From Rhizobium sp. BG4 (GTDB taxonomy: Bacteria > Pseudomonadota > Alphaproteobacteria > Rhizobiales > Rhizobiaceae): a stretch of 64,000 bases of DNA. Each line of letters opens with the position of its first letter. The first letter of the stretch is position 1. Shown here piece after piece: positions 1 through 64,000 of this stretch. The notes under the pieces were generated by a model. That model ran no database searches, was not told where the DNA came from, and saw only the letters and a list, made by a program, of their open reading frames with translations. The translations under genes and the position numbers were made by a program. The stretch spans positions 1,116,001-1,180,000 of the forward strand of contig NZ_CP044126.1 of the NCBI RefSeq assembly GCF_016864575.1, read 5' to 3'.

Positions 1-843
1 GTCGAGGTTCAGAACCTCCGGCAGGAAGGACACGAGAATGCCGCCGGCAATCGGCCCGAGAAGCAACCGCGCGCCGCCGATCATCACCATGAGTGCCAGA
101 TAGATGCTCGGGAAGGAGGCGAACTGGCTTGGCGAGATGTGGCGCAGGAAATAGGCGAGCAGTACGCCGGAGACACCGGCAAAGACGCCGCTGACCACGA
201 AGGCGCCGATCTTGTGGCGGCCGACATTGATGCCGAGCGAGGCCGCCAGCTTCTCGTTTTCGCGGATGGCGCGCAGCGTGCGGCCATAGGGCGAATTGAT
301 GATCGCCCAGCTGGCGATGGCGCTAAGCGTCACGAAAGCCAGGACGACGAAGTAGTAAGGCACGAGATCGTCGGCACGCATGCCGAAGAAGCCGACCGGC
401 AGCTGCAGGTCGAGCCCTGTCGCCGCCCCGGTGAAGTCACCGCCATTGGTCAGCACGATGGTCAGCAGCTGGCCGAAGGCGAAGGTCATGATGACGAAGT
501 GGTGGCCGCTGACGCGCAGCGACGGCACGCCGATCACCGCCGCAAAGGCCGCCGCCGCGATGCCGCCGATCGGCAGCGCCAGCCAGAAGCCGATGCCGGT
601 ATCGCGGGCAAGCAGCGCCGCCGCATAGGCGCCGACACCGACGAGTGCCGCATGTCCCATCGAGAGAATGCCGGTCTGACCGAAAAGTACCGAGAGACCG
701 TAGAGGGCGACGATGTTGATGCCGGCCGAAATGGCGAGCGACAGCATGCGGTTGCTGGCGCCGATTGCCGGAACGAATGCGAGGATCGCCAGTACGACGA
801 GAGCCGGGGCCAGCGAGCGGAGCGACGAAAGAGGGGTGTTCAT
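1..843 (-). CDS. livM: Branched-chain amino acid ABC transporter permease LivM (3' end cut by window)
   Basis: This is an inner-membrane permease of a LIV/HAAT-type ABC importer. Read on the minus strand from the ATG at 843, the frame stays open to base 1, so the C-terminus lies outside the window. The N-terminus is a hydrophobic segment followed by GLSVLFGQTGILSMGHAAL, the G-Q-x-S-x-GHA region typical of LivM proteins. Near the window edge the frame reads MVMIGGARLLLGPIAGG, the usual late LivM loop, so probably only a few dozen residues are missing. It lies 19 bases downstream of the second permease gene, in the operon order binding protein, LivH, LivM. The ATPases livG and livF are expected just beyond the window. 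The substrate is not shown by sequence; members of this family also carry amides, polyols and other small solutes. Confidence 0.88.
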   Translation of the reverse strand, partial: MNTPLSSLRSLAPALVVLAILAFVPAIGASNRMLSLAISAGINIVALYGLSVLFGQTGILSMGHAALVGVGAYAAALLARDTGIGFWLALPIGGIAAAAFAAVIGVPSLRVSGHHFVIMTFAFGQLLTIVLTNGGDFTGAATGLDLQLPVGFFGMRADDLVPYYFVVLAFVTLSAIASWAIINSPYGRTLRAIRENEKLAASLGINVGRHKIGAFVVSGVFAGVSGVLLAYFLRHISPSQFASFPSIYLALMVMIGGARLLLGPIAGGILVSFLPEVLNLD

Positions 844-862
844 AGCATGTGCCTTTCGTGCG

Positions 863-1732
863 TCACGCCATCTTCGGGCCGCTGGTGCCGCCGAACAGGC
901 CGTTCGGGCGGAAGAGCAGCACGAGGATCATCAGGGCGAAGGAATAGGCGTCGGTCCAGGCGGAGAAGCCGTAACCGGCGCTGAAACCCTCGACGATGCC
1001 GAGGATCAGGCCGGCGACGACGGCGCCCGTCAGGTTTCCGAGGCCGCCGATCAGCGCGACGGCAAATCCCTTCATGACCATCGTGCCGCCGGTAAACGGC
1101 GTGATGGGGAAGAGGGCGATCAGCAGCGCGCCGCCGAGACCGGCAAGGGCGCTGCCGAGCACGAAGACGCCGGTGATATAGCGGCGCACCGGAATACCCA
1201 TCAGGGCCGCGGTATCGCGATCGTCGACGGCGGCGCGGAGCGCGCGGCCATAGCGGCTGCGGGTGACCATGACGAAAGTGAGCGCCACGACGGCGATGGT
1301 GACGAGGATGACCATGACGCGAACCGAGGCGATGCGCACACCCGCGACATCCCAGATGCCGGTCAGCGGCCGCGGAATGCTCTTCTGGTTCGGGTCGTAG
1401 AAGAAGATGACGATGTGCTGCAGCACGACGATCAGGCCGAGCGAAACGATGAAGCCGTTGGTCGGGCGCGTGAGCGTGAAGCGGAAGAGCCCGCGCTCGA
1501 GAACGAACCCCATGACCCCGACGGCAAGAATGGCAAGCACGAGGGCCAGATAGAAGCTCAGGCCTGCCTGCACGGCAAGCCAGGTGACGATGCTGCCGAC
1601 CATCAGGAACTCGCCATGGGCGAAATTGATGATGCCGGTCAGTCCGAAGATCAAGGTAACCCCGACGGCGATCAGCGTGATGACGCTTGCGATCGACAGA
1701 CCGTTGAGGATTTGCTGAATGAGAATGTCCAC
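863..1732 (-). CDS. livH: Branched-chain amino acid ABC transporter permease LivH
   Basis: This is the second permease of the LIV-type importer, 289 residues from the GTG at 1732. That is the usual LivH size. It has alternating hydrophobic segments and the hallmark GLTGIINFAHGEFLMVG near residue 30. The open frame extends upstream to 1825, but the extra residues are polar and unlike LivH, so the GTG followed by DILIQQILNGLS is preferred. It follows the broken binding-protein gene by about 100 bases and precedes livM by 19 bases. The membrane part of the transporter therefore appears intact even though the adjacent binding protein is frameshifted. Confidence 0.87.
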   Translation of the reverse strand: MDILIQQILNGLSIASVITLIAVGVTLIFGLTGIINFAHGEFLMVGSIVTWLAVQAGLSFYLALVLAILAVGVMGFVLERGLFRFTLTRPTNGFIVSLGLIVVLQHIVIFFYDPNQKSIPRPLTGIWDVAGVRIASVRVMVILVTIAVVALTFVMVTRSRYGRALRAAVDDRDTAALMGIPVRRYITGVFVLGSALAGLGGALLIALFPITPFTGGTMVMKGFAVALIGGLGNLTGAVVAGLILGIVEGFSAGYGFSAWTDAYSFALMILVLLFRPNGLFGGTSGPKMA

Positions 1733-1832
1733 AGCCCTGTTCCGCTGTTGCGCGGACCGCACGGGCGGCCCGTCGGTTTTCTGAATGAAAGTCCCGCCGG
1801 CGCAGGGGGCCGGCGGGAGGCGCATCGGCAGT

Positions 1833-3043
1833 TTATTCCGCGGGGGCTTCGGCGGGTGGCTGCTGCATCGCGCAGGAGATGTCGCCGCCCGGAGCTGCGG
1901 CGCAGACCTCGGTCGCGTGCGTCACCTGATGGCTCTTGTTGAAGGAGAGATCGTCGGAGACGACGCCCTTGTGATGGAGCGATTCAAGCGCTGCGACCGT
2001 CTTGTCCGGATCGAGCGAGCCGGCCTTGGTCCAGGCTTCAGCGAGCATGTGGACATAATCGTAGTAGAGCAGCGAGACCGAGGAGGTCACGCCCTTCGGG
2101 GCGCCGGCGGCGAAGTAGGCCTTGAAATAGGTCTTCGCGTTGGCGTTGGAGGATTCACCCCAGCAGATCGGCACGCAGCTCATGGCGACCGGAACGTCGG
2201 CGGAAAGACCGCGCTCCTTCCAGATGCCCGGATCGACGCCGAACAGGAAGTAGCTCGGTGCAACGCCGAGTTCGAGCGCCTGCGGCAGGGCCGTCAGCGT
2301 CGAGTCGCCATTGTACCAGAAGTGCACGACGTCAGGATTGAGGCTCTTGGCGCGCGTCAGGAACGGCGAGAAGTCGGTAGTGTCAGGCGGGTAGGAAATG
2401 ACTTCAGGCACTTCCTGGCCCTCGGCCTTCAGCGCCTTGACGTAATAGGAGGTCAGGAACTGGCCGGTCGCGTCGTTGCCGACGATGACGACTGATTTCT
2501 TCAGCGGATGGCCGACCAGAGGCGTCAGCAGGCTGAGAACGCCGCGGGCGGTCGAGCCGGAGCGCTGGAATTCCTGCGGCTCGGACTGGAAGAGGTAGTG
2601 ATCCTCAGCGCCGGGGCGACGGACTGCGGGTTCAGGATCTTGGCCAGCGTGCTGTTGCCGGCAAACTGGATGACCTTGGCGGGCTGGGTGATTTTGGTCA
2701 TCGCCAGCGTGAAGTCGTGGGTTTCGGAACCGAAGATCGCCGAGACCTTCTCGTCGCGGACAAGCTCCTGCGTTGCCGCGATTGCGGTGGAGATATCTGT
2801 GCGGTCGTCGCGCTTCACCATCTCGACCTTGTAGGTCTTGTCACCAACCTTGACGCCTCCCGCGTCGTTGATTTCCTTGACCGCCAGGCCGACGCCTGCC
2901 GGCAGGGTATGGCCGGCCGAGACGAAGGCGCCCGATTCCGCCGCGACGACACCGATCTTGATCGTGTCTTCGGCGGCTGCCATTTGCATAGACGCGCCGA
3001 GGCCCAGCGCTAGAGAAATGCCTCCCAAAACAAGTGATCGCAC
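1833..3043 (-). pseudogene. LIV-type ABC transporter substrate-binding protein, frameshifted
   Basis: This would be the periplasmic binding protein of the livHM transporter. The GTG at 3043 follows GGGAGGATGAGACC and begins a signal peptide ending in MAAA, then EDTIKIGVVAAESGAF, a standard type 1 periplasmic-binding fold start. The frame breaks near 2611. Upstream it reads ILNPQSVAP; homologous sequence resumes in another frame as EDHYLFQSEPQEFQRSG and runs to the stop at 1833. The total length of 1211 bases is one short of a multiple of three. Restoring one C after 2610 (a G on the coding strand, giving VAPGAEDHY) would rebuild a protein of about 403 residues, the normal family length. This is either a real one-base deletion in a GC run or a sequencing error; the transporter would lose its receptor if the deletion is real. 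Confidence 0.82.
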
Positions 3044-3080
3044 GGTCTCATCCTCCCGATGCAGATTTTGCGTACTTACC

Positions 3081-3097
3081 GGGTTGTCGTACAACCC
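3081..3097. promoter_or_regulatory. Inverted-repeat operator candidate between liv operon and sugar operon
   Basis: GGGTTGT-CGT-ACAACCC is a perfect 7-bp inverted repeat, 38 bases upstream of the binding-protein start and 93 bases upstream of the divergent aldo/keto reductase. A further half site, GGGTTG, sits at 3113. The core TTGTcgtACAA resembles operators of GntR- or LacI-type repressors. No cognate regulator lies next to it in the window, so the regulator is unknown. Its place suggests joint control of uptake and catabolism. Confidence 0.5.
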
Positions 3098-3189
3098 TGT
3101 TTTCTGATAATTGGGTTGACGGAGAATGTCAAGCAAGTCCAACCAAGCGGCGCCGGTGTGCCGGCCACCGCAAAACGAGGGAGTGAGTT

Positions 3190-4176
3190 ATGCGAACCAA
3201 GGAATTCGGCCGCACCGGCCGGAAGGTCAGCGAGATCGGCTTTGGCGCCTGGGCGATCGGCGCAGCATGGGGGGAAGTGAATGACGAGGAGGCGCTTGCC
3301 GCCCTTCACGCCGCTCTCGATACCGGCGTCACCTTCATCGATACGGCCGATGTCTATGGCGACGGCCATTCGGAGCGGCTGATTGCCAAGGTGATGAAAG
3401 AGCGGGGCGGCGCGCGTCCGTTCATCGCCACCAAGGCCGGGCGTCGCCTGCCGCAACAATCGGTCGAGGGCTACAGCGCAGAAAACCTCGACGGCTGGAT
3501 CGATCGCAGCCTGAAGAACCTTGAGACGGATTGCCTCGATCTCGTGCAGCTGCATTGCCCGCCGACGGATCTCTACTATCACCCGGAGGTCTTCGGCCGG
3601 CTCGACCGCCTTGTCGAACAGGGCAAGATCCGCAACTACGGCGTCAGCGTTGAGCGTGTCGAGGAAGCGCTGAAGGCGATCGAATATCCTGGCGTCGTCA
3701 GCGTCCAGATCATCTTCAATGCCTTCCGCCAGCGCCCGATCGAGCATTTCTTCAAGCAGGCTCTGGAAAAGAAGGTGGCGATCATTGCCCGCGTGCCGCT
3801 GGCAAGCGGCCTTCTATCCGGCAAGTTCAAGAAGGACACCAAGTTCGAAGCCAACGATCATCGCCTGTTCAACCGCAACGGCGAGGCCTTCGATGTCGGC
3901 GAGACTTTCTCCGGCGTGCCCTATGAGGTCGGTCTCGAAGCCGTCGAGAAGGTTCGTCCGCTGGTTTCTGGCGATACGACCATGGCGAAATTCGCGCTGC
4001 GCTGGATCCTGATGTTCGACGCCGTGACGGTGGCGATCCCGGGTGCGCGCAATCCGGCGCAGGCGAGTTCGAATGCCGAGGCCGCCGGTCTTCCGGCCAT
4101 TTCCGACAGCGCGATGCAGCAGATCAAGTCGATCTACGACACCTACATCAAGCAGTATGTGCATCAGCGCTGGTAG
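3190..4176 (+). CDS. Aldo/keto reductase
   Basis: This is an NADP(H)-dependent oxidoreductase of the aldo/keto reductase superfamily, 328 residues, cytoplasmic. It has the (beta/alpha)8 barrel layout and the catalytic tetrad: Asp and Tyr in DTADVYGDGHSERLI (about residues 50-64), Lys in ATKAGRR, and His in LVQLHCPP. ATG at 3190 follows GAGGGAGTGAGTT. It is the first gene of a three-gene run (3190-6053) with a lactonase-like hydrolase and a second reductase. It therefore probably reduces or oxidises a sugar-derived aldehyde or ketone in that pathway; the exact substrate cannot be read from sequence. Confidence 0.9.
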   Translation: MRTKEFGRTGRKVSEIGFGAWAIGAAWGEVNDEEALAALHAALDTGVTFIDTADVYGDGHSERLIAKVMKERGGARPFIATKAGRRLPQQSVEGYSAENLDGWIDRSLKNLETDCLDLVQLHCPPTDLYYHPEVFGRLDRLVEQGKIRNYGVSVERVEEALKAIEYPGVVSVQIIFNAFRQRPIEHFFKQALEKKVAIIARVPLASGLLSGKFKKDTKFEANDHRLFNRNGEAFDVGETFSGVPYEVGLEAVEKVRPLVSGDTTMAKFALRWILMFDAVTVAIPGARNPAQASSNAEAAGLPAISDSAMQQIKSIYDTYIKQYVHQRW

Positions 4177-4188
4177 GGGATTTCAGCC

Positions 4189-5064
4189 ATGACGAGCCCT
4201 ATCATCGATTCCCATCATCACTTCTGGGACCCCGCCAGCGGCGGCGACTATGGCTGGCTGAGCGGCCCGTTCGAGCCGATCAACCGCGTCTTCGAGCCTG
4301 ATGATCTTCGCCCGGCGCTGCAGAAAAACGGCGTCTCCGGCACCGTCCTTGTCCAGACCTGGAACGATCTCGGCGAGACCTGGGATTTCATCCGCACGGC
4401 CGAAGCCACGGATTTCGTCGCCGGCGTCGTCGGTTGGGTGGACCTGACCGACCCGAAGCTCGGCCAGACGCTTGCCGAACTCAAGTCTTCGCCCGAAGGC
4501 AAATGGCTGGTCGGCGTGCGCCACCTGATCCAGACGGAGAGCGATCCGAACTGGCTGCTGCGCGCCGATGTGAAGGCCGGACTGCTGGCCGTCCAGGCTT
4601 CGGGTCTGGTCTACGATCTGGTGCCGAACCTGCCGCAGCTGCCCTCCTGCATCACGACGGCGCAGGCCTTCCCCGAGATGCGCTTCGTGCTCGACCACAT
4701 TTCGAAGCCCGAAATCCGCAATCGCGGTTTTGACGAATGGGCGGTGCTGATCCGGCAGTTCAGGGGGCAACGCGATCACGTCTGGTGCAAGCTATCGGGC
4801 ATGGTCACCGAAGCGAACTGGCAGAGCTGGACGCCTGAGGATCTCAAGCCCTATGTCCATGAGGTGCTCGATGTCTTCGGCACGGATCGCTGCATGTTCG
4901 GCACCGACTGGCCGGTCTGCCTCGTCGCGGCGAGCTACGACCGCGTTGTCGAGGCGCTGCAGGAATGCCTCAACGATCTTTCCAGCGCTGAGCGGGAGCG
5001 GATCTTCGGGCTGAACGCCATCGAGGCCTATCGTCTCCCCGGCTTTCAGGAGCGCAAGGCATGA
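4189..5064 (+). CDS. Amidohydrolase-family lactonase (L-fuconolactonase-like)
   Basis: This 291-residue cytoplasmic hydrolase belongs to the amidohydrolase_2 family. It opens with PIIDSHHHFWDP, the metal-site motif shared with L-fuconolactonase and 2-pyrone-4,6-dicarboxylate lactonase. Other family marks are RFVLDHISKPEIR near residue 170 and MFGTDWPVC near 245, which carries the catalytic Asp. It starts 12 bases after the first aldo/keto reductase, and its stop overlaps the start of the next gene by four bases (ATGA), so translation is coupled. With a downstream reductase resembling L-fucose dehydrogenase, the likely role is opening the lactone made from a sugar such as L-fucose. Family assignment is firm; substrate is inference. 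Confidence 0.85.
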   Translation: MTSPIIDSHHHFWDPASGGDYGWLSGPFEPINRVFEPDDLRPALQKNGVSGTVLVQTWNDLGETWDFIRTAEATDFVAGVVGWVDLTDPKLGQTLAELKSSPEGKWLVGVRHLIQTESDPNWLLRADVKAGLLAVQASGLVYDLVPNLPQLPSCITTAQAFPEMRFVLDHISKPEIRNRGFDEWAVLIRQFRGQRDHVWCKLSGMVTEANWQSWTPEDLKPYVHEVLDVFGTDRCMFGTDWPVCLVAASYDRVVEALQECLNDLSSAERERIFGLNAIEAYRLPGFQERKA

Positions 5065-6053
5065 CTGACGCTAAGACCTCGAGCAAGATCGGCTTTGCCT
5101 CGCGCCTCGGCTTTGGCGCGAGTGGTATCGGGACGCTCTATCGCGACGTCACCGAGGCGCAGGCGGCCGAAGTGCTGGCTGCGGCCTATGGAGGCGGGAT
5201 GCGCTATTTCGATACCGCGCCGCTCTATGGCCATGGGCTGAGCGAATTGCGTCTCGGCACCTTCCTGCGGACCATCGATCGCAAGACCGTCACCGTCTCG
5301 ACCAAGGCCGGCCGCTATATGGCGCCGCCCTATGGCGAGGCGGTCGATTACGGTCTCTGGGCCTCGCCGCTGCGGCTCAAGCCGGTCTTCGACTACAGCT
5401 ATGCCGGAACGATGCGCTCGCTGGAGCAGTCGGCGAGCCGGCTGGGTATTGCCGATTTCGATCTGGTCTATATCCATGATGTCGACCGCTTCACCCATGG
5501 CGATGCCTATGAGCGGCGCTTCAACGAGGCCGTCGAGGGCTGCTATCGGGCGCTCGCCGATCTCCGCAAGGCCGGTCACATCAAGGCGATCGGTGTCGGT
5601 GTCAACGAGAGCGACGTCGCGACGCGGTTCATCAAGGCCTGCGCGCTCGATGCGGTGATGATGGCCGGGCGCTACACCCTGCTCGACCGGGCCGCCGAGG
5701 CCGACCTTTTGCCGGAAGCACAGCGCCAGGGCGTCGAGATCGTCGTTGCCGGGGTGTTCAATTCGGGCATTCTCGCAACAGGCCCCGCAAGCTCGGGAAC
5801 GACCTTCGATTATGGCGCGCCGCCCGAGCATGTGGTCGCAAGGGCAAAGCGGATCGAGGAGATCTGCACGCGTCACGGCGTTCCGCTGCAGGCGGCGGCG
5901 ATCCAGTTCGCCTTCCGCAATCCGCAGGTCTCAGCGGCCGTTCTCGGCATGAGCCGGCCGGAACGGATCGCGCAGAATCTCGACTGGGCGAAACTGCCGA
6001 TCCCCGAGGCTCTGTGGCAGGAAACCGACGCGCTCTTCGAGCGCGAAGGCTAA
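5061..6053 (+). CDS. Aldo/keto reductase, aldose (L-fucose type) 1-dehydrogenase-like
   Basis: This is a 330-residue aldo/keto reductase. The tetrad is visible: Asp and Tyr in DTAPLYGHGLSELRLG, Lys in STKAGRY, His in LVYIHDVDR. The unusual insertion after the Lys strand (PPYGEAVDYGLWASP) and the general pattern resemble D-threo-aldose / L-fucose 1-dehydrogenases and pyridoxal dehydrogenases. That type oxidises a sugar to its lactone. The upstream gene, overlapped by four bases, encodes a lactonase, so the two would act in sequence: sugar to lactone to aldonate. A terminator follows directly. Confidence 0.86.
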   Translation: MTDAKTSSKIGFASRLGFGASGIGTLYRDVTEAQAAEVLAAAYGGGMRYFDTAPLYGHGLSELRLGTFLRTIDRKTVTVSTKAGRYMAPPYGEAVDYGLWASPLRLKPVFDYSYAGTMRSLEQSASRLGIADFDLVYIHDVDRFTHGDAYERRFNEAVEGCYRALADLRKAGHIKAIGVGVNESDVATRFIKACALDAVMMAGRYTLLDRAAEADLLPEAQRQGVEIVVAGVFNSGILATGPASSGTTFDYGAPPEHVVARAKRIEEICTRHGVPLQAAAIQFAFRNPQVSAAVLGMSRPERIAQNLDWAKLPIPEALWQETDALFEREG

Positions 6054-6060
6054 GATCAGG

Positions 6061-6090
6061 CGCCCGCGTGGAGAACGCGCGGGCGTCTTT
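6061..6090. terminator. Terminator between convergent operons
   Basis: CGCCCGCG (6061-6068) pairs with CGCGGGCG (6078-6085) around a short loop, followed by TCTTT. It sits eight bases after the aldo/keto reductase stop and touches the stop of the convergent iron permease gene. Confidence 0.7.
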
Positions 6091-7751
6091 CAGCGCCTGA
6101 TACTGCCGACCCGCGAGAGCAGGATGACCGGCAGGAGGCTGACGAGCACGATCGCGAGCGCCGCGATCGAGGCCTCCTCATAGGTGCCTCGAGCCGCCTC
6201 GCCGTAGAGATGCGTGGCGAAGGTCTCGACATTCAGCGGGCGCAAAAGCAGCGTCGCTGGCAATTCCTTGACGCAATCGACGAAGACAAGAAGCGCGGCA
6301 GCGGCGATCGCCGTCTTCGACAGTGGCAGATGCACGAGGCGGAACGTGCCTGACGGCGTCTGTCCCAGCGTGCGCGATGCGTGGTCGAGCGAGACGGGAA
6401 TGCGCGCCAATCCGGCGTCGATACCACCCGCCGAAATCGCCAGGAAGCGGACCGTCAGCGCATAGACGAGCGCCGCGCCGGACCCCATGAAGAACAGTCC
6501 AGTGGCGATGCCGAACCATTGCGCACCGGCATGAAAGATCAGCCGGTCGGCGCTGCCGAGAACGATCAGAACGCCGATCGCGACGACAGTGCCGGGCGCG
6601 GCATAGCCGGTTGCGGCAAGGCGCAGCAGTGACGACGAGCCGGTACCGGGCCGCAGACGGGCGGCATAGGCGAGCATCAGGCCGAGAAGGATGGCGGCGG
6701 CTGTGGCGATCGAGGCGAAGAGCACGGTGTTGACCGCTTCGCTGAGGAAATTGGCGGAAACGCCGGCGAAGCGGAAGCGCTTCCAGGCTTCGGAAGCCAG
6801 ATAGATAGCCGGCGCGCCGAAGCCGAGGATAACCGGCAGGAAGCCGAGAGCCGAGAGCAGCATGCCCTTCGGCCGAGACACTTTTTGCGGCTGCAGGCCG
6901 CGGCTGCGGCGGCTGTCGGTGGCATAGCGCTGATTGCGCCTCGCCCAGCGCTCGATGGCGATCAGCGCCACGACGATGAAAAGCAACGCCAGCGCAATCT
7001 GAGAGGCGCCGGGCAGGTCGGTGCGGGTGATCCAGGTCGTATAGATCGAGACGGTCAGCGTTCGCACACCAAGGAATTCGGCGGCACCCACATCGTTCAG
7101 CGTCTCCATCAGCGCCAGGCTGACGCCGACGGCAACGGCCGGGCGGGCGAGCGGCAGAGCGATGTGCCAGAAGACGCCGCGCCTGGTTATGCCGAGCATC
7201 CGCCCGGCCTCGATGAGATTAGCCGACTGCGTCAGGAACATCGCCCTGACGGGGATGTAGACATAGGGATAGAGAACGATGCCGAGCAGCAGGATGCAGC
7301 CGGTCATCGAGCGGATATCCGGCAGGCGGAACTGCCGCGGGCTCTCGTAGCCGAGCATCCAGCGGATCGCGCCCTGCACGGCGCCGATCGGGTGCAGGAT
7401 ATCGAGATAGGCATAGGCGATGATGTAGGTCGGCACCGCGAGCGGCAGCAGCAGCGCCCATTCGAGAATGCGGCGGCCGGGAAAATCATAGGCCGTCACC
7501 AGCCAGGCCGTCAGCGTGCCGATTGCTGCCGTCATCAGCCCGACGCCGGCAAGCAGGATCACGGTATCGGCAAGCGCGACCGGCAGGATGGTGGAGAACA
7601 GATGGCTCCAGAGCGATGGCGAGCCCTTGAAGGCCTCGAAGGCAAGGCCGCCGAAGGGCAGAAGCACGAGAAATGCAACAAGCCCGGCTCCGGAAAGCCA
7701 GGCGCTGACGGGCCGCCTCGCCGGGCGGTTTGCCGCTGATATCAGGGACAT
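6090..7751 (-). CDS. Ferric iron ABC transporter permease (fused double permease, FbpB/AfuB type)
   Basis: This 553-residue inner-membrane protein consists of two fused binding-protein-dependent permease domains, each with about six membrane segments, as in FbpB/SfuB. Each half has an EAA-type loop that docks the ATPase: EAGRMLGITRRGVFWHIALP near residue 190 and DHASRTLGQTPSGTFRLVHLP near residue 460. The ATG at 7751 (MSLISAANRP) is preferred over a GTG at 7781 because the longer form lies inside a stem-loop. It is the third gene of the iron uptake set, after the ATPase and the binding protein, and depends on them for Fe(III) import from the periplasm. Confidence 0.88.
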   Translation of the reverse strand: MSLISAANRPARRPVSAWLSGAGLVAFLVLLPFGGLAFEAFKGSPSLWSHLFSTILPVALADTVILLAGVGLMTAAIGTLTAWLVTAYDFPGRRILEWALLLPLAVPTYIIAYAYLDILHPIGAVQGAIRWMLGYESPRQFRLPDIRSMTGCILLLGIVLYPYVYIPVRAMFLTQSANLIEAGRMLGITRRGVFWHIALPLARPAVAVGVSLALMETLNDVGAAEFLGVRTLTVSIYTTWITRTDLPGASQIALALLFIVVALIAIERWARRNQRYATDSRRSRGLQPQKVSRPKGMLLSALGFLPVILGFGAPAIYLASEAWKRFRFAGVSANFLSEAVNTVLFASIATAAAILLGLMLAYAARLRPGTGSSSLLRLAATGYAAPGTVVAIGVLIVLGSADRLIFHAGAQWFGIATGLFFMGSGAALVYALTVRFLAISAGGIDAGLARIPVSLDHASRTLGQTPSGTFRLVHLPLSKTAIAAAALLVFVDCVKELPATLLLRPLNVETFATHLYGEAARGTYEEASIAALAIVLVSLLPVILLSRVGSIRR

Positions 7752-7771
7752 GCGATCATCCGGGAAGGGAA

Positions 7772-7795
7772 GGGGCGCCACTTAAGCAGCGCCCC
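7772..7795 (-). promoter_or_regulatory. Stem-loop between iron-binding protein and permease genes
   Basis: GGGGCGC (7772-7778) pairs with GCGCCCC (7789-7795). It lies in the 52-base gap after the binding-protein stop. No T run follows on the transcribed side, so it is probably an mRNA-stabilising or partially terminating hairpin. Such hairpins commonly keep binding-protein mRNA more abundant than permease mRNA. Confidence 0.5.
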
Positions 7796-7803
7796 CGATC
7801 GCC

Positions 7804-8823
7804 TTAGTTGTCGAAACCGACCTTGTCGACGAGCGCGCTCGCCTCCTTGCGGTAGCCGACGATCTCGGCAAGCGGCTTGCTGTCGATCTTCAACTCGCCG
7901 AAGGAGGCGATGATCGGATCGACCGAGGCGCCAGCCTTGACCGGATATTCGTAGTTGGCTTCAGCATAGATCTTCTGCGCCTCGTCGGAGACGAGATATT
8001 CGAGAAGCTTCACGGCTTCGGCCTTGTTCGGCGCGTGCTTTGCAACAGCCGCACCGCTGATGTTGACCTGCGTGCCGCCGTTCTTGAAGGTCGGCAGGAC
8101 AACCTTGATCGCCTCGCCCCACTTCACCTGATCCTCGCCGCCCTTACCGGAGCGCATGAGGCCGACATAGTAGGAGTTGGCGATTGCGATGTCGCAGACG
8201 CCGCCGAGGATGTCCTTCGCGCCGTCGCGGTCACCACCGGCCGCCTTGCGGGCGAGGTTGTCCTTGACGCCGGAAAGCCACTTCTCGGTTTCGGCTTCGC
8301 CGTAATGGGCGATGTAGTCGGCAAACAGCGCCGTGTTGTACGGATGCTGGCCGGACCGGATGCAGATCTTGCCCTTCCACTTGGGATCGGCGAGATCTTC
8401 ATAGTTGAAGGCGGTCAGGTCGACATCCTTGGCCGCGTAGAGCACGCGGGCGCGCATCGACAGGCCGAACCAGTAGCCCTTCGCATCGCGAAGCTGTTCC
8501 GGAATGGCGGCGTTGAGCGTTGCGGATTCGATCGGCTGGGTGACGCCCTTTTCGGCGAGATCGACCAGATTGCCGGCGTCGACGGCCATCAGGATATCTG
8601 CCGGAGAGGCTTCGCCTTCGCTTGCCACGCGTTCGGCAAGACCATCCTTCAGGAACACGGTGTTGACCTTGGTGCCGGTCTTTGCCGTGTAGGCTTCCAG
8701 AAGCGGCGCGATCAGCGCCGGCTCTCTTGTCGTGTAGAGATTGAGCTCGGCGGCCGAAACAGTGACCGGAAGAGCGCATAGAGAAACAGCGGCGAATGCC
8801 GCAGACATTTTAACTTGCATCAT
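7804..8823 (-). CDS. Fe(III) ABC transporter periplasmic substrate-binding protein (FbpA type)
   Basis: This is a 339-residue periplasmic iron-binding protein. A signal peptide covers about residues 1-23 (ending VTVSAAE), followed by LNLYTTREPALI, typical for the FbpA/FutA family. The paired tyrosines that ligate Fe(III) appear in IANSYYVGLMRSG. Start is the ATG at 8823 after GGGGGTAGAT; the frame is open to 8880, but the extension crosses the iron box and is not signal-like. An IRO box sits at 8865-8879, so this gene, with the permease behind it, probably starts its own iron-repressed transcript separate from the ATPase gene upstream. Confidence 0.9.
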   Translation of the reverse strand: MMQVKMSAAFAAVSLCALPVTVSAAELNLYTTREPALIAPLLEAYTAKTGTKVNTVFLKDGLAERVASEGEASPADILMAVDAGNLVDLAEKGVTQPIESATLNAAIPEQLRDAKGYWFGLSMRARVLYAAKDVDLTAFNYEDLADPKWKGKICIRSGQHPYNTALFADYIAHYGEAETEKWLSGVKDNLARKAAGGDRDGAKDILGGVCDIAIANSYYVGLMRSGKGGEDQVKWGEAIKVVLPTFKNGGTQVNISGAAVAKHAPNKAEAVKLLEYLVSDEAQKIYAEANYEYPVKAGASVDPIIASFGELKIDSKPLAEIVGYRKEASALVDKVGFDN

Positions 8824-8864
8824 ATCTACCCCCGTAAATGAATGTGCCCCGTAGCTGCAGTTCT

Positions 8865-8879
8865 TGAGGATGATAGTCA
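8865..8879. promoter_or_regulatory. IRO box (RirA-type iron-responsive operator)
   Basis: TGA-GGATGATAG-TCA matches the rhizobial IRO consensus TGA-N9-TCA. It is 42 bases upstream of the iron-binding protein start, a promoter position. In rhizobia this motif is bound by the Fe-S repressor RirA under iron-replete conditions. A second copy precedes the siderophore receptor at 14719-14733. Confidence 0.72.
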
Positions 8880-8894
8880 AGTTTTAAGCCGAAG

Positions 8895-8912
8895 CATCAC
8901 GAAGACGTGATG
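8895..8912. repeat. Short perfect inverted repeat after the iron ATPase gene
   Basis: CATCACG-AAGA-CGTGATG is a 7-bp perfect stem with a four-base loop. It lies 12 bases beyond the ATPase stop and 15 bases before the iron box. It lacks a T tract in either direction, so it may be a weak terminator of the ATPase transcript or a protein-binding site. Confidence 0.45.
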
Positions 8913-8924
8913 TGCGGATGGCTC

Positions 8925-9974
8925 TCAGATGGAAGCGAAGACGCGGGCGTTTTCGACCGAAATCGTCACCGCACGCGCTGTCTCCGGCAGGCGCCGCATG
9001 GTCCGCGCCTTCAGTGGTGCGGCAAGGCCATCGACCGCAAGCGTCAGTTCCTCGACCTCGCCGTGGAAGGCCCGTCCCTCGATCCTGGCGGCGATGGCGC
9101 CGTCGCCGAGCGAGACCGCGACGTCCTGAAGCCGGATAAAGACCATGGCCGCGTCCTGCTCTTTGAGATCGAGCTCGTGGGCAAAGCTGCCGATCGCCGT
9201 TTCCATCCGCCCGTTCCTGTTGACCCCGGGGATCTTGTTGGAGGGGGAGAAGAAATCGGCGGCATAGGCGCAGTTCGGCCGGTCGTGCAGGTCGTAGCCG
9301 GAGCCCTGCTGGACGATCTCACCGGCGCGCATCAGCACGACACGGTCACCGGCCGACAATGCTTCCTGCGGATCGTGGGTGACGATGATCGCGGTGGTGC
9401 CGAGCGAGCGGATCAGCGCGATCGTCTCGCCGCGCACCTGGTCGCGAAGACCCTGGTCGAGATTGGAGAAGGGCTCATCCATCAGAAGGATACGCGGCCG
9501 CGGGGCAAGCGCCCGGGCCAGCGCCACACGCTGCTGCTCGCCGCCCGAGAGCATATGCGGATAACGATCGGTCAGATGGGCGATCCCGGCAATGCGGACG
9601 ACCTCGTCGGCCATCGCTGCTGCCTCGGCCTTTGGGCGCTTGCGCAGACCGAAGAGGATATTCTCCATCGCCGTCAGATGCGGAAAGAGCGCGTAGTCCT
9701 GAAACACGAAGCCGATATTGCGTGCCTCCGGCTCGACGAAACGCTGCGGCCCGGATACTTCCTCGCCGTCGAGCCGCACGGAGCCGGCATCCGGCCGTTC
9801 GATCCCGGCGATGACGCGCAGCAGGGTCGACTTGCCGCAGCCGGAATGGCCGACCAGCGTGACGATCTCCCCGCGATTGACAGTCAGCGACAGTCCGGAA
9901 AGGGCAGCTTGAGCGCCGAAGCTGCGGCTGATGGTGCTGACTTCGAGAGCGGGTGAAGACGTCGGTGCCTGCAT
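8925..9974 (-). CDS. Ferric iron ABC transporter ATP-binding protein (FbpC type)
   Basis: This 349-residue cytoplasmic ATPase belongs to the iron/polyamine ABC family. It has Walker A GHSGCGKST (about residues 42-50), signature LSGGEQQRVALARAL, Walker B ILLMDEPFSNLD and the switch His in IIVTHDPQEAL. A C-terminal TOBE-like domain of about 110 residues follows. The start is the ATG at 9974 (MQAPTSSPALEVSTIS). It precedes the binding protein and permease in the same direction, but with a 101-base gap holding an iron box, so it may have a separate promoter. No TGA-N9-TCA box was found in front of this gene itself. Confidence 0.9.
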   Translation of the reverse strand: MQAPTSSPALEVSTISRSFGAQAALSGLSLTVNRGEIVTLVGHSGCGKSTLLRVIAGIERPDAGSVRLDGEEVSGPQRFVEPEARNIGFVFQDYALFPHLTAMENILFGLRKRPKAEAAAMADEVVRIAGIAHLTDRYPHMLSGGEQQRVALARALAPRPRILLMDEPFSNLDQGLRDQVRGETIALIRSLGTTAIIVTHDPQEALSAGDRVVLMRAGEIVQQGSGYDLHDRPNCAYAADFFSPSNKIPGVNRNGRMETAIGSFAHELDLKEQDAAMVFIRLQDVAVSLGDGAIAARIEGRAFHGEVEELTLAVDGLAAPLKARTMRRLPETARAVTISVENARVFASI

Positions 9975-10252
9975 GCGGTTCCCTGAATTTGCGTTTCGAT
10001 ACCCCTTACTTCAGGAAGGCCGCGACATGCAAACCGCGCGCCGGCGAAACAGCCGAAGCAAAAATGGCGCAGCCGCGCAAAATTTAGGCATCGGCGTACC
10101 GCTCCTGCCCAAAGCGGGCTGTGCCGCAAAGAGAAGTTGCGATACATGCTCTGTCAGCGAACGCCATCGAGCCCATCAGCCCCCGATCCCGAACGCTTCC
10201 ATTTCTTCAGCACATGACCGCAGCACAAATCTTTGCTGCAGGAGGAATACCT

Positions 10253-11455
10253 ATGGCCGTAGTGAGCGAAACCGCGCCGCGTTTCCAGAAGACGACAATG
10301 TCGATCCTGATGGCAGTCAGCTTCTGCCACATGCTGAACGACATCATGCAGTCGCTTCTTGCGTCGCTCTATCCGCTCTTCAAGGCCAATTATAACCTCG
10401 ACTTCGTGCAGATCGGCCTGCTGACGATGACCTTCCAGGTCACGGCGTCGCTGCTGCAGCCCTTCGTCGGCATCTTTACCGATCGCTGGCCGATGCCCTA
10501 TTCGCTACCGGTCGGCATGGCGAGCACCTTCTGCGGCCTGATCCTGCTCGGCAATGCCGGCAGCTTCGAGCTGCTGCTCGTCGCCGCCAGCCTGATCGGC
10601 TTCGGTTCGGCCGTCTTCCATCCGGAATCCTCGCGCGTCGCGCGTCTGGCCTCCGGCGGTCGCCACGGCTTCGCACAGTCCTTCTTCCAAGTCGGCGGCA
10701 ATGCCGGCCAGGCGATCGGCCCGCTGATTGCCGCCTTCATCGTCTTCCCGCTCGGCCAGCACAGCGTCTCCTGGCTGTCGGGCATCGCGCTCGTCGGCAT
10801 GATCGTGCTCGGCTGGGTCGGTAACTGGTACATGAGCCACCGCCGCCAGAATGCCGGCAAGCCCGCCGTCAGCCGCACGCTGCCGCTGCCGCAGAACAAG
10901 GTCGTCGTCGCCCTGCTCATCCTCGTGCTGCTGACCGCGACCAAGAACGTCTACATGGCAAGCGTCTCCAGCTATTTCACCTTCTATGTGATCGACCGCT
11001 TCCAGCTCGGCGTTCAGCAGGCGCAGCTGATGCTCTTCCTGTTCCTCGGTTCCGTTGCCGTCGGCACCTTCCTCGGCGGCCCGATCGGCGACCGTCTCGG
11101 CGCCCGCTTCGTCATCTGGTTCTCGATCCTCGGCGTCATTCCCTTCGCGCTGATGCTGCCCTATGCGAACCTGTTCTGGACCGGCGTGCTCAGCGTCGTC
11201 ATCGGCCTGATCTTCGCCTCCGCCTTCTCGGCAATCGTCGTCTTCGCGCAGGAGCTGGTGCCGGGACGTGTCGGCTTGATCGCCGGCGTGTTCTTCGGCT
11301 TCGCCTTTGGAGCCGGCGGTCTCGGTGCGGCCTTCCTCGGCGATTTTGCAGATAGCCACGGCATCGAATTCGTCTATCGCATCTGCTCCTACCTGCCGCT
11401 GCTCGGCCTGCTGACGATCTTCCTGCCGAAGATTCCGAAGCACGCTCACGCATGA
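10253..11455 (+). CDS. MFS transporter, fosmidomycin-resistance (Fsr) type
   Basis: This 400-residue inner-membrane efflux protein of the major facilitator superfamily has about 12 membrane helices. The start MAVVSETAPRFQKTT follows AGGAGGAATACCT, a near-perfect ribosome site, so the longer frame from 10121 is rejected. The N-terminal region (SFCHMLNDIMQSLLASLYPL) and FVGIFTDRWPMPYSLP are characteristic of Fsr-like transporters, which export fosmidomycin and other drugs in characterised members. It stands alone between the iron transporter and methylmalonyl-CoA mutase, divergent from the former by 278 bases of spacer without clear operators. Confidence 0.85.
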   Translation: MAVVSETAPRFQKTTMSILMAVSFCHMLNDIMQSLLASLYPLFKANYNLDFVQIGLLTMTFQVTASLLQPFVGIFTDRWPMPYSLPVGMASTFCGLILLGNAGSFELLLVAASLIGFGSAVFHPESSRVARLASGGRHGFAQSFFQVGGNAGQAIGPLIAAFIVFPLGQHSVSWLSGIALVGMIVLGWVGNWYMSHRRQNAGKPAVSRTLPLPQNKVVVALLILVLLTATKNVYMASVSSYFTFYVIDRFQLGVQQAQLMLFLFLGSVAVGTFLGGPIGDRLGARFVIWFSILGVIPFALMLPYANLFWTGVLSVVIGLIFASAFSAIVVFAQELVPGRVGLIAGVFFGFAFGAGGLGAAFLGDFADSHGIEFVYRICSYLPLLGLLTIFLPKIPKHAHA

Positions 11456-11567
11456 CCGGGCGCGCCCACGCGTGACGTCGAGCCCGGCGTAAATTATCCT
11501 AAGGCCCTATCGCGCCGCATGCGTTCCAGGTGATAGCGTGCGGCGCAATGACATGCCGGAGGATGAC

Positions 11568-13706
11568 ATGACGAAGAAGACGGTTGGCGATTGGCAGGCT
11601 TTGGCCGAGAAGGAACTGAAAGCCTCGCCGGAGACGCTCGTCTGGAAGACGCCTGAGGGCATCGACGTCAAGCCGCTCTATGCCGCAGGCGATCTTGCCT
11701 CCGCCGATCATCTGGACAGCATGCCGGGCCTCGCGCCCTTCATCCGCGGACCGCGTGCCACAATGTATGCCGGACGTCCCTGGACAATCCGCCAGTATGC
11801 CGGGTTCTCGACCGCCGAAGCCTCCAACGCCTTCTACCGCAAGGCGCTCGCCGCCGGTCAGCAGGGCGTGTCGGTCGCCTTCGATCTCGCCACCCATCGC
11901 GGCTATGACAGCGACCATCCGCGGGTCGAGGGCGATGTCGGCAAGGCCGGCGTGGCGATCGACAGCGTCGAGGACATGAAGATCCTGTTCGACGGCATTC
12001 CGCTCGAAAAGATCTCGGTGTCGATGACGATGAACGGCGCCGTCATCCCGATCCTCGCCTCCTTCATCGTTGCCGGCGAAGAGCAGGGCGTGTCGCGTTC
12101 CGAGCTCTCGGGGACCATCCAGAACGATATCCTCAAGGAGTTCATGGTCCGCAACACCTATATCTATCCGCCCGAACCCTCGATGCGGATCGTGGCGGAT
12201 ATCATCGAGTATACGGCCAGGGAGATGCCGAAGTTCAACTCGATCTCGATCTCCGGCTATCACATGCAGGAAGCCGGCGCGACGCTGGTGCAAGAACTCG
12301 CCTTCACGCTGGCCGATGGGCGCGAATATGTCCGCGCCGCGATCGCCAAGGGCCTGAACGTCGACGACTTCGCCGGCCGCCTCTCCTTCTTCTTCGCGAT
12401 CGGCATGAATTTCTTCATGGAGGCCGCCAAGCTGCGTGCCGCCCGTCTGCTCTGGACGAAGATCATGGAGGAATTCGAGCCGAAGAAGGCGTCGTCGCTG
12501 ATGCTGCGCACGCACTGCCAGACGTCGGGCGTCTCGCTGCAGGAGCAGGATCCCTACAACAATATCGTCAGAACCGCCTTCGAGGCGATGTCGGCAGTGC
12601 TCGGCGGCACGCAGTCGCTGCACACCAATTCCTTCGACGAGGCGATCGCGCTGCCGACGGAATTCTCCGCCCGCATTGCCCGCAACACGCAGCTGATCCT
12701 GCAGCACGAGACCGGCGTCACCAAGGTCGTCGACCCCCTCGCAGGCTCCTATTATGTCGAGAGCCTGACCAAGGAACTCGCCGACAAGGCCTGGGCGCTG
12801 ATCGAGGAGGTCGAGGCGCTCGGCGGCATGACGAAGGCCGTCAACGAGGGCCTGCCGAAGCGGCTGATCGAGGAGGCCGCGACGCGCCGCCAGGCGGCGG
12901 TCGACAAGGGCGACGAGGTGATCGTCGGCGTCAATAAATACCGGCTGGAAACTGAGGAAGAGCTGGAAATCCTGGCGATCGACAATGCCGCGGTGCGCGC
13001 CGCGCAGGTCAAGCGCATCGAGGACACCCGCCGCCGCCGCGACAGCGGCAAGGTGCGTGAGACGCTGGAAACGCTCTCCGAAGTTGCCCGCAACGAAGAG
13101 GGCAACCTGCTTGCCGCTGCCGTCGAGGCGGCGCGGGCACGCGCCACCGTCGGCGAGATATCGGATGCGATGCGACAGATCTTCGGCGACCATGGAGCGG
13201 TGCCTGAGGTGATCAAGGATGTCTATGGCGAAGCCTATCGCGACCAGCCGGAACTCGAAACTCTGAAGGCCCGCATGGCGGATATCAGCGTCAGCCTTGG
13301 CCGCAAGCCGAAGATCATGGTCGCCAAGCTCGGCCAGGATGGACACGACCGCGGCGCCAAGGTGATCGCCTCGGCCTTCGGCGATGTCGGTTTCGATGTG
13401 TTGGCCGGGCCGCTGTTCCAGACGCCGGATGAGGCGGCCGGCATGGCGCTGAGCGAGAAGGTCAATGTCATCGGCGTCTCGTCGCTGGCCGCCGGCCACA
13501 AGACGCTGTTGCCGCAGCTGGTCGATGCGCTGAAGGCCAAGGGCGGCGGCGATGTCATCGTCGTCTGCGGCGGCGTCATTCCGCGGCAGGACTATCAGTT
13601 CTTGACCGACCACGGCGTCGCCGCGGTCTTCGGCCCCGGCACCAATGTGCTCGACGCCGCAAATTCGGTGCTCGACCTCCTGCAGGGGATCAGGCGCAAT
13701 ACCTGA
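11568..13706 (+). CDS. scpA: Methylmalonyl-CoA mutase
   Basis: This adenosylcobalamin-dependent enzyme interconverts methylmalonyl-CoA and succinyl-CoA and links propionate catabolism to the TCA cycle. The ATG at 11568 follows GGAGGATGAC; 712 residues is the full family length. The N-terminal catalytic barrel includes the start of the substrate domain ([20 protein letters not shown]) and [14 protein letters not shown]. The C-terminal cobalamin domain has the B12 lower-ligand motif DGHDRG near residue 590. In rhizobia this gene is often called bhbA, since mutants alter polyhydroxybutyrate metabolism. It is monocistronic here and converges with a LysR gene only six bases away. Confidence 0.95.
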
Positions 13707-13712
13707 TCCGTC

Positions 13713-14636
13713 TCAGAAGCTGTCCTCGTCGCGCGACAGGCTCTTCTTGAAATGGGCGATGAAGCTCTTGATGATCGGCGAGGGCTCGACTTTCCGGTAG
13801 GCGATCGCCAGGTCCGAGGTGACCGAGCAGCCCTTCAGCCTGGTATAGGCAATTCCCGGCAGCTGCACGCATTGGAACGAGCGTGGCACCAGCGCCACGC
13901 CGGTGCCGAGCACGACCATGCTGGCGATGGTGATGAAGTCGCGGCCGGAGCTGTTGATATCCGGCTCGAAACCCGCTTCCCGGCAGGCGGCGATCGTATT
14001 GCGGTGAAAGCCGACATCGGGCGGCTGGCGCGGCGTGATGAAGACTTCGCCGGCCAGGGATTTCAGCGCGACGGACGGCGATGCCGCGTGAGCGTGGTTC
14101 GCCGGCAGCGCCACGACGAATTCCTCGCGCATGGCGATCTCGGCCGCCAGCCCCGCTGGCAGCGCAATCGGTGGGCGGATGAAGCCGAGATCGAGCGTCT
14201 TGTCGGCGATCTTTTCCAGCTGCTGGCGCATTTCGATCTCGATCAGCTGAAACTCGACTCCGGGCCGCGACGCCTTGAACTTCGACAACGCATCGCCGAG
14301 CACGCCGGAATAGGCCGCCGAAGCGACATAGCCGACGGCGACGCGCTCGAGATCGCCTTTCGCCGCCCGGTGGACAGCCTCGACGGCGCTTTCCGCAAGT
14401 CCGAGAACACGCCGGCCCTGCTCTGCGAGCTCCAGTCCCGGCCGGGTCAGGCGCAGCGAGCGGCGGCTGCGATCCAGAAGCGATACGCCTAACAGCGCCT
14501 CGAGCTTGATGATCTGCTGGCTGAGACCCGGCTGCGCAATCCCGAGCCGCGCCGCGGCGCGCTCGAAATTCTGCTCCTCGGCGAGAGCCACGAAATATCT
14601 CAGATGCCTGAGCTCGAGAGCTGCACTACTGACCAA
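13713..14636 (-). CDS. LysR-family transcriptional regulator
   Basis: This 307-residue regulator has an N-terminal winged helix-turn-helix, LRHLRYFVALAEEQNFERAA through LGIAQPGLSQQIIKLE (residues 9-50), and a C-terminal periplasmic-binding-like effector domain. It diverges from the siderophore receptor gene with 142 bases between them, which usually means it regulates that gene or itself from the shared region. The iron box in that region suggests iron repression acts as well. The effector is unknown. The start ATG at 14636 places the HTH at the usual position. Confidence 0.88.
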   Translation of the reverse strand: MVSSAALELRHLRYFVALAEEQNFERAAARLGIAQPGLSQQIIKLEALLGVSLLDRSRRSLRLTRPGLELAEQGRRVLGLAESAVEAVHRAAKGDLERVAVGYVASAAYSGVLGDALSKFKASRPGVEFQLIEIEMRQQLEKIADKTLDLGFIRPPIALPAGLAAEIAMREEFVVALPANHAHAASPSVALKSLAGEVFITPRQPPDVGFHRNTIAACREAGFEPDINSSGRDFITIASMVVLGTGVALVPRSFQCVQLPGIAYTRLKGCSVTSDLAIAYRKVEPSPIIKSFIAHFKKSLSRDEDSF

Positions 14637-14718
14637 ATACCACCTCTTTTCATAATCTGCGCTTATGAAAAACGCTGACGACCTTATTGGATCATCGAAA
14701 TGAATCCGTCTAGTAACG

Positions 14719-14733
14719 TGACTGAGATTGTCA
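14719..14733. promoter_or_regulatory. IRO box (RirA-type iron-responsive operator)
   Basis: TGA-CTGAGATTG-TCA fits TGA-N9-TCA exactly and lies 46 bases upstream of the TonB-dependent receptor start. It shares its architecture with the box at 8865-8879. It predicts repression of the receptor when iron is plentiful. Confidence 0.72.
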
Positions 14734-14778
14734 AGTTTTTAGACGGATCGCCCCCGTCCGGGTCTCCATGAGGTTGCC

Positions 14779-16923
14779 GTGCGCCTGAAGAATGTTTCGC
14801 TCGTCCTGCTGTCCACCGTTTGCGCAGCAGCGCTTCTTCCGGCCGCGGCCTTTGCACAGGAGGCCACCGAGCTTGCGCCGATCACCGTGCAGGGTCAGAC
14901 CAAAGAAGATCCGAAGGCGCCTGTAAAGGGCTTCGTCGCCAAGGCTAGCTCGACGGCGACGAAGACGGGAACCCCGATCCTTGAAACGCAGCAGTCGATC
15001 TCGGTGATCACGGCCGATCAGCTGAAGGCACAGAACGCCCAGACCGTCGGCCAGGCGCTCGACTATACGCCCGGCGTCGTCAGTCAGCCGGGGGGCTCGG
15101 ATCCGCGCTTCGACGCGCCGCGCATTCGCGGCTTCGATGGCCGCCAGTCGCAATATTTGAATGGTCTGAGACTGATGCGCACGGCCGGCGCGCCGGCGAT
15201 CGATCCCTACCAGCTGGAGCGCATCGAAGTGCTGCGCGGCCCGGCCTCCGTGATGTTCGGCCAGGGTAATCCGGGCGGCATAATCAACCTGATCAGCAAG
15301 CGCCCGACCTTCGACAGCTTCGGCGAGGTCGGCTTGCAGTTCGGCAGCTACGATACCTATGGCACCTATTTCGACGTCGGTGGCCCGGTCACCGACGGCT
15401 CGGACTTCGCCTATCGCGTCACGGGTCTGGCCCGCACCGCAAGCGCGCAGGTCGATGAGCTCGACAACGACCGCTATTTCATCGCCCCCGCTTTCACCTG
15501 GCAGCCCGACGAAGACACCAAGCTGACGATCCTGACGAGCGTGCAGCACGACAATCCAAGCACGCCGTCCGGCGTCCCGGCGCTCTTCGCCGATACGCTC
15601 GGCCGCGACTTCTATGTCGGCGACAAGAGTTTCGATCATTCCAACCGGACGCTGACCAATCTCGGTTATGAATTCGAGCACCGCCTCAACGACACCTGGA
15701 CCTTCCGCCAGAACCTTCGCTACTCGAATTTCGACTGGAACTATCAGGCGCTGGGGATGTCTTCGATAAATGGAGGCGTCGGCGCGGACGGACATTCCAT
15801 CCGGCGCAACGCGACATTCCAGGATGAGTTGCTGAACACGTTCAACGTCGACAACAACCTGCTCGGCGAGTTCGAGACGGGCGATGTCGAGCACAAGCTG
15901 CTTGTCGGTCTCGACTACCGCTATTTCAGCAACAATGTGCATACCCGGTTCTTCCAGGCAACGCCGCTCGATATCCTAAATCCCGTCTATGGCGGGCCGA
16001 TCAGCCTGATCTCTCCGACCACCAACACGCTAGTCAACAGCGACCTGTCCCAGATCGGCATCTACATTCAGGACGAACTTGCCTACAACAACTGGCGGGC
16101 AACCTTCGGGCTGCGTCAGGATTGGGCGAGCACCGATGGAACGTCCTTCAATGGCCTGCCGGGCGTGGTTCCCACGCCAACATCGCCGAACCCTCGATCG
16201 CTTGATCAGGACGATCATAAGCTAACCGGCCGGGTCGGTTTGGGATATGTGTTCGACAACGGCATTGCGCCTTACATCAGCTACAGCACGTCGTTCGAAC
16301 CGGTCGCGCCGTCCACCAGCTTGGCGAACCCGGTTCCGACTGAAGGCAAGCAGGTGGAGATCGGCGTCAAGTATCAGCCGGAAGGCTGGGACGGCTTCTT
16401 CTCTGCGGCAGTCTACGATCTCCGCCAAAAGAACGTCTCGACGACGGTCTTAACGCCGGCGGGAAGCAGGACGCAGCAGATTGGCGAAGTTCATGTCCAG
16501 GGTCTCGAACTCGAGGGTGTTGCGAGCTTGATGGACGGGCTGAACCTGCGGGCGGCATATAGTTATACGGACAGCGAAATCGTTGGCGGTTCGACGGCTG
16601 GCAACCGTCTTGATAACGTGCCGCTGAACGCTGCGAGCCTGTGGCTGGATTACAGCTTCAAAGAGGGCAGCGCCCTGGAAGGCTTCGGTGTTGGCGGCGG
16701 CGTTCGCTATGTCGGTCAGCGCTATGGCGACGCCGCGAACGTCTACAACCTCGACGCCGTCACCCTCTTCGATGCGGCGCTGACCTACAGGAAGGAAGGC
16801 GTCACCGCCTCGCTCAATTTCCGCAACCTTGCCGACAAGGACTATATCGCCAGCTGCAGCTCGTTCGGCTGCACCTATGGCGACGGGCGCACGGTGATGG
16901 GCAAGCTGACGTTCAATTGGTAA
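14779..16923 (+). CDS. TonB-dependent siderophore receptor (FhuA/FegA-like)
   Basis: This 714-residue outer-membrane beta-barrel imports ferric siderophores using TonB energy. A GTG start follows GAGGTTGCC. A signal peptide runs to about residue 26 (AAAFA/QEAT), followed by a TonB-box-like APITVQG. The plug domain includes DYTPGVVSQPGG and IEVLRGPASVMFGQGNPGGIINLISKRP, typical of siderophore receptors. The barrel ends with the expected C-terminal aromatic, LTFNW. An iron box lies just upstream and a LysR gene is divergent. The siderophore is not identifiable; hydroxamate receptors are the nearest recalled relatives. Confidence 0.92.
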   Translation: MRLKNVSLVLLSTVCAAALLPAAAFAQEATELAPITVQGQTKEDPKAPVKGFVAKASSTATKTGTPILETQQSISVITADQLKAQNAQTVGQALDYTPGVVSQPGGSDPRFDAPRIRGFDGRQSQYLNGLRLMRTAGAPAIDPYQLERIEVLRGPASVMFGQGNPGGIINLISKRPTFDSFGEVGLQFGSYDTYGTYFDVGGPVTDGSDFAYRVTGLARTASAQVDELDNDRYFIAPAFTWQPDEDTKLTILTSVQHDNPSTPSGVPALFADTLGRDFYVGDKSFDHSNRTLTNLGYEFEHRLNDTWTFRQNLRYSNFDWNYQALGMSSINGGVGADGHSIRRNATFQDELLNTFNVDNNLLGEFETGDVEHKLLVGLDYRYFSNNVHTRFFQATPLDILNPVYGGPISLISPTTNTLVNSDLSQIGIYIQDELAYNNWRATFGLRQDWASTDGTSFNGLPGVVPTPTSPNPRSLDQDDHKLTGRVGLGYVFDNGIAPYISYSTSFEPVAPSTSLANPVPTEGKQVEIGVKYQPEGWDGFFSAAVYDLRQKNVSTTVLTPAGSRTQQIGEVHVQGLELEGVASLMDGLNLRAAYSYTDSEIVGGSTAGNRLDNVPLNAASLWLDYSFKEGSALEGFGVGGGVRYVGQRYGDAANVYNLDAVTLFDAALTYRKEGVTASLNFRNLADKDYIASCSSFGCTYGDGRTVMGKLTFNW

Positions 16924-16928
16924 CCAGC

Positions 16929-16953
16929 AGCCGGCTGCGATCTGCAGCCGGCT
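16929..16953. terminator. Terminator-like hairpin after siderophore receptor
   Basis: AGCCGGCTGC pairs perfectly with GCAGCCGGCT around a GATCT loop, six bases after the receptor stop and 20 bases before the stop of the convergent NmrA-like pseudogene. The T tract is weak, so it may need Rho or act as an mRNA end. Confidence 0.6.
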
Positions 16954-16973
16954 TAAGCCTCGTCGAGCGCGGC

Positions 16974-17855
16974 TCAGCGGAAGGCGGCGAGGTTCTCCTT
17001 CAGCCATTGCGGCAGGCTCTTCGGCGGCGTGCCGGTCAGCGCCTCGACGGTCGAGGTCGTCTCGCCGAGAACGGATTCGCGGAAGACCTGGTCGAGACCG
17101 AGCAGCAGTTCGGCGACGAAGGGCGGCAGACCGCCTGCCAAAAGTGCCGCATGCTGTTCTTCCGGCGAGCGATGTCCGTAAGTGACTGGCCGTCCGAGCT
17201 GGGCGGAAAGCTCGGCGGCGACTTCCGCCATCGTCCAGGCGCGCGAACCCGTCAGATGATAGGCGCGCTGCGACCACGGCCATACTTCTTCCAACAGGGC
17301 GGCGCGTGCCGCTCTTGCAATGTCGGCGGTGTCGATGAAATTCACCCGGCCGTTTCCGGCCGCGCCCGCCCATTCTCCGGTAGCGATCTCGGCCGCCGAC
17401 CGTTTCAGGATATCGGGAAAGGCGGATGGCCGCAGCACGGTGGAGGCGACCGGCTGGCGCGCGAGATGCGCCTCGATCTCCATGTGCCAGGCGAAGGGGT
17501 TGAGCCGGGTTGCCGGGCCGAGTGCCGAGAGCTTGACGATATGGCGCACCCCGGCGCCAACGGCGGCATCGATCAGTGCGATCTCGTTGGCCACCTGCCG
17601 CGGAGAGGTGCCATGCTAGAGAAACAGACGGTCCGCACCCGAAAGCGCTGACGCTAAAGTCTCCGGCCGGTCGAAATCGACGACGGCGATCTCCGCGCCT
17701 TCGGCTATGCCGGTGGCGTCGGGCCGGCGGGTTAGCGCCACGGGGGTGATGGGATCAGCGGTCAGAAGCCGGGTAAGTTCGGCGCCGACGCGGCCGGTGG
17801 AACCGGCGATTGCGATGCGGCTGGTCAAAGCGGATTGCAAAGATTCGTTTGGCAT
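16974..17855 (-). pseudogene. NmrA-like NAD(P)-binding oxidoreductase, interrupted by an in-frame stop
   Basis: The start is ATG 17855 (MPNESLQSALTSR), followed by IAIAGSTGRVGAEL, a Rossmann dinucleotide motif of atypical short-chain dehydrogenases (NmrA / azoreductase-like QOR2 group). After GADRLFL a TAG at 17616-17618 stops the frame. The same frame then continues without a shift as HGTSPRQVANEIALIDAA and GVRHIVKLSALGP to the stop at 16974. A single change, TCG (Ser) to TAG, accounts for it; the repaired protein would have 293 residues, a normal length. It is divergent from a TetR gene with paired operators, a layout seen for quinone or electrophile responsive reductases. Either the enzyme is inactivated or there is a base-calling error. 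Confidence 0.8.
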
Positions 17856-17872
17856 GGGGGCACAACCTATGT

Positions 17873-17919
17873 ATCTTGGAACGACTGTTCCATTATTGTT
17901 GAACCGATCGTTCCAAGAT
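17873..17919. promoter_or_regulatory. Paired TetR-type operators between divergent genes
   Basis: A perfect 12-bp inverted repeat, ATCTTGGAACGA (17873-17884) and TCGTTCCAAGAT (17908-17919), spans the divergent promoter. Inside it a second palindrome, TGGAAC-GACT-GTTCCA (17877-17892), and an imperfect one over 17899-17916 give two adjacent sites. The TetR gene starts 16 bases away and the reductase pseudogene 18 bases away on the other side, so one repressor probably controls both. Confidence 0.7.
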
Positions 17920-17934
17920 GTCAAGCGAGGATGC

Positions 17935-18513
17935 ATGAGCGGAAAACCGCAATTCGACGAGGCTGCCGTTATCGATGCCGCCCTGATCGTCTTCTGGCGC
18001 CAGGGCTATGCGGCGGCCTCGATCAGCGACCTGACGGAGGCGACCGGCCTTTCGCGCTCAAGCATCTATCAACGCTTCGGCGACAAGGGCGGACTGTTTC
18101 GCGAGGCGCTGGCGGCCTATACGCGGCGCGTGCTCGCGCGCATGAACAGCGCTGAGGCGCCCTCCGCACGCGGCGCCGTCGAGGCGATCCTGCGCGGCTT
18201 CGTGCCGGAACAGCCGATGGGCCGTCCGGCCGGCTGCCTGATTGCCCGAAGCTGCGTGGAAAAGGGTGAGTTGAGCGCAGAAGGGCAGGCGGCGGCCCTG
18301 CAGGCGGCAGCCGATCAGCGGCAGATCTTCGCTGCGCTACTGCGCCAGGCAATTGCCGCGGGCGAGCTCAGCCGGGATGCGGATGTGGAGGCGCTCGCCT
18401 GGTACTATCTCGGCGTGCTGCAGGCAGTGCTGAATTTCCCGAATGCCGGCGCAGACAGCAGCGCGCTCCATCATATGATCGATGTCGCGATGATGGCCTG
18501 GCCGCGCCCGTGA
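17935..18513 (+). CDS. TetR/AcrR-family transcriptional repressor
   Basis: This is a 192-residue regulator. The N-terminal helix-turn-helix is clear: AALIVFWRQGYAAASISDLT then LSRSSIYQRFGDKGGLF (residues 15-60). The C-terminal domain contains CLIARSCVEKGE, a cysteine-bearing segment seen in regulators that sense electrophiles or thiol stress. ATG at 17935 is chosen because it places the HTH at the usual distance; the open frame extends far upstream through the operator region. It is divergent from the NmrA-like reductase pseudogene and flanks two palindromic operators, implying self-repression plus repression of the reductase. Confidence 0.87.
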   Translation: MSGKPQFDEAAVIDAALIVFWRQGYAAASISDLTEATGLSRSSIYQRFGDKGGLFREALAAYTRRVLARMNSAEAPSARGAVEAILRGFVPEQPMGRPAGCLIARSCVEKGELSAEGQAAALQAAADQRQIFAALLRQAIAAGELSRDADVEALAWYYLGVLQAVLNFPNAGADSSALHHMIDVAMMAWPRP

Positions 18514-18516
18514 ATC

Positions 18517-18678
18517 TCAAACGCCCGGCTGGGCGCCGAAATAGTTGAAATAGGCCCAGGCGATGGCGAAGAGGACCACGATGGTCAGCACCACGATCAG
18601 CTTGCGCAGCGCCGGGTTGATCTGGCGCGGGGGCTTCGGCTTGTTCGGCTTTTTGAATTTGATGACGTTGTCGTTCAT
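18517..18678 (-). CDS. Small single-pass membrane protein, 53 residues
   Basis: This short frame starts at ATG 18678 (MNDNVIKFKKPNKPKPPRQ). It has a basic, proline-rich N-terminus of about 27 residues and one strong transmembrane segment, LIVVLTIVVLFAIAWAYF, then NYFGAQPGV and a stop. The composition is that of a real membrane peptide: a positive-inside cytoplasmic tail and one helix. Small proteins with this K/P-rich tail plus one helix are, from memory, common in rhizobia. It sits between the TetR gene (convergent, three bases apart) and the FAH-family gene (same strand, 43 bases upstream). Function unknown. Confidence 0.72.
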   Translation of the reverse strand: MNDNVIKFKKPNKPKPPRQINPALRKLIVVLTIVVLFAIAWAYFNYFGAQPGV

Positions 18679-18721
18679 GGCACGGTTCTAACCCGATTTT
18701 CCGGCGCAGGGCAATCGGCGG

Positions 18722-19879
18722 TCAGAGGAGACCGCGCTTTGCGAGATTGCCCATCAGCGCCGAGATGCCGAAGGTCCAGGGCGGGCATTCGGTGGAGAGG
18801 CGCACGGTATTGGCCAGCGTCCCAAGCCCCGCCGAGGAAATCTCGACGATATCACCGACCTTGTGGGTAAAGCCCTGGTTCTTGGCATCGCGATCCTGCG
18901 TTGGCGCAAACAGCGTGCCGAGGAACAGCATGAAGCCGTCAGGATACTGGTGATGGGCGCCGCAGGTCTGCTTGACGAGATCGGCCGGGTCGCGGCTGAT
19001 CTTCGACATCGAGCTCTTGCCATGCAGCACGAAGCCGTCCTCGCCGGTTACCTTGAGGTCGAGCTCGGCCTTGCGCACGTCATCCAGCGTGAAGCTCTGG
19101 TCGAACAGGCGGATGAACGGGCCGATCGAGCAGGAGGCGTTGTTGTCCTTCGCCTTGCCGAGCAGCAGCGCCGAGCGGCCCTCGACATCGCGCAGATTGA
19201 CGTCGTTGCCGAGCGTCGCGCCCTTGATCTCGCCGCGGCTGTTTACCGCGAGCACGATTTCCGGCTCCGGATTGTTCCAGGTGGAGATCGGGTGCAGGCC
19301 GACATCCGCACCCCAGCCGACCGAGGACAGTACCGGCGACTTGGTGAAGACCTCGGCATCCGGGCCGATGCCGACTTCCAGATATTGCGACCACATGCCT
19401 TCTTCGATCAGCGCCTGCTTGACCTTGGCGGCTTCCGGCGAGCCGGCCTTGATATTGGCAAGGCTGCCGCCGATCAGCGCGCCGACGCGGTCGCGGATCG
19501 AGGCGGCGCGGTCGGGATTGCCGGCCGCCTTTTCCTCGATGACGCGCTCGATCATCGACTGCGCGAAGGTGACGCCGCAGGCTTTGATCGCCTGCAGGTC
19601 TGCGGGCGCCAGGAGATAGGGCTTCGATGCATCGGGCTTGCCGCTGCTGTTCTTGGAAACATCTTCGAGCGTGCCGATCGCTTCACCCTTCGCGGCGCGT
19701 ACGAAGGCGGCCGGATCGTCCCGCTCGAGAAGCGCGCTCAGCGTCGGTGCATCCCTGGAGGTGATGTCGATCAGCTGTCCGTCGCGGATGGTGACGATCG
19801 ACGGGCCTGAAACCTTGGGGTTCCAGACGCGGCCGACGAAGAGACCGGCCGAGGCGGCGGCGTCGAGAAGCTGAGACAT
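18722..19879 (-). CDS. Fumarylacetoacetate hydrolase family protein
   Basis: This 385-residue cytoplasmic enzyme of the FAH superfamily cleaves C-C bonds or opens/decarboxylates keto acids in sugar-acid and aromatic degradation. The C-terminal catalytic region has EPEIVLAVNSRGEIKG (metal-binding acidic cluster), GNDVNLRDVEGRSALLLGKAKDNNASC and IGPFI. That long form resembles the FAH-like enzymes paired with sugar dehydratases in rhizobia. A perfect 16-bp palindrome lies 20 bases before its ATG and overlaps the promoter, so it is probably repressor-controlled. No pathway partner sits next to it, so the substrate is open. Confidence 0.85.
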   Translation of the reverse strand: MSQLLDAAASAGLFVGRVWNPKVSGPSIVTIRDGQLIDITSRDAPTLSALLERDDPAAFVRAAKGEAIGTLEDVSKNSSGKPDASKPYLLAPADLQAIKACGVTFAQSMIERVIEEKAAGNPDRAASIRDRVGALIGGSLANIKAGSPEAAKVKQALIEEGMWSQYLEVGIGPDAEVFTKSPVLSSVGWGADVGLHPISTWNNPEPEIVLAVNSRGEIKGATLGNDVNLRDVEGRSALLLGKAKDNNASCSIGPFIRLFDQSFTLDDVRKAELDLKVTGEDGFVLHGKSSMSKISRDPADLVKQTCGAHHQYPDGFMLFLGTLFAPTQDRDAKNQGFTHKVGDIVEISSAGLGTLANTVRLSTECPPWTFGISALMGNLAKRGLL

Positions 19880-19898
19880 GATGAGCCCTCCAATGCTG

Positions 19899-19914
19899 AT
19901 GAGCGATCGCTCAT
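19899..19914. promoter_or_regulatory. Perfect 16-bp palindrome upstream of FAH-family gene
   Basis: ATGAGCGATCGCTCAT is a complete palindrome centred 27 bases before the FAH-family start on the minus strand. Such symmetric sites are typical for TetR-family dimers. The sequence differs from the TetR site at 17873-17919, so that regulator is not an obvious match; the cognate protein is unknown. Confidence 0.6.
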
Positions 19915-20111
19915 TTTATCATCTGATTGCCGCCCTCCAGCAGCGCCGGAAATCGATCACATTCGCTCCGCGGCGGCAAGGCCGGTTGCCGGAAAAACAG
20001 ACTGCACGTTTGGTTGAAAGGCTAGATTTCGGACTTGCGGCAGAGCTCTCAGCGGCTAGGGTCGAGACCGGCTTTCAAACATGTACCCGGGGAGAGGAGG
20101 CCCCGTTCGCA

Positions 20112-20510
20112 ATGCTGAAATCCTTCGAACATGTCGGCATGACCGTCAGCAATATGGACCAGGCCGTTGCATTTTATTGCGATCTTCTCGGCCTGACGCT
20201 GCATCTCAGGAAGAAGACCGATGACGGCTCGGATCTCGCCTTTCTCGATGCCGGCGGCGGCATGCTGGAGATCATCGCGCCGGTGAATGGCGCCAAGCGG
20301 GCGGTCGATGTGCCCGACGACACCGCCGGGCTCCGGCATCTGACTTTCCTTTACGCAAGCGTCGATGAAACCTTTGCCAAACTCGAGGCGGCCGGCGTCG
20401 ATCTCAAGGAGCGGCCGCGTTTCACCTACAATCCCGAAGTGCTGCACAAGGTGGCCTTCGTGCGCGATCCCGACGGCATCATCATCGAGCTTGCCGAGCG
20501 TAAAAACTAA
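20112..20510 (+). CDS. VOC-family (glyoxalase/bleomycin-resistance-like) protein
   Basis: This 132-residue protein has a complete vicinal-oxygen-chelate fold: FEHVGMTVSNMDQAVAFYCDLLGL at the N-terminus carries the first metal His, with MLEIIAP and a late acidic ligand in DPDGIIIELAE. The size fits one two-module monomer that dimerises, as in glyoxalase I and methylmalonyl-CoA epimerases. The open frame begins at 19878, but the ATG at 20112 after GAGAGGAGG is the credible start. It is divergent from the FAH-family gene. Substrate unknown. Confidence 0.82.
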   Translation: MLKSFEHVGMTVSNMDQAVAFYCDLLGLTLHLRKKTDDGSDLAFLDAGGGMLEIIAPVNGAKRAVDVPDDTAGLRHLTFLYASVDETFAKLEAAGVDLKERPRFTYNPEVLHKVAFVRDPDGIIIELAERKN

Positions 20511-20622
20511 GGCCCCGCGACAAACAATTCTTGCTCGGATTTTACATGCGCAAGTAACGACTCCGTAAGTCTGCTCTGGCAGTCTCCTCTGTAGATTAAA
20601 TTACATATTTCAGTTGGATACC

Positions 20623-20892
20623 ATGAGCCGTAGCAAAGACGATTGGATCAATCAGCGCGCCTATTCCATCTGGGAAGAAGAGGGCCGCCCGCATGATCGC
20701 GGCGGCGCTCACTGGCAGCAGGCCGCCGCCGAATACGAGCAGTTGGAAAGAACACGCGCCTCGGCGGATGGGAATGAGCTGATCGAGATGCTGCGCCGTA
20801 CCGGCCGGCTGATGCGCGCTGCCGAAAACGATGCTCTGCGCGTAGTCCGGCCGGAACAGAAGCCGGCGCGCAAGGCCATCAGGCGCGCATAA
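20623..20892 (+). CDS. DUF2934 family small protein
   Basis: This is an 89-residue protein with the DUF2934 signature near its start: DDWINQRAYSIWEEEGRP, followed by a conserved His-Trp (AHWQQAAAEYEQLERTR). It is charged, predicted helical, with no signal or membrane segment. A relative lies at 25111-25344 on the other strand, so two DUF2934 genes bracket the molybdenum hydroxylase operon. The family has no established biochemical function; it is frequent in rhizobia and Sphingomonadales. ATG at 20623 is preferred over TTG at 20614. Confidence 0.8.
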   Translation: MSRSKDDWINQRAYSIWEEEGRPHDRGGAHWQQAAAEYEQLERTRASADGNELIEMLRRTGRLMRAAENDALRVVRPEQKPARKAIRRA

Positions 20893-20908
20893 AAATTCTC
20901 ATATTGCG

Positions 20909-20933
20909 GGAACTTTAATTCCTCCCCCGCGTT
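20909..20933 (+). promoter_or_regulatory. Sigma-EcfG (general stress response) promoter match
   Basis: GGAAC at 20909-20913, a 16-base spacer and CGTT at 20930-20933 match the alphaproteobacterial EcfG consensus GGAAC-N16/17-CGTT exactly. The -10 element lies 41 bases before the ATG of the cytochrome c gene, so it would drive the 20975-25103 operon under stress or stationary phase. Confidence 0.68.
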
Positions 20934-20974
20934 TGACCGGATCGGTTTGCGCGGCTGGGAGGGCCTGATCCGCA

Positions 20975-22372
20975 ATGCGAGCCATTCGCGTTCTCTCTAC
21001 GATCATCACGCTTTTCATCATTCTCGGCCTCGCCTTCTTCTTCCTCGCCTGGAATTCGGAGATCGCGCCGCAGAAAGTCGCCGACCGGCAGCCGTTCGAT
21101 CCCGCCTTGGTCGCCCACGGCGCCAGCCTCGCGGCGGTGGGAAACTGTATCGCCTGTCATACGGTTCCCGGGAAGGAGGCGTTTTCCGGGGGCCTGAAGC
21201 TGCCGACGCCTTTCGGGACGATCTATTCGACGAATATCACCCCGGATGAAGAGACCGGCATCGGTCTCTGGAGCGAGGCGGCCTTCCAGCGCGCCATGCG
21301 TCATGGTGTCGACCGGCAGGGGGAACACCTCTATCCGGCTTTCCCCTATGATCATTTCACCCGAGTCACCGACGATGACAACAAGGCGCTCTATGCCTAT
21401 CTGATGACGCGCACGCCGGTGAAGGCGACGGCGCCGAAGAACGAACTGCCTTTCCCGCTCGATGTCCGCCCGATACTTGCAGGGTGGAAGCTGCTGTTCT
21501 TCGATGACGGCGCCTTCACCCCCGATCCGCAACAGAGCGATGAGTGGAACCGCGGCGCCTATCTCGCCGAAGGTCTCGGCCATTGCGGCGCCTGCCACAC
21601 TCCGCGCAATTCGCTCGGCGCTGAAGACAAGGCGAAGCATTTCGCCGGCGGCGAGGCCGAGGGTTGGCAGGCCTATGCGATCAATGCCGATAGCCGCGCG
21701 CCGATCCCCTGGGACAAGGATGCGATCGCCTTCTATCTGCGCCACGGCTATCACGAATTGCACGGCGTTTCGCGCGGCCCGATGGCGGAGGTCACCGGCA
21801 ATCTCGCAGCGCTTCCGGATGCCGATGTCGAGGCGATCGCCACTTATGTTGCGTCCGGCATGGGCGAGCCGTCCGCCGATCGCGCCGCCAAGGGCGAGGA
21901 GCTGAAGAAGCAGTTCGGCTCGGAGGCCGATGGCATCGTCACGGCGGCCGTCGACGCCAAACCATCCGGCGATCTCGCTTCACATCCCGGCGCGCAGATC
22001 TACACGGCTGCCTGCGCCAGCTGTCACGAGGCGGGCAAGAAGCCGCCCTTTGGCGGCATGAATTTCCACCTGAGCACAGCGGTCAACGCGCCGAACCCGC
22101 AGAACATCATCAACGTCACCCTGTTCGGCCTGCCGCCGGCCGATGGTCAGGCAAGCGCGGTCATGCCCGCCTTCGGCGGCGCATTGAACAACCAGCAGGT
22201 TGCCGATCTGCTCGGCTATCTCCGCCAGCGCTTCGCCGATGGCAAACCGGCCTGGGCCGATCTGCCGCAACAGGTGAGCCGTACCCGATCCGGCGATTAT
22301 TTCGTCGCCGTCCGTCCTTCCGAAGGCATTGAAAGGGCGCCGTCCAATGTCGGCGCAAAGGCAGCGCAATGA
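20975..22372 (+). CDS. Three-heme membrane-anchored cytochrome c
   Basis: This 465-residue periplasmic electron carrier has an uncleaved-looking N-terminal membrane segment (about residues 8-25) and three CxxCH heme sites: CIACH, CGACH and CASCH, near residues 54, 205 and 345. The arrangement matches the cytochrome subunits of membrane alcohol/aldehyde dehydrogenases and of isoquinoline-oxidoreductase-type molybdenum hydroxylases. Its stop overlaps the next start by four bases. It would pass electrons from the molybdenum enzyme encoded downstream to the respiratory chain. A sigma-EcfG promoter match lies just upstream. Confidence 0.9.
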   Translation: MRAIRVLSTIITLFIILGLAFFFLAWNSEIAPQKVADRQPFDPALVAHGASLAAVGNCIACHTVPGKEAFSGGLKLPTPFGTIYSTNITPDEETGIGLWSEAAFQRAMRHGVDRQGEHLYPAFPYDHFTRVTDDDNKALYAYLMTRTPVKATAPKNELPFPLDVRPILAGWKLLFFDDGAFTPDPQQSDEWNRGAYLAEGLGHCGACHTPRNSLGAEDKAKHFAGGEAEGWQAYAINADSRAPIPWDKDAIAFYLRHGYHELHGVSRGPMAEVTGNLAALPDADVEAIATYVASGMGEPSADRAAKGEELKKQFGSEADGIVTAAVDAKPSGDLASHPGAQIYTAACASCHEAGKKPPFGGMNFHLSTAVNAPNPQNIINVTLFGLPPADGQASAVMPAFGGALNNQQVADLLGYLRQRFADGKPAWADLPQQVSRTRSGDYFVAVRPSEGIERAPSNVGAKAAQ

Positions 22373-22863
22373 CGACACTCAATGTGAATGGACAGAGCCA
22401 TCAGATCGACAGCGAGCCGGATACGCCGCTGCTCTATGTTCTCAGAAACGATCTCGAGCTCAATGCCGCCAAGTTCGGCTGCGGTCTCGGCCAGTGCGGC
22501 GCCTGCACCGTCATGGTCGACGGACAGGCGGTGCTTTCCTGCGTCACGCCGTTGATCGCGGTCAAGGGCAAGGAGATCGTCACCGTCGAGGGGCTTGGGA
22601 CGATCGACAAGCCCGGACCGCTGCAGGCCGCCTTCATCGAAAAGCAGTCGGCGCAATGCGGCTACTGTATCGCCGGGATGATGATGAGCGCTGCGGCACT
22701 CCTGAAGCAGAACGCCAAGCCGAGCGACGACGAGATCCGCAACGCGCTGCGCACCAATCTCTGTCGATGCGGCACACATATGCGCATTCTCGCGGCCATA
22801 AGGCGTGCGAGCGAGCTCATGGAGGCCGCCGAATTGCCGGCCGCAAACAGGAGTGCCGGCTGA
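22369..22863 (+). CDS. (2Fe-2S)-binding small subunit of molybdenum hydroxylase (IorA-like)
   Basis: This 164-residue iron-sulfur subunit has two cluster-binding domains: a ferredoxin-like N-terminus with FGCGLGQCGACTVMVDG, and a helical domain with QCGYCIAGM and LCRCGTHMR. It transfers electrons from the molybdenum centre of the large subunit to the cytochrome. It is translationally coupled on both sides: its ATG overlaps the cytochrome stop and its stop TGA shares one base with the large-subunit ATG. The architecture matches isoquinoline 1-oxidoreductase alpha and nicotinate dehydrogenase small subunits. Confidence 0.92.
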   Translation: MTTLNVNGQSHQIDSEPDTPLLYVLRNDLELNAAKFGCGLGQCGACTVMVDGQAVLSCVTPLIAVKGKEIVTVEGLGTIDKPGPLQAAFIEKQSAQCGYCIAGMMMSAAALLKQNAKPSDDEIRNALRTNLCRCGTHMRILAAIRRASELMEAAELPAANRSAG

Positions 22864-25103
22864 TGGACATTCTCACCAGGGACGAAATCACCCGCCGCGG
22901 CCTGCTTGCCGGAACCGGCGCCCTCGTCGTCAGCTTCTCCGTTGTCCGGGCCCTTGCGCAGGACGCGCCCGCCGCGGCACCCGACAAGCCGAAGCTGCCG
23001 GGCAGCCTTGATGACGACCGTTATCTCGATAGCTGGATCAGGATCGATGCCGATGGCAAGATCACCGTTTTCACCGGCAAGGCCGAGCTCGGACAGGGCA
23101 TCCGCACGCCGCTGATCCAAGTGGCGGCGGAAGAGCTGGAGGTTGAGCCCGGCGACATCACGCTGGTCACTGCCGATACCGGCCGCACGCCCGATGAAGG
23201 CTTCACGGCCGGCAGCCAGTCGATGCAGAACAGCGGCACGGCGATCCGCAATGCGGCGGCGCAGGTGCGCGAGATGTTGATCGCCGAAGCCGCGCGCCGC
23301 TTCTCGCTGCCGCCTGAGCAGCTGAAGGCGGAGAAGAAAGCGATCACCGGTCCCGATGGAAAATCGGCGACTTACGGCGAACTCGTCGCCGGGCAGTTTC
23401 TGCATGTCGAAGCGCAGCCAAAATCGAAGCTGAAGGCGCCGGATATGCTGCGCGTCATCGGCCGGGATGTGCAGCGCGTCGATATTCCTGGAAAGGTCAC
23501 CGGCGGCGTTGCCTATGTTCAGGATCTGAAGCTGGAGGGCATGGTGCATGCCCGCGTCATCCGCCCGCCAAGCTATGGCGCGACGCTGAAGGAACTCGAC
23601 GCCACGCCGATTGAAGCCATGCCCGGTGTCGTCTCGGTGATCCGTGACGGCAATTTCCTGGCCGTCGTTGCCGATCGCGAATGGCATGCCGTCAAGGCGA
23701 TGCGCGCGCTGGAGAAAGTAGCCCACTGGGATGAACCGGCGACGCTGCCGGATCAGGCCGATCTCTACACCGTTCTTGTCGGCATGGAGAAAGAGGTCGG
23801 TACCGTGGCGGAATCGGGGGCACCCGCCTTTCCCAATGGCGCAACCTATGAGGCGACCTTCACGCGGCCCTATCATATGCATGGCTCGATCGGCCCCTCC
23901 TGCGGCGTTGCGCATCTGAAGCAGGACGGCACGATCGATGTCTGGTCGCATACGCAGGGTGTCTTTCCGGATCGCACCGCGATCGCTCAGATGATCGGCC
24001 TGCCTGAGGACAAGGTGCGGGTCATCCATATGGAGGGCTCCGGCTGCTACGGCCATAATGGCGCCGATGACGCTGCCGCGGATGCGGCGCTGATCGCCAT
24101 GAAAATCCCCGGCCGTCCGGTCCGCGTCCAGTGGATGCGCGAGCAGGAGCATGGCTGGGAGCCTTATGGGCCGGGTATGGTGACCAAGGTCAGGGCATCG
24201 CTCGACGCTTCTGGCAAGATCGACAACTGGACCTACGATCTCTGGAGCAACTCGCATGGCACCCGTCCCGGCGACGCCGGATCGCTGCTTGCCGGGCGCA
24301 CCAAGGCCGATGCAGTGCCGCTGAAACTGCCGAAGCTTTCGATCAATCCGAACGGCAATGGCGATCGCAATGCCGATCCCCTCTATGCGATCCCGAACCG
24401 GAAGATCCTCTGGCATTTTCTGCCGGATATGCCGATCCGCGTCTCGGCGCTCCGGGGGCTCGGGGCCTATGCCAATGTCTTTTCGATCGAGAGCACGATG
24501 GATGAACTGGCAATCGCCGCCAAGGCCGATCCGGTCGAGTTCCGCCTGCGCCACCTTCAGGACAGCCGCGCCAGCGATGTCGTGAAAATGGCGGCCGAGA
24601 AATTCGGCTGGGGGCAGGGAGAGGTGCCGCAAGGCCATGGCCGCGGCTTCGCCTTTGCGCGCTACAAGAACCACGCCGCCTATCTGGCGCTGGCGCTCGA
24701 AGCGCGCATCGAGCCGGAAACCGGCCGCGTTCAAGTGATCCGTGCCGTTGCCGCTATCGACAGCGGCCAGGCGGTCAATCCTGATGGCATCCGCAACCAG
24801 ACGGAAGGCGGGATCCTGCAGTCGATCAGCTGGACGCTCTATGAGCAGGTCACCTTCGACCGTACGCGGATCACCAGCACAGACTGGTCGAGCTATCCGA
24901 TCCTGCGCTTTGCGAGCGTCCCTGAAAGTGTCGAGGTGCATGTGATCGATCGGCCCGGCCAGCCCTTCCTCGGCACCGGCGAGGCGGCGCAGGGGCCAAC
25001 CTCGGCAGCCGTCGCCAACGCCATCCGCAACGCGACGGGCAAGCGTTTGACCGATCTGCCGCTGTCGCGCAGCCGCGTGCGTCAGGCGGCGGGTTTGGGA
25101 TAA
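22863..25103 (+). CDS. Molybdopterin large subunit, aldehyde oxidase/IorB-like
   Basis: This 746-residue catalytic subunit of a xanthine-oxidase-superfamily hydroxylase has a twin-arginine signal near the N-terminus (TRRGLLAGTGALVVSFSVV), so the holoenzyme is exported folded to the periplasm, consistent with the cytochrome partner. Family marks are the start of the first molybdopterin domain (VTGGVAYVQDLKLEGMVHA), GCYGHNGADDAAADAA and the C-terminal active-site region FLGTGEAAQGPT with its conserved Glu. ATG at 22863 overlaps the previous stop. The substrate (aldehyde or N-heterocycle) cannot be told from sequence. Confidence 0.9.
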   Translation: MDILTRDEITRRGLLAGTGALVVSFSVVRALAQDAPAAAPDKPKLPGSLDDDRYLDSWIRIDADGKITVFTGKAELGQGIRTPLIQVAAEELEVEPGDITLVTADTGRTPDEGFTAGSQSMQNSGTAIRNAAAQVREMLIAEAARRFSLPPEQLKAEKKAITGPDGKSATYGELVAGQFLHVEAQPKSKLKAPDMLRVIGRDVQRVDIPGKVTGGVAYVQDLKLEGMVHARVIRPPSYGATLKELDATPIEAMPGVVSVIRDGNFLAVVADREWHAVKAMRALEKVAHWDEPATLPDQADLYTVLVGMEKEVGTVAESGAPAFPNGATYEATFTRPYHMHGSIGPSCGVAHLKQDGTIDVWSHTQGVFPDRTAIAQMIGLPEDKVRVIHMEGSGCYGHNGADDAAADAALIAMKIPGRPVRVQWMREQEHGWEPYGPGMVTKVRASLDASGKIDNWTYDLWSNSHGTRPGDAGSLLAGRTKADAVPLKLPKLSINPNGNGDRNADPLYAIPNRKILWHFLPDMPIRVSALRGLGAYANVFSIESTMDELAIAAKADPVEFRLRHLQDSRASDVVKMAAEKFGWGQGEVPQGHGRGFAFARYKNHAAYLALALEARIEPETGRVQVIRAVAAIDSGQAVNPDGIRNQTEGGILQSISWTLYEQVTFDRTRITSTDWSSYPILRFASVPESVEVHVIDRPGQPFLGTGEAAQGPTSAAVANAIRNATGKRLTDLPLSRSRVRQAAGLG

Positions 25104-25110
25104 AAGGAGG

Positions 25111-25344
25111 TCAGCGGCCCGTGCTGCGATAGCGGTCGCGGGCCGAAGGCTTGGCCGTCGGTGATTTCAGGCGAAAGCGAACCAGAACCTCGGCGCCATC
25201 GAGCGAGGCGCGGGTGCGCTCCAGTTCGTCGCGTTCGCGGACGGCCTGTATCCAGTGTTCGGCATCATGTCCGCTCAGGTGGCCGGAAAGTTCCCAAAGC
25301 GCATAGGCGCGCTTGGCGATCCACTCGTCTCTGGCATCGGCCAT
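25111..25344 (-). CDS. DUF2934 family small protein
   Basis: This 77-residue protein starts at ATG 25344 (MADARDEWIAKRAYALWELSG) and has the same DUF2934 signature as the gene at 20623, including the His-Trp pair (AEHWIQAVRERDELERTR) and a basic tail. It lies 19 bases after the ECF sigma factor stop on the same strand, so the two probably form an operon. That link, and the sigma-EcfG promoter near the other copy, suggests a stress-related role; this is inference. Confidence 0.8.
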   Translation of the reverse strand: MADARDEWIAKRAYALWELSGHLSGHDAEHWIQAVRERDELERTRASLDGAEVLVRFRLKSPTAKPSARDRYRSTGR

Positions 25345-25363
25345 CACGTTCTCCAGCAATGAT

Positions 25364-25891
25364 TTAATGAATGGATGTCGCTTCCGAAAATTCGGTCTCG
25401 CCGAGCATTTCCAGCAGATGGCAGCGGGCGCGATTGACCCGGCTCTTGATCGTGCCGATTTCACAATTGCAGAGGACCGCCGCCTCTTCATAACTAGCGC
25501 CCGAAACGACGAGGAGAAGGGCGACGCGATGCGTGTTGCGCAGTTTGGCGATCGCCGCCTGGACATCGAGCGCCCGCATCGCCCAGTCCTGCGTCGATTT
25601 CACCGGCAGCTGGTAATCACTGAGATCGTCGACGGAGCCGACCGGCTCGCGCCGGCGACGCCGGTAGGCGCTGCAATAGGTGTTGCGCATGATGGTGAAA
25701 AGCCAGGATTTCAGGCTGGTACCGTCGTGAAACTGGTCCATATGCCCGAGCGCTCGCGACAGCGTCTCCTGCACAAGATCGTCGGCATCGTTCTCTCCGC
25801 GCTCGAAGCGCCGGGCGAAGGATTTGAGGGCGGGAAGAAGAGAGACGATTTCGGCCTGGTGGCCGGACAAGGCAACTGCAGTCTGGGTCAT
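25364..25891 (-). CDS. ECF-family RNA polymerase sigma factor
   Basis: This 175-residue group IV sigma factor has region 2 with ARRFERGENDADDLVQETL (core and -10 recognition) and LKSWLFTIMRN, and region 4 with the helix-turn-helix SGASYEEAAVLCNCEIGTIK followed by SRVNRAR. It looks like the EcfG-type rhizobial sigma factors, but no nepR or phyR anti-sigma/response-regulator gene is adjacent, so it may be a second EcfG copy or another ECF group. A near match to the EcfG promoter (GGAAC-N16-CATT, coding strand, 25917-25941) lies 25 bases upstream and hints at autoregulation. It is followed by a DUF2934 gene. Confidence 0.85.
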   Translation of the reverse strand: MTQTAVALSGHQAEIVSLLPALKSFARRFERGENDADDLVQETLSRALGHMDQFHDGTSLKSWLFTIMRNTYCSAYRRRRREPVGSVDDLSDYQLPVKSTQDWAMRALDVQAAIAKLRNTHRVALLLVVSGASYEEAAVLCNCEIGTIKSRVNRARCHLLEMLGETEFSEATSIH

Positions 25892-26023
25892 GGCGGTTTC
25901 CTTCTGGTGGAAGGGTAATGCCGCTTGATGCGCTGCGTTCCGGGGGGTGTGCCGTTGGGTACGAAAGCGTACTGCGATTTATCGGCCGGCGGCTGGAAAT
26001 GACGGCCGAAGGCCGGAAGACAA
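25892..26023. other. Spacer between ECF sigma gene and repeat-protein terminator
   Basis: This holds the probable sigma-gene promoter (GGAAC-N16-CATT at 25917-25941, coding strand minus). No credible reading frame or other repeat was seen in the rest. Confidence 0.4.
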
Positions 26024-26052
26024 GAAAGGCGCAGCTTGTGGCCGCGCCTTTC
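26024..26052 (-). terminator. Terminator downstream of octapeptide-repeat gene
   Basis: On the minus strand GAAAGGCGC (26052-26044) pairs with GCGCCTTTC (26032-26024) and is followed by a T-rich TTGTCTT. It lies 21 bases after the repeat-protein stop, so that gene is probably transcribed as a single cistron. Confidence 0.72.
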
Positions 26053-26073
26053 CGTCGTCCCTAGGGGACGTTC

Positions 26074-29000
26074 TTATGCTTCGCCGTAGGCGGCGATTGC
26101 CGCTGCGACTGCGCCGATCTGCGTGTCATTCATCGCCTGGATCTGGTCCGAGGTGAAGGCCTTCAGCGGATCCTCGTCGAGGCCAGCGATATCTTCGGCA
26201 GCGATGCCGGAGATTGCCTTGACGTTGATTGCTGCGATGTCTTCTTCGGAGAACTCCTTGAGGTCTTCAGGCGACATGGCGGCGATCTGCGTGGCGGTCA
26301 GCTTTGCAGTCTGGTCGGAGGTCAAGCCGCCGATCTGCTCTGCCGACATCCCGGTGATCTGGGAGGCCTTCAGACCGGTGACGGCCGTTACGCTGAGCTT
26401 GCCGATCTGGGCAGCAGAGAGACCAGCGATCTGCTCGTCCGTCAGCGCGCCAACCTGGACTGCCGAGAGGGCACCGAGCTGGGCATCGCTGAACTTGCCG
26501 AGCTGGCCAGCCGTAAAGCCGGTGATCTGCTTGGCGGAGACCGCACCGATCTGGTCGACCGACAGCTTGCCGATCTGGTCGTCGCTCAGTGCACCGATGG
26601 CGGTGTTGCTCAGACCTGCGACTGCAGCCTTGGTGATCGTAGCCACACCATCCTCGGAGAGGCCGGTGATGTTGTCGGCGGTGAGGCCGGCAGTCTGAAC
26701 TGCGGTCAAGAGACCAGCCTGGGTCGCCGTCAGGCCACCAACCTGCTCGTCGGTCATCGCAGTGATCTGCGTTGCCTTGAGGCCGGTGGTGCCTGCGTTG
26801 CTCAGCTGGCCGATCTGGTCAGCGGAGAAACCAGCGATCTGGTCAGTGGTCAGAGCGCCGACCTGTACTGCAGAGAGGGCACCCATCTGTGCGCTGCTGA
26901 ACTTGCCGAGCTGGGCAGCCGAGAAGCCAGCCATCTGGGTCGAGAGCAGGCCGGAGATCTGATCCGTGCTCAGCTTGCCGATCTGTTCTTCGGTCAGAAC
27001 ACCGATGGCGTCGTTCTTAAGGCCGTTGATTGCCTTGGCGCCGATGGCGCCAATTTCATCGGCAGAGAACTTCTTGACGTCATCAGCCGACAGGGCGCCG
27101 ACCTGGGCAGCAGAGAGAGCGCCTGCCTGAGCGACGCTGAGCCCTTCGAGCTGCACGTCGGACATGCCAGAGATCTGGGTTGCCTTCAGTCCGCCGACAG
27201 CGGCGTTGCTGAGCTTGCCGATCTGGGCGGCCGAGAAGCCGGCGATCTGCGTATCGCTCAGAGCACCGACCTGGGCGGCCGTCAGGGCACCGATCTGCTC
27301 ATCGCTGAACTTGCCGAGCTGACCTGCGGTGAAGCCGGCGACCTGCGTGGTCGTGACTGCACCGATCTGTTCGGCAGAGAGAGCGCCAAGCTGGTCATCG
27401 CTGAGGACGGCGATTGCCTCGTTCTTCAGGCCAGGGATGGCCTTCGTACCGATCTTGGCAACTGCGTCTTCAGACAGGCCGGTGATGTTGGTAGCGCTGA
27501 AGCCGCCAACCTGGGCTGCCGTCAGGAGGGCCGCCTGGGTGTCGGTGATGCCGCCAACCTGTTCGTCGGTCAGGGCAGTGATCTGCGTTGCCTTGAGACC
27601 GGAAACAGCCTTGTCGCTCAGCTTGCCGATCTGGTCGTCCGTGAAGCCACCGATCTGCGTGGTCGTCAGAGCGCCAGCCTGAGCCGCCGTCAGGGCGCCG
27701 ACCTGTTCATCGCTGAACTTGCCGAGCTGACCTGCGGTGAAGGCAGTGACCTGCGTGGTCGTAACCGCGCCGATCTGTGCAGCCGAGAGCTTCGCAACCT
27801 GACCGTCGGTCAGAACGGCGATGGCTTCGTTCTTCATGCCGCTGATCGACTTGGTGCTGATCTTCGCAACAGCATCCTCAGACAGCTTGGTGACGTTCGC
27901 AGCGGTGAAGCCGCCGACCTGAGCCGCGGTCATGAGACCGGCCTGAGTGTCGGTGATGCCTGCAACCTGGGTATCCGTCATTGCAGCGATCTGCGTTGCC
28001 TTCAGACCCGCGACCGCCTTGTCGCTGAGCTTGCCGATCTGAGCGGCAGAGAGACCTGCGATCTGATCGTTGGTCAGCGAGCCGACCTGAGCTGACGTCA
28101 GGGCGCCCATCTGTTCATCGCTGAACTTGCCGAGCTGATCAGCCGTGAAGGCGGTGATCTGCTTGGTGCTGAGTACGCCGACCTGTGCAGCGGACAGTGC
28201 GCCGAGCTGATCATCGCTGAGAACAGCAATCGCTGCGTTTGCGAGGCTGGTGATCGACTTCGTGCTGAGCTTGGCAACACCGGTCTCGGAGAGGCCGGTG
28301 ATGTTGTCAGCGGTGAAGCCGGCAACCTGAGCTGCGGACAGCAGGCCAGCCTGGGTGTCGGTGATACCGCCAACCTGTTCGTCGGTCATGGCAGTGATCT
28401 GCGTTGCCTTCAGGCCAACGACGGCCTTGTCGCTGAGCTTGCCGATCTGATCTGCCGTCAGGCCACCGATCTGATCGTTGGTCAGCGAGCCGACCTGGAC
28501 TGCCGTCAGAGCGCCCATCTGTTCATCGCTGAACTTGCCGAGCTGCGCTGCGGAGAAGCCGGTGATCTGCTTGGCAGTCATCGCGCCGATCTGGCCAGCC
28601 GAGAGCTTGCCAACCTGTGCTTCGGTCAGGACGCCGATCGCATCGTTGCTCAGGCCGCCGATGGCTTTGGTGCTGATCGCACCGATTTCGTCGGCAGAGA
28701 ACTTCTTGATGTCGTCAGCCGTGAGAGCACCAACCTGGGCAGCCGACAGAGCGCCGGCCTGAGCAACGCTCAGTCCTTCGAGCTGCACGTCTGTCATAGC
28801 GCTGATCTGCGTAGCCTTGAGGCCTGCGACGGCCTTGTCGCTGATCTTGCCGATCTGGGCGGCAGAGAGACCCGTGATCTGGTCGTTGGTCAGCGAGCCG
28901 ACCTGAGCTGCAGTGAGAGCGCCGATCTGTTCATCGCTGAACTTGCCGAGCTGAGCGGCCGTGAAGCCGGTGATCTGCTTGGTGCTGAGCACGCCGACCT

Positions 29001-31146
29001 GAGCAGCCGAGAGAGCGCCAACCTGATCGTCGCTGAGGACGCCGATTGCTTCGTTCTTCAGGCTGATGATTGCCTTGGTGCTGAGCTTGGCGACACCGGT
29101 TTCGGAGAGGCCGGTGATGTTGGTTGCGCTGAAGCCGCCAACCTGAGCTGCCGTCAGCAGGCCAGCCTGGGTGTCGGTCATGCCGCCAACCTGTTCGTCG
29201 GTCATGGCAGCGATCTGCGTAGCCTTCAGGCCAGCGAATGCCTTGTCGCTGAGCTTGCCGATCTGATCAGCCGTCAGGCCGCCGATCTGGTCGTTGGTCA
29301 GCGAGCCGACCTGAGCCGCCGTGAGAGCGCCGATCTGTTCGTCGTTGAACTTGCCGAGCTGCGCTGCGGAGAAGCCAGTGATCTGCTTGGTGGTGATCGC
29401 GCCGATCTGGCCAGCGGAGAGCTTACCAACCTGTGCTTCAGTCAGAACGCCGATCGCATCGTTGCTCAGGCTGCCGATCGCCTTGGTGCTGATCGCACCG
29501 ATTTCGTCGGCAGAGAACTTCTTGATGTCGTCAGCCGTGAGAGCGCCGACCTGGGCAGCCGAGAGAGCGCCGGCCTGAGCAACGCTCAGACCTTCGAGCT
29601 GCACGTCTGTCATCGCGGAGATCTGCGTAGCCTTGAGGCCTGCGACAGCCTTGTCGCTGATCTTGCCGATCTGGTCGGCAGAGAGACCGGTGATCTGGTC
29701 GTTGGTCAGCGAGCCGACCTGAGCTGCCGTCAGGGCACCAATCTGTTCATCGCTGAACTTGCCGAGCTGAGCGGCGGTGAAGCCGGTGATCTGCTTGGCG
29801 CTGAGCGCTCCAACCTGGGCAGCGGAGAGAGCGCCGACCTGGTCGTCGCTGAGGACAGCGATTGCTTCATTCTTCAGGCCAGCGATGGCCTTGGTGCTCA
29901 GCTTGGCAACACCGGTTTCGGAGAGGCCGGTGATGTTGGTTGCGCTAAAGCCGCCAACCTGGGCTGCCGTCAGCAGGCCAGCCTGGGTGTCGGTCATGCC
30001 GCCAACCTGTTCGTCGGTCATGGCAGCGATCTGCGTAGCCTTCAGGCCGACGACAGCCTTGTCGCTCAGCTTGCCGATCTGGTCGGCAGAGAGGCCGCTG
30101 ATCTGGTCATTGGTCAGCGAGCTGACCTGAACCGCCGTCAGGGCGCCCATCTGCTCATCGCTGAACTTGCCGATCTGCGCCGACGTGAAGCCGGTGATCT
30201 GCTTGGCGGTCATCGCGCCGATCTGGCCGGCGGAGAGTGCACCAACCTGGTCTTCGGTGAGGACGGCGATTGCTTCATTCTTCAGGCTGACGATTGCCTT
30301 GGTGCCGAGCTTGGCAACAGCATCTTCGGAGAGGCCCGTGATGTTGGTGGCGGTGAAGCCGGCGACCTGCGCAGCACTCAGAACGCCTGCCTGGTCGGCG
30401 GTAAAGCCTTCAACCTGAGACGACGTCATGGCGGTGATCTGGGTTGCCTTGAGACCGGCAACAGCCTTGAGGCTGAGCTGGCCGACCTGGTCACCGCTGA
30501 AGCCACCAACCTGGGTGGTGCTGAGAGCGCCGACCTGTACGGCCGACAGGGCGCCCATCTGTGCTTCGCTGAACTTGCCGAGCTGGGCCGAGGTCAGCGC
30601 AGTCATCTGCTTCGTGGTCAGCGCCGCGATCTGGTCGGTGCTGAGTTTGGCGATCTGGTCGTCGGTCAGGCCGGCGACGGCGTCGTTGCTCAGGCCTGCG
30701 ATTGCCTTGGCGCTGATGGCGCCAACTTCATCAGCCGAGAACTTGGCGATGTCGTCTGCGCCGAGCGAACCGATCTGCGCGGCGCTCAGGCCCTTGATCT
30801 GGTCGGAGGTCAGGTTTTCGACCTGATCGGCGGAAAGCGCGGCCATCTGGGTGGTGCTGAAGGCAGCGACCTGGGCGTTGCTCAGGTCCTTGAACTTGGT
30901 GGCATCGATTGCACCGAGCTGGGCGGCGCTGAGGCCGCCGATCGCGGCTGTGGAGATCGCGCCGAGCTGGTCGGAACCGAGAGCGCCCACATCTTCGGCT
31001 TCGAAGGCAGCAACCTGCGTCTTGTTGAGAAGCTTCAGCTGGTCGACGGAGAATGCTGCAACGTCGTCCTTGGTAAAGGCTTTGATGGTTGTAGCGGAAA
31101 GAGCTTTGATTTGATTTGCAGAGAGAGAAGTAACGATCGAGGTCAT
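26074..31146 (-). CDS. Giant octapeptide-repeat protein, about 1,690 residues, unknown function
   Basis: I do not recognise a described family. From about residue 9 to ten residues before the C-terminus the chain divides into about 210 gapless octapeptides, consensus [S/T]-x-x-Q-[I/V]-x-x-[L/F/M], for example TAAQVGSL, TNDQIGGL, TADQIGKL. Position 1 Ser/Thr with position 4 Gln/Glu is a helix-capping box, so each octad may be one short helical turn of a solenoid. I saw no Cys, Trp, Arg or His and one Tyr (C-terminal AAYGEA). Lys and Asp/Glu are the charged residues. There is no Sec signal. A Cys-free, repeat-built protein suggests secretion, perhaps by a type I system, but no transporter is adjacent. 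ATG 31146 (MTSIVTSLSANQIKAL) is chosen; the frame extends to 31227. The single-cistron layout is flanked by an ECF sigma gene and a Crp gene. Confidence 0.85.
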   Translation of the reverse strand: MTSIVTSLSANQIKALSATTIKAFTKDDVAAFSVDQLKLLNKTQVAAFEAEDVGALGSDQLGAISTAAIGGLSAAQLGAIDATKFKDLSNAQVAAFSTTQMAALSADQVENLTSDQIKGLSAAQIGSLGADDIAKFSADEVGAISAKAIAGLSNDAVAGLTDDQIAKLSTDQIAALTTKQMTALTSAQLGKFSEAQMGALSAVQVGALSTTQVGGFSGDQVGQLSLKAVAGLKATQITAMTSSQVEGFTADQAGVLSAAQVAGFTATNITGLSEDAVAKLGTKAIVSLKNEAIAVLTEDQVGALSAGQIGAMTAKQITGFTSAQIGKFSDEQMGALTAVQVSSLTNDQISGLSADQIGKLSDKAVVGLKATQIAAMTDEQVGGMTDTQAGLLTAAQVGGFSATNITGLSETGVAKLSTKAIAGLKNEAIAVLSDDQVGALSAAQVGALSAKQITGFTAAQLGKFSDEQIGALTAAQVGSLTNDQITGLSADQIGKISDKAVAGLKATQISAMTDVQLEGLSVAQAGALSAAQVGALTADDIKKFSADEIGAISTKAIGSLSNDAIGVLTEAQVGKLSAGQIGAITTKQITGFSAAQLGKFNDEQIGALTAAQVGSLTNDQIGGLTADQIGKLSDKAFAGLKATQIAAMTDEQVGGMTDTQAGLLTAAQVGGFSATNITGLSETGVAKLSTKAIISLKNEAIGVLSDDQVGALSAAQVGVLSTKQITGFTAAQLGKFSDEQIGALTAAQVGSLTNDQITGLSAAQIGKISDKAVAGLKATQISAMTDVQLEGLSVAQAGALSAAQVGALTADDIKKFSADEIGAISTKAIGGLSNDAIGVLTEAQVGKLSAGQIGAMTAKQITGFSAAQLGKFSDEQMGALTAVQVGSLTNDQIGGLTADQIGKLSDKAVVGLKATQITAMTDEQVGGITDTQAGLLSAAQVAGFTADNITGLSETGVAKLSTKSITSLANAAIAVLSDDQLGALSAAQVGVLSTKQITAFTADQLGKFSDEQMGALTSAQVGSLTNDQIAGLSAAQIGKLSDKAVAGLKATQIAAMTDTQVAGITDTQAGLMTAAQVGGFTAANVTKLSEDAVAKISTKSISGMKNEAIAVLTDGQVAKLSAAQIGAVTTTQVTAFTAGQLGKFSDEQVGALTAAQAGALTTTQIGGFTDDQIGKLSDKAVSGLKATQITALTDEQVGGITDTQAALLTAAQVGGFSATNITGLSEDAVAKIGTKAIPGLKNEAIAVLSDDQLGALSAEQIGAVTTTQVAGFTAGQLGKFSDEQIGALTAAQVGALSDTQIAGFSAAQIGKLSNAAVGGLKATQISGMSDVQLEGLSVAQAGALSAAQVGALSADDVKKFSADEIGAIGAKAINGLKNDAIGVLTEEQIGKLSTDQISGLLSTQMAGFSAAQLGKFSSAQMGALSAVQVGALTTDQIAGFSADQIGQLSNAGTTGLKATQITAMTDEQVGGLTATQAGLLTAVQTAGLTADNITGLSEDGVATITKAAVAGLSNTAIGALSDDQIGKLSVDQIGAVSAKQITGFTAGQLGKFSDAQLGALSAVQVGALTDEQIAGLSAAQIGKLSVTAVTGLKASQITGMSAEQIGGLTSDQTAKLTATQIAAMSPEDLKEFSEEDIAAINVKAISGIAAEDIAGLDEDPLKAFTSDQIQAMNDTQIGAVAAAIAAYGEA
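26484..30971 (-). repeat. Tandem 408-bp super-repeats (11 units) inside the octapeptide gene
   Basis: The segment encoding QLGKFSD recurs at 26484, 26892, 27300, 27708, 28116, 28524, 28932, 29340, 29748, 30156 and 30564: ten intervals of exactly 408 bp (17 octapeptides, 136 residues) with no indel. Two unit types are seen. Type A carries QAGLLTAAQVGGF and SETGVAKL; type B carries QLEGLSVAQAGAL and DDIKKFSADEIGAI. From the N-terminus the order is A A B A B A A A B A plus a divergent last unit. The A-B, A-B stretch looks like a recent 816-bp duplication. Boundaries are set by the anchor and are arbitrary in phase. Confidence 0.88.
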
Positions 31147-31555
31147 GAAAGGTGCCCTTGCACTGGCGTTAGCGGTGACAGTGTCATTCGTCCGCGCGTC
31201 GTTCCCAAGAAGTTGGCAGATCCCCAACTGCAGACACGGGGGCTCGTGCCGTGCACAACTGCAAGGCCGATCGGCTTAGACGAAATGTTTCGGAAGACAT
31301 CGCTCGAGAGAGCAGTCGCTTAGGACAAGCATCATGCGTACGGCGCCTCGCATTTGAGACGCCGGTTCCTAAACCGAAGACGCCCGGCAGGAAGCCGCAC
31401 ATCTCTAGCCTTGGTTTCTGAGACCCCCACGGCCAAAAATAGAAATATGTTGGAAGCCCTAATTATGGGTTAATTTTCGCGTAATGCTGGCACGTGCCGG
31501 GGCACCAAAAGTCTAACTTCTTGGATTACCCCAAAAAAGGGCAGTATAAATTCTT

Positions 31556-31573
31556 GTGTTATTTTTATAACAC
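31556..31573. promoter_or_regulatory. Inverted repeat GTGTTAT-N4-ATAACAC
   Basis: This is a perfect 7-bp inverted repeat with a TTTT spacer in AT-rich DNA upstream of the repeat-protein gene and downstream of the crp-like gene. Either an operator or a small hairpin is possible; a protein site is more likely because the stem is AT-rich. Confidence 0.45.
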
Positions 31574-31590
31574 TGCGAAGGATATGCATA

Positions 31591-31604
31591 TCAATATCTA
31601 TTGA
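31591..31604. promoter_or_regulatory. Crp/Fnr-like palindrome TCAATA-N2-TATTGA
   Basis: This is a 14-bp perfect palindrome nine bases from the crp-like gene's stop. It is similar in size and AT content to Fnr/FixK sites (TTGAT-N4-ATCAA) but not a match. The two neighbouring Crp/Fnr regulators make it a reasonable candidate site for one of them. Confidence 0.35.
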
Positions 31605-31612
31605 ATTATGAG

Positions 31613-32341
31613 CTACTGATTCAGCCGCGACAATGCCACTCCGAGCAACCTGCGGTACTCCTCTTCCGCCGCGCCATAGGAGCCGTTCGCCTCTTCCATC
31701 AGGCCCCGGCGGCTGAGGATAGTGATCTGGCCGCGATTGGCGCGAACAAGGCCTTTTCCCTCGAGAATATGGAGTGCGACAGTGATGCCGGGGCGGCGGA
31801 CACCCAGCATGACGGCGAGGAATTCGTGGGTCAGCGAGATGGTATTGCCGTCCATGCGGTCATGGACCATCAACAGCCAGCGCGCGAGTCGCTCTTCGAG
31901 TTTCGCATGACCGTTTGCCAGCACGGTCGACGACATTTGCGCCAGAAAGGCCTGAACATAGGCAAGCAGCTTGGCGCGCAGCGTGGCGCTCGTGTCGATC
32001 GCCGCTTGCAGCGCCGCAGAAGTGATTCGGTAGCCGGTACCGGAGACCTGCATAAAGGTCATGTTCGGGGATTGCTCGCCGCCGAGGACGATCGCGGCCC
32101 CGGTCATTCCCTCGCGTCCGGCAATGCCGACCTCGATGTCCCGCCCGCCCGACAGGCGGGCGACGATCGAGGCGAGACCTGATTCCAGGAAGATGACGAA
32201 ATCGACGGGCACATGCGCCTTTTCGATCTGGTAGGGGATATCGAGCGTCACGAATTCGAGATGCGGGGAAAGAAGTGCCAGATCGCTGGCATCGAGGCTT
32301 TTCAGCAGTTCATTGCGGTAGTGGCGCTCTTCAGTCGGCAT
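31613..32341 (-). CDS. Crp/Fnr-family transcriptional regulator
   Basis: This 242-residue regulator starts at ATG 32341 (MPTEERHYRNELLKSL); the frame runs on to 32590 but the upstream residues are not family-like. An N-terminal cyclic-nucleotide-type beta-roll (FLESGLASIVARLSGGRDIEVGIAGREGMTG) is followed by a dimerisation helix and a C-terminal winged helix with LTHEFLAVMLGVRRPGITVAL as the HTH. The cysteines of Fnr are absent, so it is not an oxygen-sensing Fe-S protein. It is a clear paralogue of the gene at 32787, with the same RWLLMVHDR and EGKGL motifs. It lies downstream of nothing and upstream of the repeat-protein leader. Confidence 0.86.
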   Translation of the reverse strand: MPTEERHYRNELLKSLDASDLALLSPHLEFVTLDIPYQIEKAHVPVDFVIFLESGLASIVARLSGGRDIEVGIAGREGMTGAAIVLGGEQSPNMTFMQVSGTGYRITSAALQAAIDTSATLRAKLLAYVQAFLAQMSSTVLANGHAKLEERLARWLLMVHDRMDGNTISLTHEFLAVMLGVRRPGITVALHILEGKGLVRANRGQITILSRRGLMEEANGSYGAAEEEYRRLLGVALSRLNQ

Positions 32342-32510
32342 TCTCGTCCCCACGGCCGGCGGGGTAAAGCCGACTCGATTGAAAAGGAACCTACCGCCTT
32401 GAAATTGCAGTACAACCGACTGTCTCTTACCGTACAAAGATGAGCGATCGCCGGAATGGAACAACATCACCGGTTTTGAAGTTCGGCACCCAAAGAACGG
32501 AGTGTCCGGC
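32342..32510. other. Promoter region of the crp-like gene
   Basis: This 169-bp spacer separates the crp-like gene (minus) from a small plus-strand frame. It contains no clear operator, although GATCGCTCATC at about 32444 resembles half of the palindrome at 19899-19914. Nothing else is supported. Confidence 0.35.
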
Positions 32511-32786
32511 GTGGCGGCGAGAACGTTCCATCGATATGCGCGATCACAGGATGTGCCCAACACAGCCGTGCGCCTGATCCTGCGGGTCATCGAGGATAGT
32601 GTCGTTGCCGATGTCGAATGGCCGGCAAATGCCGAGACGGATGCGGGAAACTATCTCTACCCGACCTATGTGCCGCTGGCGATCGAGCGGGCCGAGGATG
32701 TCCGTGTGCACTACGGATTCATCGAGGTCGCCGTCGTGACCGGCAATCCGGATCTCTGGAACGAAGCCTGGGGCAGGCTGGTCTGA
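32511..32786 (+). CDS. Hypothetical protein, 91 residues
   Basis: A small frame begins at GTG 32511 eight bases after GGAG. The product reads as a soluble domain: TAVRLILRVIEDSVVADVEW, then ETDAGNYLYPTYVPLAIERAEDVRVHYGFIEVAVVTG, ending NEAWGRLV. Composition and codon pattern are normal for the region, and the stop abuts the convergent crp-like stop at 32787. I do not recognise the family. An internal GTG about 14 codons later is an alternative start. Confidence 0.6.
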   Translation: MAARTFHRYARSQDVPNTAVRLILRVIEDSVVADVEWPANAETDAGNYLYPTYVPLAIERAEDVRVHYGFIEVAVVTGNPDLWNEAWGRLV

Positions 32787-33503
32787 TCAACGGATCTTCC
32801 AGCCGAGCACGCGCTCATATTCCGCTTCCGTACGGCCATAGCTGCCATTGGCCTGCTGCTTCAGGCCTTCGCGGTCGATGATGGTGATCTCGGAGCGGTG
32901 CGAGCGGATCAGCCCCTTCCCCTCCAGCATATGCAGCGCGACGGTAACGCCGGGGCGGCGCACGCCGAGCATGATTGACAGGAACTCATGGGTCAGCGCC
33001 AGTTTCTGGCCCTCGATGCGATCGTGAACCATCAGCAGCCAGCGGGCCAGCCGGTTTTCCAGCACGGTATGGCCGTTAGTCCAGGCGGTCGAGGCGACCT
33101 GCAGGTTCAGCGCCCGGGTGAAGCGGCCGAAATGGCGGCGCATCTGCGGCCGGGCGTCCATCAGTTCCATGAGTTCTCCGGACCGTATGCGATAGGCCTC
33201 GCCGGGGATCTGGATATAGGTCTTGAATGGCCCCCGGTCGTCCCAGAGCACCAGTGATGAGCCGACGAAGCCTTCCCAGCCGATGACGCCGACTTCGATA
33301 TCGCGGCCGCGCGACATCGAGGCGATGGTCGAGGCGAGGCCGCTCTCCATGAAATAGGCAAACTCCAGCGGCTGGTTGGGCTTCTCCACCTCTTCGCCGA
33401 GCGGCAGTAAGACGCGCTCCAGCAGCGGCTCCAGCTTGGCGAAATCGGCGGCTGGCAGCGTCGAAATCATGAAATTCCGGAAGATCGCTTGCCGGGTATT
33501 CAC
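32787..33503 (-). CDS. Crp/Fnr-family transcriptional regulator (paralogue)
   Basis: This 238-residue Crp/Fnr-type regulator is closely related to the product of 31613-32341. The effector-binding roll contains YFMESGLASTIASMSRGRDIEVGVIGWEGF, and the HTH is LTHEFLSIMLGVRRPGVTVALHMLEGKGLIR. No Fnr cysteines are present. ATG at 33503 gives MNTRQAIFRNFMIS; Met-12 is a possible alternative start. It is separated by three bases from the upstream metallophosphoesterase gene, so those genes may be co-transcribed. Confidence 0.86.
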   Translation of the reverse strand: MNTRQAIFRNFMISTLPAADFAKLEPLLERVLLPLGEEVEKPNQPLEFAYFMESGLASTIASMSRGRDIEVGVIGWEGFVGSSLVLWDDRGPFKTYIQIPGEAYRIRSGELMELMDARPQMRRHFGRFTRALNLQVASTAWTNGHTVLENRLARWLLMVHDRIEGQKLALTHEFLSIMLGVRRPGVTVALHMLEGKGLIRSHRSEITIIDREGLKQQANGSYGRTEAEYERVLGWKIR

Positions 33504-33506
33504 AGT

Positions 33507-34229
33507 TCAAAGCTCCAGAAGTGCGTAGGCCTTGCCCGTCGGTTTCTCGATATGGGCAGCAACGTTGAAAACAGGGGCACCGCGCGGTGTGCGGCCCTCA
33601 TAGGTGCCGCGATGGGCATGGCCGTGGACGACGGCATCGACCTTGAAGCGGTCGATGGTCTCGGCGAGGCGCGAGGAGCCGAGGAACGGATAGATTTCCA
33701 GCGGCTCTCCGGCCACGGTCTCGGCGATCGGCGCATAATGCAGGATCACCATGGATTTCTCGGCGCGCACCTGGCGCATGGCGTTTTCCAGCCGCATCGA
33801 TTCCTCGACGCTTTCGGCCACCATCGCCTTGATGGCGCTCTCGCCGAACGAGCCCAGCATGTGGCGGCCGAAGCCGCCGGCGAAACCCTTGACGCCGACG
33901 AAGCCGACGCCCGAAATCTCGGCTGCCTGGCCGTTGAGAAGCTTGACGCCGGCATCCGTCAGGATCTGCGTCACGTCATCGACCGAGCCGCTTTCATGGT
34001 CGTGATTGCCAAGCACGGCGACGACGGGAACGGTGCAGCTGCGCAGATCGGCAGCGAGCAGTTCCGCTTCCTTCGGCTTGCCGAGATCGGTCAGGTCACC
34101 GGCCATGACGAGCACGTCGGCGACGCTCGATATTTCGCCGAACAGCTCCTTGTAGGATTTGCCGCCGTCTTCCTTCACGTGCAGGTCGGCGACGGCGGCG
34201 ACGCGGACCTTTCTATTCTTCTCAGCCAT
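33507..34229 (-). CDS. Calcineurin-like metallophosphoesterase
   Basis: This 240-residue soluble phosphoesterase has the two-metal motifs in order: VADLHV (D-x-H), MAGDLTD (GD), VLGNHDHE (GNHD), and late HGHAHRG (GHxH), all intact. ATG at 34229 (MAEKNRKVRVAAV) puts the first motif about 12 residues in, normal for the family. Its start lies inside the end of the nucleotidyltransferase gene (eight-base overlap), so the pair is translationally coupled. Substrates in this family include cyclic nucleotides, phosphodiesters and polynucleotides. The coupling suggests one enzyme adds and the other removes or processes a nucleotidyl group, which is inference. Confidence 0.88.
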   Translation of the reverse strand: MAEKNRKVRVAAVADLHVKEDGGKSYKELFGEISSVADVLVMAGDLTDLGKPKEAELLAADLRSCTVPVVAVLGNHDHESGSVDDVTQILTDAGVKLLNGQAAEISGVGFVGVKGFAGGFGRHMLGSFGESAIKAMVAESVEESMRLENAMRQVRAEKSMVILHYAPIAETVAGEPLEIYPFLGSSRLAETIDRFKVDAVVHGHAHRGTYEGRTPRGAPVFNVAAHIEKPTGKAYALLEL

Positions 34230-35055
34230 CTCGATCTTCCCATTCGCCACGGGGCTGGCCCTCGCCGCCGACATCGGCAAAGCCCCATTCCTTGACGTCT
34301 ATTTCGAAATCGACGCGCGAATACATGCGGCCGCGGCAGATGCGCATCTGCGGCAGGGGTAGTTCGCGCTGGGCGGCTAGGCGCTCCAGGAGTTCGTCGA
34401 GCAGCCATTGCGGAACCTTGTCGCGCTCGGTCGGGTAGATCCAGCGGAAGTTCAAAATGGCGATCAACAGCACTTCCCAGTGCACTTCCATGTATCCGAG
34501 CAGCTTTCGCCAATCGATCTTGTCGTGGGCGCGCAGTATGACATGGGCGATGTCGGCGCCGTCATAGCGGTGGCGCAGCTGCACGAAGAATTTCGACCAT
34601 AGAAGCTCGGTCGGACTGATGATCCAGACCGGAGAACCGCACATTTCCACCTGCCGGGCATCCTGAAACCAGTCGTCGCCGACCGGCATGGTGCCGTTGG
34701 TCGAGGCGAAGATCACGTCGAAGAAGTGCTTGCCCTTGAAGACCTTGCCGAGCCAGCGCTCGTCTTCGACCTCGACGACATAGCCCTTCTCCTTGAAATG
34801 TCCGAGGATACGGCCGTAGTCGCCTGCCTTGCAGAAGATGTCGAAATCCTTCGTCTGCCGGGTAATGCCGGTATAGGCGCAGACCGCATAGGTGCCGGCG
34901 ACCAGGAACGGGATCTTGCAATCGACGAGTTCGCGCACGGCATCGGCGACAAAGGGTTCGGCGTCCGGATCGATCAGCTGCGGAACGGCCCGCGCCTTCA
35001 TCAGCGCCGGGTTCGCCTTGCCTTTCTTTGTCGCTGTCGCCGTGGTGTTCATCAC
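34222..35055 (-). CDS. Nucleotidyltransferase-superfamily protein
   Basis: This 277-residue protein has an N-terminal polymerase-beta-like nucleotidyltransferase fold: PFLVAGTYAVCAYTGI then TRQTKDFDIFCKAGD, where DFD is the acidic metal pair. The rest is helical with many Trp residues (WIYPTERDKVPQWLL). It resembles the family of stand-alone nucleotidyltransferases related to AbiEii/MNT toxins, but no antitoxin-like gene is upstream. It overlaps a metallophosphoesterase gene at its 3' end. Role unknown. Start is ATG 35055; a second ATG follows directly. Confidence 0.75.
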   Translation of the reverse strand: MMNTTATATKKGKANPALMKARAVPQLIDPDAEPFVADAVRELVDCKIPFLVAGTYAVCAYTGITRQTKDFDIFCKAGDYGRILGHFKEKGYVVEVEDERWLGKVFKGKHFFDVIFASTNGTMPVGDDWFQDARQVEMCGSPVWIISPTELLWSKFFVQLRHRYDGADIAHVILRAHDKIDWRKLLGYMEVHWEVLLIAILNFRWIYPTERDKVPQWLLDELLERLAAQRELPLPQMRICRGRMYSRVDFEIDVKEWGFADVGGEGQPRGEWEDRDG

Positions 35056-35105
35056 CCGTCCTTTGCGTCACAAACCGGCATGTCCGGCCGAACTGAAGGC
35101 CCGTC

Positions 35106-35312
35106 TCAGAGCAGGACCTGTTCAAGCCGGATCGGAGGACGGCGCTTGGCGGCCATCAGCAGATCGAGTTCGATCGAGGACGGGCCGAAGCGCGAGAAGA
35201 GGTCTTCTGCCTGGTCATCTTCCAGGCCATATTTTTCCGCAAATTCGCTCAGACTGTAGGGACGGCCACGCAGGGTGCGGCCGCGGCGTTCGGTTTCACG
35301 GATCTGTGTCAT
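35106..35312 (-). CDS. Small conserved-looking protein, 68 residues
   Basis: ATG 35312 follows GGGGAGAATTATCTC. The product (MTQIRETERRGRTLRGRPYS, then LSEFAEKYGLEDDQAEDLFS and a C-terminal helix) is charged. The LSEFAEKYGLEDDQAEDLF part resembles a helix-turn-helix-like small DUF domain found in rhizobial stress genes. It is divergent from the GGDEF gene and 50 bases upstream of the nucleotidyltransferase on the same strand, so it could lead that operon. Confidence 0.68.
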   Translation of the reverse strand: MTQIRETERRGRTLRGRPYSLSEFAEKYGLEDDQAEDLFSRFGPSSIELDLLMAAKRRPPIRLEQVLL

Positions 35313-35475
35313 GAGATAATTCTCCCCAGGCTCGTTGAGGAGAAGGAACCGGCGAGGCGGACAAAAGTTCCCTGTGGATGACGCGTCGAGTTGTGCCGGG
35401 GTGAGGCTGCACGTGCAGGAAGCGTTAACGCGCAGCCCCGATAATCGCGCAGGTTTAGGCGCTTGGAGACAAGAC

Positions 35476-37023
35476 GTGAAGCGCAGTGATATCAGGCAGT
35501 TCTACATGCGGCATCGGGTTTCGATACACGATCTTCTCATTCTCATAGCGGCGATGCTCGTCGTCGCCTATATCGCCTTCGAGGTCGATATCTTCGTAAC
35601 GGAAGGTGCGGTCAGCGCGGCCGAGGAGACGATCGAGCTCGATGAAGCGCTGATGCTGGGCGGGTTGCTCGCCGTCGGCATGCTGGTCTTTGCCGTGCGC
35701 CGCTACATCGACCAGAAGCGTGAGACGGCGCGCCGCATCGTCGCCGAGCGCAAGGCACGCGAACTGGCCTTTCAGGATCCGTTGACGGGTCTCGCCAACC
35801 GGCGCCAGTTCGACGACGCGCTGCGCGTCGCGGCTTCCTCGCCGCCGGCGGCCGGCCAGCATCACGGCATTTTCCTGCTCGATCTCAATGGTTTCAAGAA
35901 GATCAATGACAGCTACGGCCACGGCGCCGGTGACGAGGTGCTGCTGATCGTCGCCCAGCGCCTTCTTTCCGCAGTGCGGCCCGGCGATCTCGTTGCCCGT
36001 CTCGGCGGCGATGAATTCGTCATTCTGGCGCCGCATCTCTTGGGCGCCGAAGCCGCGACGACGCTCGCGATGCGCATCGTCCAGGCCTTTGCCGATCCGA
36101 TCGCCACCGGCATGATCATCCACCAGATCGGCACCGGAATCGGCATCTCGCTCTATCCGCGGGATGGCGAACAGCCGAGCGAACTGGTGCGAAAGGCGGA
36201 TGTCGCGCTCTACCGCGCCAAGGGCGAGCAGCGCTCGGCGATCCGCTTCTTCGAAGAGGAAATGGATCTGCTCCTGAAGGAGCGGGGCCGCATGGAAGTT
36301 GCCATGCGCAAGGCGATGGCGGACGGCGCCATCGAACCGCGCTTCCGGCCCTCCTTCGATCTCAACACCGGGGAAGTGACCGCTTTCGAGGCCGTGCCCT
36401 ATTGGGAAATGGACGAAACGGAAGTGCCTGTCGAGCGCTTCCTGGCAATCGCCGAAGAGACCGGCATGATCCATGCGCTGTTCGAAAGCGTGCTGAAACG
36501 CGCCTGCGCCGGAGCGCGCAACTGGCCGCCCGAAACCAGGCTGTCGATCGATATCTTCCCCGGTCAGCTGCGGGATGCCAATCTCGGCCAGACCATCCTG
36601 TCGATCCTGAAGACCTGCAATTTCGATCCGCACCGGCTGGAAGTGGAAATCGCCGAGGCAACGCTGGTGCGAGATTTCGAGACCGCCAAGCAGGCGCTGG
36701 CGCCACTGCGCGAAACCGGCGTGACGATGACGCTCGACCATTTCGGCACCGGCTATTCCAATCTCTACCACATCCAGGAATTCAAGCTCGACAAGGTGAA
36801 GATCGACCGTCGCTTCACGGAAAATCTGAACGACGACCGCTCGGCGCGGATGATGCGGGCGCTTGCCGGTCTCGGCCATGGATTGGGGCTGACGGTGACC
36901 GCCGATGGCATCGAGGGCGATGCCTCGCCGCTCATCTCCTCGGGCATCGAACATGGCCAGGCGGTGACCGCCATGGTGACCGTCGACGAGGCGGCGATGC
37001 TCTTCCGCAAGGCCAGCGTGTAG
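35476..37023 (+). CDS. GGDEF domain protein with degenerate EAL domain
   Basis: This 515-residue inner-membrane signalling protein has two membrane segments near residues 16-33 and 58-76, then a GGDEF domain with intact RLGGDEF (about residue 175), implying diguanylate cyclase activity. The EAL domain (from about residue 270) keeps some motifs but not others: EAL is EAV, the metal-binding Asn is Asp (LSIDIFP), DDFGTG is DHFGTG and the late AEGVE is ADGIE. Phosphodiesterase activity is therefore doubtful, and it may serve as a c-di-GMP-binding or regulatory module. The GTG at 35476 (VKRSDIRQF) is preferred; the frame is open to 35335. Confidence 0.86.
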   Translation: MKRSDIRQFYMRHRVSIHDLLILIAAMLVVAYIAFEVDIFVTEGAVSAAEETIELDEALMLGGLLAVGMLVFAVRRYIDQKRETARRIVAERKARELAFQDPLTGLANRRQFDDALRVAASSPPAAGQHHGIFLLDLNGFKKINDSYGHGAGDEVLLIVAQRLLSAVRPGDLVARLGGDEFVILAPHLLGAEAATTLAMRIVQAFADPIATGMIIHQIGTGIGISLYPRDGEQPSELVRKADVALYRAKGEQRSAIRFFEEEMDLLLKERGRMEVAMRKAMADGAIEPRFRPSFDLNTGEVTAFEAVPYWEMDETEVPVERFLAIAEETGMIHALFESVLKRACAGARNWPPETRLSIDIFPGQLRDANLGQTILSILKTCNFDPHRLEVEIAEATLVRDFETAKQALAPLRETGVTMTLDHFGTGYSNLYHIQEFKLDKVKIDRRFTENLNDDRSARMMRALAGLGHGLGLTVTADGIEGDASPLISSGIEHGQAVTAMVTVDEAAMLFRKASV

Positions 37024-37170
37024 CGTTCGGAGGCGTCCCGGTACACGCCTTCCTCCCGGAAATGTCAGAAGAGAACTGAAAAATATCCGCAATTCCGCGG
37101 ATCGTTTGCTTTCATTGTCAGCGCTTTGCCCTTATCTTGGGGCCATCCTTGTCGATGTTATAGGCTTCTT
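37024..37170 (+). other. Spacer before CNNM/CBS gene
   Basis: This is a 147-bp gap between the GGDEF gene and the next membrane protein. No operator, terminator or gene is recognisable with confidence. Confidence 0.35.
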
Positions 37171-38472
37171 TTGTTAGTCGAAATCATTATCGTGGTATTG
37201 CTCACCGTTCTGAACGGTGTGCTCGCCATGTCCGAACTTGCTGTCGTTTCTTCCCGTCCCGCCCGTCTTAAAGTTCTCGCCGATCACGGAAGCCGGGGCG
37301 CCACTCAAGCCATCAGACTTGCTGAAAATCCCGGACGCTTTCTGTCCACCGTGCAGATCGGCATCACGCTGGTCGGCGTTCTCTCGGGTGCCTTTTCGGG
37401 CGCCACCCTCGGCGGCCGCCTGACACAGTGGCTCTCCGAGCAGGGCGTGGGCCCCGCACTCTCCGATGCGCTCGGCGTCGGTACCGTCGTCGTCGCCATC
37501 ACCTATCTGTCGCTGATCGTCGGCGAACTGGTGCCAAAGCAGATCGCGCTGCGGGAGCCGGAAGCGGTTGCCGCCAAGGTGGCGCCGGCCATGGTCGTGC
37601 TGTCGAAATTCGCGCTGCCGCTCGTCTGGCTACTCGATGCATCGGGCAAGCTGGTGCTGAGGCTGCTTGGCCAGTCCGGCAAGGTCAGCGATGGCGTGAC
37701 CGACGAAGAGATCAAGACCGTTCTTGCCGAGGCGCAGAGCGCGGGCGTTATCGAGAGCGAAGAATCGGCAATGATTTCAGGCGTCATGCGCCTAGCTGAC
37801 CGCACGGCGCGCGCCCTGATGACGCCGCGCCGCGATGTCGAGGTCGTCGATATCGACGACACTCCGGAAGAAATCCGTAAGCAGCTGCAAGAGACGCGCC
37901 GTTCGCGCGTTCCGGTGCGCCGCGGCAGTTCCGACGAAGTCTTCGGCGTGCTCTTCGTCAAGGATTACTATGACGCGATGAACAGCAACGGCCATGCGGA
38001 TATCCAGGCGCTGGCCCACGAAGTCCCCGTTATCTCGGACCTGTCGACCGCCACCCACGCGATCCAGGCGATCCGCAAGTCGCCGGTGCATATGGTGCTC
38101 GTCTATGACGAATACGGCCATTTCGAAGGCATCATTTCGTCCGGCGACATCATGGAAGCGATCATGGGCGCGTTGCTCGAAGGTCCGTCCGAAGAGCAGG
38201 CGATCGTTCGCCGCACCGATGGTTCCTACCTCGTTTCCGGCTGGACGCCGATCGACGAATTCGCCGAATTCATGAGCTTCAAGCTCGATGATGACATCGA
38301 GTTCCAGACGGTGGCGGGCCTGATCCTCGAGGAACTGAAGCACCTGCCGGAACTCGGCGAGAGCTTCGTCAAGAACGGCTGGCGCTTCGAGGTCATCGAT
38401 CTCGATGGCCGCCGCGTCGACAAGATTCTCGTCTCGGCAGAGGCCGAGGAAAGCGAAGCGCGGTCGGCCTGA
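37171..38472 (+). CDS. CNNM/CorC-type membrane protein with CBS domains (HlyC/CorC family)
   Basis: This protein of about 433 residues has an N-terminal DUF21 membrane domain (LTVLNGVLAMSELAVVSSRP onward, four helices), a linker, two CBS motifs (MTPRRDVEVVDIDDTPEEI and VYDEYGHFEGIISSGDIMEA) and a C-terminal CorC_HlyC domain (FQTVAGLILEELKHLPE). This layout is shared with CNNM/CorB-type Mg2+ transporters, often mislabelled hemolysin. The start is uncertain: a TTG at 37171 gives a good first helix, while the next ATG would cut it. No adjacent partner gene is evident. Confidence 0.85.
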   Translation: MLVEIIIVVLLTVLNGVLAMSELAVVSSRPARLKVLADHGSRGATQAIRLAENPGRFLSTVQIGITLVGVLSGAFSGATLGGRLTQWLSEQGVGPALSDALGVGTVVVAITYLSLIVGELVPKQIALREPEAVAAKVAPAMVVLSKFALPLVWLLDASGKLVLRLLGQSGKVSDGVTDEEIKTVLAEAQSAGVIESEESAMISGVMRLADRTARALMTPRRDVEVVDIDDTPEEIRKQLQETRRSRVPVRRGSSDEVFGVLFVKDYYDAMNSNGHADIQALAHEVPVISDLSTATHAIQAIRKSPVHMVLVYDEYGHFEGIISSGDIMEAIMGALLEGPSEEQAIVRRTDGSYLVSGWTPIDEFAEFMSFKLDDDIEFQTVAGLILEELKHLPELGESFVKNGWRFEVIDLDGRRVDKILVSAEAEESEARSA

Positions 38473-38570
38473 CACCGGCCGCCTGTGGAAATCTTACCCG
38501 GCTCACCGCGCTGCTTCACGTCCGCCTAAAACGCGGCTAGGTTTCTGCAACCCTGAATGCAGGAACCTCG

Positions 38571-39224
38571 ATGCAAGACTTGCGACGTTTCTTAGCCAAG
38601 CCTGCAGCGGTGGCGATCGTGCTCTTTGCGCGCGCCATCACAGCGGTGCGTGCCATCTGGTCGGCGGAGGGGCTGCCGCCCCGCCGCTGCGTCTATTTTG
38701 CCAATCATTCCAGCCATGGCGATTTCATCCTCGTCTGGGCGGTGCTGCCGCCCCGGATGCGGCGGCGCGCCCGGCCGGTCGCCGGCGCCGAATACTGGCT
38801 GAAGTCATCGCTCAGCACCTTCATTGGCCGCGATGTCTTCAACTCGGTGTTGATCCAGCGTGACAGGGAGCACCGGACCGAGGACCCGATCGAGCAGATG
38901 GCGGCGGCGATCGACAGCGGTTCGTCGCTGATCGTCTTCCCCGAAGGCACGAGAAACCAGACCGAGGAGCCGCTCCTGCCCTTCAAGAGCGGCATTTTCC
39001 ATCTCGCCGAGGCACGGCCGGAACTCGATTTCGTGCCCGTCTGGATCAACAATCTCAACCGCGTCATGCCGAAGGGAGAGATCGTACCGATCCCGCTGAT
39101 CTGTACCGTCACCTTCGGCAGTCCGATGCGGCTTGAGGCGGGCGAGGCCAAGGAGGCATTTATCGAACGGACGCGCGGGGCATTGCTGGCGCTGTCTCCC
39201 AAGCATGCAGGGGCTGCGGAATGA
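38571..39224 (+). CDS. Lysophospholipid acyltransferase (PlsC family)
   Basis: This 217-residue membrane-associated acyltransferase has the catalytic NHSSHGD (H-x4-D) near residue 44 and the substrate motif FPEGTRN near residue 122, both complete. The first part holds a hydrophobic helix. It is the first gene of a four-gene run ending at 41200, and its stop overlaps the CdsA-like start. It would add a second acyl chain to lysophosphatidate or a related lipid, feeding the CDP-lipid step next to it. Confidence 0.85.
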   Translation: MQDLRRFLAKPAAVAIVLFARAITAVRAIWSAEGLPPRRCVYFANHSSHGDFILVWAVLPPRMRRRARPVAGAEYWLKSSLSTFIGRDVFNSVLIQRDREHRTEDPIEQMAAAIDSGSSLIVFPEGTRNQTEEPLLPFKSGIFHLAEARPELDFVPVWINNLNRVMPKGEIVPIPLICTVTFGSPMRLEAGEAKEAFIERTRGALLALSPKHAGAAE

Positions 39225-40171
39225 ACGAGGCGCAATCCGATCTCATCACCCTGGTTCTCGGCATCTTTGGCATCCTGATCGTCGCTTCGGCCGTCGGCTA
39301 TGTGCTGCAGAAGAAATTCTCGCCCGACGGCGCAAACAGCGCCATCGAAAACCTGAACGCCCGCATCAAGGCCTGGTGGATCATGGTGATCTTCATCGGC
39401 ATCGCCTTCCTGGCGGGCCGGGCGGGCGTCATCATCCTCTTCGCCTTCTGCTCCTTCGCCGCGCTGCGCGAATTCATCACGCTGACCAATACCAAGCGGG
39501 CCGATCACTGGGCGCTGGCCTCGGCCTTCTTCGTCGTCCTGCCGATCCAGTATTATCTGCTCTGGGCGGAGGAATACGGCATCTATTCCATCTTCGTGCC
39601 CGTCTATGCCTTCCTGCTGATGCCGATCGTCTCGGTGCTGCGCGGCGATACCGAGCGCTTCCTGATCCGCATCGCCGAAGTGCAATGGGCGCTGATGATC
39701 TGCGTCTTCTGCGCCTCGCACGTGCCGGCACTGCTGACCTTGACCATTCCCGGCTACGAGGGCCGCAACGTCCTCCTCATCGCCTTCCTGGTCATCGTCG
39801 TGCAGCTTTCCGACGTGCTGCAATATGTCTGGGGCAAGCTCTTCGGGCGCACCAAGATCGCCCCGAAACTCTCGCCGTCGAAGACGGTCGAAGGCTTCGT
39901 CGGCGGCGTGGCGAGCGCCACGCTGATCGGTGCGGCGCTCTGGTGGATAACGCCGTTCACGCCGTTCCAGGCCGGCCTTCTGGCACTGATCATCACGCTG
40001 ATGGGCTTCTTCGGCGGCCTCGTCATGTCGGCGATCAAGCGTGACCGCGGCGTCAAGGACTGGGGCCATATCATCGAGGGCCATGGCGGGCTGATCGACC
40101 GGCTGGATTCGGTGGTCTTCTCGGCACCGATCTTCTTCCACCTCGTCCGCTACTGGTGGTCGCTGACATGA
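39221..40171 (+). CDS. Phosphatidate cytidylyltransferase (CdsA family, second copy type)
   Basis: This 316-residue integral membrane enzyme makes CDP-diacylglycerol from phosphatidate and CTP. The family signature is complete: SAIKRDRGVKDWGHIIEG then HGGLIDRLD, with the Asp residues that bind metal and substrate. About eight membrane helices are visible. It overlaps the acyltransferase stop and the next gene by four bases each. The essential cdsA of alphaproteobacteria normally sits in the frr-uppS-dxr-bamA cluster, so this copy is probably an accessory paralogue serving the phosphatidyltransferase at 40556. Confidence 0.88.
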   Translation: MNEAQSDLITLVLGIFGILIVASAVGYVLQKKFSPDGANSAIENLNARIKAWWIMVIFIGIAFLAGRAGVIILFAFCSFAALREFITLTNTKRADHWALASAFFVVLPIQYYLLWAEEYGIYSIFVPVYAFLLMPIVSVLRGDTERFLIRIAEVQWALMICVFCASHVPALLTLTIPGYEGRNVLLIAFLVIVVQLSDVLQYVWGKLFGRTKIAPKLSPSKTVEGFVGGVASATLIGAALWWITPFTPFQAGLLALIITLMGFFGGLVMSAIKRDRGVKDWGHIIEGHGGLIDRLDSVVFSAPIFFHLVRYWWSLT

Positions 40172-40554
40172 GCGGCCTCGTCGCGCGGCTTGGCCGAAGC
40201 AGCGCCGTCCATGTTGCCTTTGCTTTCGTGGCAATGGGGAGCTGGGCGCTGTTTGCCAACCGCGCCTATCCGCTGCCTCGCATGCTCTTGGCAGGCCTGG
40301 TGCAGGGCGCCCTGTCGGGCTGCCTGACGCTGTTTCTGAAGCGGGTGGTTGAGAAGCTGTCGGCTATTTTCGCGGGTTCACTCCGCCTCGTCGCGCCGCC
40401 GGTGATCGCCTTGTTGGGTTCGGCGACGCTGCTCGTCACCTTCCACATGCTGAGCGGCACGCCTGAAATCCTGAAAACCATTGCCGTTCCGCTTCTCGTT
40501 TCGACGAGCTATGCGGCGCTCTATAATTATTCGATATCGAAAGGGAGGAGCTGA
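40168..40554 (+). CDS. Small membrane protein in phospholipid operon
   Basis: This 128-residue protein has three or four hydrophobic segments: HVAFAFVAMGSWALFA, LPRMLLAGLVQGALSG, LVAPPVIALLGSATLLVTF and VPLLVSTSYAALY. Start ATG at 40168 overlaps the CdsA stop (ATGA). I do not recognise a family with confidence; it lies tightly between two CDP-lipid enzymes and may be a subunit or flippase-like partner. Confidence 0.72.
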   Translation: MSGLVARLGRSSAVHVAFAFVAMGSWALFANRAYPLPRMLLAGLVQGALSGCLTLFLKRVVEKLSAIFAGSLRLVAPPVIALLGSATLLVTFHMLSGTPEILKTIAVPLLVSTSYAALYNYSISKGRS

Positions 40555-40555
40555 C

Positions 40556-41200
40556 GTGACCGAGACCGGAGACCGCCGTCCGCTGACGAGCCGCAACAGC
40601 TGGTGGGCGCAGTCGATCGCGCGCTGGCTCGCCGGAAAATCGGTCACGCCGAACCAGATCTCGCAGGCGAGCATCTTTGCTGCGGCGCTCGCCGGTCTGT
40701 TCTTCTATTTCGCGGGACAGGAGACGGGCTCCGCCCGCATCGTCTTCCTGCTTTTCGCAGCGCTCTCGTGCCAGCTCCGCCTGCTCTGCAACCTGTTCGA
40801 CGGCATGGTCGCCGTCGAGGGCGGCAAGGCGGCGGCCGACGGGCCATTCTGGAACGAGTTTCCGGATCGCGCCGCCGATATCCTGATCTTTGCCGGCATC
40901 GGTCTCGGCATCGGCTATCCCGGCCTCGGCTGGGCTGCGGCCGCCTTCGCGGTGTTGACCGCCTATGTCCGCGAACTCGGTCGCGCTTCGGGGCAGGGCG
41001 CCGATTTCTCCGGCCCGATGGCCAAGCAGCATCGCATGGCAACGGTCACCGCCGCCGCCGTGCTATCGATTGTCGAACCGCTCGCCGGGCTTCACAACGA
41101 CATCTTGTGGGCAGCGCTCTGGATCGTCTCCATCGGCGCCGCATTCACGGCGCTGAGACGCAGCCGCAATCTGATCCGCTCGATGAAGGGCCGGGTCTGA
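40556..41200 (+). CDS. CDP-alcohol phosphatidyltransferase family protein (variant motif)
   Basis: This is a 214-residue membrane enzyme with GTG 40556 behind AAGGGAGGAG. It belongs to the CDP-alcohol phosphatidyltransferase family. The active-site region DGMVAVEGGKAAADGPFWNE with FPDRAAD aligns with DG-x2-AR-x8-G-x3-D-x3-D, but the conserved Arg is Val and the first Asp of the second pair is Asn. The last Asp is kept. The same change is, from memory, found in YnjF/YnbA-like relatives, so it is probably a subfamily trait and not decay. Alcohol substrate unknown. Confidence 0.82.
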   Translation: MTETGDRRPLTSRNSWWAQSIARWLAGKSVTPNQISQASIFAAALAGLFFYFAGQETGSARIVFLLFAALSCQLRLLCNLFDGMVAVEGGKAAADGPFWNEFPDRAADILIFAGIGLGIGYPGLGWAAAAFAVLTAYVRELGRASGQGADFSGPMAKQHRMATVTAAAVLSIVEPLAGLHNDILWAALWIVSIGAAFTALRRSRNLIRSMKGRV

Positions 41201-41285
41201 GGGCCATATCGGCAGCCTCTCCAAAAAAGATTGATCCCGTCGACGCCCGCCCTTACTCGATAGGTCAGAGACAAGGATTCTGCCG

Positions 41286-41990
41286 ATGACCGAAACCGAC
41301 CCGGCCTCCGTACCCGAGCGCAAACGCGGCTCAGGCGTGAAGATGGTCTATGAAGTGCTGCGCGACGAGATCCTCGATCTTGTGCTGCCGCCGGGTAGCC
41401 CGATCGACGAGGTGCAGCTTGCCGAGCGCTTCGGCATGTCGCGCACGCCGATCCGCGAGGCGCTGGTGCGGCTTTCGGGCGAGGGGCTGATCGATACGCT
41501 GCCGAACCGCTCGACGATGGTGGCGAATATCGATTTCCTCAACATGCACACTTTCTTCGATGCGCTGGTGCTGATGTACCGGGTGACGACGCGGCTTGCG
41601 GCGCAGTATCATCGCCCGGAGGATCTGAGGGCGATCCGGGCCGAGCAGGCGCGTTTCACCGCTGCCGCCGAGGCGCAGGATGCGCTGGCGATGATCGCCA
41701 CCAACGCTGCGCTGCACGCGGCGATCGCCGAGGCCGGACGCAATCCCTATTACATCAGCCTGTTCAACCGGCTGCTCGACGAGGGGCGCCGCATCCTCAG
41801 GCTTTACTATCAGTCTTATGGCGACCGGCTGCCGCAGCAATTCGTCGACGAGCACGAGGACATGATCGCCGCCATCGAGGCCCGGGACATCGATACCGCC
41901 GACCGGCTGGCCAAGGCGCATGCCGAGCAGATCGTCGCCCAGATACAGACACTATTCTCGCGAAATCAGCGGCACGATATCGATTTGTGA
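41286..41990 (+). CDS. GntR-family transcriptional regulator (FCD subfamily)
   Basis: This 234-residue regulator has an N-terminal winged helix with GSPIDEVQLAERFGMSRTPI (HTH, residues 40-60) and an all-helical FCD effector domain with DEHEDMIAAIEARDIDTAD near the end, including the metal-binding His. It lies 125 bases upstream of a DapA-family gene in the same direction; a palindrome in the gap fits a FadR-type operator. It probably represses that gene in response to an acid or amino-acid intermediate. Confidence 0.88.
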   Translation: MTETDPASVPERKRGSGVKMVYEVLRDEILDLVLPPGSPIDEVQLAERFGMSRTPIREALVRLSGEGLIDTLPNRSTMVANIDFLNMHTFFDALVLMYRVTTRLAAQYHRPEDLRAIRAEQARFTAAAEAQDALAMIATNAALHAAIAEAGRNPYYISLFNRLLDEGRRILRLYYQSYGDRLPQQFVDEHEDMIAAIEARDIDTADRLAKAHAEQIVAQIQTLFSRNQRHDIDL

Positions 41991-42035
41991 GACGCCGCCG
42001 ATTTCTTGTCGACAAATAAAATACAAAGTGCTAGA

Positions 42036-42045
42036 TGATATATCA
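42036..42045. promoter_or_regulatory. FadR/FCD-type operator candidate TGATATATCA
   Basis: This perfect 10-bp palindrome lies 70 bases before the DapA-family start and 46 bases after the GntR stop. It is AT-rich, as for operators of FCD-type GntR regulators. Confidence 0.5.
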
Positions 42046-42115
42046 GAGCTTGAAGCGCAGGTGATTTTGCGCCTTTGTAGCCACGATCATTCGCTATCCG
42101 CTGAAGGAGTTTGAC

Positions 42116-43078
42116 ATGAAGGCCAAGATCTTTTCCGGCGTCATCCCGGCGCTCATGACCCCCTGCAAGAAGGACCGCACGCCTGATTTCGATCAGCTGG
42201 TGCGCAAGGGCAAGCAGCTGATCGCCGACGGTATGTCGGCCGTCGTCTATTGCGGCTCCATGGGCGACTGGCCGCTTCTCAGCGACGAGCAGCGCATGGA
42301 AGGCGTCGAGCGCCTGGTCAAGGCCGGCGTCCCGGTCATCGTCGGCACCGGTGCGGTCAACACGGCATCCGCCGTCGCCCATGCCGCGCATGCCCAGAAA
42401 GTCGGCGCCCAGGGCCTGATGGTCATCCCGCGTGTCCTGTCCCGCGGCTCGGTCATCGCAGCCCAGAAGGCGCACTTCAAGGCGATCCTCTCGGCAGCTC
42501 CGGATCTGCCGGCTGTCATCTACAACAGCCCCTACTATGGCTTTGCCACCCGCGCCGACCTGTTCTTCGCCCTGCGCGCCGAGCATTCCAACCTCGTCGG
42601 CTTCAAGGAATTCGGCGGCCCGGCGGATATGCGCTATGCGGCTGAAAACATCACCAGCCGCGACGACGGTGTTTCGCTGATGATCGGCGTCGACACGGCC
42701 GTCTTCCACGGCTTCGTCAATTGCGGCGCGACAGGTGCCATCACCGGCATCGGCAACGTCCTGCCGAAGGAGGTCATCACGCTGTGCAACCTTTCCCAGG
42801 CTGCCGCCAAGGGTGACGTCGACGCCCGCCAGCGCGCCCAGGAACTGGAACAGGCACTCGCCGTTCTCTCTTCCTTCGACGAAGGCCCGGATCTCGTGCT
42901 GTTCTTCAAGCACATGATGGTGCTGAAGGGCGACGAGGAATACACGCTGCACTTCAACGAAAGCGACGTGCTCAGCGACAGCCAGCGCGGCTATGTCGAG
43001 AGCCAGTTCAAGCTGTTCAACAGTTGGTACGCTGAGTGGAGCAAGCTTCCGGGTGCGGTGGCGAAGTATAAGGCCTGA
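42116..43078 (+). CDS. DapA-family (dihydrodipicolinate synthase-like) aldolase/deaminase
   Basis: This is a 320-residue (beta/alpha)8 enzyme of the N-acetylneuraminate lyase / DapA superfamily. The Schiff-base Lys is in LVGFKEFGG (near residue 165) and the Tyr in VIYNSPYYG (near 140). The sequence (SAVVYCGSMGDWPLL, KEFGGPADMRYAAENIT) strongly recalls the rhizobial enzyme assigned to hydroxyproline catabolism, 1-pyrroline-4-hydroxy-2-carboxylate deaminase. It is not the biosynthetic dapA, since the GS-T-G-E region is replaced by GSMGDWP. Neighbours (a GntR regulator, and a DpkA-like reductase on the opposite strand) fit imino-acid metabolism. A strong terminator follows. Confidence 0.83.
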   Translation: MKAKIFSGVIPALMTPCKKDRTPDFDQLVRKGKQLIADGMSAVVYCGSMGDWPLLSDEQRMEGVERLVKAGVPVIVGTGAVNTASAVAHAAHAQKVGAQGLMVIPRVLSRGSVIAAQKAHFKAILSAAPDLPAVIYNSPYYGFATRADLFFALRAEHSNLVGFKEFGGPADMRYAAENITSRDDGVSLMIGVDTAVFHGFVNCGATGAITGIGNVLPKEVITLCNLSQAAAKGDVDARQRAQELEQALAVLSSFDEGPDLVLFFKHMMVLKGDEEYTLHFNESDVLSDSQRGYVESQFKLFNSWYAEWSKLPGAVAKYKA

Positions 43079-43102
43079 GGTTTTTGAGGTCTGAGTTTTG
43101 AG

Positions 43103-43135
43103 GCGGCTGGAGGCAACTCCGGCCGCTTTTGTTTT
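43103..43135 (+). terminator. Rho-independent terminator of DapA-family gene
   Basis: GCGGCTGGAG (43103-43112) pairs with CTCCGGCCGC (43117-43126, one wobble) around GCAA, followed by TTTTGTTTT. Confidence 0.82.
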
Positions 43136-43156
43136 GAGGGAAACGTGTGCGCTCGT

Positions 43157-43271
43157 GGCCCCCTCATCCGCCCTTCGGGCACCTTCTCCCCGCTGGGGAG
43201 AAGGGACACTGTGGCGACGTCTCGCGCGAACTCCCCCTCTCCCCTCGGGGAGAGGGTAGGGTGAGGGGGCT
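43157..43271. repeat. RIME-like intergenic palindromic element
   Basis: This 115-bp element has outer arms GCCCCCTCA (43158-43166) and TGAGGGGGC (43262-43270). Two inner perfect hairpins follow: CCTTCTCCCC-GCT-GGGGAGAAGG (43182-43204) and CCCTCTCCCC-TC-GGGGAGAGGG (43235-43256). The design, two palindromes within flanking inverted repeats and rich in CCCTC, matches Rhizobium-specific intergenic mosaic elements, which are dispersed in many copies in rhizobial genomes. Confidence 0.75.
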
Positions 43272-43298
43272 CCGGGCGCGACGGCCGAGCCCCCCTAC

Positions 43299-44339
43299 TT
43301 AACCGACAGAATCCAAACCAAGCGCCAGCTGACGATCAAGCTGCTCGATCTCGGCCTTGGTCAGCACAATCCCCTCGGCAAGCGACTTCACGCGTGCCGT
43401 ATAGCGCCGCTGTGACGGCAGGCGGGCGCCCTGGCCGGCGATGGCTTCGAAGAGCAGTTCGGCGCGAGCGAAGGGATCGCCCGTGCGGCCGGCGGCGAAG
43501 GCCTTCGGTGAGAAGGCGAGGACGAGTTCGCCGTGGCGCGGGGCCAGCGTCGTCGTGCCGAGATAGTCGAGCACTTCGGGGCTGGTCAGATCGCCGATCA
43601 TGATGCCGGCGAGCAGTTCGACCATGGTGCTGATCGCCGAACCCTTGTGGCCGCCGAAGGGCAGCATGGCCCCGGCAAGGGCGGCTTCCGGCTCGATCGT
43701 CGGCTCGCCATTTGCATCGATCGCCCAACCCTCCGGCAGTTTCTTGCCGGCGCGCCGATGAAGCTCGATCTCGCCGCGGGCGGCGACCGAGGTGGCGAAG
43801 TCGTAGACGTAAGGCGTCTTGTCCGGACGCGGCCAGCCGAAGGCGAGCGGGTTGGTGCCGAGCAGCGGCTTGTTGCCGCCGGCCGGTGCCACCGTCGCAT
43901 AGCTCGGGCACATGACGATCGCCGCCAGGCCCTCGGCGGCGACAGCCTCGACCTCAGGCCAGAGTGCGGAGAAATGGGTGCAGTCGTTGATGACGAGGGC
44001 TGCGAGGCCGGAGGTCCGGGCGCGTTCGGCAAGCAGCGGCAGGCCGAGTTCGAAAGCCGGATTGGCAAAGCCGCCCCTGGCATTGACCTTGACGATCGCC
44101 GACTGCTCCGGCTGCGGCTGGACTTCGGGCACTGCGTCCGGCGTCACTTTGCCCGCCTTGATGGTGCGCAGCACGCCTTCGATACGGTAGATGCCGTGCG
44201 ATTTGCAGGCATCGCGCTCGCCCGCGGTGATCACCCGGGTGACGGCCGCTGCCTGGATGGCATTCATCCCGGCCTTGCGGAAAATCGCCACGACGCGGGC
44301 TTCGAGCTCGGCGAGGGTCAATGTGGAAGTGTCGGTCAT
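43299..44339 (-). CDS. Ldh2/DpkA-type imino-acid reductase
   Basis: This 346-residue NAD(P)H-dependent reductase is of the malate/lactate/ureidoglycolate dehydrogenase-2 family. Motifs typical for this fold are GERDACKSHGIYRIEG, INDCTHFSALWPEVE and GGNKPLLGTNPLAFGWP, with LLPFGGHKGS-like PFGGHKGSAIS in the C-terminal third. That set resembles delta1-piperideine-2-carboxylate / delta1-pyrroline-2-carboxylate reductases more than malate dehydrogenases. It would make L-proline or L-pipecolate from cyclic imines. It is downstream of an M20 amidohydrolase gene, separated by 29 bases, likely co-transcribed. Confidence 0.82.
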   Translation of the reverse strand: MTDTSTLTLAELEARVVAIFRKAGMNAIQAAAVTRVITAGERDACKSHGIYRIEGVLRTIKAGKVTPDAVPEVQPQPEQSAIVKVNARGGFANPAFELGLPLLAERARTSGLAALVINDCTHFSALWPEVEAVAAEGLAAIVMCPSYATVAPAGGNKPLLGTNPLAFGWPRPDKTPYVYDFATSVAARGEIELHRRAGKKLPEGWAIDANGEPTIEPEAALAGAMLPFGGHKGSAISTMVELLAGIMIGDLTSPEVLDYLGTTTLAPRHGELVLAFSPKAFAAGRTGDPFARAELLFEAIAGQGARLPSQRRYTARVKSLAEGIVLTKAEIEQLDRQLALGLDSVG

Positions 44340-44368
44340 CTCTGTGTCCTGTCTCTCGGCCGGCCGGA

Positions 44369-45547
44369 TTATTTCGCTGCGGGCGCCAGCTGCTGCGCGA
44401 CCAGCGCCAGCCAGTAATTGACGCCGTGAATGATGGCGCCATCGTTGAAATCATAGGCCGGGTTGTGCAGGTCGGCGCTGTCGCCGTTGCCGAGCCAGAT
44501 GAAGGCGCCCGGACGCTTCTCCAGCATGTACGAGAAGTCTTCCGAACCCATGGTCGGTGGATAGTTGTCGTCGACGCGGCCGTCGCCGGCAACGCGGCGG
44601 GCGGCCGATACGGCGACCTTGGTCTTCTCGGCATCGTTGACGGTCACAGGATAGCCCGGGCGCCAATCGATCTCGGCCTCGGCGGCAAAGGCCTTGGCGG
44701 TCATGGTGACCACGTCGCGGAAGCGGGCCTCGACGGCCTTGCGGGTCTTCGGCTGCATGGTGCGGATCGTGCCGCCGATCTTGACAGCGGGCGGGATGAC
44801 GTTCAGCGCCCGGTCGCTGCCGCCGTTGACATAGGTGATCGACACGACAACCGGATCGAAGGGATCGGTGAAGCGCGAGGCGATCGACTGCAGCGCGGAA
44901 ATCATATGCGCCATGACGACGACGGGGTCGTGGCTGAGATGCGGAGAGGCGGCATGGCCACCCTTGCCGTTGATGGTGATGACGAAGCGGTCGCCGCCGG
45001 CCATCAGCGGGCCGCTGCGGATCGCAAAGGAACCGACCGCGAGACCCGGCTCATTATGCATGCCATAGACTTCCTCGATGCCGAAGCGCTCGAGCACGCC
45101 TTCCTCGATCATCACCCGGCCGCCGCCGCCACCTTCTTCAGCCGGCTGGAAGATCAGGACGGCCTTGCCGGCGAAGTCGCGATTGGCGGCGAGATGCTTG
45201 GCGGTCGCAAGCAGCATGGCCGTGTGCCCGTCATGGCCGCAGGCATGCATCATGTTCTCGACCTTGGAGGCATAGGGAAGGTTCGTCTGCTCCGACATCG
45301 GCAGGGCGTCCATATCGCAGCGGAGCGCAATCGTCTTTCCCGCGCCGCGCGAACCGTTGATGACGGCCACGACGCCGGATGTGGCAAGACCGGTGACCAC
45401 TTCATCGCAGCCGAATTCCCTCAGCTTCTCGGTCACCAGCGCCGATGTCTTCGGCAGATCGAAAAGCAGCTCCGGGTGCTGGTGGATGGTGCGGCGCCAT
45501 CCCTTGGCTTCTTCAGCAAGGGCGGCGAGGGTGGAATCGGGCGTCAT
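44369..45547 (-). CDS. M20-family amidohydrolase (hippurate hydrolase-like)
   Basis: This 392-residue metallopeptidase-like enzyme hydrolyses N-acyl amino acids. Metal ligands are in HACGHDGHTAML and QPAEEGGGG; the dimerisation domain contains GGHAASPHLSHDP. ATG 45547 follows GGAGGCTCCC; the frame runs to 45616 upstream, but without a ribosome site. It precedes the DpkA-like reductase gene, so the pair could release an amino acid and process its imine. No signal peptide, hence cytoplasmic. Confidence 0.87.
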   Translation of the reverse strand: MTPDSTLAALAEEAKGWRRTIHQHPELLFDLPKTSALVTEKLREFGCDEVVTGLATSGVVAVINGSRGAGKTIALRCDMDALPMSEQTNLPYASKVENMMHACGHDGHTAMLLATAKHLAANRDFAGKAVLIFQPAEEGGGGGRVMIEEGVLERFGIEEVYGMHNEPGLAVGSFAIRSGPLMAGGDRFVITINGKGGHAASPHLSHDPVVVMAHMISALQSIASRFTDPFDPVVVSITYVNGGSDRALNVIPPAVKIGGTIRTMQPKTRKAVEARFRDVVTMTAKAFAAEAEIDWRPGYPVTVNDAEKTKVAVSAARRVAGDGRVDDNYPPTMGSEDFSYMLEKRPGAFIWLGNGDSADLHNPAYDFNDGAIIHGVNYWLALVAQQLAPAAK

Positions 45548-45721
45548 GGGAGCCTCCGGAAACGCATTGGCCTTCAACTGGGTAACGGCATAGCCCGCCG
45601 CCCGGCCGTTTTCCACAGTGCAGTCGTTCCAGCCCGGACTTTTTCACCGTTTCACCCAATTGGGGGCGGTAGAATCGCGACGAATATCCGATTATACTGC
45701 AATCAGTAGACGGGGAATTTT

Positions 45722-46057
45722 ATGTATCGCGAAGAAACAATTCCTGCACTTGTCATAAAGCTTGTGTCGGTTGCCAATAAAGTCACTGATCTTTCCGATG
45801 TCGGGAAGCGAGACCTGGTGCAGGATACGGTCCTCAAGGTCGAGAACATCTGTGAATTGCTTGGCGGCGGCCATGACAATCTCCGCGTGATCGCGGATGA
45901 GTTGTGGGATGCCGTCTTCGAACTTGGTGCCGGAAAAAGCACCGATGCACAGCTGAGAGCCGCGCTTCTGGGGCTCGCCGCCGCCGCTGCCGATCTCCAC
46001 AGCCGCGCCAAACCCGTTCCCGCGACGTCCCTCACTCCGCAGCGAACCATCCACTGA
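45722..46057 (+). CDS. Hypothetical helical protein, 111 residues
   Basis: ATG at 45722 begins MYREETIPALVIKLVSVANK, followed by VTDLSDVGKRDLVQDTVLKV, a pattern of amphipathic helices, ending in a Pro/Thr tail. No signal, membrane segment or known motif. The 105-base spacer upstream is AT-rich, unlike the usual coding DNA, and could hold a promoter (AATATCCGATTATACTGCAA). Function not recognised. Confidence 0.7.
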   Translation: MYREETIPALVIKLVSVANKVTDLSDVGKRDLVQDTVLKVENICELLGGGHDNLRVIADELWDAVFELGAGKSTDAQLRAALLGLAAAAADLHSRAKPVPATSLTPQRTIH

Positions 46058-46176
46058 TCCATCCCCAAACTCTCTCCGCGCGAATTAGCATCATCGAACG
46101 CTTGACATCGCTGCGGTTAAGGACGAAGCCGCATTCGGCGCCGATTGCGCCGGCATAGCGGGGCAATGCAGGAAGA

Positions 46177-47100
46177 ATGAAACCGAGTTCAGCGACGGCG
46201 GCAGCCGGAAACGTCATCATGACAGGCATCGTCTTCATGCTGGTCGGCGATATGCTTTTCGCGCTGAACGACGCGATGGGCAAATGGCTGGTGGCGAGCT
46301 TCGCGGTCGGTCAGGTGCTTGTCATTCGCTCCGTCGGCGCCTTCATCGTGCTCGGGCCGATGATTGCCCGCCAGGGGCCGGGCGCGCTGTTCCGGGTCGA
46401 GCGGAAACCGCTCCATCTGATGCGGGTGCTGATGACCACCTGCGATGTCGGCCTCTTCTATGCGGCGGTCGCCTATCTGCCGCTTGCCGATGTCATGACC
46501 TTCTATATGGCCGGGCCGATCTACGTCGCGGCGCTGTCGCATTTCTTCCTGGGTGAAAAGATCGGCTGGCGGCGCTGGCTCGCGGTCTTCGTCGGCTTTG
46601 TCGGCGTCATCATTGCGCTGCGTCCCTCCTCGGCGATGCTGTCGCTGCCGTCGCTCTTCGGCCTGGCCGGCAGTCTCTCCTTCGCGCTGACGCTCGTCAT
46701 GAACCGCTATCTGCGCTCCACCAGCGACACGACGCTGGTGACCTGGCAGACACTTGCGGCGCTGGCGACCGGTATCGCCGTGGTGCTCCTGACCGGCGAC
46801 TGGCGGCAGGCGAGCATGATCGACTGGGGCGGCATGCTGCTTCTCGGCGTCGTTGCCACCTGCGCGCATCTGCTGATTACCCGGGCGCTGAAACTCGCGC
46901 CCGCTTCGCTTCTCGCACCGCTGCAATATACGCTGCTGCTCTGGGCGATCGTGCTTGGCTATGTCTTCTTCAGCGACGTGCCGGATGCGCAGATCATCGT
47001 CGGCGCTGTCATCATCGTGTTTGCGGGCCTCTTCATCTTCCACCGCAAGAACCTGAAAGAGACGGTCCCCGAGGAAGCGGTGCCGGTCGACGGCCACTGA
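46177..47100 (+). CDS. EamA/DMT-superfamily transporter
   Basis: This 307-residue inner-membrane protein has ten hydrophobic segments in two EamA repeats. The first repeat holds GDMLFALNDAMGKWLVASF and the second FGLAGSLSFALTLVMNRYL. It probably exports small metabolites or amino-acid derivatives, as this superfamily generally does. It converges with the EmrB-like gene with only four bases between stops. Confidence 0.86.
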   Translation: MKPSSATAAAGNVIMTGIVFMLVGDMLFALNDAMGKWLVASFAVGQVLVIRSVGAFIVLGPMIARQGPGALFRVERKPLHLMRVLMTTCDVGLFYAAVAYLPLADVMTFYMAGPIYVAALSHFFLGEKIGWRRWLAVFVGFVGVIIALRPSSAMLSLPSLFGLAGSLSFALTLVMNRYLRSTSDTTLVTWQTLAALATGIAVVLLTGDWRQASMIDWGGMLLLGVVATCAHLLITRALKLAPASLLAPLQYTLLLWAIVLGYVFFSDVPDAQIIVGAVIIVFAGLFIFHRKNLKETVPEEAVPVDGH

Positions 47101-47104
47101 GCTT

Positions 47105-48715
47105 TTAGTGGCCGCCGGGCGCAGCACCATGCTTCAGGTCGATGCGCCGCAGGATGAGCGCCAGCGGCACCATCAGCGCCGAGATCACCATCAGCACATG
47201 GAAGACGTCGATATAGGCGAGATAGCTCGCCTGCGTCTGCACCTGCGTGCCGATCCAGCCTGTCGCCTGCGCCTGCGCGTCGAGCAGGCTTGAGCCGCGG
47301 TCGGTAAAAAACTGGGTCGCCTGGTTGAAGGCATTGGTATAGCCGGGATCCGACGGGATTACGTGCTCCACGAGCCGGTTCTGATGCCATTGTTCGCGAT
47401 GCGCCAGCACGTTCGAGGCGATCGACACGCCGATCGAGCCGCCGGTATTGCGGGCCGCATTGATCAGCGCCGAGGCCTGGTCGGTCTGGTCGGGGCGCAG
47501 GCCATCATAGGAGGCCGCGGTTATCGGGATGAAGATCAGCGGCAGGCCGAGGCCGAGATAGAGGCGCGACCAGACGAAGAAGCCGAAGTTCAGGTCGGCG
47601 TTCAGCCGCGTCATGTCCCACATTGCAAGCGCGATGATGCCCATGCCGATGGCGATCAGATATTTCGGCTGGAACATGCCGGTCAGGCGGCCGGCCGCAA
47701 ACATCATCGCCATCGTTACCAGCCCGCCGGGCGACAGCGCCAGACCGGCCCAGGTCGCGGTGTAGCCGTAGTTGGTCTGCAGCACCTGCGGCACGAACTG
47801 CGTGGTGGCTATCAGGATCGCGCCCGTCGCCAGCATGACGATGACGCAGGCGCCGAACTGGCGGCTTGCCAGCAGACGGACGTCGATCACCGGGTTCGAT
47901 TTCGTCATCAGCCAGGGAATGGCGAGCAGAAGCGCGAGTGCCGAAATCGCCGATGTGACGATGATGAAATTGGAGCCGAACCAGTCCTCCGTCTGGCCAC
48001 GGTCGAGAACCAACTCCAGAGCGCCGAGGAAGGTGGCGACGAGCAGGAAGCCGGTGATGTCGAAACGCGTCCCCTTCCTGCGCATCTCGGCGCGTTCCTT
48101 CCTCAGCGTCTCAGGCTCCTTCACCAGCATGTAGACGAGGATGAAGGCGAAGACGCCAACCGGCCCGTTGATCAGGAAACACCAGTGCCAGGAGAAATTG
48201 TCGGAGAGATAGCCGCCAAGCGTCGGGCCGATGACCGGCGCGACGACGACGGCGACACCGAACATCGCGAAGGCCTGGCCGCGTTTGGCGGGCGGGAAGG
48301 AGTCGGCAAGGATCGATTGCGAGATCGGCACCATGCCGCCGCCGGCAAAGCCCTGGATCATCCGGAAGACCAGAAGGGATTGGAGGTTCCAGGCAAGGCC
48401 GCAGCAGATCGAGGCGACCGTGAATGTCGCGAGGCAAAGCAGATAGAAGCGCCGCCGGCCGTAGCGCTTGGCGATGAAACTCGAGGCGACCAGAATGATC
48501 GCGTTCGAGACGAGATAGGTGGTGACGACCCAGGAGGCCTCGTCGGCGCTGACCGCCAGCCCGCCGGAGATGTAGCGCAGCGCCACATTGGCGATCGTCG
48601 TGTCGAGCACTTCCATGAAGGTCGCGAGCGACACGACCATGGCGATCAGCCATGGGTTCGAGGTGCCGGACGCAGCTTTTGGTGCGCCTCCGGCCGTTGT
48701 TGCTGCGCCGCTCAT
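47105..48715 (-). CDS. MFS efflux pump, EmrB/DHA2 family
   Basis: This 536-residue inner-membrane drug exporter has 14 membrane helices. Motif C-type GGGMVPISQSILADSFPP and the early MEVLDTTIANVALRYISG are typical for EmrB. It starts one base after the membrane-fusion protein stop, so the two are co-translated. It would form a tripartite pump with an outer-membrane channel encoded elsewhere. Confidence 0.9.
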   Translation of the reverse strand: MSGAATTAGGAPKAASGTSNPWLIAMVVSLATFMEVLDTTIANVALRYISGGLAVSADEASWVVTTYLVSNAIILVASSFIAKRYGRRRFYLLCLATFTVASICCGLAWNLQSLLVFRMIQGFAGGGMVPISQSILADSFPPAKRGQAFAMFGVAVVVAPVIGPTLGGYLSDNFSWHWCFLINGPVGVFAFILVYMLVKEPETLRKERAEMRRKGTRFDITGFLLVATFLGALELVLDRGQTEDWFGSNFIIVTSAISALALLLAIPWLMTKSNPVIDVRLLASRQFGACVIVMLATGAILIATTQFVPQVLQTNYGYTATWAGLALSPGGLVTMAMMFAAGRLTGMFQPKYLIAIGMGIIALAMWDMTRLNADLNFGFFVWSRLYLGLGLPLIFIPITAASYDGLRPDQTDQASALINAARNTGGSIGVSIASNVLAHREQWHQNRLVEHVIPSDPGYTNAFNQATQFFTDRGSSLLDAQAQATGWIGTQVQTQASYLAYIDVFHVLMVISALMVPLALILRRIDLKHGAAPGGH

Positions 48716-48716
48716 C

Positions 48717-49880
48717 TCAGTTCCTCGGCCGCACCGTCACCGTGGGGATCACCGACATGCCGGGGCCGATGGCGATATCCTTCGGCCAGTTGTCGACCAC
48801 GATCTTGACCGGCACGCGCTGGGTGACCTTCACATAATTGCCCGTCGCGTTCTCGGCCGGAAGCAGCGAGAAGGCGGTGCCGGAGCCGGGCTGCACGGAA
48901 TCGATCTTTCCCTTCAGCACGTGATCCGGATAGGCATCGATCGTCAGATCGACCGGCTGTCCCGGACGCATGTCGGTCAGCTGGGTTTCCTTGAAATTGG
49001 CGGTCACCCAGATTTCGTCCGGCACGAACATCGATATCGCCTGACCGGCCTGAACATATTGACCGTTGGATCCGCTGAGCTTGACGACGCGGCCCGGCTG
49101 GGCGGCGGTGATCGTCGTATAGTCGAGGTTTTGCTGGGCGGCTTCGGCCTGTGCCTCAGCCTGATGCAGGCTGGCGATGGCGCTTGCCTTCTGCGCCTCG
49201 GCCGCCGCCTGGTTCTTCACGGCCGAGGTCACGCTTGCCTGCGACTGGGCATAGCTCGCCTGGCCCTGGCGGAGCGTCGATGCGGCCTGCTGTGCCGCCT
49301 GTTCGGAGCCCGCGCCGCTCTTCACCAGCTGCTGCTGGCGGTCGTTCTCGTCCTTGGCATATTGGAGGGCGGCGGCCGCCGATGTCTGCTGCGCCTTCGC
49401 CTCGTCGATCGCCGCACCCGCAGCCGCAATCTGCGCATCGGCACTCGCGACCGCCGCCTTGGCAACGCCGATCTGACCGTTCGCCTGATCCAGCGCGATC
49501 TGATAGTCGCGCGGATCGATCTTGGCGATCACCGCACCAGCATCGACATGCTGGTTATCGGAAACCGGAACATCCGCCACATAGCCGGAAATTTTGGCCG
49601 CAACCGAGAAACTGCGCGCGTCGATAAAGGCGTCGTCGGTGCTTTCATAGGGATGGAAATAGATGAGCCAGACGAAATAACCGATCACGGCAACGGCAAT
49701 GATCGCGACGACGATCAGCAGCGTTGCCAGTGGATGGCGGCGGATGATCGACGGCTTCTTCTCCTCCGTCTCGTCCGGCTGTTCTGCTTCGGGACTTGCC
49801 GTCTGCGGGCTCGCGCCCTTCCCCGTCTCCACGCGTTCGTCTTCATCCAGTTGCGGTGTCTTGCGCTTGGTCTGGGTCAC
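48717..49880 (-). CDS. EmrA/HlyD-family membrane fusion protein
   Basis: This 387-residue periplasmic adaptor has an acidic cytoplasmic tail of about 45 residues, a single membrane helix (LATLLIVVAIIAVAVIGYFV), a lipoyl half-motif, a long coiled coil rich in Ala/Gln/Glu (residues 130-230), and the second lipoyl half VKLSGSNGQYVQAGQAIS. Together with EmrB it exports drugs or fatty-acid-like compounds. Divergent from the Gfo/Idh gene, with 198 bases between; no local regulator is present. Confidence 0.9.
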   Translation of the reverse strand: MTQTKRKTPQLDEDERVETGKGASPQTASPEAEQPDETEEKKPSIIRRHPLATLLIVVAIIAVAVIGYFVWLIYFHPYESTDDAFIDARSFSVAAKISGYVADVPVSDNQHVDAGAVIAKIDPRDYQIALDQANGQIGVAKAAVASADAQIAAAGAAIDEAKAQQTSAAAALQYAKDENDRQQQLVKSGAGSEQAAQQAASTLRQGQASYAQSQASVTSAVKNQAAAEAQKASAIASLHQAEAQAEAAQQNLDYTTITAAQPGRVVKLSGSNGQYVQAGQAISMFVPDEIWVTANFKETQLTDMRPGQPVDLTIDAYPDHVLKGKIDSVQPGSGTAFSLLPAENATGNYVKVTQRVPVKIVVDNWPKDIAIGPGMSVIPTVTVRPRN

Positions 49881-50078
49881 GGCGGCTCTCGTTCATGAGG
49901 GAGGAACAGCCGGGAAAACGCAAAGAGCGTGGATTCAGTTCCTGCCGGGAAGGAGTGGGAATTTGTCGCATTCGTCCGGCAAACATTGCTTGACACAGAA
50001 TCGACGCAAGTATCTGAATGGTTACTAGAGGAGATGGATGGTGCTGAGGTGCCGTCCGAGCAGGAGGAAGATACCAAA
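49881..50078. other. Divergent promoter region emrA-like / Gfo-Idh
   Basis: 198 bp between divergent genes. The plus-strand ribosome site AGGAGGAAG lies just before 50079. No clear palindromic operator was found. Confidence 0.4.
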
Positions 50079-51089
50079 ATGTTGAGATTTGCCGTCGTCG
50101 GGATCGACCATGGGCATACGTTCGATCACGTGAAGGGATTGCTTGCGGCGGGTGGGGAGTTTGTCGGCTATTGCCCGAAAACTTCGGTCCCGGCGCTGCT
50201 CGATAATTTCAAGAAAACCTATCCGGATACGCCGCAGATCGATCGCGAGGCGCTGTTTGCCGATCCGTCCATCAATGTCATCTGCATCGCCGCGATCCCG
50301 CGCGATCGCGCCGGTCTGGCGATCCGCGCCATGAAGGCCGGCAAGGATGTAATGACCGACAAGCCTGGCGTCAGCACTTTCGCGCAGCTGGAAGAGGTGA
50401 AGAAGACCGTTGCCGAGACCGGCCGCATCTTCTCGATCTGCTTCTCGGAGCGCCATTGCGTGCGCTCCGCCGTCAAGGCGGGGAAGCTCGTCAAGGAAGG
50501 CGCGATCGGAAAGGTCATTCAGACGATCGGGATGGGGCCGCATAAGCTGCAGCTGCCGACCCGGCCGGACTGGTTCTTCGATCCGGAGGCATTCGGTGGC
50601 ATCATCGTCGATATCGCATCGCATCAGGTCGACCAGTTCCTGTTCTATACCGGCTCGACCACGGGCGAAGTCGTCGCCAGCTCGATCGGCAATTTCGGCA
50701 TGCCGGAAAAGCCGAAATTCGAGGATTTCGGCGAGGTGTTGCTGCGCTCCGATCGCGGCTCCGGCTATGTCCGCGTTGACTGGTTCACCCCCGAAGGTCT
50801 CGGCACTTGGGGTGACGGGCGCCTGACCATTCTCGGCACCGAAGGCTATATCGAGCTGCGCAAGTACATCGATATTTCCGGCCGCCCCGGCAAGGACCAC
50901 CTGTTCCTGGTCAACGGCACGGAAAACAGGCACATCGATTGCAGCGACGAGAAGCTCGATTACTTCGACGCCTTCACCGCCGACGTTCGCGACCGCAGCG
51001 AAACGGCGATGACCCAGGCGCATGTCTATGAGGTCTGCCGCCTTTCGCTGGAAGCGCAGACCAAGGCCGTCCGGCTCGGCGGACGCTAG
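50079..51089 (+). CDS. Gfo/Idh/MocA-family oxidoreductase
   Basis: This 336-residue NAD(P)-dependent dehydrogenase starts at ATG 50079 (MLRFAVVGIDHGHTFDHV), where the Rossmann motif is the variant GIDHGH. It contains DVMTDKPGVSTFAQLEEV, the family EKP-type motif as DKP, and GGIIVDIASHQVDQFLFY with the catalytic-His region. Ribosome site AGGAGG. It is followed 10 bases later by a second member of the family, so the two may act in series on a cyclitol or sugar; substrate unknown. Confidence 0.86.
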   Translation: MLRFAVVGIDHGHTFDHVKGLLAAGGEFVGYCPKTSVPALLDNFKKTYPDTPQIDREALFADPSINVICIAAIPRDRAGLAIRAMKAGKDVMTDKPGVSTFAQLEEVKKTVAETGRIFSICFSERHCVRSAVKAGKLVKEGAIGKVIQTIGMGPHKLQLPTRPDWFFDPEAFGGIIVDIASHQVDQFLFYTGSTTGEVVASSIGNFGMPEKPKFEDFGEVLLRSDRGSGYVRVDWFTPEGLGTWGDGRLTILGTEGYIELRKYIDISGRPGKDHLFLVNGTENRHIDCSDEKLDYFDAFTADVRDRSETAMTQAHVYEVCRLSLEAQTKAVRLGGR

Positions 51090-51099
51090 GAGGAGTATC

Positions 51100-52197
51100 A
51101 TGACCAAGAAATTGCGCGTTGGCGTCATCGGCGCCGGTATCGCCGCCCGCCACATGATCGGCTACGACTGGAACAAGGATCTCTTCGAGGCTCCCGTTCT
51201 TTGCTCTCTCGATGAAGATCGCGGCCGCGAACTGTGCGCCAAGCACGGCATCCCCGAATATACGCAGAATGCCGACGAGCTCTTCGCCCGCGACGATCTC
51301 GACATCATCGACGTCTCGACCCCGCCGGATTCGCATTTCGAGCTCTGCAAGAAGGGTATCGAGTCAGGCAAGCATGTCATCTGCGAGAAGCCGCTTTTCG
51401 GCTCGATCGCCGATGTCGACGAGATGAGCCGCATCGTCGCCCGCTCCAATGGCAGGAAGCTGATGCCGATCTTCCAGTATCGTTATGGTTCCGGCCTGCA
51501 GAAGCTGAAGCGGCTGATCGAACTTGGCCTGACTGGCCGGCCGTTCATGACGACGATCGAGACCCATTGGTGGCGCGGTCCTGCCTATTATGAGGTTCCG
51601 TGGCGTGGCAAGTGGAAGAGCGAACTCGGCGGCGGCCTTCTCGGCCATGCGATCCATGCTCACGACATGCTGAACTACGTGCACGGCGCCTGCGCCGAGG
51701 TCTTCGCCTATGGCGCAACGCTGGTGAACAAGATCGAGGTCGAGGACACGATGGCGCTTGCCGTCAAGATGCAGAACGGCTCGCTGGCAACGCTGTCGAT
51801 GACGCTCGGCTCCCGCAAGGAGATCTCGCGCCTGCGTTTCTGCTTCCACGATCTCGTTGCCGAAAGCATCCTCGAACCCTACACGATGGGTCGCGATCCC
51901 TGGACCTTCATCGCCGGGACCGAAGAGCACCAGAAGCGGGTCGATGACGCGCTTGCCGGCTACCAGCCGACGGAAGACGGCTATACCCGCCAGTTCGAGC
52001 TGTTCCATCAGGCGATCATGGACGGGAAGGAGCCGCCGGTGACGCTGCAGGATGCGCGCAATTCGCTGGAACTCGTCACCGCTGCCTATTATTCGCAGCG
52101 CACCGGCAAGCCGACGCCGATGCCGATCACGGCGGAGCACCCGCTCTACCGCTCGTGGCTGCCGGAAGAAGAGCGCCGCATGGCCGCCAGCGCCTGA
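51100..52197 (+). CDS. Gfo/Idh/MocA-family oxidoreductase
   Basis: This 365-residue paralogue has Rossmann motif VGVIGAGIAARHMIGYDW, the conserved CEKPLFGSIADVDEM and the catalytic-region GGLLGHAIHAHDMLNY. It starts at ATG 51100 behind GGAGGAGTATC, 10 bases after the previous stop. It pairs with the upstream dehydrogenase and a GntR regulator 58 bases later, forming a small catabolic module for an unidentified sugar or inositol derivative. Confidence 0.87.
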   Translation: MTKKLRVGVIGAGIAARHMIGYDWNKDLFEAPVLCSLDEDRGRELCAKHGIPEYTQNADELFARDDLDIIDVSTPPDSHFELCKKGIESGKHVICEKPLFGSIADVDEMSRIVARSNGRKLMPIFQYRYGSGLQKLKRLIELGLTGRPFMTTIETHWWRGPAYYEVPWRGKWKSELGGGLLGHAIHAHDMLNYVHGACAEVFAYGATLVNKIEVEDTMALAVKMQNGSLATLSMTLGSRKEISRLRFCFHDLVAESILEPYTMGRDPWTFIAGTEEHQKRVDDALAGYQPTEDGYTRQFELFHQAIMDGKEPPVTLQDARNSLELVTAAYYSQRTGKPTPMPITAEHPLYRSWLPEEERRMAASA

Positions 52198-52255
52198 GGC
52201 TGGCTATCGAAACGGCGCCACCCGGCTTTAGAGGGTGGCGCGCAAGGAGAAGAAA

Positions 52256-53025
52256 ATGGAAGCAGCCGCACAACCGCTGAGGGTCCAGGGGGAACAGCGG
52301 CTCTACCAGATCGTCGCGCGGCGGATCGCCCGGATGATCGAGGCGAATGTCAAGAATCCCGACTGGCGCCTGCCTTCCGAGCGCGAGCTTGCGGAAGAGC
52401 TCGAGGTCAGCCGCCCCGTCGTGCGCGAGGCGGTGATCGCGCTCGAAATGCGCGGCCTCGTCGAAGTGAAGGGCCGGGCGGGTATCGTCGTGCTGCCGGT
52501 CCGCGGCAACCAGGTGAATTTCGACAAGATCAATGCCGATGCCGGGCCGGGACCGTTTGAGTTACTGGAAGCCCGGCTTGCGATCGAATCCAGCGCGGCG
52601 GCGATGGCCGCCGAGCGGGCGACGAATTACGATATCGCGGTGCTCGAAGAATGCGTTGCGCAGATGGAACACGAGACCGATGTCACCCTGCTCAACGAAA
52701 AGGGCGACCGCGATTTCCACATGACCATCGCCCGGATGACCGGCAACGCGATCATCGTCTCGATCGTCGAGGCGCTCTGGGTGCAGCGCGACGAGTCGCT
52801 GATGTGGAAGAAGCTGCATGAGCACATTCACGCACCCAGCGTCCGGCCGCTGTGGATCGGCGATCACCATGCGGTTCTGACGGCGCTCAAACTGCGCAAT
52901 CCGACGCCGCCTACAAGGCGATGGCCCGCCATATCCGCAATGTCAGCAACGAGCTGATGGAAGCCGACGAACGCGGCCGCTTCGCGCCTGATGTGATGCA
53001 GGCCGATGAGGGCAAGACGCGGTAA
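52256..53025 (+). pseudogene. GntR-family (FCD) regulator with C-terminal frameshift
   Basis: ATG 52256 (MEAAAQPLRVQG) follows AAGGAGAAGAAA. The N-terminal HTH is intact (RLPSERELAEELEVSRPVVR) and the FCD domain reads normally to WIGDHHAVLTALKLRNP. There the frame shifts: the current frame ends at 52957 with an unrelated tail (TPPTRRWPAIS). Restoring one G after about 52903 (CCGGAC for CCGAC) gives DAAYKAMARHIRNVSNELM and a normal stop at 53025. The length of 770 bases is one short of a multiple of three. Loss of the last FCD helices would affect effector binding or dimer stability more than DNA binding. It may also be a sequence error, as at 2611. Confidence 0.78.
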
Positions 53026-53048
53026 TCAAGCGAAGACGTAAGCCCAAT

Positions 53049-53086
53049 AAAAAAGCTCCCGTGGCGTAAGCCAGGGAGCTTTTTTT
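53049..53086. terminator. Bidirectional rho-independent terminator
   Basis: AAAAAAGCTCCC (53049-53060) pairs with GGGAGCTTTTTT (53074-53085) around a 13-base loop. It ends with T runs on both strands and lies between the convergent GntR gene and cell-wall hydrolase gene. Confidence 0.88.
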
Positions 53087-53104
53087 CAATTGAGCGATCC
53101 GGCT

Positions 53105-54130
53105 TTAGCCGCCGGCGCGCAGCGGCCCGAGATTGAGCGATGCGCTGTTGTAGGCCGGGCGCGGCGTTGGCAGGACGACGCGGGTGGGCGGGGTCAGCAC
53201 ATCGGCGGCGGGCTGCAGCTGTGGTGCCTGCAGGGTCTGGGGTGCCGGCTGCGCCTGGAATTGCATCTGCATCTGTGAGGCCTGCGGCAGCGAGCCTGTG
53301 GAGGCGGGTTGGAGGGCCAGAGCGGGTGCGGCTTCGCCGGGCATCGCAGCCGGGACCGGGCCGGTCTCCGGCAGCAGGATTTCGAACGGCGCCGGGCCAT
53401 CCGGATCAGCGGCGGCGACCTGCGTATAGGCGACCTGTGTCGAAGGCGGCGGCGGAGCGCCGACGGCAGGCGTTGCCGGGGCCGGCTGCGGGGCGGCGCT
53501 ATACTGCTCGACGCCTGCGAACTGCACGGCGCCCGACCGCTGGTCGTTGGACACGTAGTTCATCGCCACTTCATAGGAAGGCATCGGCGCCGGCGTCTGC
53601 AATTCGCCGTCCTTGCCGCGCTTCTCGTAAAAGACATTGCCGCCGGCGGCGGTGACGTAATGCATGTTGCCATAGGGGAATCTCAGCCCCTCGGTATGGA
53701 AGAACATCGCTTCCTTGACGCCTGGATGGCGGGCGCCGCGCAGAATGTCGTCGGCGGCAGCATCGAGCTGCGGCTCGGCGACCGGCTCGACGGTGCGGGT
53801 CAGAACGCCAGGCGCAAACTGCTTCTTCTGGCCGACAACGCCGCAGATGGAATCGGAATAGGCCTGCGAGGTCAGGCGGTTCATCACCACGGTACCCACG
53901 GCCATATAGCCATCACGATCCGAATGCTCGGATTCGAAATACATCGCGCGCTTCAGGCACTCGCGGTCCTTTGCGGTGTAATTATAGGTGACTTTGCCCG
54001 GAGCGGCGGCGACGGTCTTCTTCGCTGCGGGCGTTGCTTTGGCATCGAGTGCGTCTGGCTCGTTGGCCGTGCTGCAACCCGTGACGGCCAGTCCTGCGAA
54101 CAAAATCGCGGAGATGGTTTTGCCCCTCAA
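53105..54130 (-). CDS. Cell-wall hydrolase, SleB-like lipoprotein
   Basis: This 341-residue protein starts at TTG 54130 behind GGGAGG (the frame opens farther at 54172). A short signal with lipobox AVTGC marks it as a lipoprotein. The hydrolase_2 (SleB/CwlJ) domain spans about residues 60-185 with the catalytic Glu in MYFESEHSDRDGYMAVG. The C-terminal 150 residues are rich in Pro, Gln and Ala, probably a flexible periplasmic linker. Likely role is remodelling peptidoglycan at the outer membrane. Separate transcription unit with a strong terminator. Confidence 0.86.
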   Translation of the reverse strand: MRGKTISAILFAGLAVTGCSTANEPDALDAKATPAAKKTVAAAPGKVTYNYTAKDRECLKRAMYFESEHSDRDGYMAVGTVVMNRLTSQAYSDSICGVVGQKKQFAPGVLTRTVEPVAEPQLDAAADDILRGARHPGVKEAMFFHTEGLRFPYGNMHYVTAAGGNVFYEKRGKDGELQTPAPMPSYEVAMNYVSNDQRSGAVQFAGVEQYSAAPQPAPATPAVGAPPPPSTQVAYTQVAAADPDGPAPFEILLPETGPVPAAMPGEAAPALALQPASTGSLPQASQMQMQFQAQPAPQTLQAPQLQPAADVLTPPTRVVLPTPRPAYNSASLNLGPLRAGG

Positions 54131-54258
54131 CGGCAGTGCCTCCCAAGTTTTATCGGTCCAGCCCCAAATCACTCGGCGAGACGTTGTACCTCACGTTCCC
54201 GATTATGCCAAACACATTTCGTGATCGGCTTTTTTAAGGCAGCTTGGCAAACAAGTCG

Positions 54259-55227
54259 TTAAGCAGCGGCTTTTTTCGCAATCGTGGTCGTGCACCCCGA
54301 GGCTTCGAGGGCTGCCGATGCCACCTCGATGAACAGTCTGCGGAACCAGACGGCCCGGCCATCGGCCTGGTCGACGCGGCGATACAGCATGCTTACGGGA
54401 TCGGCCGGGATGTCGAATGGCAGCCTGGCGATCGCCAATCCGTGCAGCTGTGCCATGCAGCGGGCGATTGCTTCAGGCACCGTCGCGATCGCCGGCATTG
54501 CCTTCAGCGCCGTCGGCAGCGCCGAGAAGCGGGGGACGCTGGCGGCAACCGTCCGCTTCAGGCCGATGCGGGCAAGCGCAATGTCGAGCGTCGTCGCCGC
54601 CGCATCGCTGTCATAGGCGATGGTGATATGCGGGTTGGCGACGAAGTCTGCGAGCCCGAGCGGTGCCTTGAGACGCAACTGGGTTGGGTCGTAGATCGAC
54701 ATCGAGCACTGCTCGAACAGCGGCTCCCGTACGTGCCATGAGGCCGGTTCGTCATGCACGGCGACACTGAAGTCATAGGCGCCGTCATCGAGAAGCTTTG
54801 CCGCCTCTCGCTTTTCCGAGGCGACGCCGATCAGCTTCGCACCGGGCGCCAGCTGCCGCAGGCGCGCCGCCAGCGGGCCGAAGAAGGCAGTCTCGAGATT
54901 GTCGCACATGCTGATGCGGAATTCGCCTTCATAGCTCGCGGGATCGAAGGCGGCGGGCGGACGGATGGCTTTCTCGATGCAGGTGAGCGCCTCTTCGATG
55001 ACCGGGGCGATCGACAGCGCCCGCGGCGTCGGCTGCAGGCCGCGCCCGACGCGCACGAAAAGTTCGTCGTTCAACGCCTCTCGCAATCGCTTCAACGCGG
55101 CTGAAAGCCCGGGCTGCCCGAGCAGCAGCCGTTCGGCGGCGCGGCTGACATTGCGCTCCTGCATCAGCACCGAGAAGGCGAGAAGCAGGTTCAGGTCGAT
55201 CTTTCGGAGGGTCGCATCGTTTATCAT
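54259..55227 (-). CDS. LysR-family transcriptional regulator
   Basis: This 322-residue regulator has an N-terminal HTH (LLAFSVLMQERNVSRAAERL then LLGQPGLSAALKRLREALND) of the NodD/NahR-like subgroup, which also has the FVRVGRGLQPTPRA segment. It is divergent from an MFS gene at 55341 with a palindromic T-N11-A box in the gap, so it probably controls that pump and itself. Effector unknown. Confidence 0.88.
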   Translation of the reverse strand: MINDATLRKIDLNLLLAFSVLMQERNVSRAAERLLLGQPGLSAALKRLREALNDELFVRVGRGLQPTPRALSIAPVIEEALTCIEKAIRPPAAFDPASYEGEFRISMCDNLETAFFGPLAARLRQLAPGAKLIGVASEKREAAKLLDDGAYDFSVAVHDEPASWHVREPLFEQCSMSIYDPTQLRLKAPLGLADFVANPHITIAYDSDAAATTLDIALARIGLKRTVAASVPRFSALPTALKAMPAIATVPEAIARCMAQLHGLAIARLPFDIPADPVSMLYRRVDQADGRAVWFRRLFIEVASAALEASGCTTTIAKKAAA

Positions 55228-55236
55228 TATCAGTAA

Positions 55237-55251
55237 TACCTGCCATGGGTA
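55237..55251. promoter_or_regulatory. LysR-type operator TACC-N7-GGTA
   Basis: TACCTGCCATGGGTA has arms TACC and GGTA (T-N11-A form) with CCATGG inside. It sits 10 bases upstream of the LysR gene and 90 bases before the divergent pump, where an autoregulated LysR site is expected. Confidence 0.55.
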
Positions 55252-55340
55252 CTATCAATTTGCAATAGGATTAGGAGATGGTCATTTTCTCGTTCCCTGC
55301 CGCTTCCTCCCAACCGCGGCAGCCGAAAGGAACGATTTCG

Positions 55341-56744
55341 ATGACACTCTCCCAATCGCCAAGGGGCGCGGGGCTGGCACTGCTGCTGCTCTGCGCCGCC
55401 AATTTCCTTGATGCCATGGACGTCTCCACCATCGGCGTGGCGTTGCCCGCCATCCAGGCTGAACTTGGGATGCCCGCTACCTCACTGCAATGGGCCGTCA
55501 GTGCCTATGTGCTGGGGTATGGCGGCTTCCTGCTGCTCGGCGGCCGCGTCGCCGATGTCTTCGGCCATCGCCGCGTCTTCCTCTGGTCGCTCGCTGTCTT
55601 CGCCGCCGCCAGCATCGCCGGCGGCTTCGTGGACAGCGGTCCGACGCTGATCGCCGCCCGCCTGATCAAGGGCATCGCCGCCGCCTTTACCGCGCCTGCC
55701 GCACTCGCCCTGCTTCTCTCCGTCTTTGGCGAAGGCAATGCCCGCGCCAAGGCGCTCGGCGTCTTCGCCTCGACGGGTGCCACCGGCTTCGTGCTCGGCA
55801 TGGTTCTCGGCGGTGCCGCCACCATCATCAGCTGGCGGGCGACGCTCGTCATGGGCGCCCCGGTGGCGATCCTTGCGCTGTTCGCCGCTCCCTATGTGCT
55901 GCCGCGTGACGTTGCGCTCGGCGGCAAGCGCCCGTCCTTCGACTGGGCTGGCGCGCTGACCATCACCCCCGGCCTGCTGCTCTTCGTCTTCGGCATCACC
56001 AATGCCGCCGCCGAGGGCTGGAATGCGGTCCCGACCTGGGGCTCGCTCCTCGCCGCCGTGGTGCTGATCGGCCTCTTCCTGGTCGTCGAATCCAAACACA
56101 AGGATCCGATGGTGCCGCTCGGCATCTTCCGCAAGGCGAAGCTCAGCCATGCCAACCTGCTGGCAGCGCTGTTCCAGGGCGTCTATGTCGGCTTCCAGTT
56201 CATCGCCACGCTCTATTATCAGGATGAACTCGGCTGGTCGGCCTTCGTGACGGGCTTCTGCTTCGCCTTCGGCGGCGTTTGCGTGATGTTCCTCGCACCG
56301 CGCTTTGCGACAGTCGCCCAGAACCGCGGCACCACGGGCCTGATGACACTTGGCGTCGCCCTGCAGGCCTCGAGCTATATCTTCTGGGTGCTGGCCGCCG
56401 GCCACGTCAATCCGGTGCTGCTCGTCGCGCTGTCGCAGATCCCACTCGGCGTCGGCTATGCGATGACCTATCCGTCGGTGCAGGTTGCGGCACTCTCTGA
56501 TGTCGAGGAAGACAAGTCGGGCCTCGCCTCCGGTCTGCTCTTCGCCGCCTTCCAGATCGGCGGCGGCATCGTGCTCGCAGCAGCCTCCGCCGTCTTCAGC
56601 GCCGCCCCGTCGATGGGCTACGACGCCTATACCGCGGGCGTCAGCTTCGTCGCCATCCTCTCGGTGCTGGTGGTGCTCTTCGCCGCCCTCGGTCCGCGCG
56701 GCTCCCGTGCGGCAGTCCCGGCCGCCTATCAGGCCGCCGAATAA
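55341..56744 (+). CDS. MFS transporter, DHA2 (14-helix) family
   Basis: This 467-residue inner-membrane exporter starts at ATG 55341 (MTLSQSPRGAGL) behind AAAGGAACG; a longer frame from 55278 is less likely. It has LDAMDVSTIGVALPAIQAEL in helix 1 and helix-rich segments throughout. Divergent LysR control and a terminator at the 3' end make it a stand-alone pump. It is likely a drug/metabolite exporter of the QacA-like group. Confidence 0.87.
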   Translation: MTLSQSPRGAGLALLLLCAANFLDAMDVSTIGVALPAIQAELGMPATSLQWAVSAYVLGYGGFLLLGGRVADVFGHRRVFLWSLAVFAAASIAGGFVDSGPTLIAARLIKGIAAAFTAPAALALLLSVFGEGNARAKALGVFASTGATGFVLGMVLGGAATIISWRATLVMGAPVAILALFAAPYVLPRDVALGGKRPSFDWAGALTITPGLLLFVFGITNAAAEGWNAVPTWGSLLAAVVLIGLFLVVESKHKDPMVPLGIFRKAKLSHANLLAALFQGVYVGFQFIATLYYQDELGWSAFVTGFCFAFGGVCVMFLAPRFATVAQNRGTTGLMTLGVALQASSYIFWVLAAGHVNPVLLVALSQIPLGVGYAMTYPSVQVAALSDVEEDKSGLASGLLFAAFQIGGGIVLAAASAVFSAAPSMGYDAYTAGVSFVAILSVLVVLFAALGPRGSRAAVPAAYQAAE

Positions 56745-56753
56745 CAAAACCGG

Positions 56754-56777
56754 CCCGCGCCATCGGCGCGGGTCTTT
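56754..56777. terminator. Terminator between MFS and MarR genes
   Basis: CCCGCGCC-ATC-GGCGCGGG followed by TCTTT, between convergent genes; eight-base-pair perfect stem. Confidence 0.8.
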
Positions 56778-57243
56778 ACTCCGCGCCGTTCAAATTTGAC
56801 CGCAGGCCTTCCAGCAGCTTGCGGATCTCCGTCATCTCGTCGAGCGTGCAGCCGATCGCGTCGCCGATCGAGCCCATGATCGTATCGACCTCGCCGCGCA
56901 TCGCATCGCCCTTCGGCGTCAGCGAGACCAGTACCTGGCGCTCGTCACGGGAATCGCGGGTGCGCTTGATCAGGCCGTTCTGTTCCAGCCGCTTCAGCAG
57001 TGGCGAAAGCGTGCCGGAATCGAGGTCGAGCTTTTCGCCGATCGTCTTCACGGGCAATTCCGATTTTTCCCAGAGCACCAGCATGGCCAGATATTGCGGG
57101 TAGGTGAGGCCGACCTTGTCGAGGATCGGCTTGTAGGCGCGGGTGAAGGCATGCGCCGTCGAATAGACCGCGAAACAGAGCTGGCGCTCCAGCTTCTTTT
57201 CCTCTGCCGGTATTTCCATCGTCCTTGCCGTCTGCGCTTTCAT
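56776..57243 (-). CDS. ohrR: OhrR-type MarR-family peroxide regulator
   Basis: This 155-residue MarR-fold repressor starts at ATG 57243 (MKAQTARTMEIPAEEKK). It has the conserved sensing Cys near the N-terminus in RQLCFAVYSTAHAF, then a winged helix (LDLDSGTLSPLLKRLEQNGL). OhrR senses organic hydroperoxides by oxidation of that Cys. It is divergent from ohr, and the shared 125-base gap holds two AT-rich palindromes. The frame extends upstream to 57318, but the Met at 57243 fits the family. Confidence 0.9.
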   Translation of the reverse strand: MKAQTARTMEIPAEEKKLERQLCFAVYSTAHAFTRAYKPILDKVGLTYPQYLAMLVLWEKSELPVKTIGEKLDLDSGTLSPLLKRLEQNGLIKRTRDSRDERQVLVSLTPKGDAMRGEVDTIMGSIGDAIGCTLDEMTEIRKLLEGLRSNLNGAE

Positions 57244-57289
57244 ATCCGTGTGTCCTGTCTCTGCAATTGTCGTCTTTTCAGATTCCGAA

Positions 57290-57326
57290 TGCAATTTGCA
57301 AAATTCACTTGCGTACAATTTAATTG
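57290..57326. promoter_or_regulatory. OhrR operators between ohrR and ohr
   Basis: TGCAA-T-TTGCA (57290-57300) and CAATT-T-AATTG (57316-57326) are both perfect odd-length palindromes, 26 bases apart centre to centre. Each covers one promoter side of the divergent ohrR/ohr pair. MarR/OhrR dimers bind such AT-rich sites. Confidence 0.62.
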
Positions 57327-57367
57327 CGCATTATATAAATCGCAACCCCAACGCAAAGGAGACTGAC

Positions 57368-57790
57368 ATGCCTATCCTCTACACCACCCAAGCATCCGCC
57401 ACCGGTGGCCGCGCAGGCCGCGCCGTAACCGATAACGGCGTTCTCGACGTCACGCTGACGGTTCCGAAGGAACTCGGCGGCGACGGTGCCACCGGCACCA
57501 ATCCCGAGCAGCTCTTTGCCGCCGGCTACTCCGCATGCTTCCTGGGCGCTCTGAAATTTGTCGCTGGCCAGCAGAAGGTCAAGATTCCGGAAGACGCGAC
57601 GGTCTCCGCCAAGGTCGGCATCGGCCCGCGCGAAGATGGCGGTGGCTTCGGCATCGAAGTGGCGCTGACGGTCCACATCCCGGGCCTCGATCGCGAAACG
57701 GCTGAAAAGCTTGCCGCTGCCGCCCACATCGTCTGCCCGTACAGCCACGCGATGCGCACCTCGACCGAAGTTCCGGTCACCGTTGCCTGA
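57368..57790 (+). CDS. ohr: Organic hydroperoxide resistance protein Ohr
   Basis: This 140-residue thiol peroxidase of the OsmC/Ohr family reduces organic hydroperoxides in the cytoplasm. The two catalytic cysteines are in SACFLGALKFV and VCPYSHAMR, and the family marks TGTNPEQLFAAGYSACF are intact. ATG at 57368 follows AAAGGAGACTGAC, a strong site. Expression is probably induced by peroxide through the divergent OhrR. Confidence 0.93.
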   Translation: MPILYTTQASATGGRAGRAVTDNGVLDVTLTVPKELGGDGATGTNPEQLFAAGYSACFLGALKFVAGQQKVKIPEDATVSAKVGIGPREDGGGFGIEVALTVHIPGLDRETAEKLAAAAHIVCPYSHAMRTSTEVPVTVA

Positions 57791-57848
57791 TTGAGTTTTC
57801 CTTCTACCTGAGGGGAGAAGAGAAGCCTGAGGAACGCCTCCGCGTGTT

Positions 57849-57965
57849 CCCTCATTCCTGTGCTTGTCACAGGAATCCAGCCGGCCCAAGTCCTTGGGCC
57901 GGAAAGACTCTTCCGCACCGCCGACGCGGCGCTGCTGGATCCCTGTGAAAGCACAGGGATGAGGG
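57849..57965. repeat. Long palindromic intergenic repeat
   Basis: This 117-bp element has imperfect outer arms of about 30 bases, CCCTCATTCCTGTGCTTGTC (from 57849) and CTGTGAAAGCACAGGGATGA (ending near 57962). A perfect inner palindrome GGCCCAAG-TC-CTTGGGCC covers 57883-57900. It resembles the dispersed repeats found between rhizobial genes. It separates ohr from the toxin-antitoxin pair. Confidence 0.7.
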
Positions 57966-58054
57966 CGGAGAGTTGTTTTGCCTGCCTGTGCGCAAACCAC
58001 ATCTTTTCTTCTGAAATAAAATCGCTATATTCTTTCCAAGGAAAGGATAGACGC

Positions 58055-58438
58055 ATGCCCGCACCAAGCCCCGAACAAACCCGCGCGATCGCCGAAGCCG
58101 CCGTCATCACCAAGGCCGCCGTCAACGCTGCCGATCGGCTTGGCATCAGCGCGCGCACATTGTCAGCCGTGCTCGGCGTTTCCGAAGCTACCGTTTCGCG
58201 CATGAAGCGGCAGGATCATCTGCTGGAGCGCAACAGCAAGCCGTTCGAGCTCGCCATCCTGCTGGTGCGGCTGTTCCGCTCGCTGGATGCCATCGTCGGC
58301 GGCGACGAGGCGGTGGCGCGGCAGTGGCTGCGCAATGCCAATATGGCGCTCGGCGCCACGCCCCTCGACAAGATCGTCAGCATATCAGGCCTCACCGATG
58401 TCCTTGCCTATCTGGACGCCCGCCGCGCTGTCGTCTGA
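58055..58438 (+). CDS. Xre/MbcA/ParS-type antitoxin (DUF2384)
   Basis: This is a 127-residue antitoxin. An N-terminal helix-turn-helix (LGISARTLSAVLGVSEATVS) is followed by the DUF2384/MbcA C-terminal half, with SLDAIVGGDEAVARQWLRNANMAL and a conserved late segment around LGATPLDKI. It overlaps the RES toxin gene by 41 bases. It would neutralise the toxin and repress the operon. ATG at 58055 follows GGAAAGGATAGACGC. Confidence 0.87.
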   Translation: MPAPSPEQTRAIAEAAVITKAAVNAADRLGISARTLSAVLGVSEATVSRMKRQDHLLERNSKPFELAILLVRLFRSLDAIVGGDEAVARQWLRNANMALGATPLDKIVSISGLTDVLAYLDARRAVV

Positions 58439-59150
58439 GCTGCGTGCCATCTCCGGCCGCTTCTGGCGGCTGGTGGAGGCGCAGCATCAGATCTCGACGC
58501 TGAAGCTCGTCGATACGCTGGAGGAGCAGTCGCTGCTCGAAAACCTGCTGGAAGAGAGCAAGCCGGCATTGCCGCCTGAATGTCAGGGGCTGGATTATCT
58601 GCTGGCGACGCCTTTCCGCTACGGCGCCGTCTATCCGCACGGCTCGCGCTTCCGCCGGGCAGGGCGCACGCTCGGGGTCTTCTACGCGTCGGAAAAGGTC
58701 GAGACGGCGCTGTCGGAAATGGCCTTCTACCGCCTGCTGTTCTTCGCGGATTCGCCTGATACACCGCTGCCCGCCAATGCCGCCGAATATACCGCCTTTT
58801 CGGCACCGGTTTCGACCAGGGCAGCGCTCGATTTGACGGCCCCGCCGCTCGACCGCGACCGCGCCGCATGGACGGACCTGCAGAATTACGAGCCATGCCA
58901 GGCGCTGGCCGAAGCCGCCCGCGCTGCTGGTGGCGAAGCGATCCTCTATGAATCCGTGCGCGATCCCCGTCATGGCCGCAATATTGCGCTGCTGACCGCC
59001 AGCGTCTTCAGCGCCCGCGAACCCGCCGAGCGGCAGACCTGGCGCATCCGGCTGTCGGCCACGGGCGTTCAGGCGATCTGCGAATTTCCGAAGGTCAGGA
59101 TCGGTTTCTCGCGCGCCGATTTCGGCGCCGATCCGCGCATCGCGCCCTGA
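58398..59150 (+). CDS. RES-domain toxin (NAD+-targeting family)
   Basis: This 250-residue toxin starts at ATG 58398 within the antitoxin end (MSLPIWTPAALSSELRA). The RES fold is shown by the order Arg (FRYGAVYP with the later R-rich loop), Glu in TALSEMAFYRLLFF and Ser in EAILYESVRDPRHGRN. Known family members deplete cellular NAD+ by hydrolysis or phosphorolysis. Operon overlap with a DUF2384 antitoxin is the standard Xre-RES arrangement. It ends one base before the stop of the convergent MarR gene. Confidence 0.87.
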   Translation: MSLPIWTPAALSSELRAISGRFWRLVEAQHQISTLKLVDTLEEQSLLENLLEESKPALPPECQGLDYLLATPFRYGAVYPHGSRFRRAGRTLGVFYASEKVETALSEMAFYRLLFFADSPDTPLPANAAEYTAFSAPVSTRAALDLTAPPLDRDRAAWTDLQNYEPCQALAEAARAAGGEAILYESVRDPRHGRNIALLTASVFSAREPAERQTWRIRLSATGVQAICEFPKVRIGFSRADFGADPRIAP

Positions 59151-59597
59151 TCAGCAGAGCGACAGCAGCATCGCGCGCAACCCGTCGCCATTGGCGCCCG
59201 GCAGCTTGTCCTCCAGCATCGCATGCGTGCTCTGCCAGATCGGCACGGCAGCGGCGAGCACCGATTTGCCCTCGGCCGTCAGGCTCAGGAGCCGCGAGCG
59301 CTTGTCTTTCGGGCTCGGCGTTACATTTACCCATCCACGGCGCTGCAGCGGCTTCAGGGCGGCGGTCAACGTGGTCTGGTCCATGGCCAGCAGATTGGCG
59401 ACCGGCCCCATCGGCGGCGGCTCCGGCCGGTTGAGCGACATCATCAGCGAGAATTGCCCGTTGGTGAGGCCGACAGGACGCAGTGCATCGTCGAACAGCC
59501 GGGCGAGCGCCCGCGCGGCCCGCTGAACATGCAGGCAGAGGCAGGTGTCGCGCACCAGAAGCGTTGTGGAATAGGGAATCTCGGCCGAATTTGACAT
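59151..59597 (-). CDS. MarR-family transcriptional regulator
   Basis: This 148-residue winged-helix regulator has LLAMDQTTLTAALKPLQRRGWV as recognition helix and wing. Two N-terminal cysteines (RDTCLCLHVQ) and a C-terminal Cys (LLSLC) could make it redox- or electrophile-sensitive, but this is inference. Divergent from the DUF899 gene with 92 bases between, so it probably controls the DUF899-DUF1579-VOC run. Confidence 0.85.
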   Translation of the reverse strand: MSNSAEIPYSTTLLVRDTCLCLHVQRAARALARLFDDALRPVGLTNGQFSLMMSLNRPEPPPMGPVANLLAMDQTTLTAALKPLQRRGWVNVTPSPKDKRSRLLSLTAEGKSVLAAAVPIWQSTHAMLEDKLPGANGDGLRAMLLSLC

Positions 59598-59689
59598 GAT
59601 CTATTTCTATTGATATCAATCTATTTAGTCAAGCGAAGCAGAACGAAATGCCGGTCCTTGCCGGCCACGCCGGAGGAGGGCGTGCGATC

Positions 59690-60418
59690 ATGCAGAATGC
59701 TGTCGTTTCCCGCGAAGAATGGCTCGAAGCCCGCCGCGCGCTGTTGCTCAAGGAAAAGGAAGAGACCCGCCAGCGCGACAAGCTGCGCGCCGAGCGTATG
59801 GCGCTGCCCTGGGTCAAGGTCGACAAGGACTATCGCTTCGATACGCCGTCGGGCGAGAAGTCGCTCTCCGATCTCTTCGATGGCCGCAGCCAGCTGATGG
59901 TCTATCATTTCATGATGGGGCCGGAATGGAAGGAAGGCTGCACCGGCTGCTCGTTCCTGTCCGATCATGTCGACGGCATGCTGCCGCATCTCAACAATCA
60001 CGATGTCACCTGGGTTGCCGTCGCCCGCGCCCCGGTCGAGCGGATCGAAGCCTACAAGAAGCGCATGGGCTGGAAATTCCCCTGGGTCTCGTCGCTGAAC
60101 AGCGATTTCAACTTCGACTACCACGTCTCCTTCACGCCCGAGGACCTGGCCAAGGGCAAGGTTTTCTACAATTTCACCGAGATCAAGTCCGAGGATGCGC
60201 ATGACGAGCTTCCCGGCATGAGCGTCTTCTACAAGAACGACAAGGGCGAGATCTTCCACACCTATTCCAATTATGCGCGCGGCGGCGAGGAAGCGCTCGG
60301 CACGCTGATGGTGCTCGACTGCGCGCCGAAGGGACGCAACGAGACCTCGACCATGGATTTCGTCAAGCGCCATGACGAATACGAGAGCGCCAGGAACGGT
60401 CCATCCTGCTGCCACTGA
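59690..60418 (+). CDS. DUF899 thioredoxin-like family protein
   Basis: This 242-residue protein starts at ATG 59690 (MQNAVVSREEWLEARR) behind GGAGGAGGG; the frame opens at 59648. Family marks are RADK-type KLRAERMALPWVKVDKDY, the thioredoxin-like CxxC in EGCTGCSFLSDHVDG and the later FYKNDKGEIFHTYS. It ends GPSCCH, an unusual Cys-Cys-His tail that could bind metal. Function of the family is not established; it is a redox-fold enzyme. Confidence 0.83.
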   Translation: MQNAVVSREEWLEARRALLLKEKEETRQRDKLRAERMALPWVKVDKDYRFDTPSGEKSLSDLFDGRSQLMVYHFMMGPEWKEGCTGCSFLSDHVDGMLPHLNNHDVTWVAVARAPVERIEAYKKRMGWKFPWVSSLNSDFNFDYHVSFTPEDLAKGKVFYNFTEIKSEDAHDELPGMSVFYKNDKGEIFHTYSNYARGGEEALGTLMVLDCAPKGRNETSTMDFVKRHDEYESARNGPSCCH

Positions 60419-60466
60419 CAGCTGCCAGCATCGTTCAAGCCAACATCATTCAAGGGAGGATGAAGG

Positions 60467-60937
60467 ATGATGGAACCAGCAAAGGTGCGCGAGGAGCACC
60501 GCTTTCTCGAAAAGCTTGTCGGCACCTGGAGCGTTACGTCCAAGGACATGAGCCCAAACGAGCAATGGACGGAAGTCGTCCGCTCGCTTCACGGCATCTG
60601 GTTCGTCGCCGAAGGAAACGGCGACGTGCCGGGTTGCGGCGCCGGAACCACGGTGCTGACCCTCGGCTACTCCGCCTCCAGGGGCAAATATATCGGCACC
60701 TGGATCGGCTCGATGATGGATCATATGTGGATCTATGAAGGGGAGATGTCGCCCGATGGCAAGGTTCTTACCCTCTATACCCGCGGTCCTGATTTCGAGT
60801 TTTCCGGCGCCGAGCAGGATTACCGCGAACAGATCGCCTTCATAGACGACGACAACCGCACCTTCACCTCATCAGCCAAGCAGGCCGACGGCAGCTGGAA
60901 GCAATTCATGCAAGCGCGCTACGCACGCAAGCCGTAA
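60467..60937 (+). CDS. DUF1579 family protein
   Basis: This 156-residue protein has the lipocalin-like beta-barrel pattern of DUF1579 (EEHRFLEKLVGTWSVTSK and GYSASRGKYIGTWIGSMMDHMW). No signal. It follows DUF899 by 48 bases and precedes a VOC gene. Such DUF1579-VOC-DUF899 clusters recur in rhizobia (from memory). Ligand unknown. Confidence 0.8.
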   Translation: MMEPAKVREEHRFLEKLVGTWSVTSKDMSPNEQWTEVVRSLHGIWFVAEGNGDVPGCGAGTTVLTLGYSASRGKYIGTWIGSMMDHMWIYEGEMSPDGKVLTLYTRGPDFEFSGAEQDYREQIAFIDDDNRTFTSSAKQADGSWKQFMQARYARKP

Positions 60938-60943
60938 TCCCCC

Positions 60944-60962
60944 GGCGCCCCATCAGGGCGCC
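60944..60962 (+). promoter_or_regulatory. Stem-loop between DUF1579 and VOC genes
   Basis: GGCGCCC-CATCA-GGGCGCC forms a perfect 7-bp stem; no T tract follows, so it may modulate rather than end the transcript. Confidence 0.5.
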
Positions 60963-61001
60963 CGATGGAAATGACATCCGATAGTCTGAAAGGGAAAGAT
61001 C

Positions 61002-61787
61002 ATGGCATCCGATACGCATGGCAAGTTCATCTGGTGCGAGCTGATGACGCCCGATCCGGCGGCAGCTGCAAAATTCTACGGTTCGGTCGTCGGCTGGGCG
61101 ACCAAGGAAATGCCGATGGGCGAGATGGGCGTCTATACCATCTTCGAGGCCAATGGCCGCGGCGTCGCCGGCATGATGCAGTTTCCGGCCGAGCTCGAAG
61201 GGCAGGGCATCCCGCCCAACTGGACGGGCTATGTCGCGGTCGACGATGTCGATCAGTCGGCCCGGGATTTCGCCGCCAATGGCGGCAGCGTCCGCCGCCC
61301 ACCCGAGGATATCCCGACCATCGGCCGTTTCGCCGTGGTCGCTGACCCGAGCGATGCCGTTCTCTGCATCATGACGCCGTTCCCGATGGAGAATGACGAC
61401 GGCTGGCGGCCGGACATGGCGACACCCGGCCATGTCGGCTGGCACGAACTGATGTCCGGCGACTGGCAGCAGGCCTTCGATTTCTATGGGAAGATCTTCG
61501 GCTGGACCAAGGATCACGACTTCGACATGGGCGAAATGGGCACTTATCGCATCTTCGCCGAACACGGAAAGCAGACCGGCGGCATGATGACCAAGCCGGC
61601 CGACATGCCGGTGACTTACTGGGCCTATTACTTCAACGTGCCCGAAATCGACAGTGCGATCGAGCGCGTTACATCGGGAGGCGGCAAGATCGTCTTTGGT
61701 CCGATGGAGGTTCCGGGTGGCAGCTGGGTGATCAACGGCATCGATCCGCAGGGGGCCTATTTCTGCCTCGTGGCACCCAGGCGCTGA
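61002..61787 (+). CDS. VOC-family protein, two-domain (glyoxalase-like)
   Basis: This is a 261-residue protein of two vicinal-oxygen-chelate modules: KFIWCELMTPDPAAAAKFYG at the start and VGWHELMSGDWQQAFDFYGK near residue 140 each carry the first-strand ligand and helix. Repeat halves resemble each other in GEMGVYTIFE and GEMGTYRIFA. This type is often annotated as a hydroxylase-like PhzB/27-kDa antigen Cfp30B homologue. Last gene before the adhesin leader. Substrate unknown. Confidence 0.84.
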   Translation: MASDTHGKFIWCELMTPDPAAAAKFYGSVVGWATKEMPMGEMGVYTIFEANGRGVAGMMQFPAELEGQGIPPNWTGYVAVDDVDQSARDFAANGGSVRRPPEDIPTIGRFAVVADPSDAVLCIMTPFPMENDDGWRPDMATPGHVGWHELMSGDWQQAFDFYGKIFGWTKDHDFDMGEMGTYRIFAEHGKQTGGMMTKPADMPVTYWAYYFNVPEIDSAIERVTSGGGKIVFGPMEVPGGSWVINGIDPQGAYFCLVAPRR

Positions 61788-62087
61788 CCTCGTAACAAGG
61801 GGTGCCCGGCGACCTCCTAAAACCCCGAATCGACGCCTCTCAAGGTTAACGGCGGCTCCCGAAAACAGGGGGCGCCGTTAACCGTTTTGGGGTCCAAAAC
61901 CCCTTGCTACTTCCTTAATTTTATTCAAATTTTAGCGTTCTGACCCCAAAAGGCCTTTCCAAGGTTAACTGTCCCTGAACATTTTTGGGTGGAAGCATAA
62001 TCGGCTATATCTTGGTGGTTAAGGAAGTATTGCAATTCGACGGCCCGCGTAATTGATTGCACCTCAATTGTTCATTGGGGTACTGTC
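61788..62087. promoter_or_regulatory. Adhesin leader with several inverted repeats
   Basis: 300 bp without a gene. It contains GGTTAACGGCG (61844-61854) with its exact complement CGCCGTTAACC (61873-61883), GTTTTGG-GGT-CCAAAAC (61884-61900), and a pair TACTTCCTTAA (61908-61918) / TTAAGGAAGTA (62019-62029) separated by 100 bases. AAGGTTAAC occurs twice (61842-61850 and about 61971). AT-rich DNA between 61916 and 61942 may hold a promoter. A ribosome-site GGGG precedes the adhesin ATG. Confidence 0.55.
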
Positions 62088-64000
62088 ATGTCTATCGAAG
62101 ATCTGCGCAATTCGAACGTTGATGGCGATCACGCCTCCCACGAGATGATCTCGGACGTTCACGAAACTGCAGGACGCGAAGATGCCAAGCTTCCTGAGGT
62201 CGAGCGCGTCGAGCTCGCCCAGGCGCAGAGCACGCCGCAGGTAACCGATCAGACCCAGGGTGGCGAGCAGTCGCCGAAGACCGACCGCGTCGAAGCCGCC
62301 CCGCCGGCTCCGCAGGCCGCCGCCAACCCGAACGAGATTGTTCCGGATCAGAACAACGTGGCGCATCTGGCCGCCAACGTTTCGCTCGACGATATCCGCA
62401 TTGAGGGTGCCAATCTGGTACTCGTCCAGCCCGACGGCACCGAGATCGTCATCGTCAACGGCGCAGCCCACGTCCCGACCTTCCTGCTCGGCGACGTCGA
62501 ACTGCCCCGCGACACCGTCATCGCCGCGCTGAACGACAGCCACATCAACGTAGCCGCCGGCCCCGACGGCGGCGACAGCGCATCCGCCGCAGCCCCGAGC
62601 TCCGGCGCCGAATTCCAGGACACCACCCCCGGCGGCGACGATGCGCCGACGGAGCTGGCGGCGCTGCTGGCCGATACGCAGCAGCTGGATGGTGGGCCTG
62701 GTGGCAATGAAGAGCTTTTCAATGGCAAGCCGTTCATCATCCCGTCGGGTCCGTTCGGTCTTGCTGAAACGACGACCGAAGGTGACGTCTTCAAGGAGCT
62801 GGTGCTTGAAGGTACGCTCGGCTTCAACGGCGGCAAGGACGTCGGCACGATCACCTCGATCGCGTTCAAGGGCGCTGTCGATGTTGATGGCCAGGACGAT
62901 GGTGCTGATGTGCCGACCGGGCTGAAGTCTGGTGGTCACGATGTCACGATCACCGTCAACGGCCTGACGATCACCGGTACGATCCAGGTTACGACGATCG
63001 TTGATGGCCAGGAGACGACGAAAACCGAGACTGTTTTCCAGTTGACGGTTACCAATGCAGCCACCGGCGCGTTCACCTACACGCAGTCGCTGCCGCTTGA
63101 TCATCCGGATCATGGCCAGACTGGCGCCGACGATCGCCTGAGCCTCGACTTCAGCTACACGGTCACCGACAAGGACGGCGATAGCGCGACAGGCAGCGTT
63201 TCGGTTGTTGTCGCCGATGATGCTCCGACCGCGCATGATGTCACCGCGGGAATGACCGAAAACCAGGGTGCCGGAAACGACGAAGGCGCTGGTTTCACGG
63301 TAAGCCTTTCTGACGGCAAGGATTTCACCTTCGGTGCCGACGGCGGCTCGATCGCCTTTCATGCGCCGACGGTTACCGATGCGCCTGAAGGCGTCAAGCT
63401 CGGTCTGCCGGAGATCCAGGTAGGCAAGGACGGTCAGTCCATCACCATCATCCCGGGCACGGCGTTTGATGCTCTGGCCAAGGGCGAGACGGCGCTCCTG
63501 CACATTTCCTACACCGTTACGGATGGCGACGGCGACACCGTCACCAAGGAGATCGCAGTTACGGTCACTGGCACAAACGATGACGCTGCCTTCTCGGTCG
63601 TTCCCGAAGTGAACACCGATGTCGGTGCAGTCGTCGAAGACGCGACGCAGCCTACGGAAGAATCGGCAGCCGTCGAAAAGACTTCGGGCACGCTTTCCTT
63701 TAGCGACGTCGATGTTCATGACACCCACACGGTCACCGTTGCTGCTCCGGAAGGGGCTGTCGGCACGCTGACCGCTGTCGTTACCAACGACACCACCAAC
63801 GGCGGCGCTGGCAAGGTCACTTGGAGCTACCAGGTCGACGACAGCAAGATTCAATATCTCGGTGCTGGCGAGACCAAGGAAGAAACCTTCACGATCCAGC
63901 TCAACGATGGCACCAGCATCGTTGAGAAGACGGTGACCATCACCATCACCGGCACGAACGATGATGCGATCATCTCCGTGACGCCGGACATTGATTCCGT
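62088..64000 (+). CDS. VCBS-repeat large adhesin / RTX-type surface protein (partial)
   Basis: The frame from ATG 62088 (MSIEDLRNSNVDGDHASHEM) is open to the window end, so at least 637 residues are here. An N-terminal module without Sec signal contains LVLVQPDGTEIVIVNGAAHV then PTFLLGDVELP, as in T1SS-secreted adhesins with a retention region. A Gly/Asp-rich linker and VCBS/cadherin-like repeats follow: SYTVTDKDGDSATGSVSV, SYTVTDGDGDTVTKEIAV with VTVTGTNDDA, then TITITGTNDDAI. DGDGD-type loops suggest Ca2+ binding. It is expected to be exported by a type I system encoded elsewhere and to act in attachment or biofilm. Confidence 0.88.
   Translation, partial: MSIEDLRNSNVDGDHASHEMISDVHETAGREDAKLPEVERVELAQAQSTPQVTDQTQGGEQSPKTDRVEAAPPAPQAAANPNEIVPDQNNVAHLAANVSLDDIRIEGANLVLVQPDGTEIVIVNGAAHVPTFLLGDVELPRDTVIAALNDSHINVAAGPDGGDSASAAAPSSGAEFQDTTPGGDDAPTELAALLADTQQLDGGPGGNEELFNGKPFIIPSGPFGLAETTTEGDVFKELVLEGTLGFNGGKDVGTITSIAFKGAVDVDGQDDGADVPTGLKSGGHDVTITVNGLTITGTIQVTTIVDGQETTKTETVFQLTVTNAATGAFTYTQSLPLDHPDHGQTGADDRLSLDFSYTVTDKDGDSATGSVSVVVADDAPTAHDVTAGMTENQGAGNDEGAGFTVSLSDGKDFTFGADGGSIAFHAPTVTDAPEGVKLGLPEIQVGKDGQSITIIPGTAFDALAKGETALLHISYTVTDGDGDTVTKEIAVTVTGTNDDAAFSVVPEVNTDVGAVVEDATQPTEESAAVEKTSGTLSFSDVDVHDTHTVTVAAPEGAVGTLTAVVTNDTTNGGAGKVTWSYQVDDSKIQYLGAGETKEETFTIQLNDGTSIVEKTVTITITGTNDDAIISVTPDIDS

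Follow-up and report, generated by a model that had tools for sequence, protein, structure and literature searches.

We know of hardly any bacterial substrates of GT41 glycosyltransferases beyond flagellins and HMW-type adhesins. Octad repeats are catalogued in Pfam as the ALTTAQ repeat (PF20080), and the chain 'HeliScrew4' (9zem) has been solved. The open-licence PMC literature yielded nothing on 'HeliScrew', nothing relevant by title on ALTTAQ or PF20080, and, for GT41 combined with repeats, adhesins, secretion or Rhizobium, no article concerning ALTTAQ by its title or the start of its abstract. Both ALTTAQ genes whose annotation was examined, and whose octads were confirmed, are labelled 'hypothetical protein'. 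As far as the excerpt of the study goes, FlmG modifies flagellins, to which its TPR domain binds (PMC7591256). Proteins exported by PrsDE of Rhizobium leguminosarum have a signal peptide score of 0.000 in the excerpted part of a second study (PMC2275737).

Here, a member of this repeat family was analyzed in a stretch of 64,000 nucleotides of Rhizobium sp. BG4 (NZ_CP044126.1, positions 1,116,001 to 1,180,000), referred to as the window.

The octad-repeat gene and its product

The gene (26074..31146, minus strand) encodes an ALTTAQ-repeat (PF20080) protein of 1690 amino acids with about 200 octads. Its open frame spans 26074-31227 on the minus strand; the start is the ATG at 31146, and the resulting N-terminus (MTSI) agrees with congeneric homologues. 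A composition count bore out the absence of Cys, Trp, Arg and His given in the preliminary description, and Pro and Tyr occur three times and once, respectively. A loose octad pattern was found 199 times versus a mean of 54 (maximum 70) in shuffled sequences, and the strict pattern [ST]xxQ[IV]xx[LFM] 81 times versus 0.5 expected (maximum 3 in 200 shuffles). A single phase holds 195 of the 199 loose octads, with 10 breaks, six of which are one missed octad each. This main phase comprises 211 octad slots, 163 of them fitting [ST]xxx[IVAL]xx[LFMI]. The octad pattern noted earlier is real, and this is confirmed; the stated number of about 210 octads is right for the register but not for strict matches. 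Position 1 is Ser/Thr in 84% of the octads, position 4 is Gln in 68% (Ala 17%, Asp 4%, Glu 2%) and position 5 is Ile/Val in 77%, in a segmentation that itself favours hydrophobic residues at positions 5 and 8.

The octads are organized in 11 in-register super-repeats of 136 residues (17 octads, 408 bp) at 26227..30714 on the minus strand, corresponding to a tandem repeat row at 26354-30716. The C-terminus beyond the last unit (26074..26226, minus strand) is included in one of the structural models below. Pairwise identity among the 11 units is 52-96%, and an alignment of eight overlapping rows, each of three units, is free of gaps. Identity is 96% between units 3 and 5 and 85-90% among units 2, 4 and 6, a pattern that suggests duplication of 272-residue pairs of units. 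Divergence between units shows a pN/pS of 0.43 and a median dN/dS of 0.33 (55 pairs), therefore the protein, beyond the DNA alone, is conserved.

The preliminary description had taken the repeats for an undescribed class. The window protein matches PF20080 with 638.8 bits (E 2.3e-197, 57 stretches), far above the gathering cut-off of 26.4 bits, and by sequence it matches 9zem (E 4.5e-16, 110 of 120 residues), which is essentially the kind of family hit that the preliminary description had named as counter-evidence, PF20080 itself being a family catalogued by sequence. Judged by sequence, the repeat class is already known and has one solved relative. TPR, HEAT, pentapeptide and RTX repeats are, as had been stated, absent from the 10 Pfam families found at E up to 10. 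Bflower_2, Gp5_trimer_C and Bflower (Pfam E 3e-25 to 1.6e-8, above cut-offs) as well as LRR rows in the PDB (E 1.9e-5 and weaker) were judged to be matches of composition and periodicity, not homology. A search of NCBIfam gave two rows, both below the cut-off.

AlphaFold2 predicts a helical solenoid. Three super-repeats, modelled together with the eight in-register rows from the window, reached a pLDDT of 96.9 and a pTM of 0.87, with one helix of approximately 3-6 residues per octad that begins at position 2 and is N-capped by position 1. The C-terminal 360 amino acids (26077-27156), modelled from the single sequence, gave 90.6 in the best model (71.8-90.6 over five models) and a terminal helix of 13 residues (model residues 344-356). 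Both predictions agree with the short helix per octad, the Ser/Thr cap and the continuous solenoid proposed earlier. AlphaFold2 can yield confident yet unrealistic models for repeats, described in the excerpt of the source for beta-solenoids (PMC11795689). We predict that the window protein is an ALTTAQ-family octad solenoid forming a stiff rod whose hydrophobic core is built from positions 5 and 8. Foldseek and VIA searches with the model revealed no close fold in the PDB, and 9zem was absent from the rows shown. The best rows were mesothelin and ARM-type superhelices (Foldseek best E 1.9e-5; TM up to 0.37 within the first seven rows), which stack short helices like the window model but share only 9-14% identity with it. 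The comparison with an ARM-type solenoid gave a Z of 6.5 and an rmsd of 6.0 over 238 residues, which is the 'common arrangement' range of the tool.

On the minus strand, the repeat gene is flanked upstream by a Crp-type regulator (HTH_Crp_2; 31613..32590) and downstream by a Sigma-70-family factor of ECF size (Sigma70_r2, Sigma70_r4_2; 25364..25891), both assigned by domain test. The intergenic leader to the upstream gene (31147..31612, minus strand) measures 466 bp by coordinates, as described before. Over 25000-33000 no match attained the gathering score of an Rfam family, and a search of 31100-31620 revealed no sigma-70-like site. It is plausible that the repeat gene forms its own transcription unit. 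The upstream regulator is part of a tandem pair of Crp-type regulators (31613-33503), and a GGDEF-EAL protein (35335-37023) is encoded upstream of the repeat gene at a distance of approximately 4 kb. A putative T1SS pair (35335-38472) was ruled out, as its domains are GGDEF-EAL and CNNM/CorC; the candidate neighbours that were domain-tested in the window include no T1SS genes.

Linkage to a GT41 glycosyltransferase and octad position 2

A second ALTTAQ copy of approximately 1823 amino acids is located on contig C1 of the BG4 genome. The 560-aa gene preceding this paralogue encodes a sulfatase and was set aside. With the own genome counted in each set, PF20080 was found in 16 of the 61 relatives and, in the wider sets, in 23 of the 151 genomes from the family, 6 of the 289 from the class and 25 of the 299 from the phylum. 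Several of these genomes show peculiarities. In family f202 very long ALTTAQ frames occur (up to 6436 aa in G447), and three of its genomes (G380, G433 and G422) have 29-45 GT41 matches each. A frame of approximately 4000 aa in G519 (contig C37) has few ALTTAQ matches and non-canonical octads, representing a different architecture. Homogentisate genes close to three loci were set aside as ordinary neighbours.

In 10 of an initial set of 20 regions, a gene with TPR and Glyco_transf_41 domains adjoins the repeat gene (domain content tested on the L029 protein). Nine of these genes follow the repeat gene in the same orientation, and that of L045 is divergent. Nine of the 10 enzymes are 69-100% identical to that of L029, the one of L044 47%. 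A PF12248 protein and a UDP-galactopyranose mutase follow the GT41 gene in some of these regions. Over 61 genomes, this linked subtype, assigned from score pattern and genomic place, was present in 14 of 16 ALTTAQ genomes and in none of the 45 others; identity between linked and other GT41s compared was 32-42%.

The ten linked GT41s were also used as queries, and the best 80 of 303 relatives were examined, several being on the same contigs as the initial regions. Among these best 80 of 303 loci, an ALTTAQ ORF was found in the examined flank of 74, and in 44 it precedes the GT41 gene in the same orientation by at most 1.5 kb. Six have none (L134, L136, L139, L184, L193, L204), and L139 offers only 178 bp upstream of the GT41 gene. 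By tblastn, the same best 80 of 303 include a mutase homologue in 65 cases and a PF12248 protein in 30. Within the genus, the mutase is present in 13 of 13 genomes with linked GT41 versus 7 of 24 without; G046 has the linked GT41 and no mutase. More distantly, GT41 and ALTTAQ lie within approximately 20 kb on one contig in at least 11 of 29 PF20080 genomes (among the matches listed), and 9 of 29 have no GT41, most of these with few weak repeat matches. On a plasmid of Rhizobium sp. CCGE531 (L251:13949-20031), annotated curlin genes and csgH are located just beyond the ALTTAQ-GT41-glf cluster.

Neither a UDP-galactopyranose mutase nor the linked GT41 subtype was found in the BG4 genome. Its sole GT41 match is of the flagellin-neighbour type and shares 37% identity with the linked subtype across the matched part. 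This gene (L107:2706-8232, contig C1) adjoins three flagellin genes and FliP/FlgH in a FlmG-like arrangement.

Presence of the linked enzyme goes along with a difference at a single position of the octad. When proteins were cut into octads without use of position 2 and then counted, the median share of Ser/Thr at this position was 80% (57-91) where the linked GT41 is present (26 genomes, of which 25 are Rhizobiaceae and one is G046) and 27% (13-62) where it is absent (nine genomes; Mann-Whitney p 1.8e-5, which is overstated, with kinship uncorrected and few independent events). Positions 1 and 3-8 did not differ (p 0.1 to 1). Four genomes with non-canonical octads (G519, G652, G686 and G701; position 1 Ser/Thr 31-47%) were excluded before counting, and G522 and G596 stand outside the count. 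G001 entered the count with one of its two overlapping pieces, and G013, G035 and G023 with long paralogues from contigs other than that of the GT41 gene. The BG4 genome is the extreme of this test, with 13% Ser/Thr. The window protein has Ser/Thr at positions 1, 2 and 3 in 84, 15 and 19% of octads, its paralogue in 80, 11 and 22%. In both proteins position 2 is mostly Ala, Asp or Pro, with Thr and Asn next.

Within the genus, copies adjacent to GT41 mostly have 86-96% Ser/Thr at position 2 (64-70% in L042), and long paralogues away from GT41 in GT41-bearing genomes have 64-79%. Outside the Rhizobiaceae the share is 95% in L090 and 94% in L092, with GT41 in the stretch, versus 29% in L091 and 27% in L095, without it; L090 and L091 belong to the same genome, and GT41 presence is not independent there, as distant regions were partly picked for a nearby GT41. 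Three further loci of other families (L093, L094, L103) range from 49 to 69%, L093 and L094 of one genome having 65-69%. The copy in L091 (2274-7499, genome G235) follows a 1741-aa protein with protein kinase, AAA, GAF and HATPase domains.

The nine GT41-less genomes perhaps represent two to four independent events. G719 and G678, which keep 62% and 54% Ser/Thr at position 2, cluster with the two BG4 copies (UFBoot 99, and 100 for the BG4 pair itself), and the intermediate values of G719 and G678 may reflect graded decay or decoupling. G717, G648, G743 and G758 form a second GT41-less clade (support 97); the tree does not place G638 or G008, the latter a fragment cut off by the end of its contig. 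In fragmented assemblies the absence of GT41 may be an assembly gap, for example in G008 (cut gene) and G743 (7-kb contig). The branch linking the window's clade to the rest of the tree has a support of 27. Therefore GT41 loss, rather than original absence, is likely in the window lineage, short of proven.

A proposed model of glycosylated rods, and alternatives

We consider it somewhat probable that ALTTAQ octad rods are O-glycosylated at position 2 and exported, and that the window protein is an unglycosylated variant. In the solenoid rod, Ser/Thr at position 1 would cap each helix N-terminally and the residues at 5 and 8 would form the core, with one short helix per octad. The neighbouring TPR-GT41 would act in the cytoplasm, in the way FlmG acts on flagellins, and decorate Ser/Thr at position 2, which lies in the first helix turn and is presumably exposed. 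Export of the glycosylated rod to the cell surface or the matrix would then follow a type I-like route. On the basis of linkage and of co-variation at this position we infer that GT41 transfers sugar to ALTTAQ proteins, and we likewise infer the identity of the sugar and the surface role of the rods.

The window protein and its paralogue belong to a lineage without linked GT41 and mutase. At position 2 they carry mainly Ala, Asp, Pro and Asn, and the N-cap Ser/Thr is kept; therefore the window protein is most likely a bare, unglycosylated rod. It would probably serve as a surface or matrix spacer or adhesin.

Export is suggested by distant loci. In 8 of 17 of them (L090, L092, L098, L099, L100, L102, L104 and L109, from the two lineages f77 and f202) an ABC exporter and an HlyD gene adjoin the repeat gene; domains were tested on L090 and L099, where the ABC exporter carries a weak C39-like domain, and the other loci were assigned by homologues at 57% or more. 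All eight also hold GT41, in regions partly picked for it. In 108 nearer loci, most of them from Rhizobiaceae (nearly all) and some lacking ALTTAQ, a search with two query pairs for exporters encoded at the loci themselves gave no HlyD homologue and, for the ABC queries, six weak matches (26-34% identity). Within the genus, an HlyB-type ABC protein was rejected as partner, as it is present with and without ALTTAQ. The secreted or surface filament of the preliminary description is supported indirectly by the type I pair at the 8 of 17 distant loci but not by the 108 nearer ones, and export in Rhizobium would hold by analogy.

Alternatively, the proteins could be cytoplasmic scaffolds or rulers that are not exported, with GT41 modification being regulatory as in eukaryotic O-GlcNAc. 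GT41 enzymes also act on cytosolic proteins. No signal peptide was seen by eye in ALTTAQ N-termini, and the lack of HlyD at the nearer loci fits this reading too. Against it stand the exporter pairs beside the distant repeat genes and the PrsDE-exported proteins mentioned above, which are exported despite their null signal peptide scores. We regard a purely cytoplasmic role as doubtful.

Position 2 could also vary for structural or compositional reasons, with Ala, Pro and Asp as alternatives in the first helix turn and the GT41 linkage as coincidental inheritance. The solved relative 9zem indeed has Pro at most position-2 slots, G719 and G678 keep 54-62% Ser/Thr without GT41, and independent losses are few. 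However, the contrast recurs in other families and even within one genome (L090 and L091), and 74 of the best 80 of 303 GT41 loci have an ALTTAQ ORF; this explanation appears unlikely. Equally improbable is a window protein that is still glycosylated, by the flagellin-type GT41 that BG4 keeps or at position 1, which remains 84% Ser/Thr, or position 3, since that enzyme gene adjoins flagellin genes and its product is only 37% identical to the linked subtype, and Ser/Thr at position 1 is equal with or without linked GT41, as for a structural N-cap.

Returning to glycosylated and exported rods, we give an even chance to a more specific version, in which ALTTAQ proteins are 'sugar rulers', rods with one O-glycan per octad that is added by a dedicated cytoplasmic GT41 before export by a T1SS, and in which the window lineage combines enzyme loss and acceptor decay with a retained fold. 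The glycan would possibly contain galactofuranose.

Significance and comparison with known systems

The GT41 context and the hypothesis of position-2 glycosylation are new here; the repeat family was already known, and the predicted fold agrees with the preliminary description. A repeat family annotated without function thereby gains a testable mechanism, comprising an enzyme partner, a prediction of the acceptor position and a series of natural losses. If true, a rigid rod with an acceptor in every octad would offer a new route to a dense, regularly spaced glycan surface, useful for glycoengineering and for understanding rhizobial surfaces, and the Rhizobium lineage of the window would be a natural experiment in enzyme loss with the fold retained.

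Compared to PF20080 at large, the best single repeat matches in the BG4 genome are weaker (2.1e-7 versus approximately 1e-12 in most relatives), and position-2 Ser/Thr is largely replaced in the window protein. The octad pattern is common to 9zem and the window protein, a likeness known by sequence only, but 9zem is a 120-residue chain with Thr/Ser-Pro-Glu/Asp octads. Like ALTTAQ proteins, the RTX/PrsDE substrates of Rhizobium are repetitive and have no signal peptide, as far as the excerpt describes them (PMC2275737). In contrast to RTX proteins, the window protein is predicted to be helical rather than a beta-roll, and RTX is absent from its Pfam rows. The precedent is provided by FlmG and the flagellins of Caulobacter, where, within the excerpt, a TPR protein with a glycosyltransferase acts in the cytoplasm on exported proteins of a surface filament (PMC7591256). 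The proposed substrate here differs in being an octad rod, and the linked GT41 is a separate subtype. Moreover, FlmG uses pseudaminic acid, whereas the linked GT41 loci have the mutase in 65 of the best 80 of 303.
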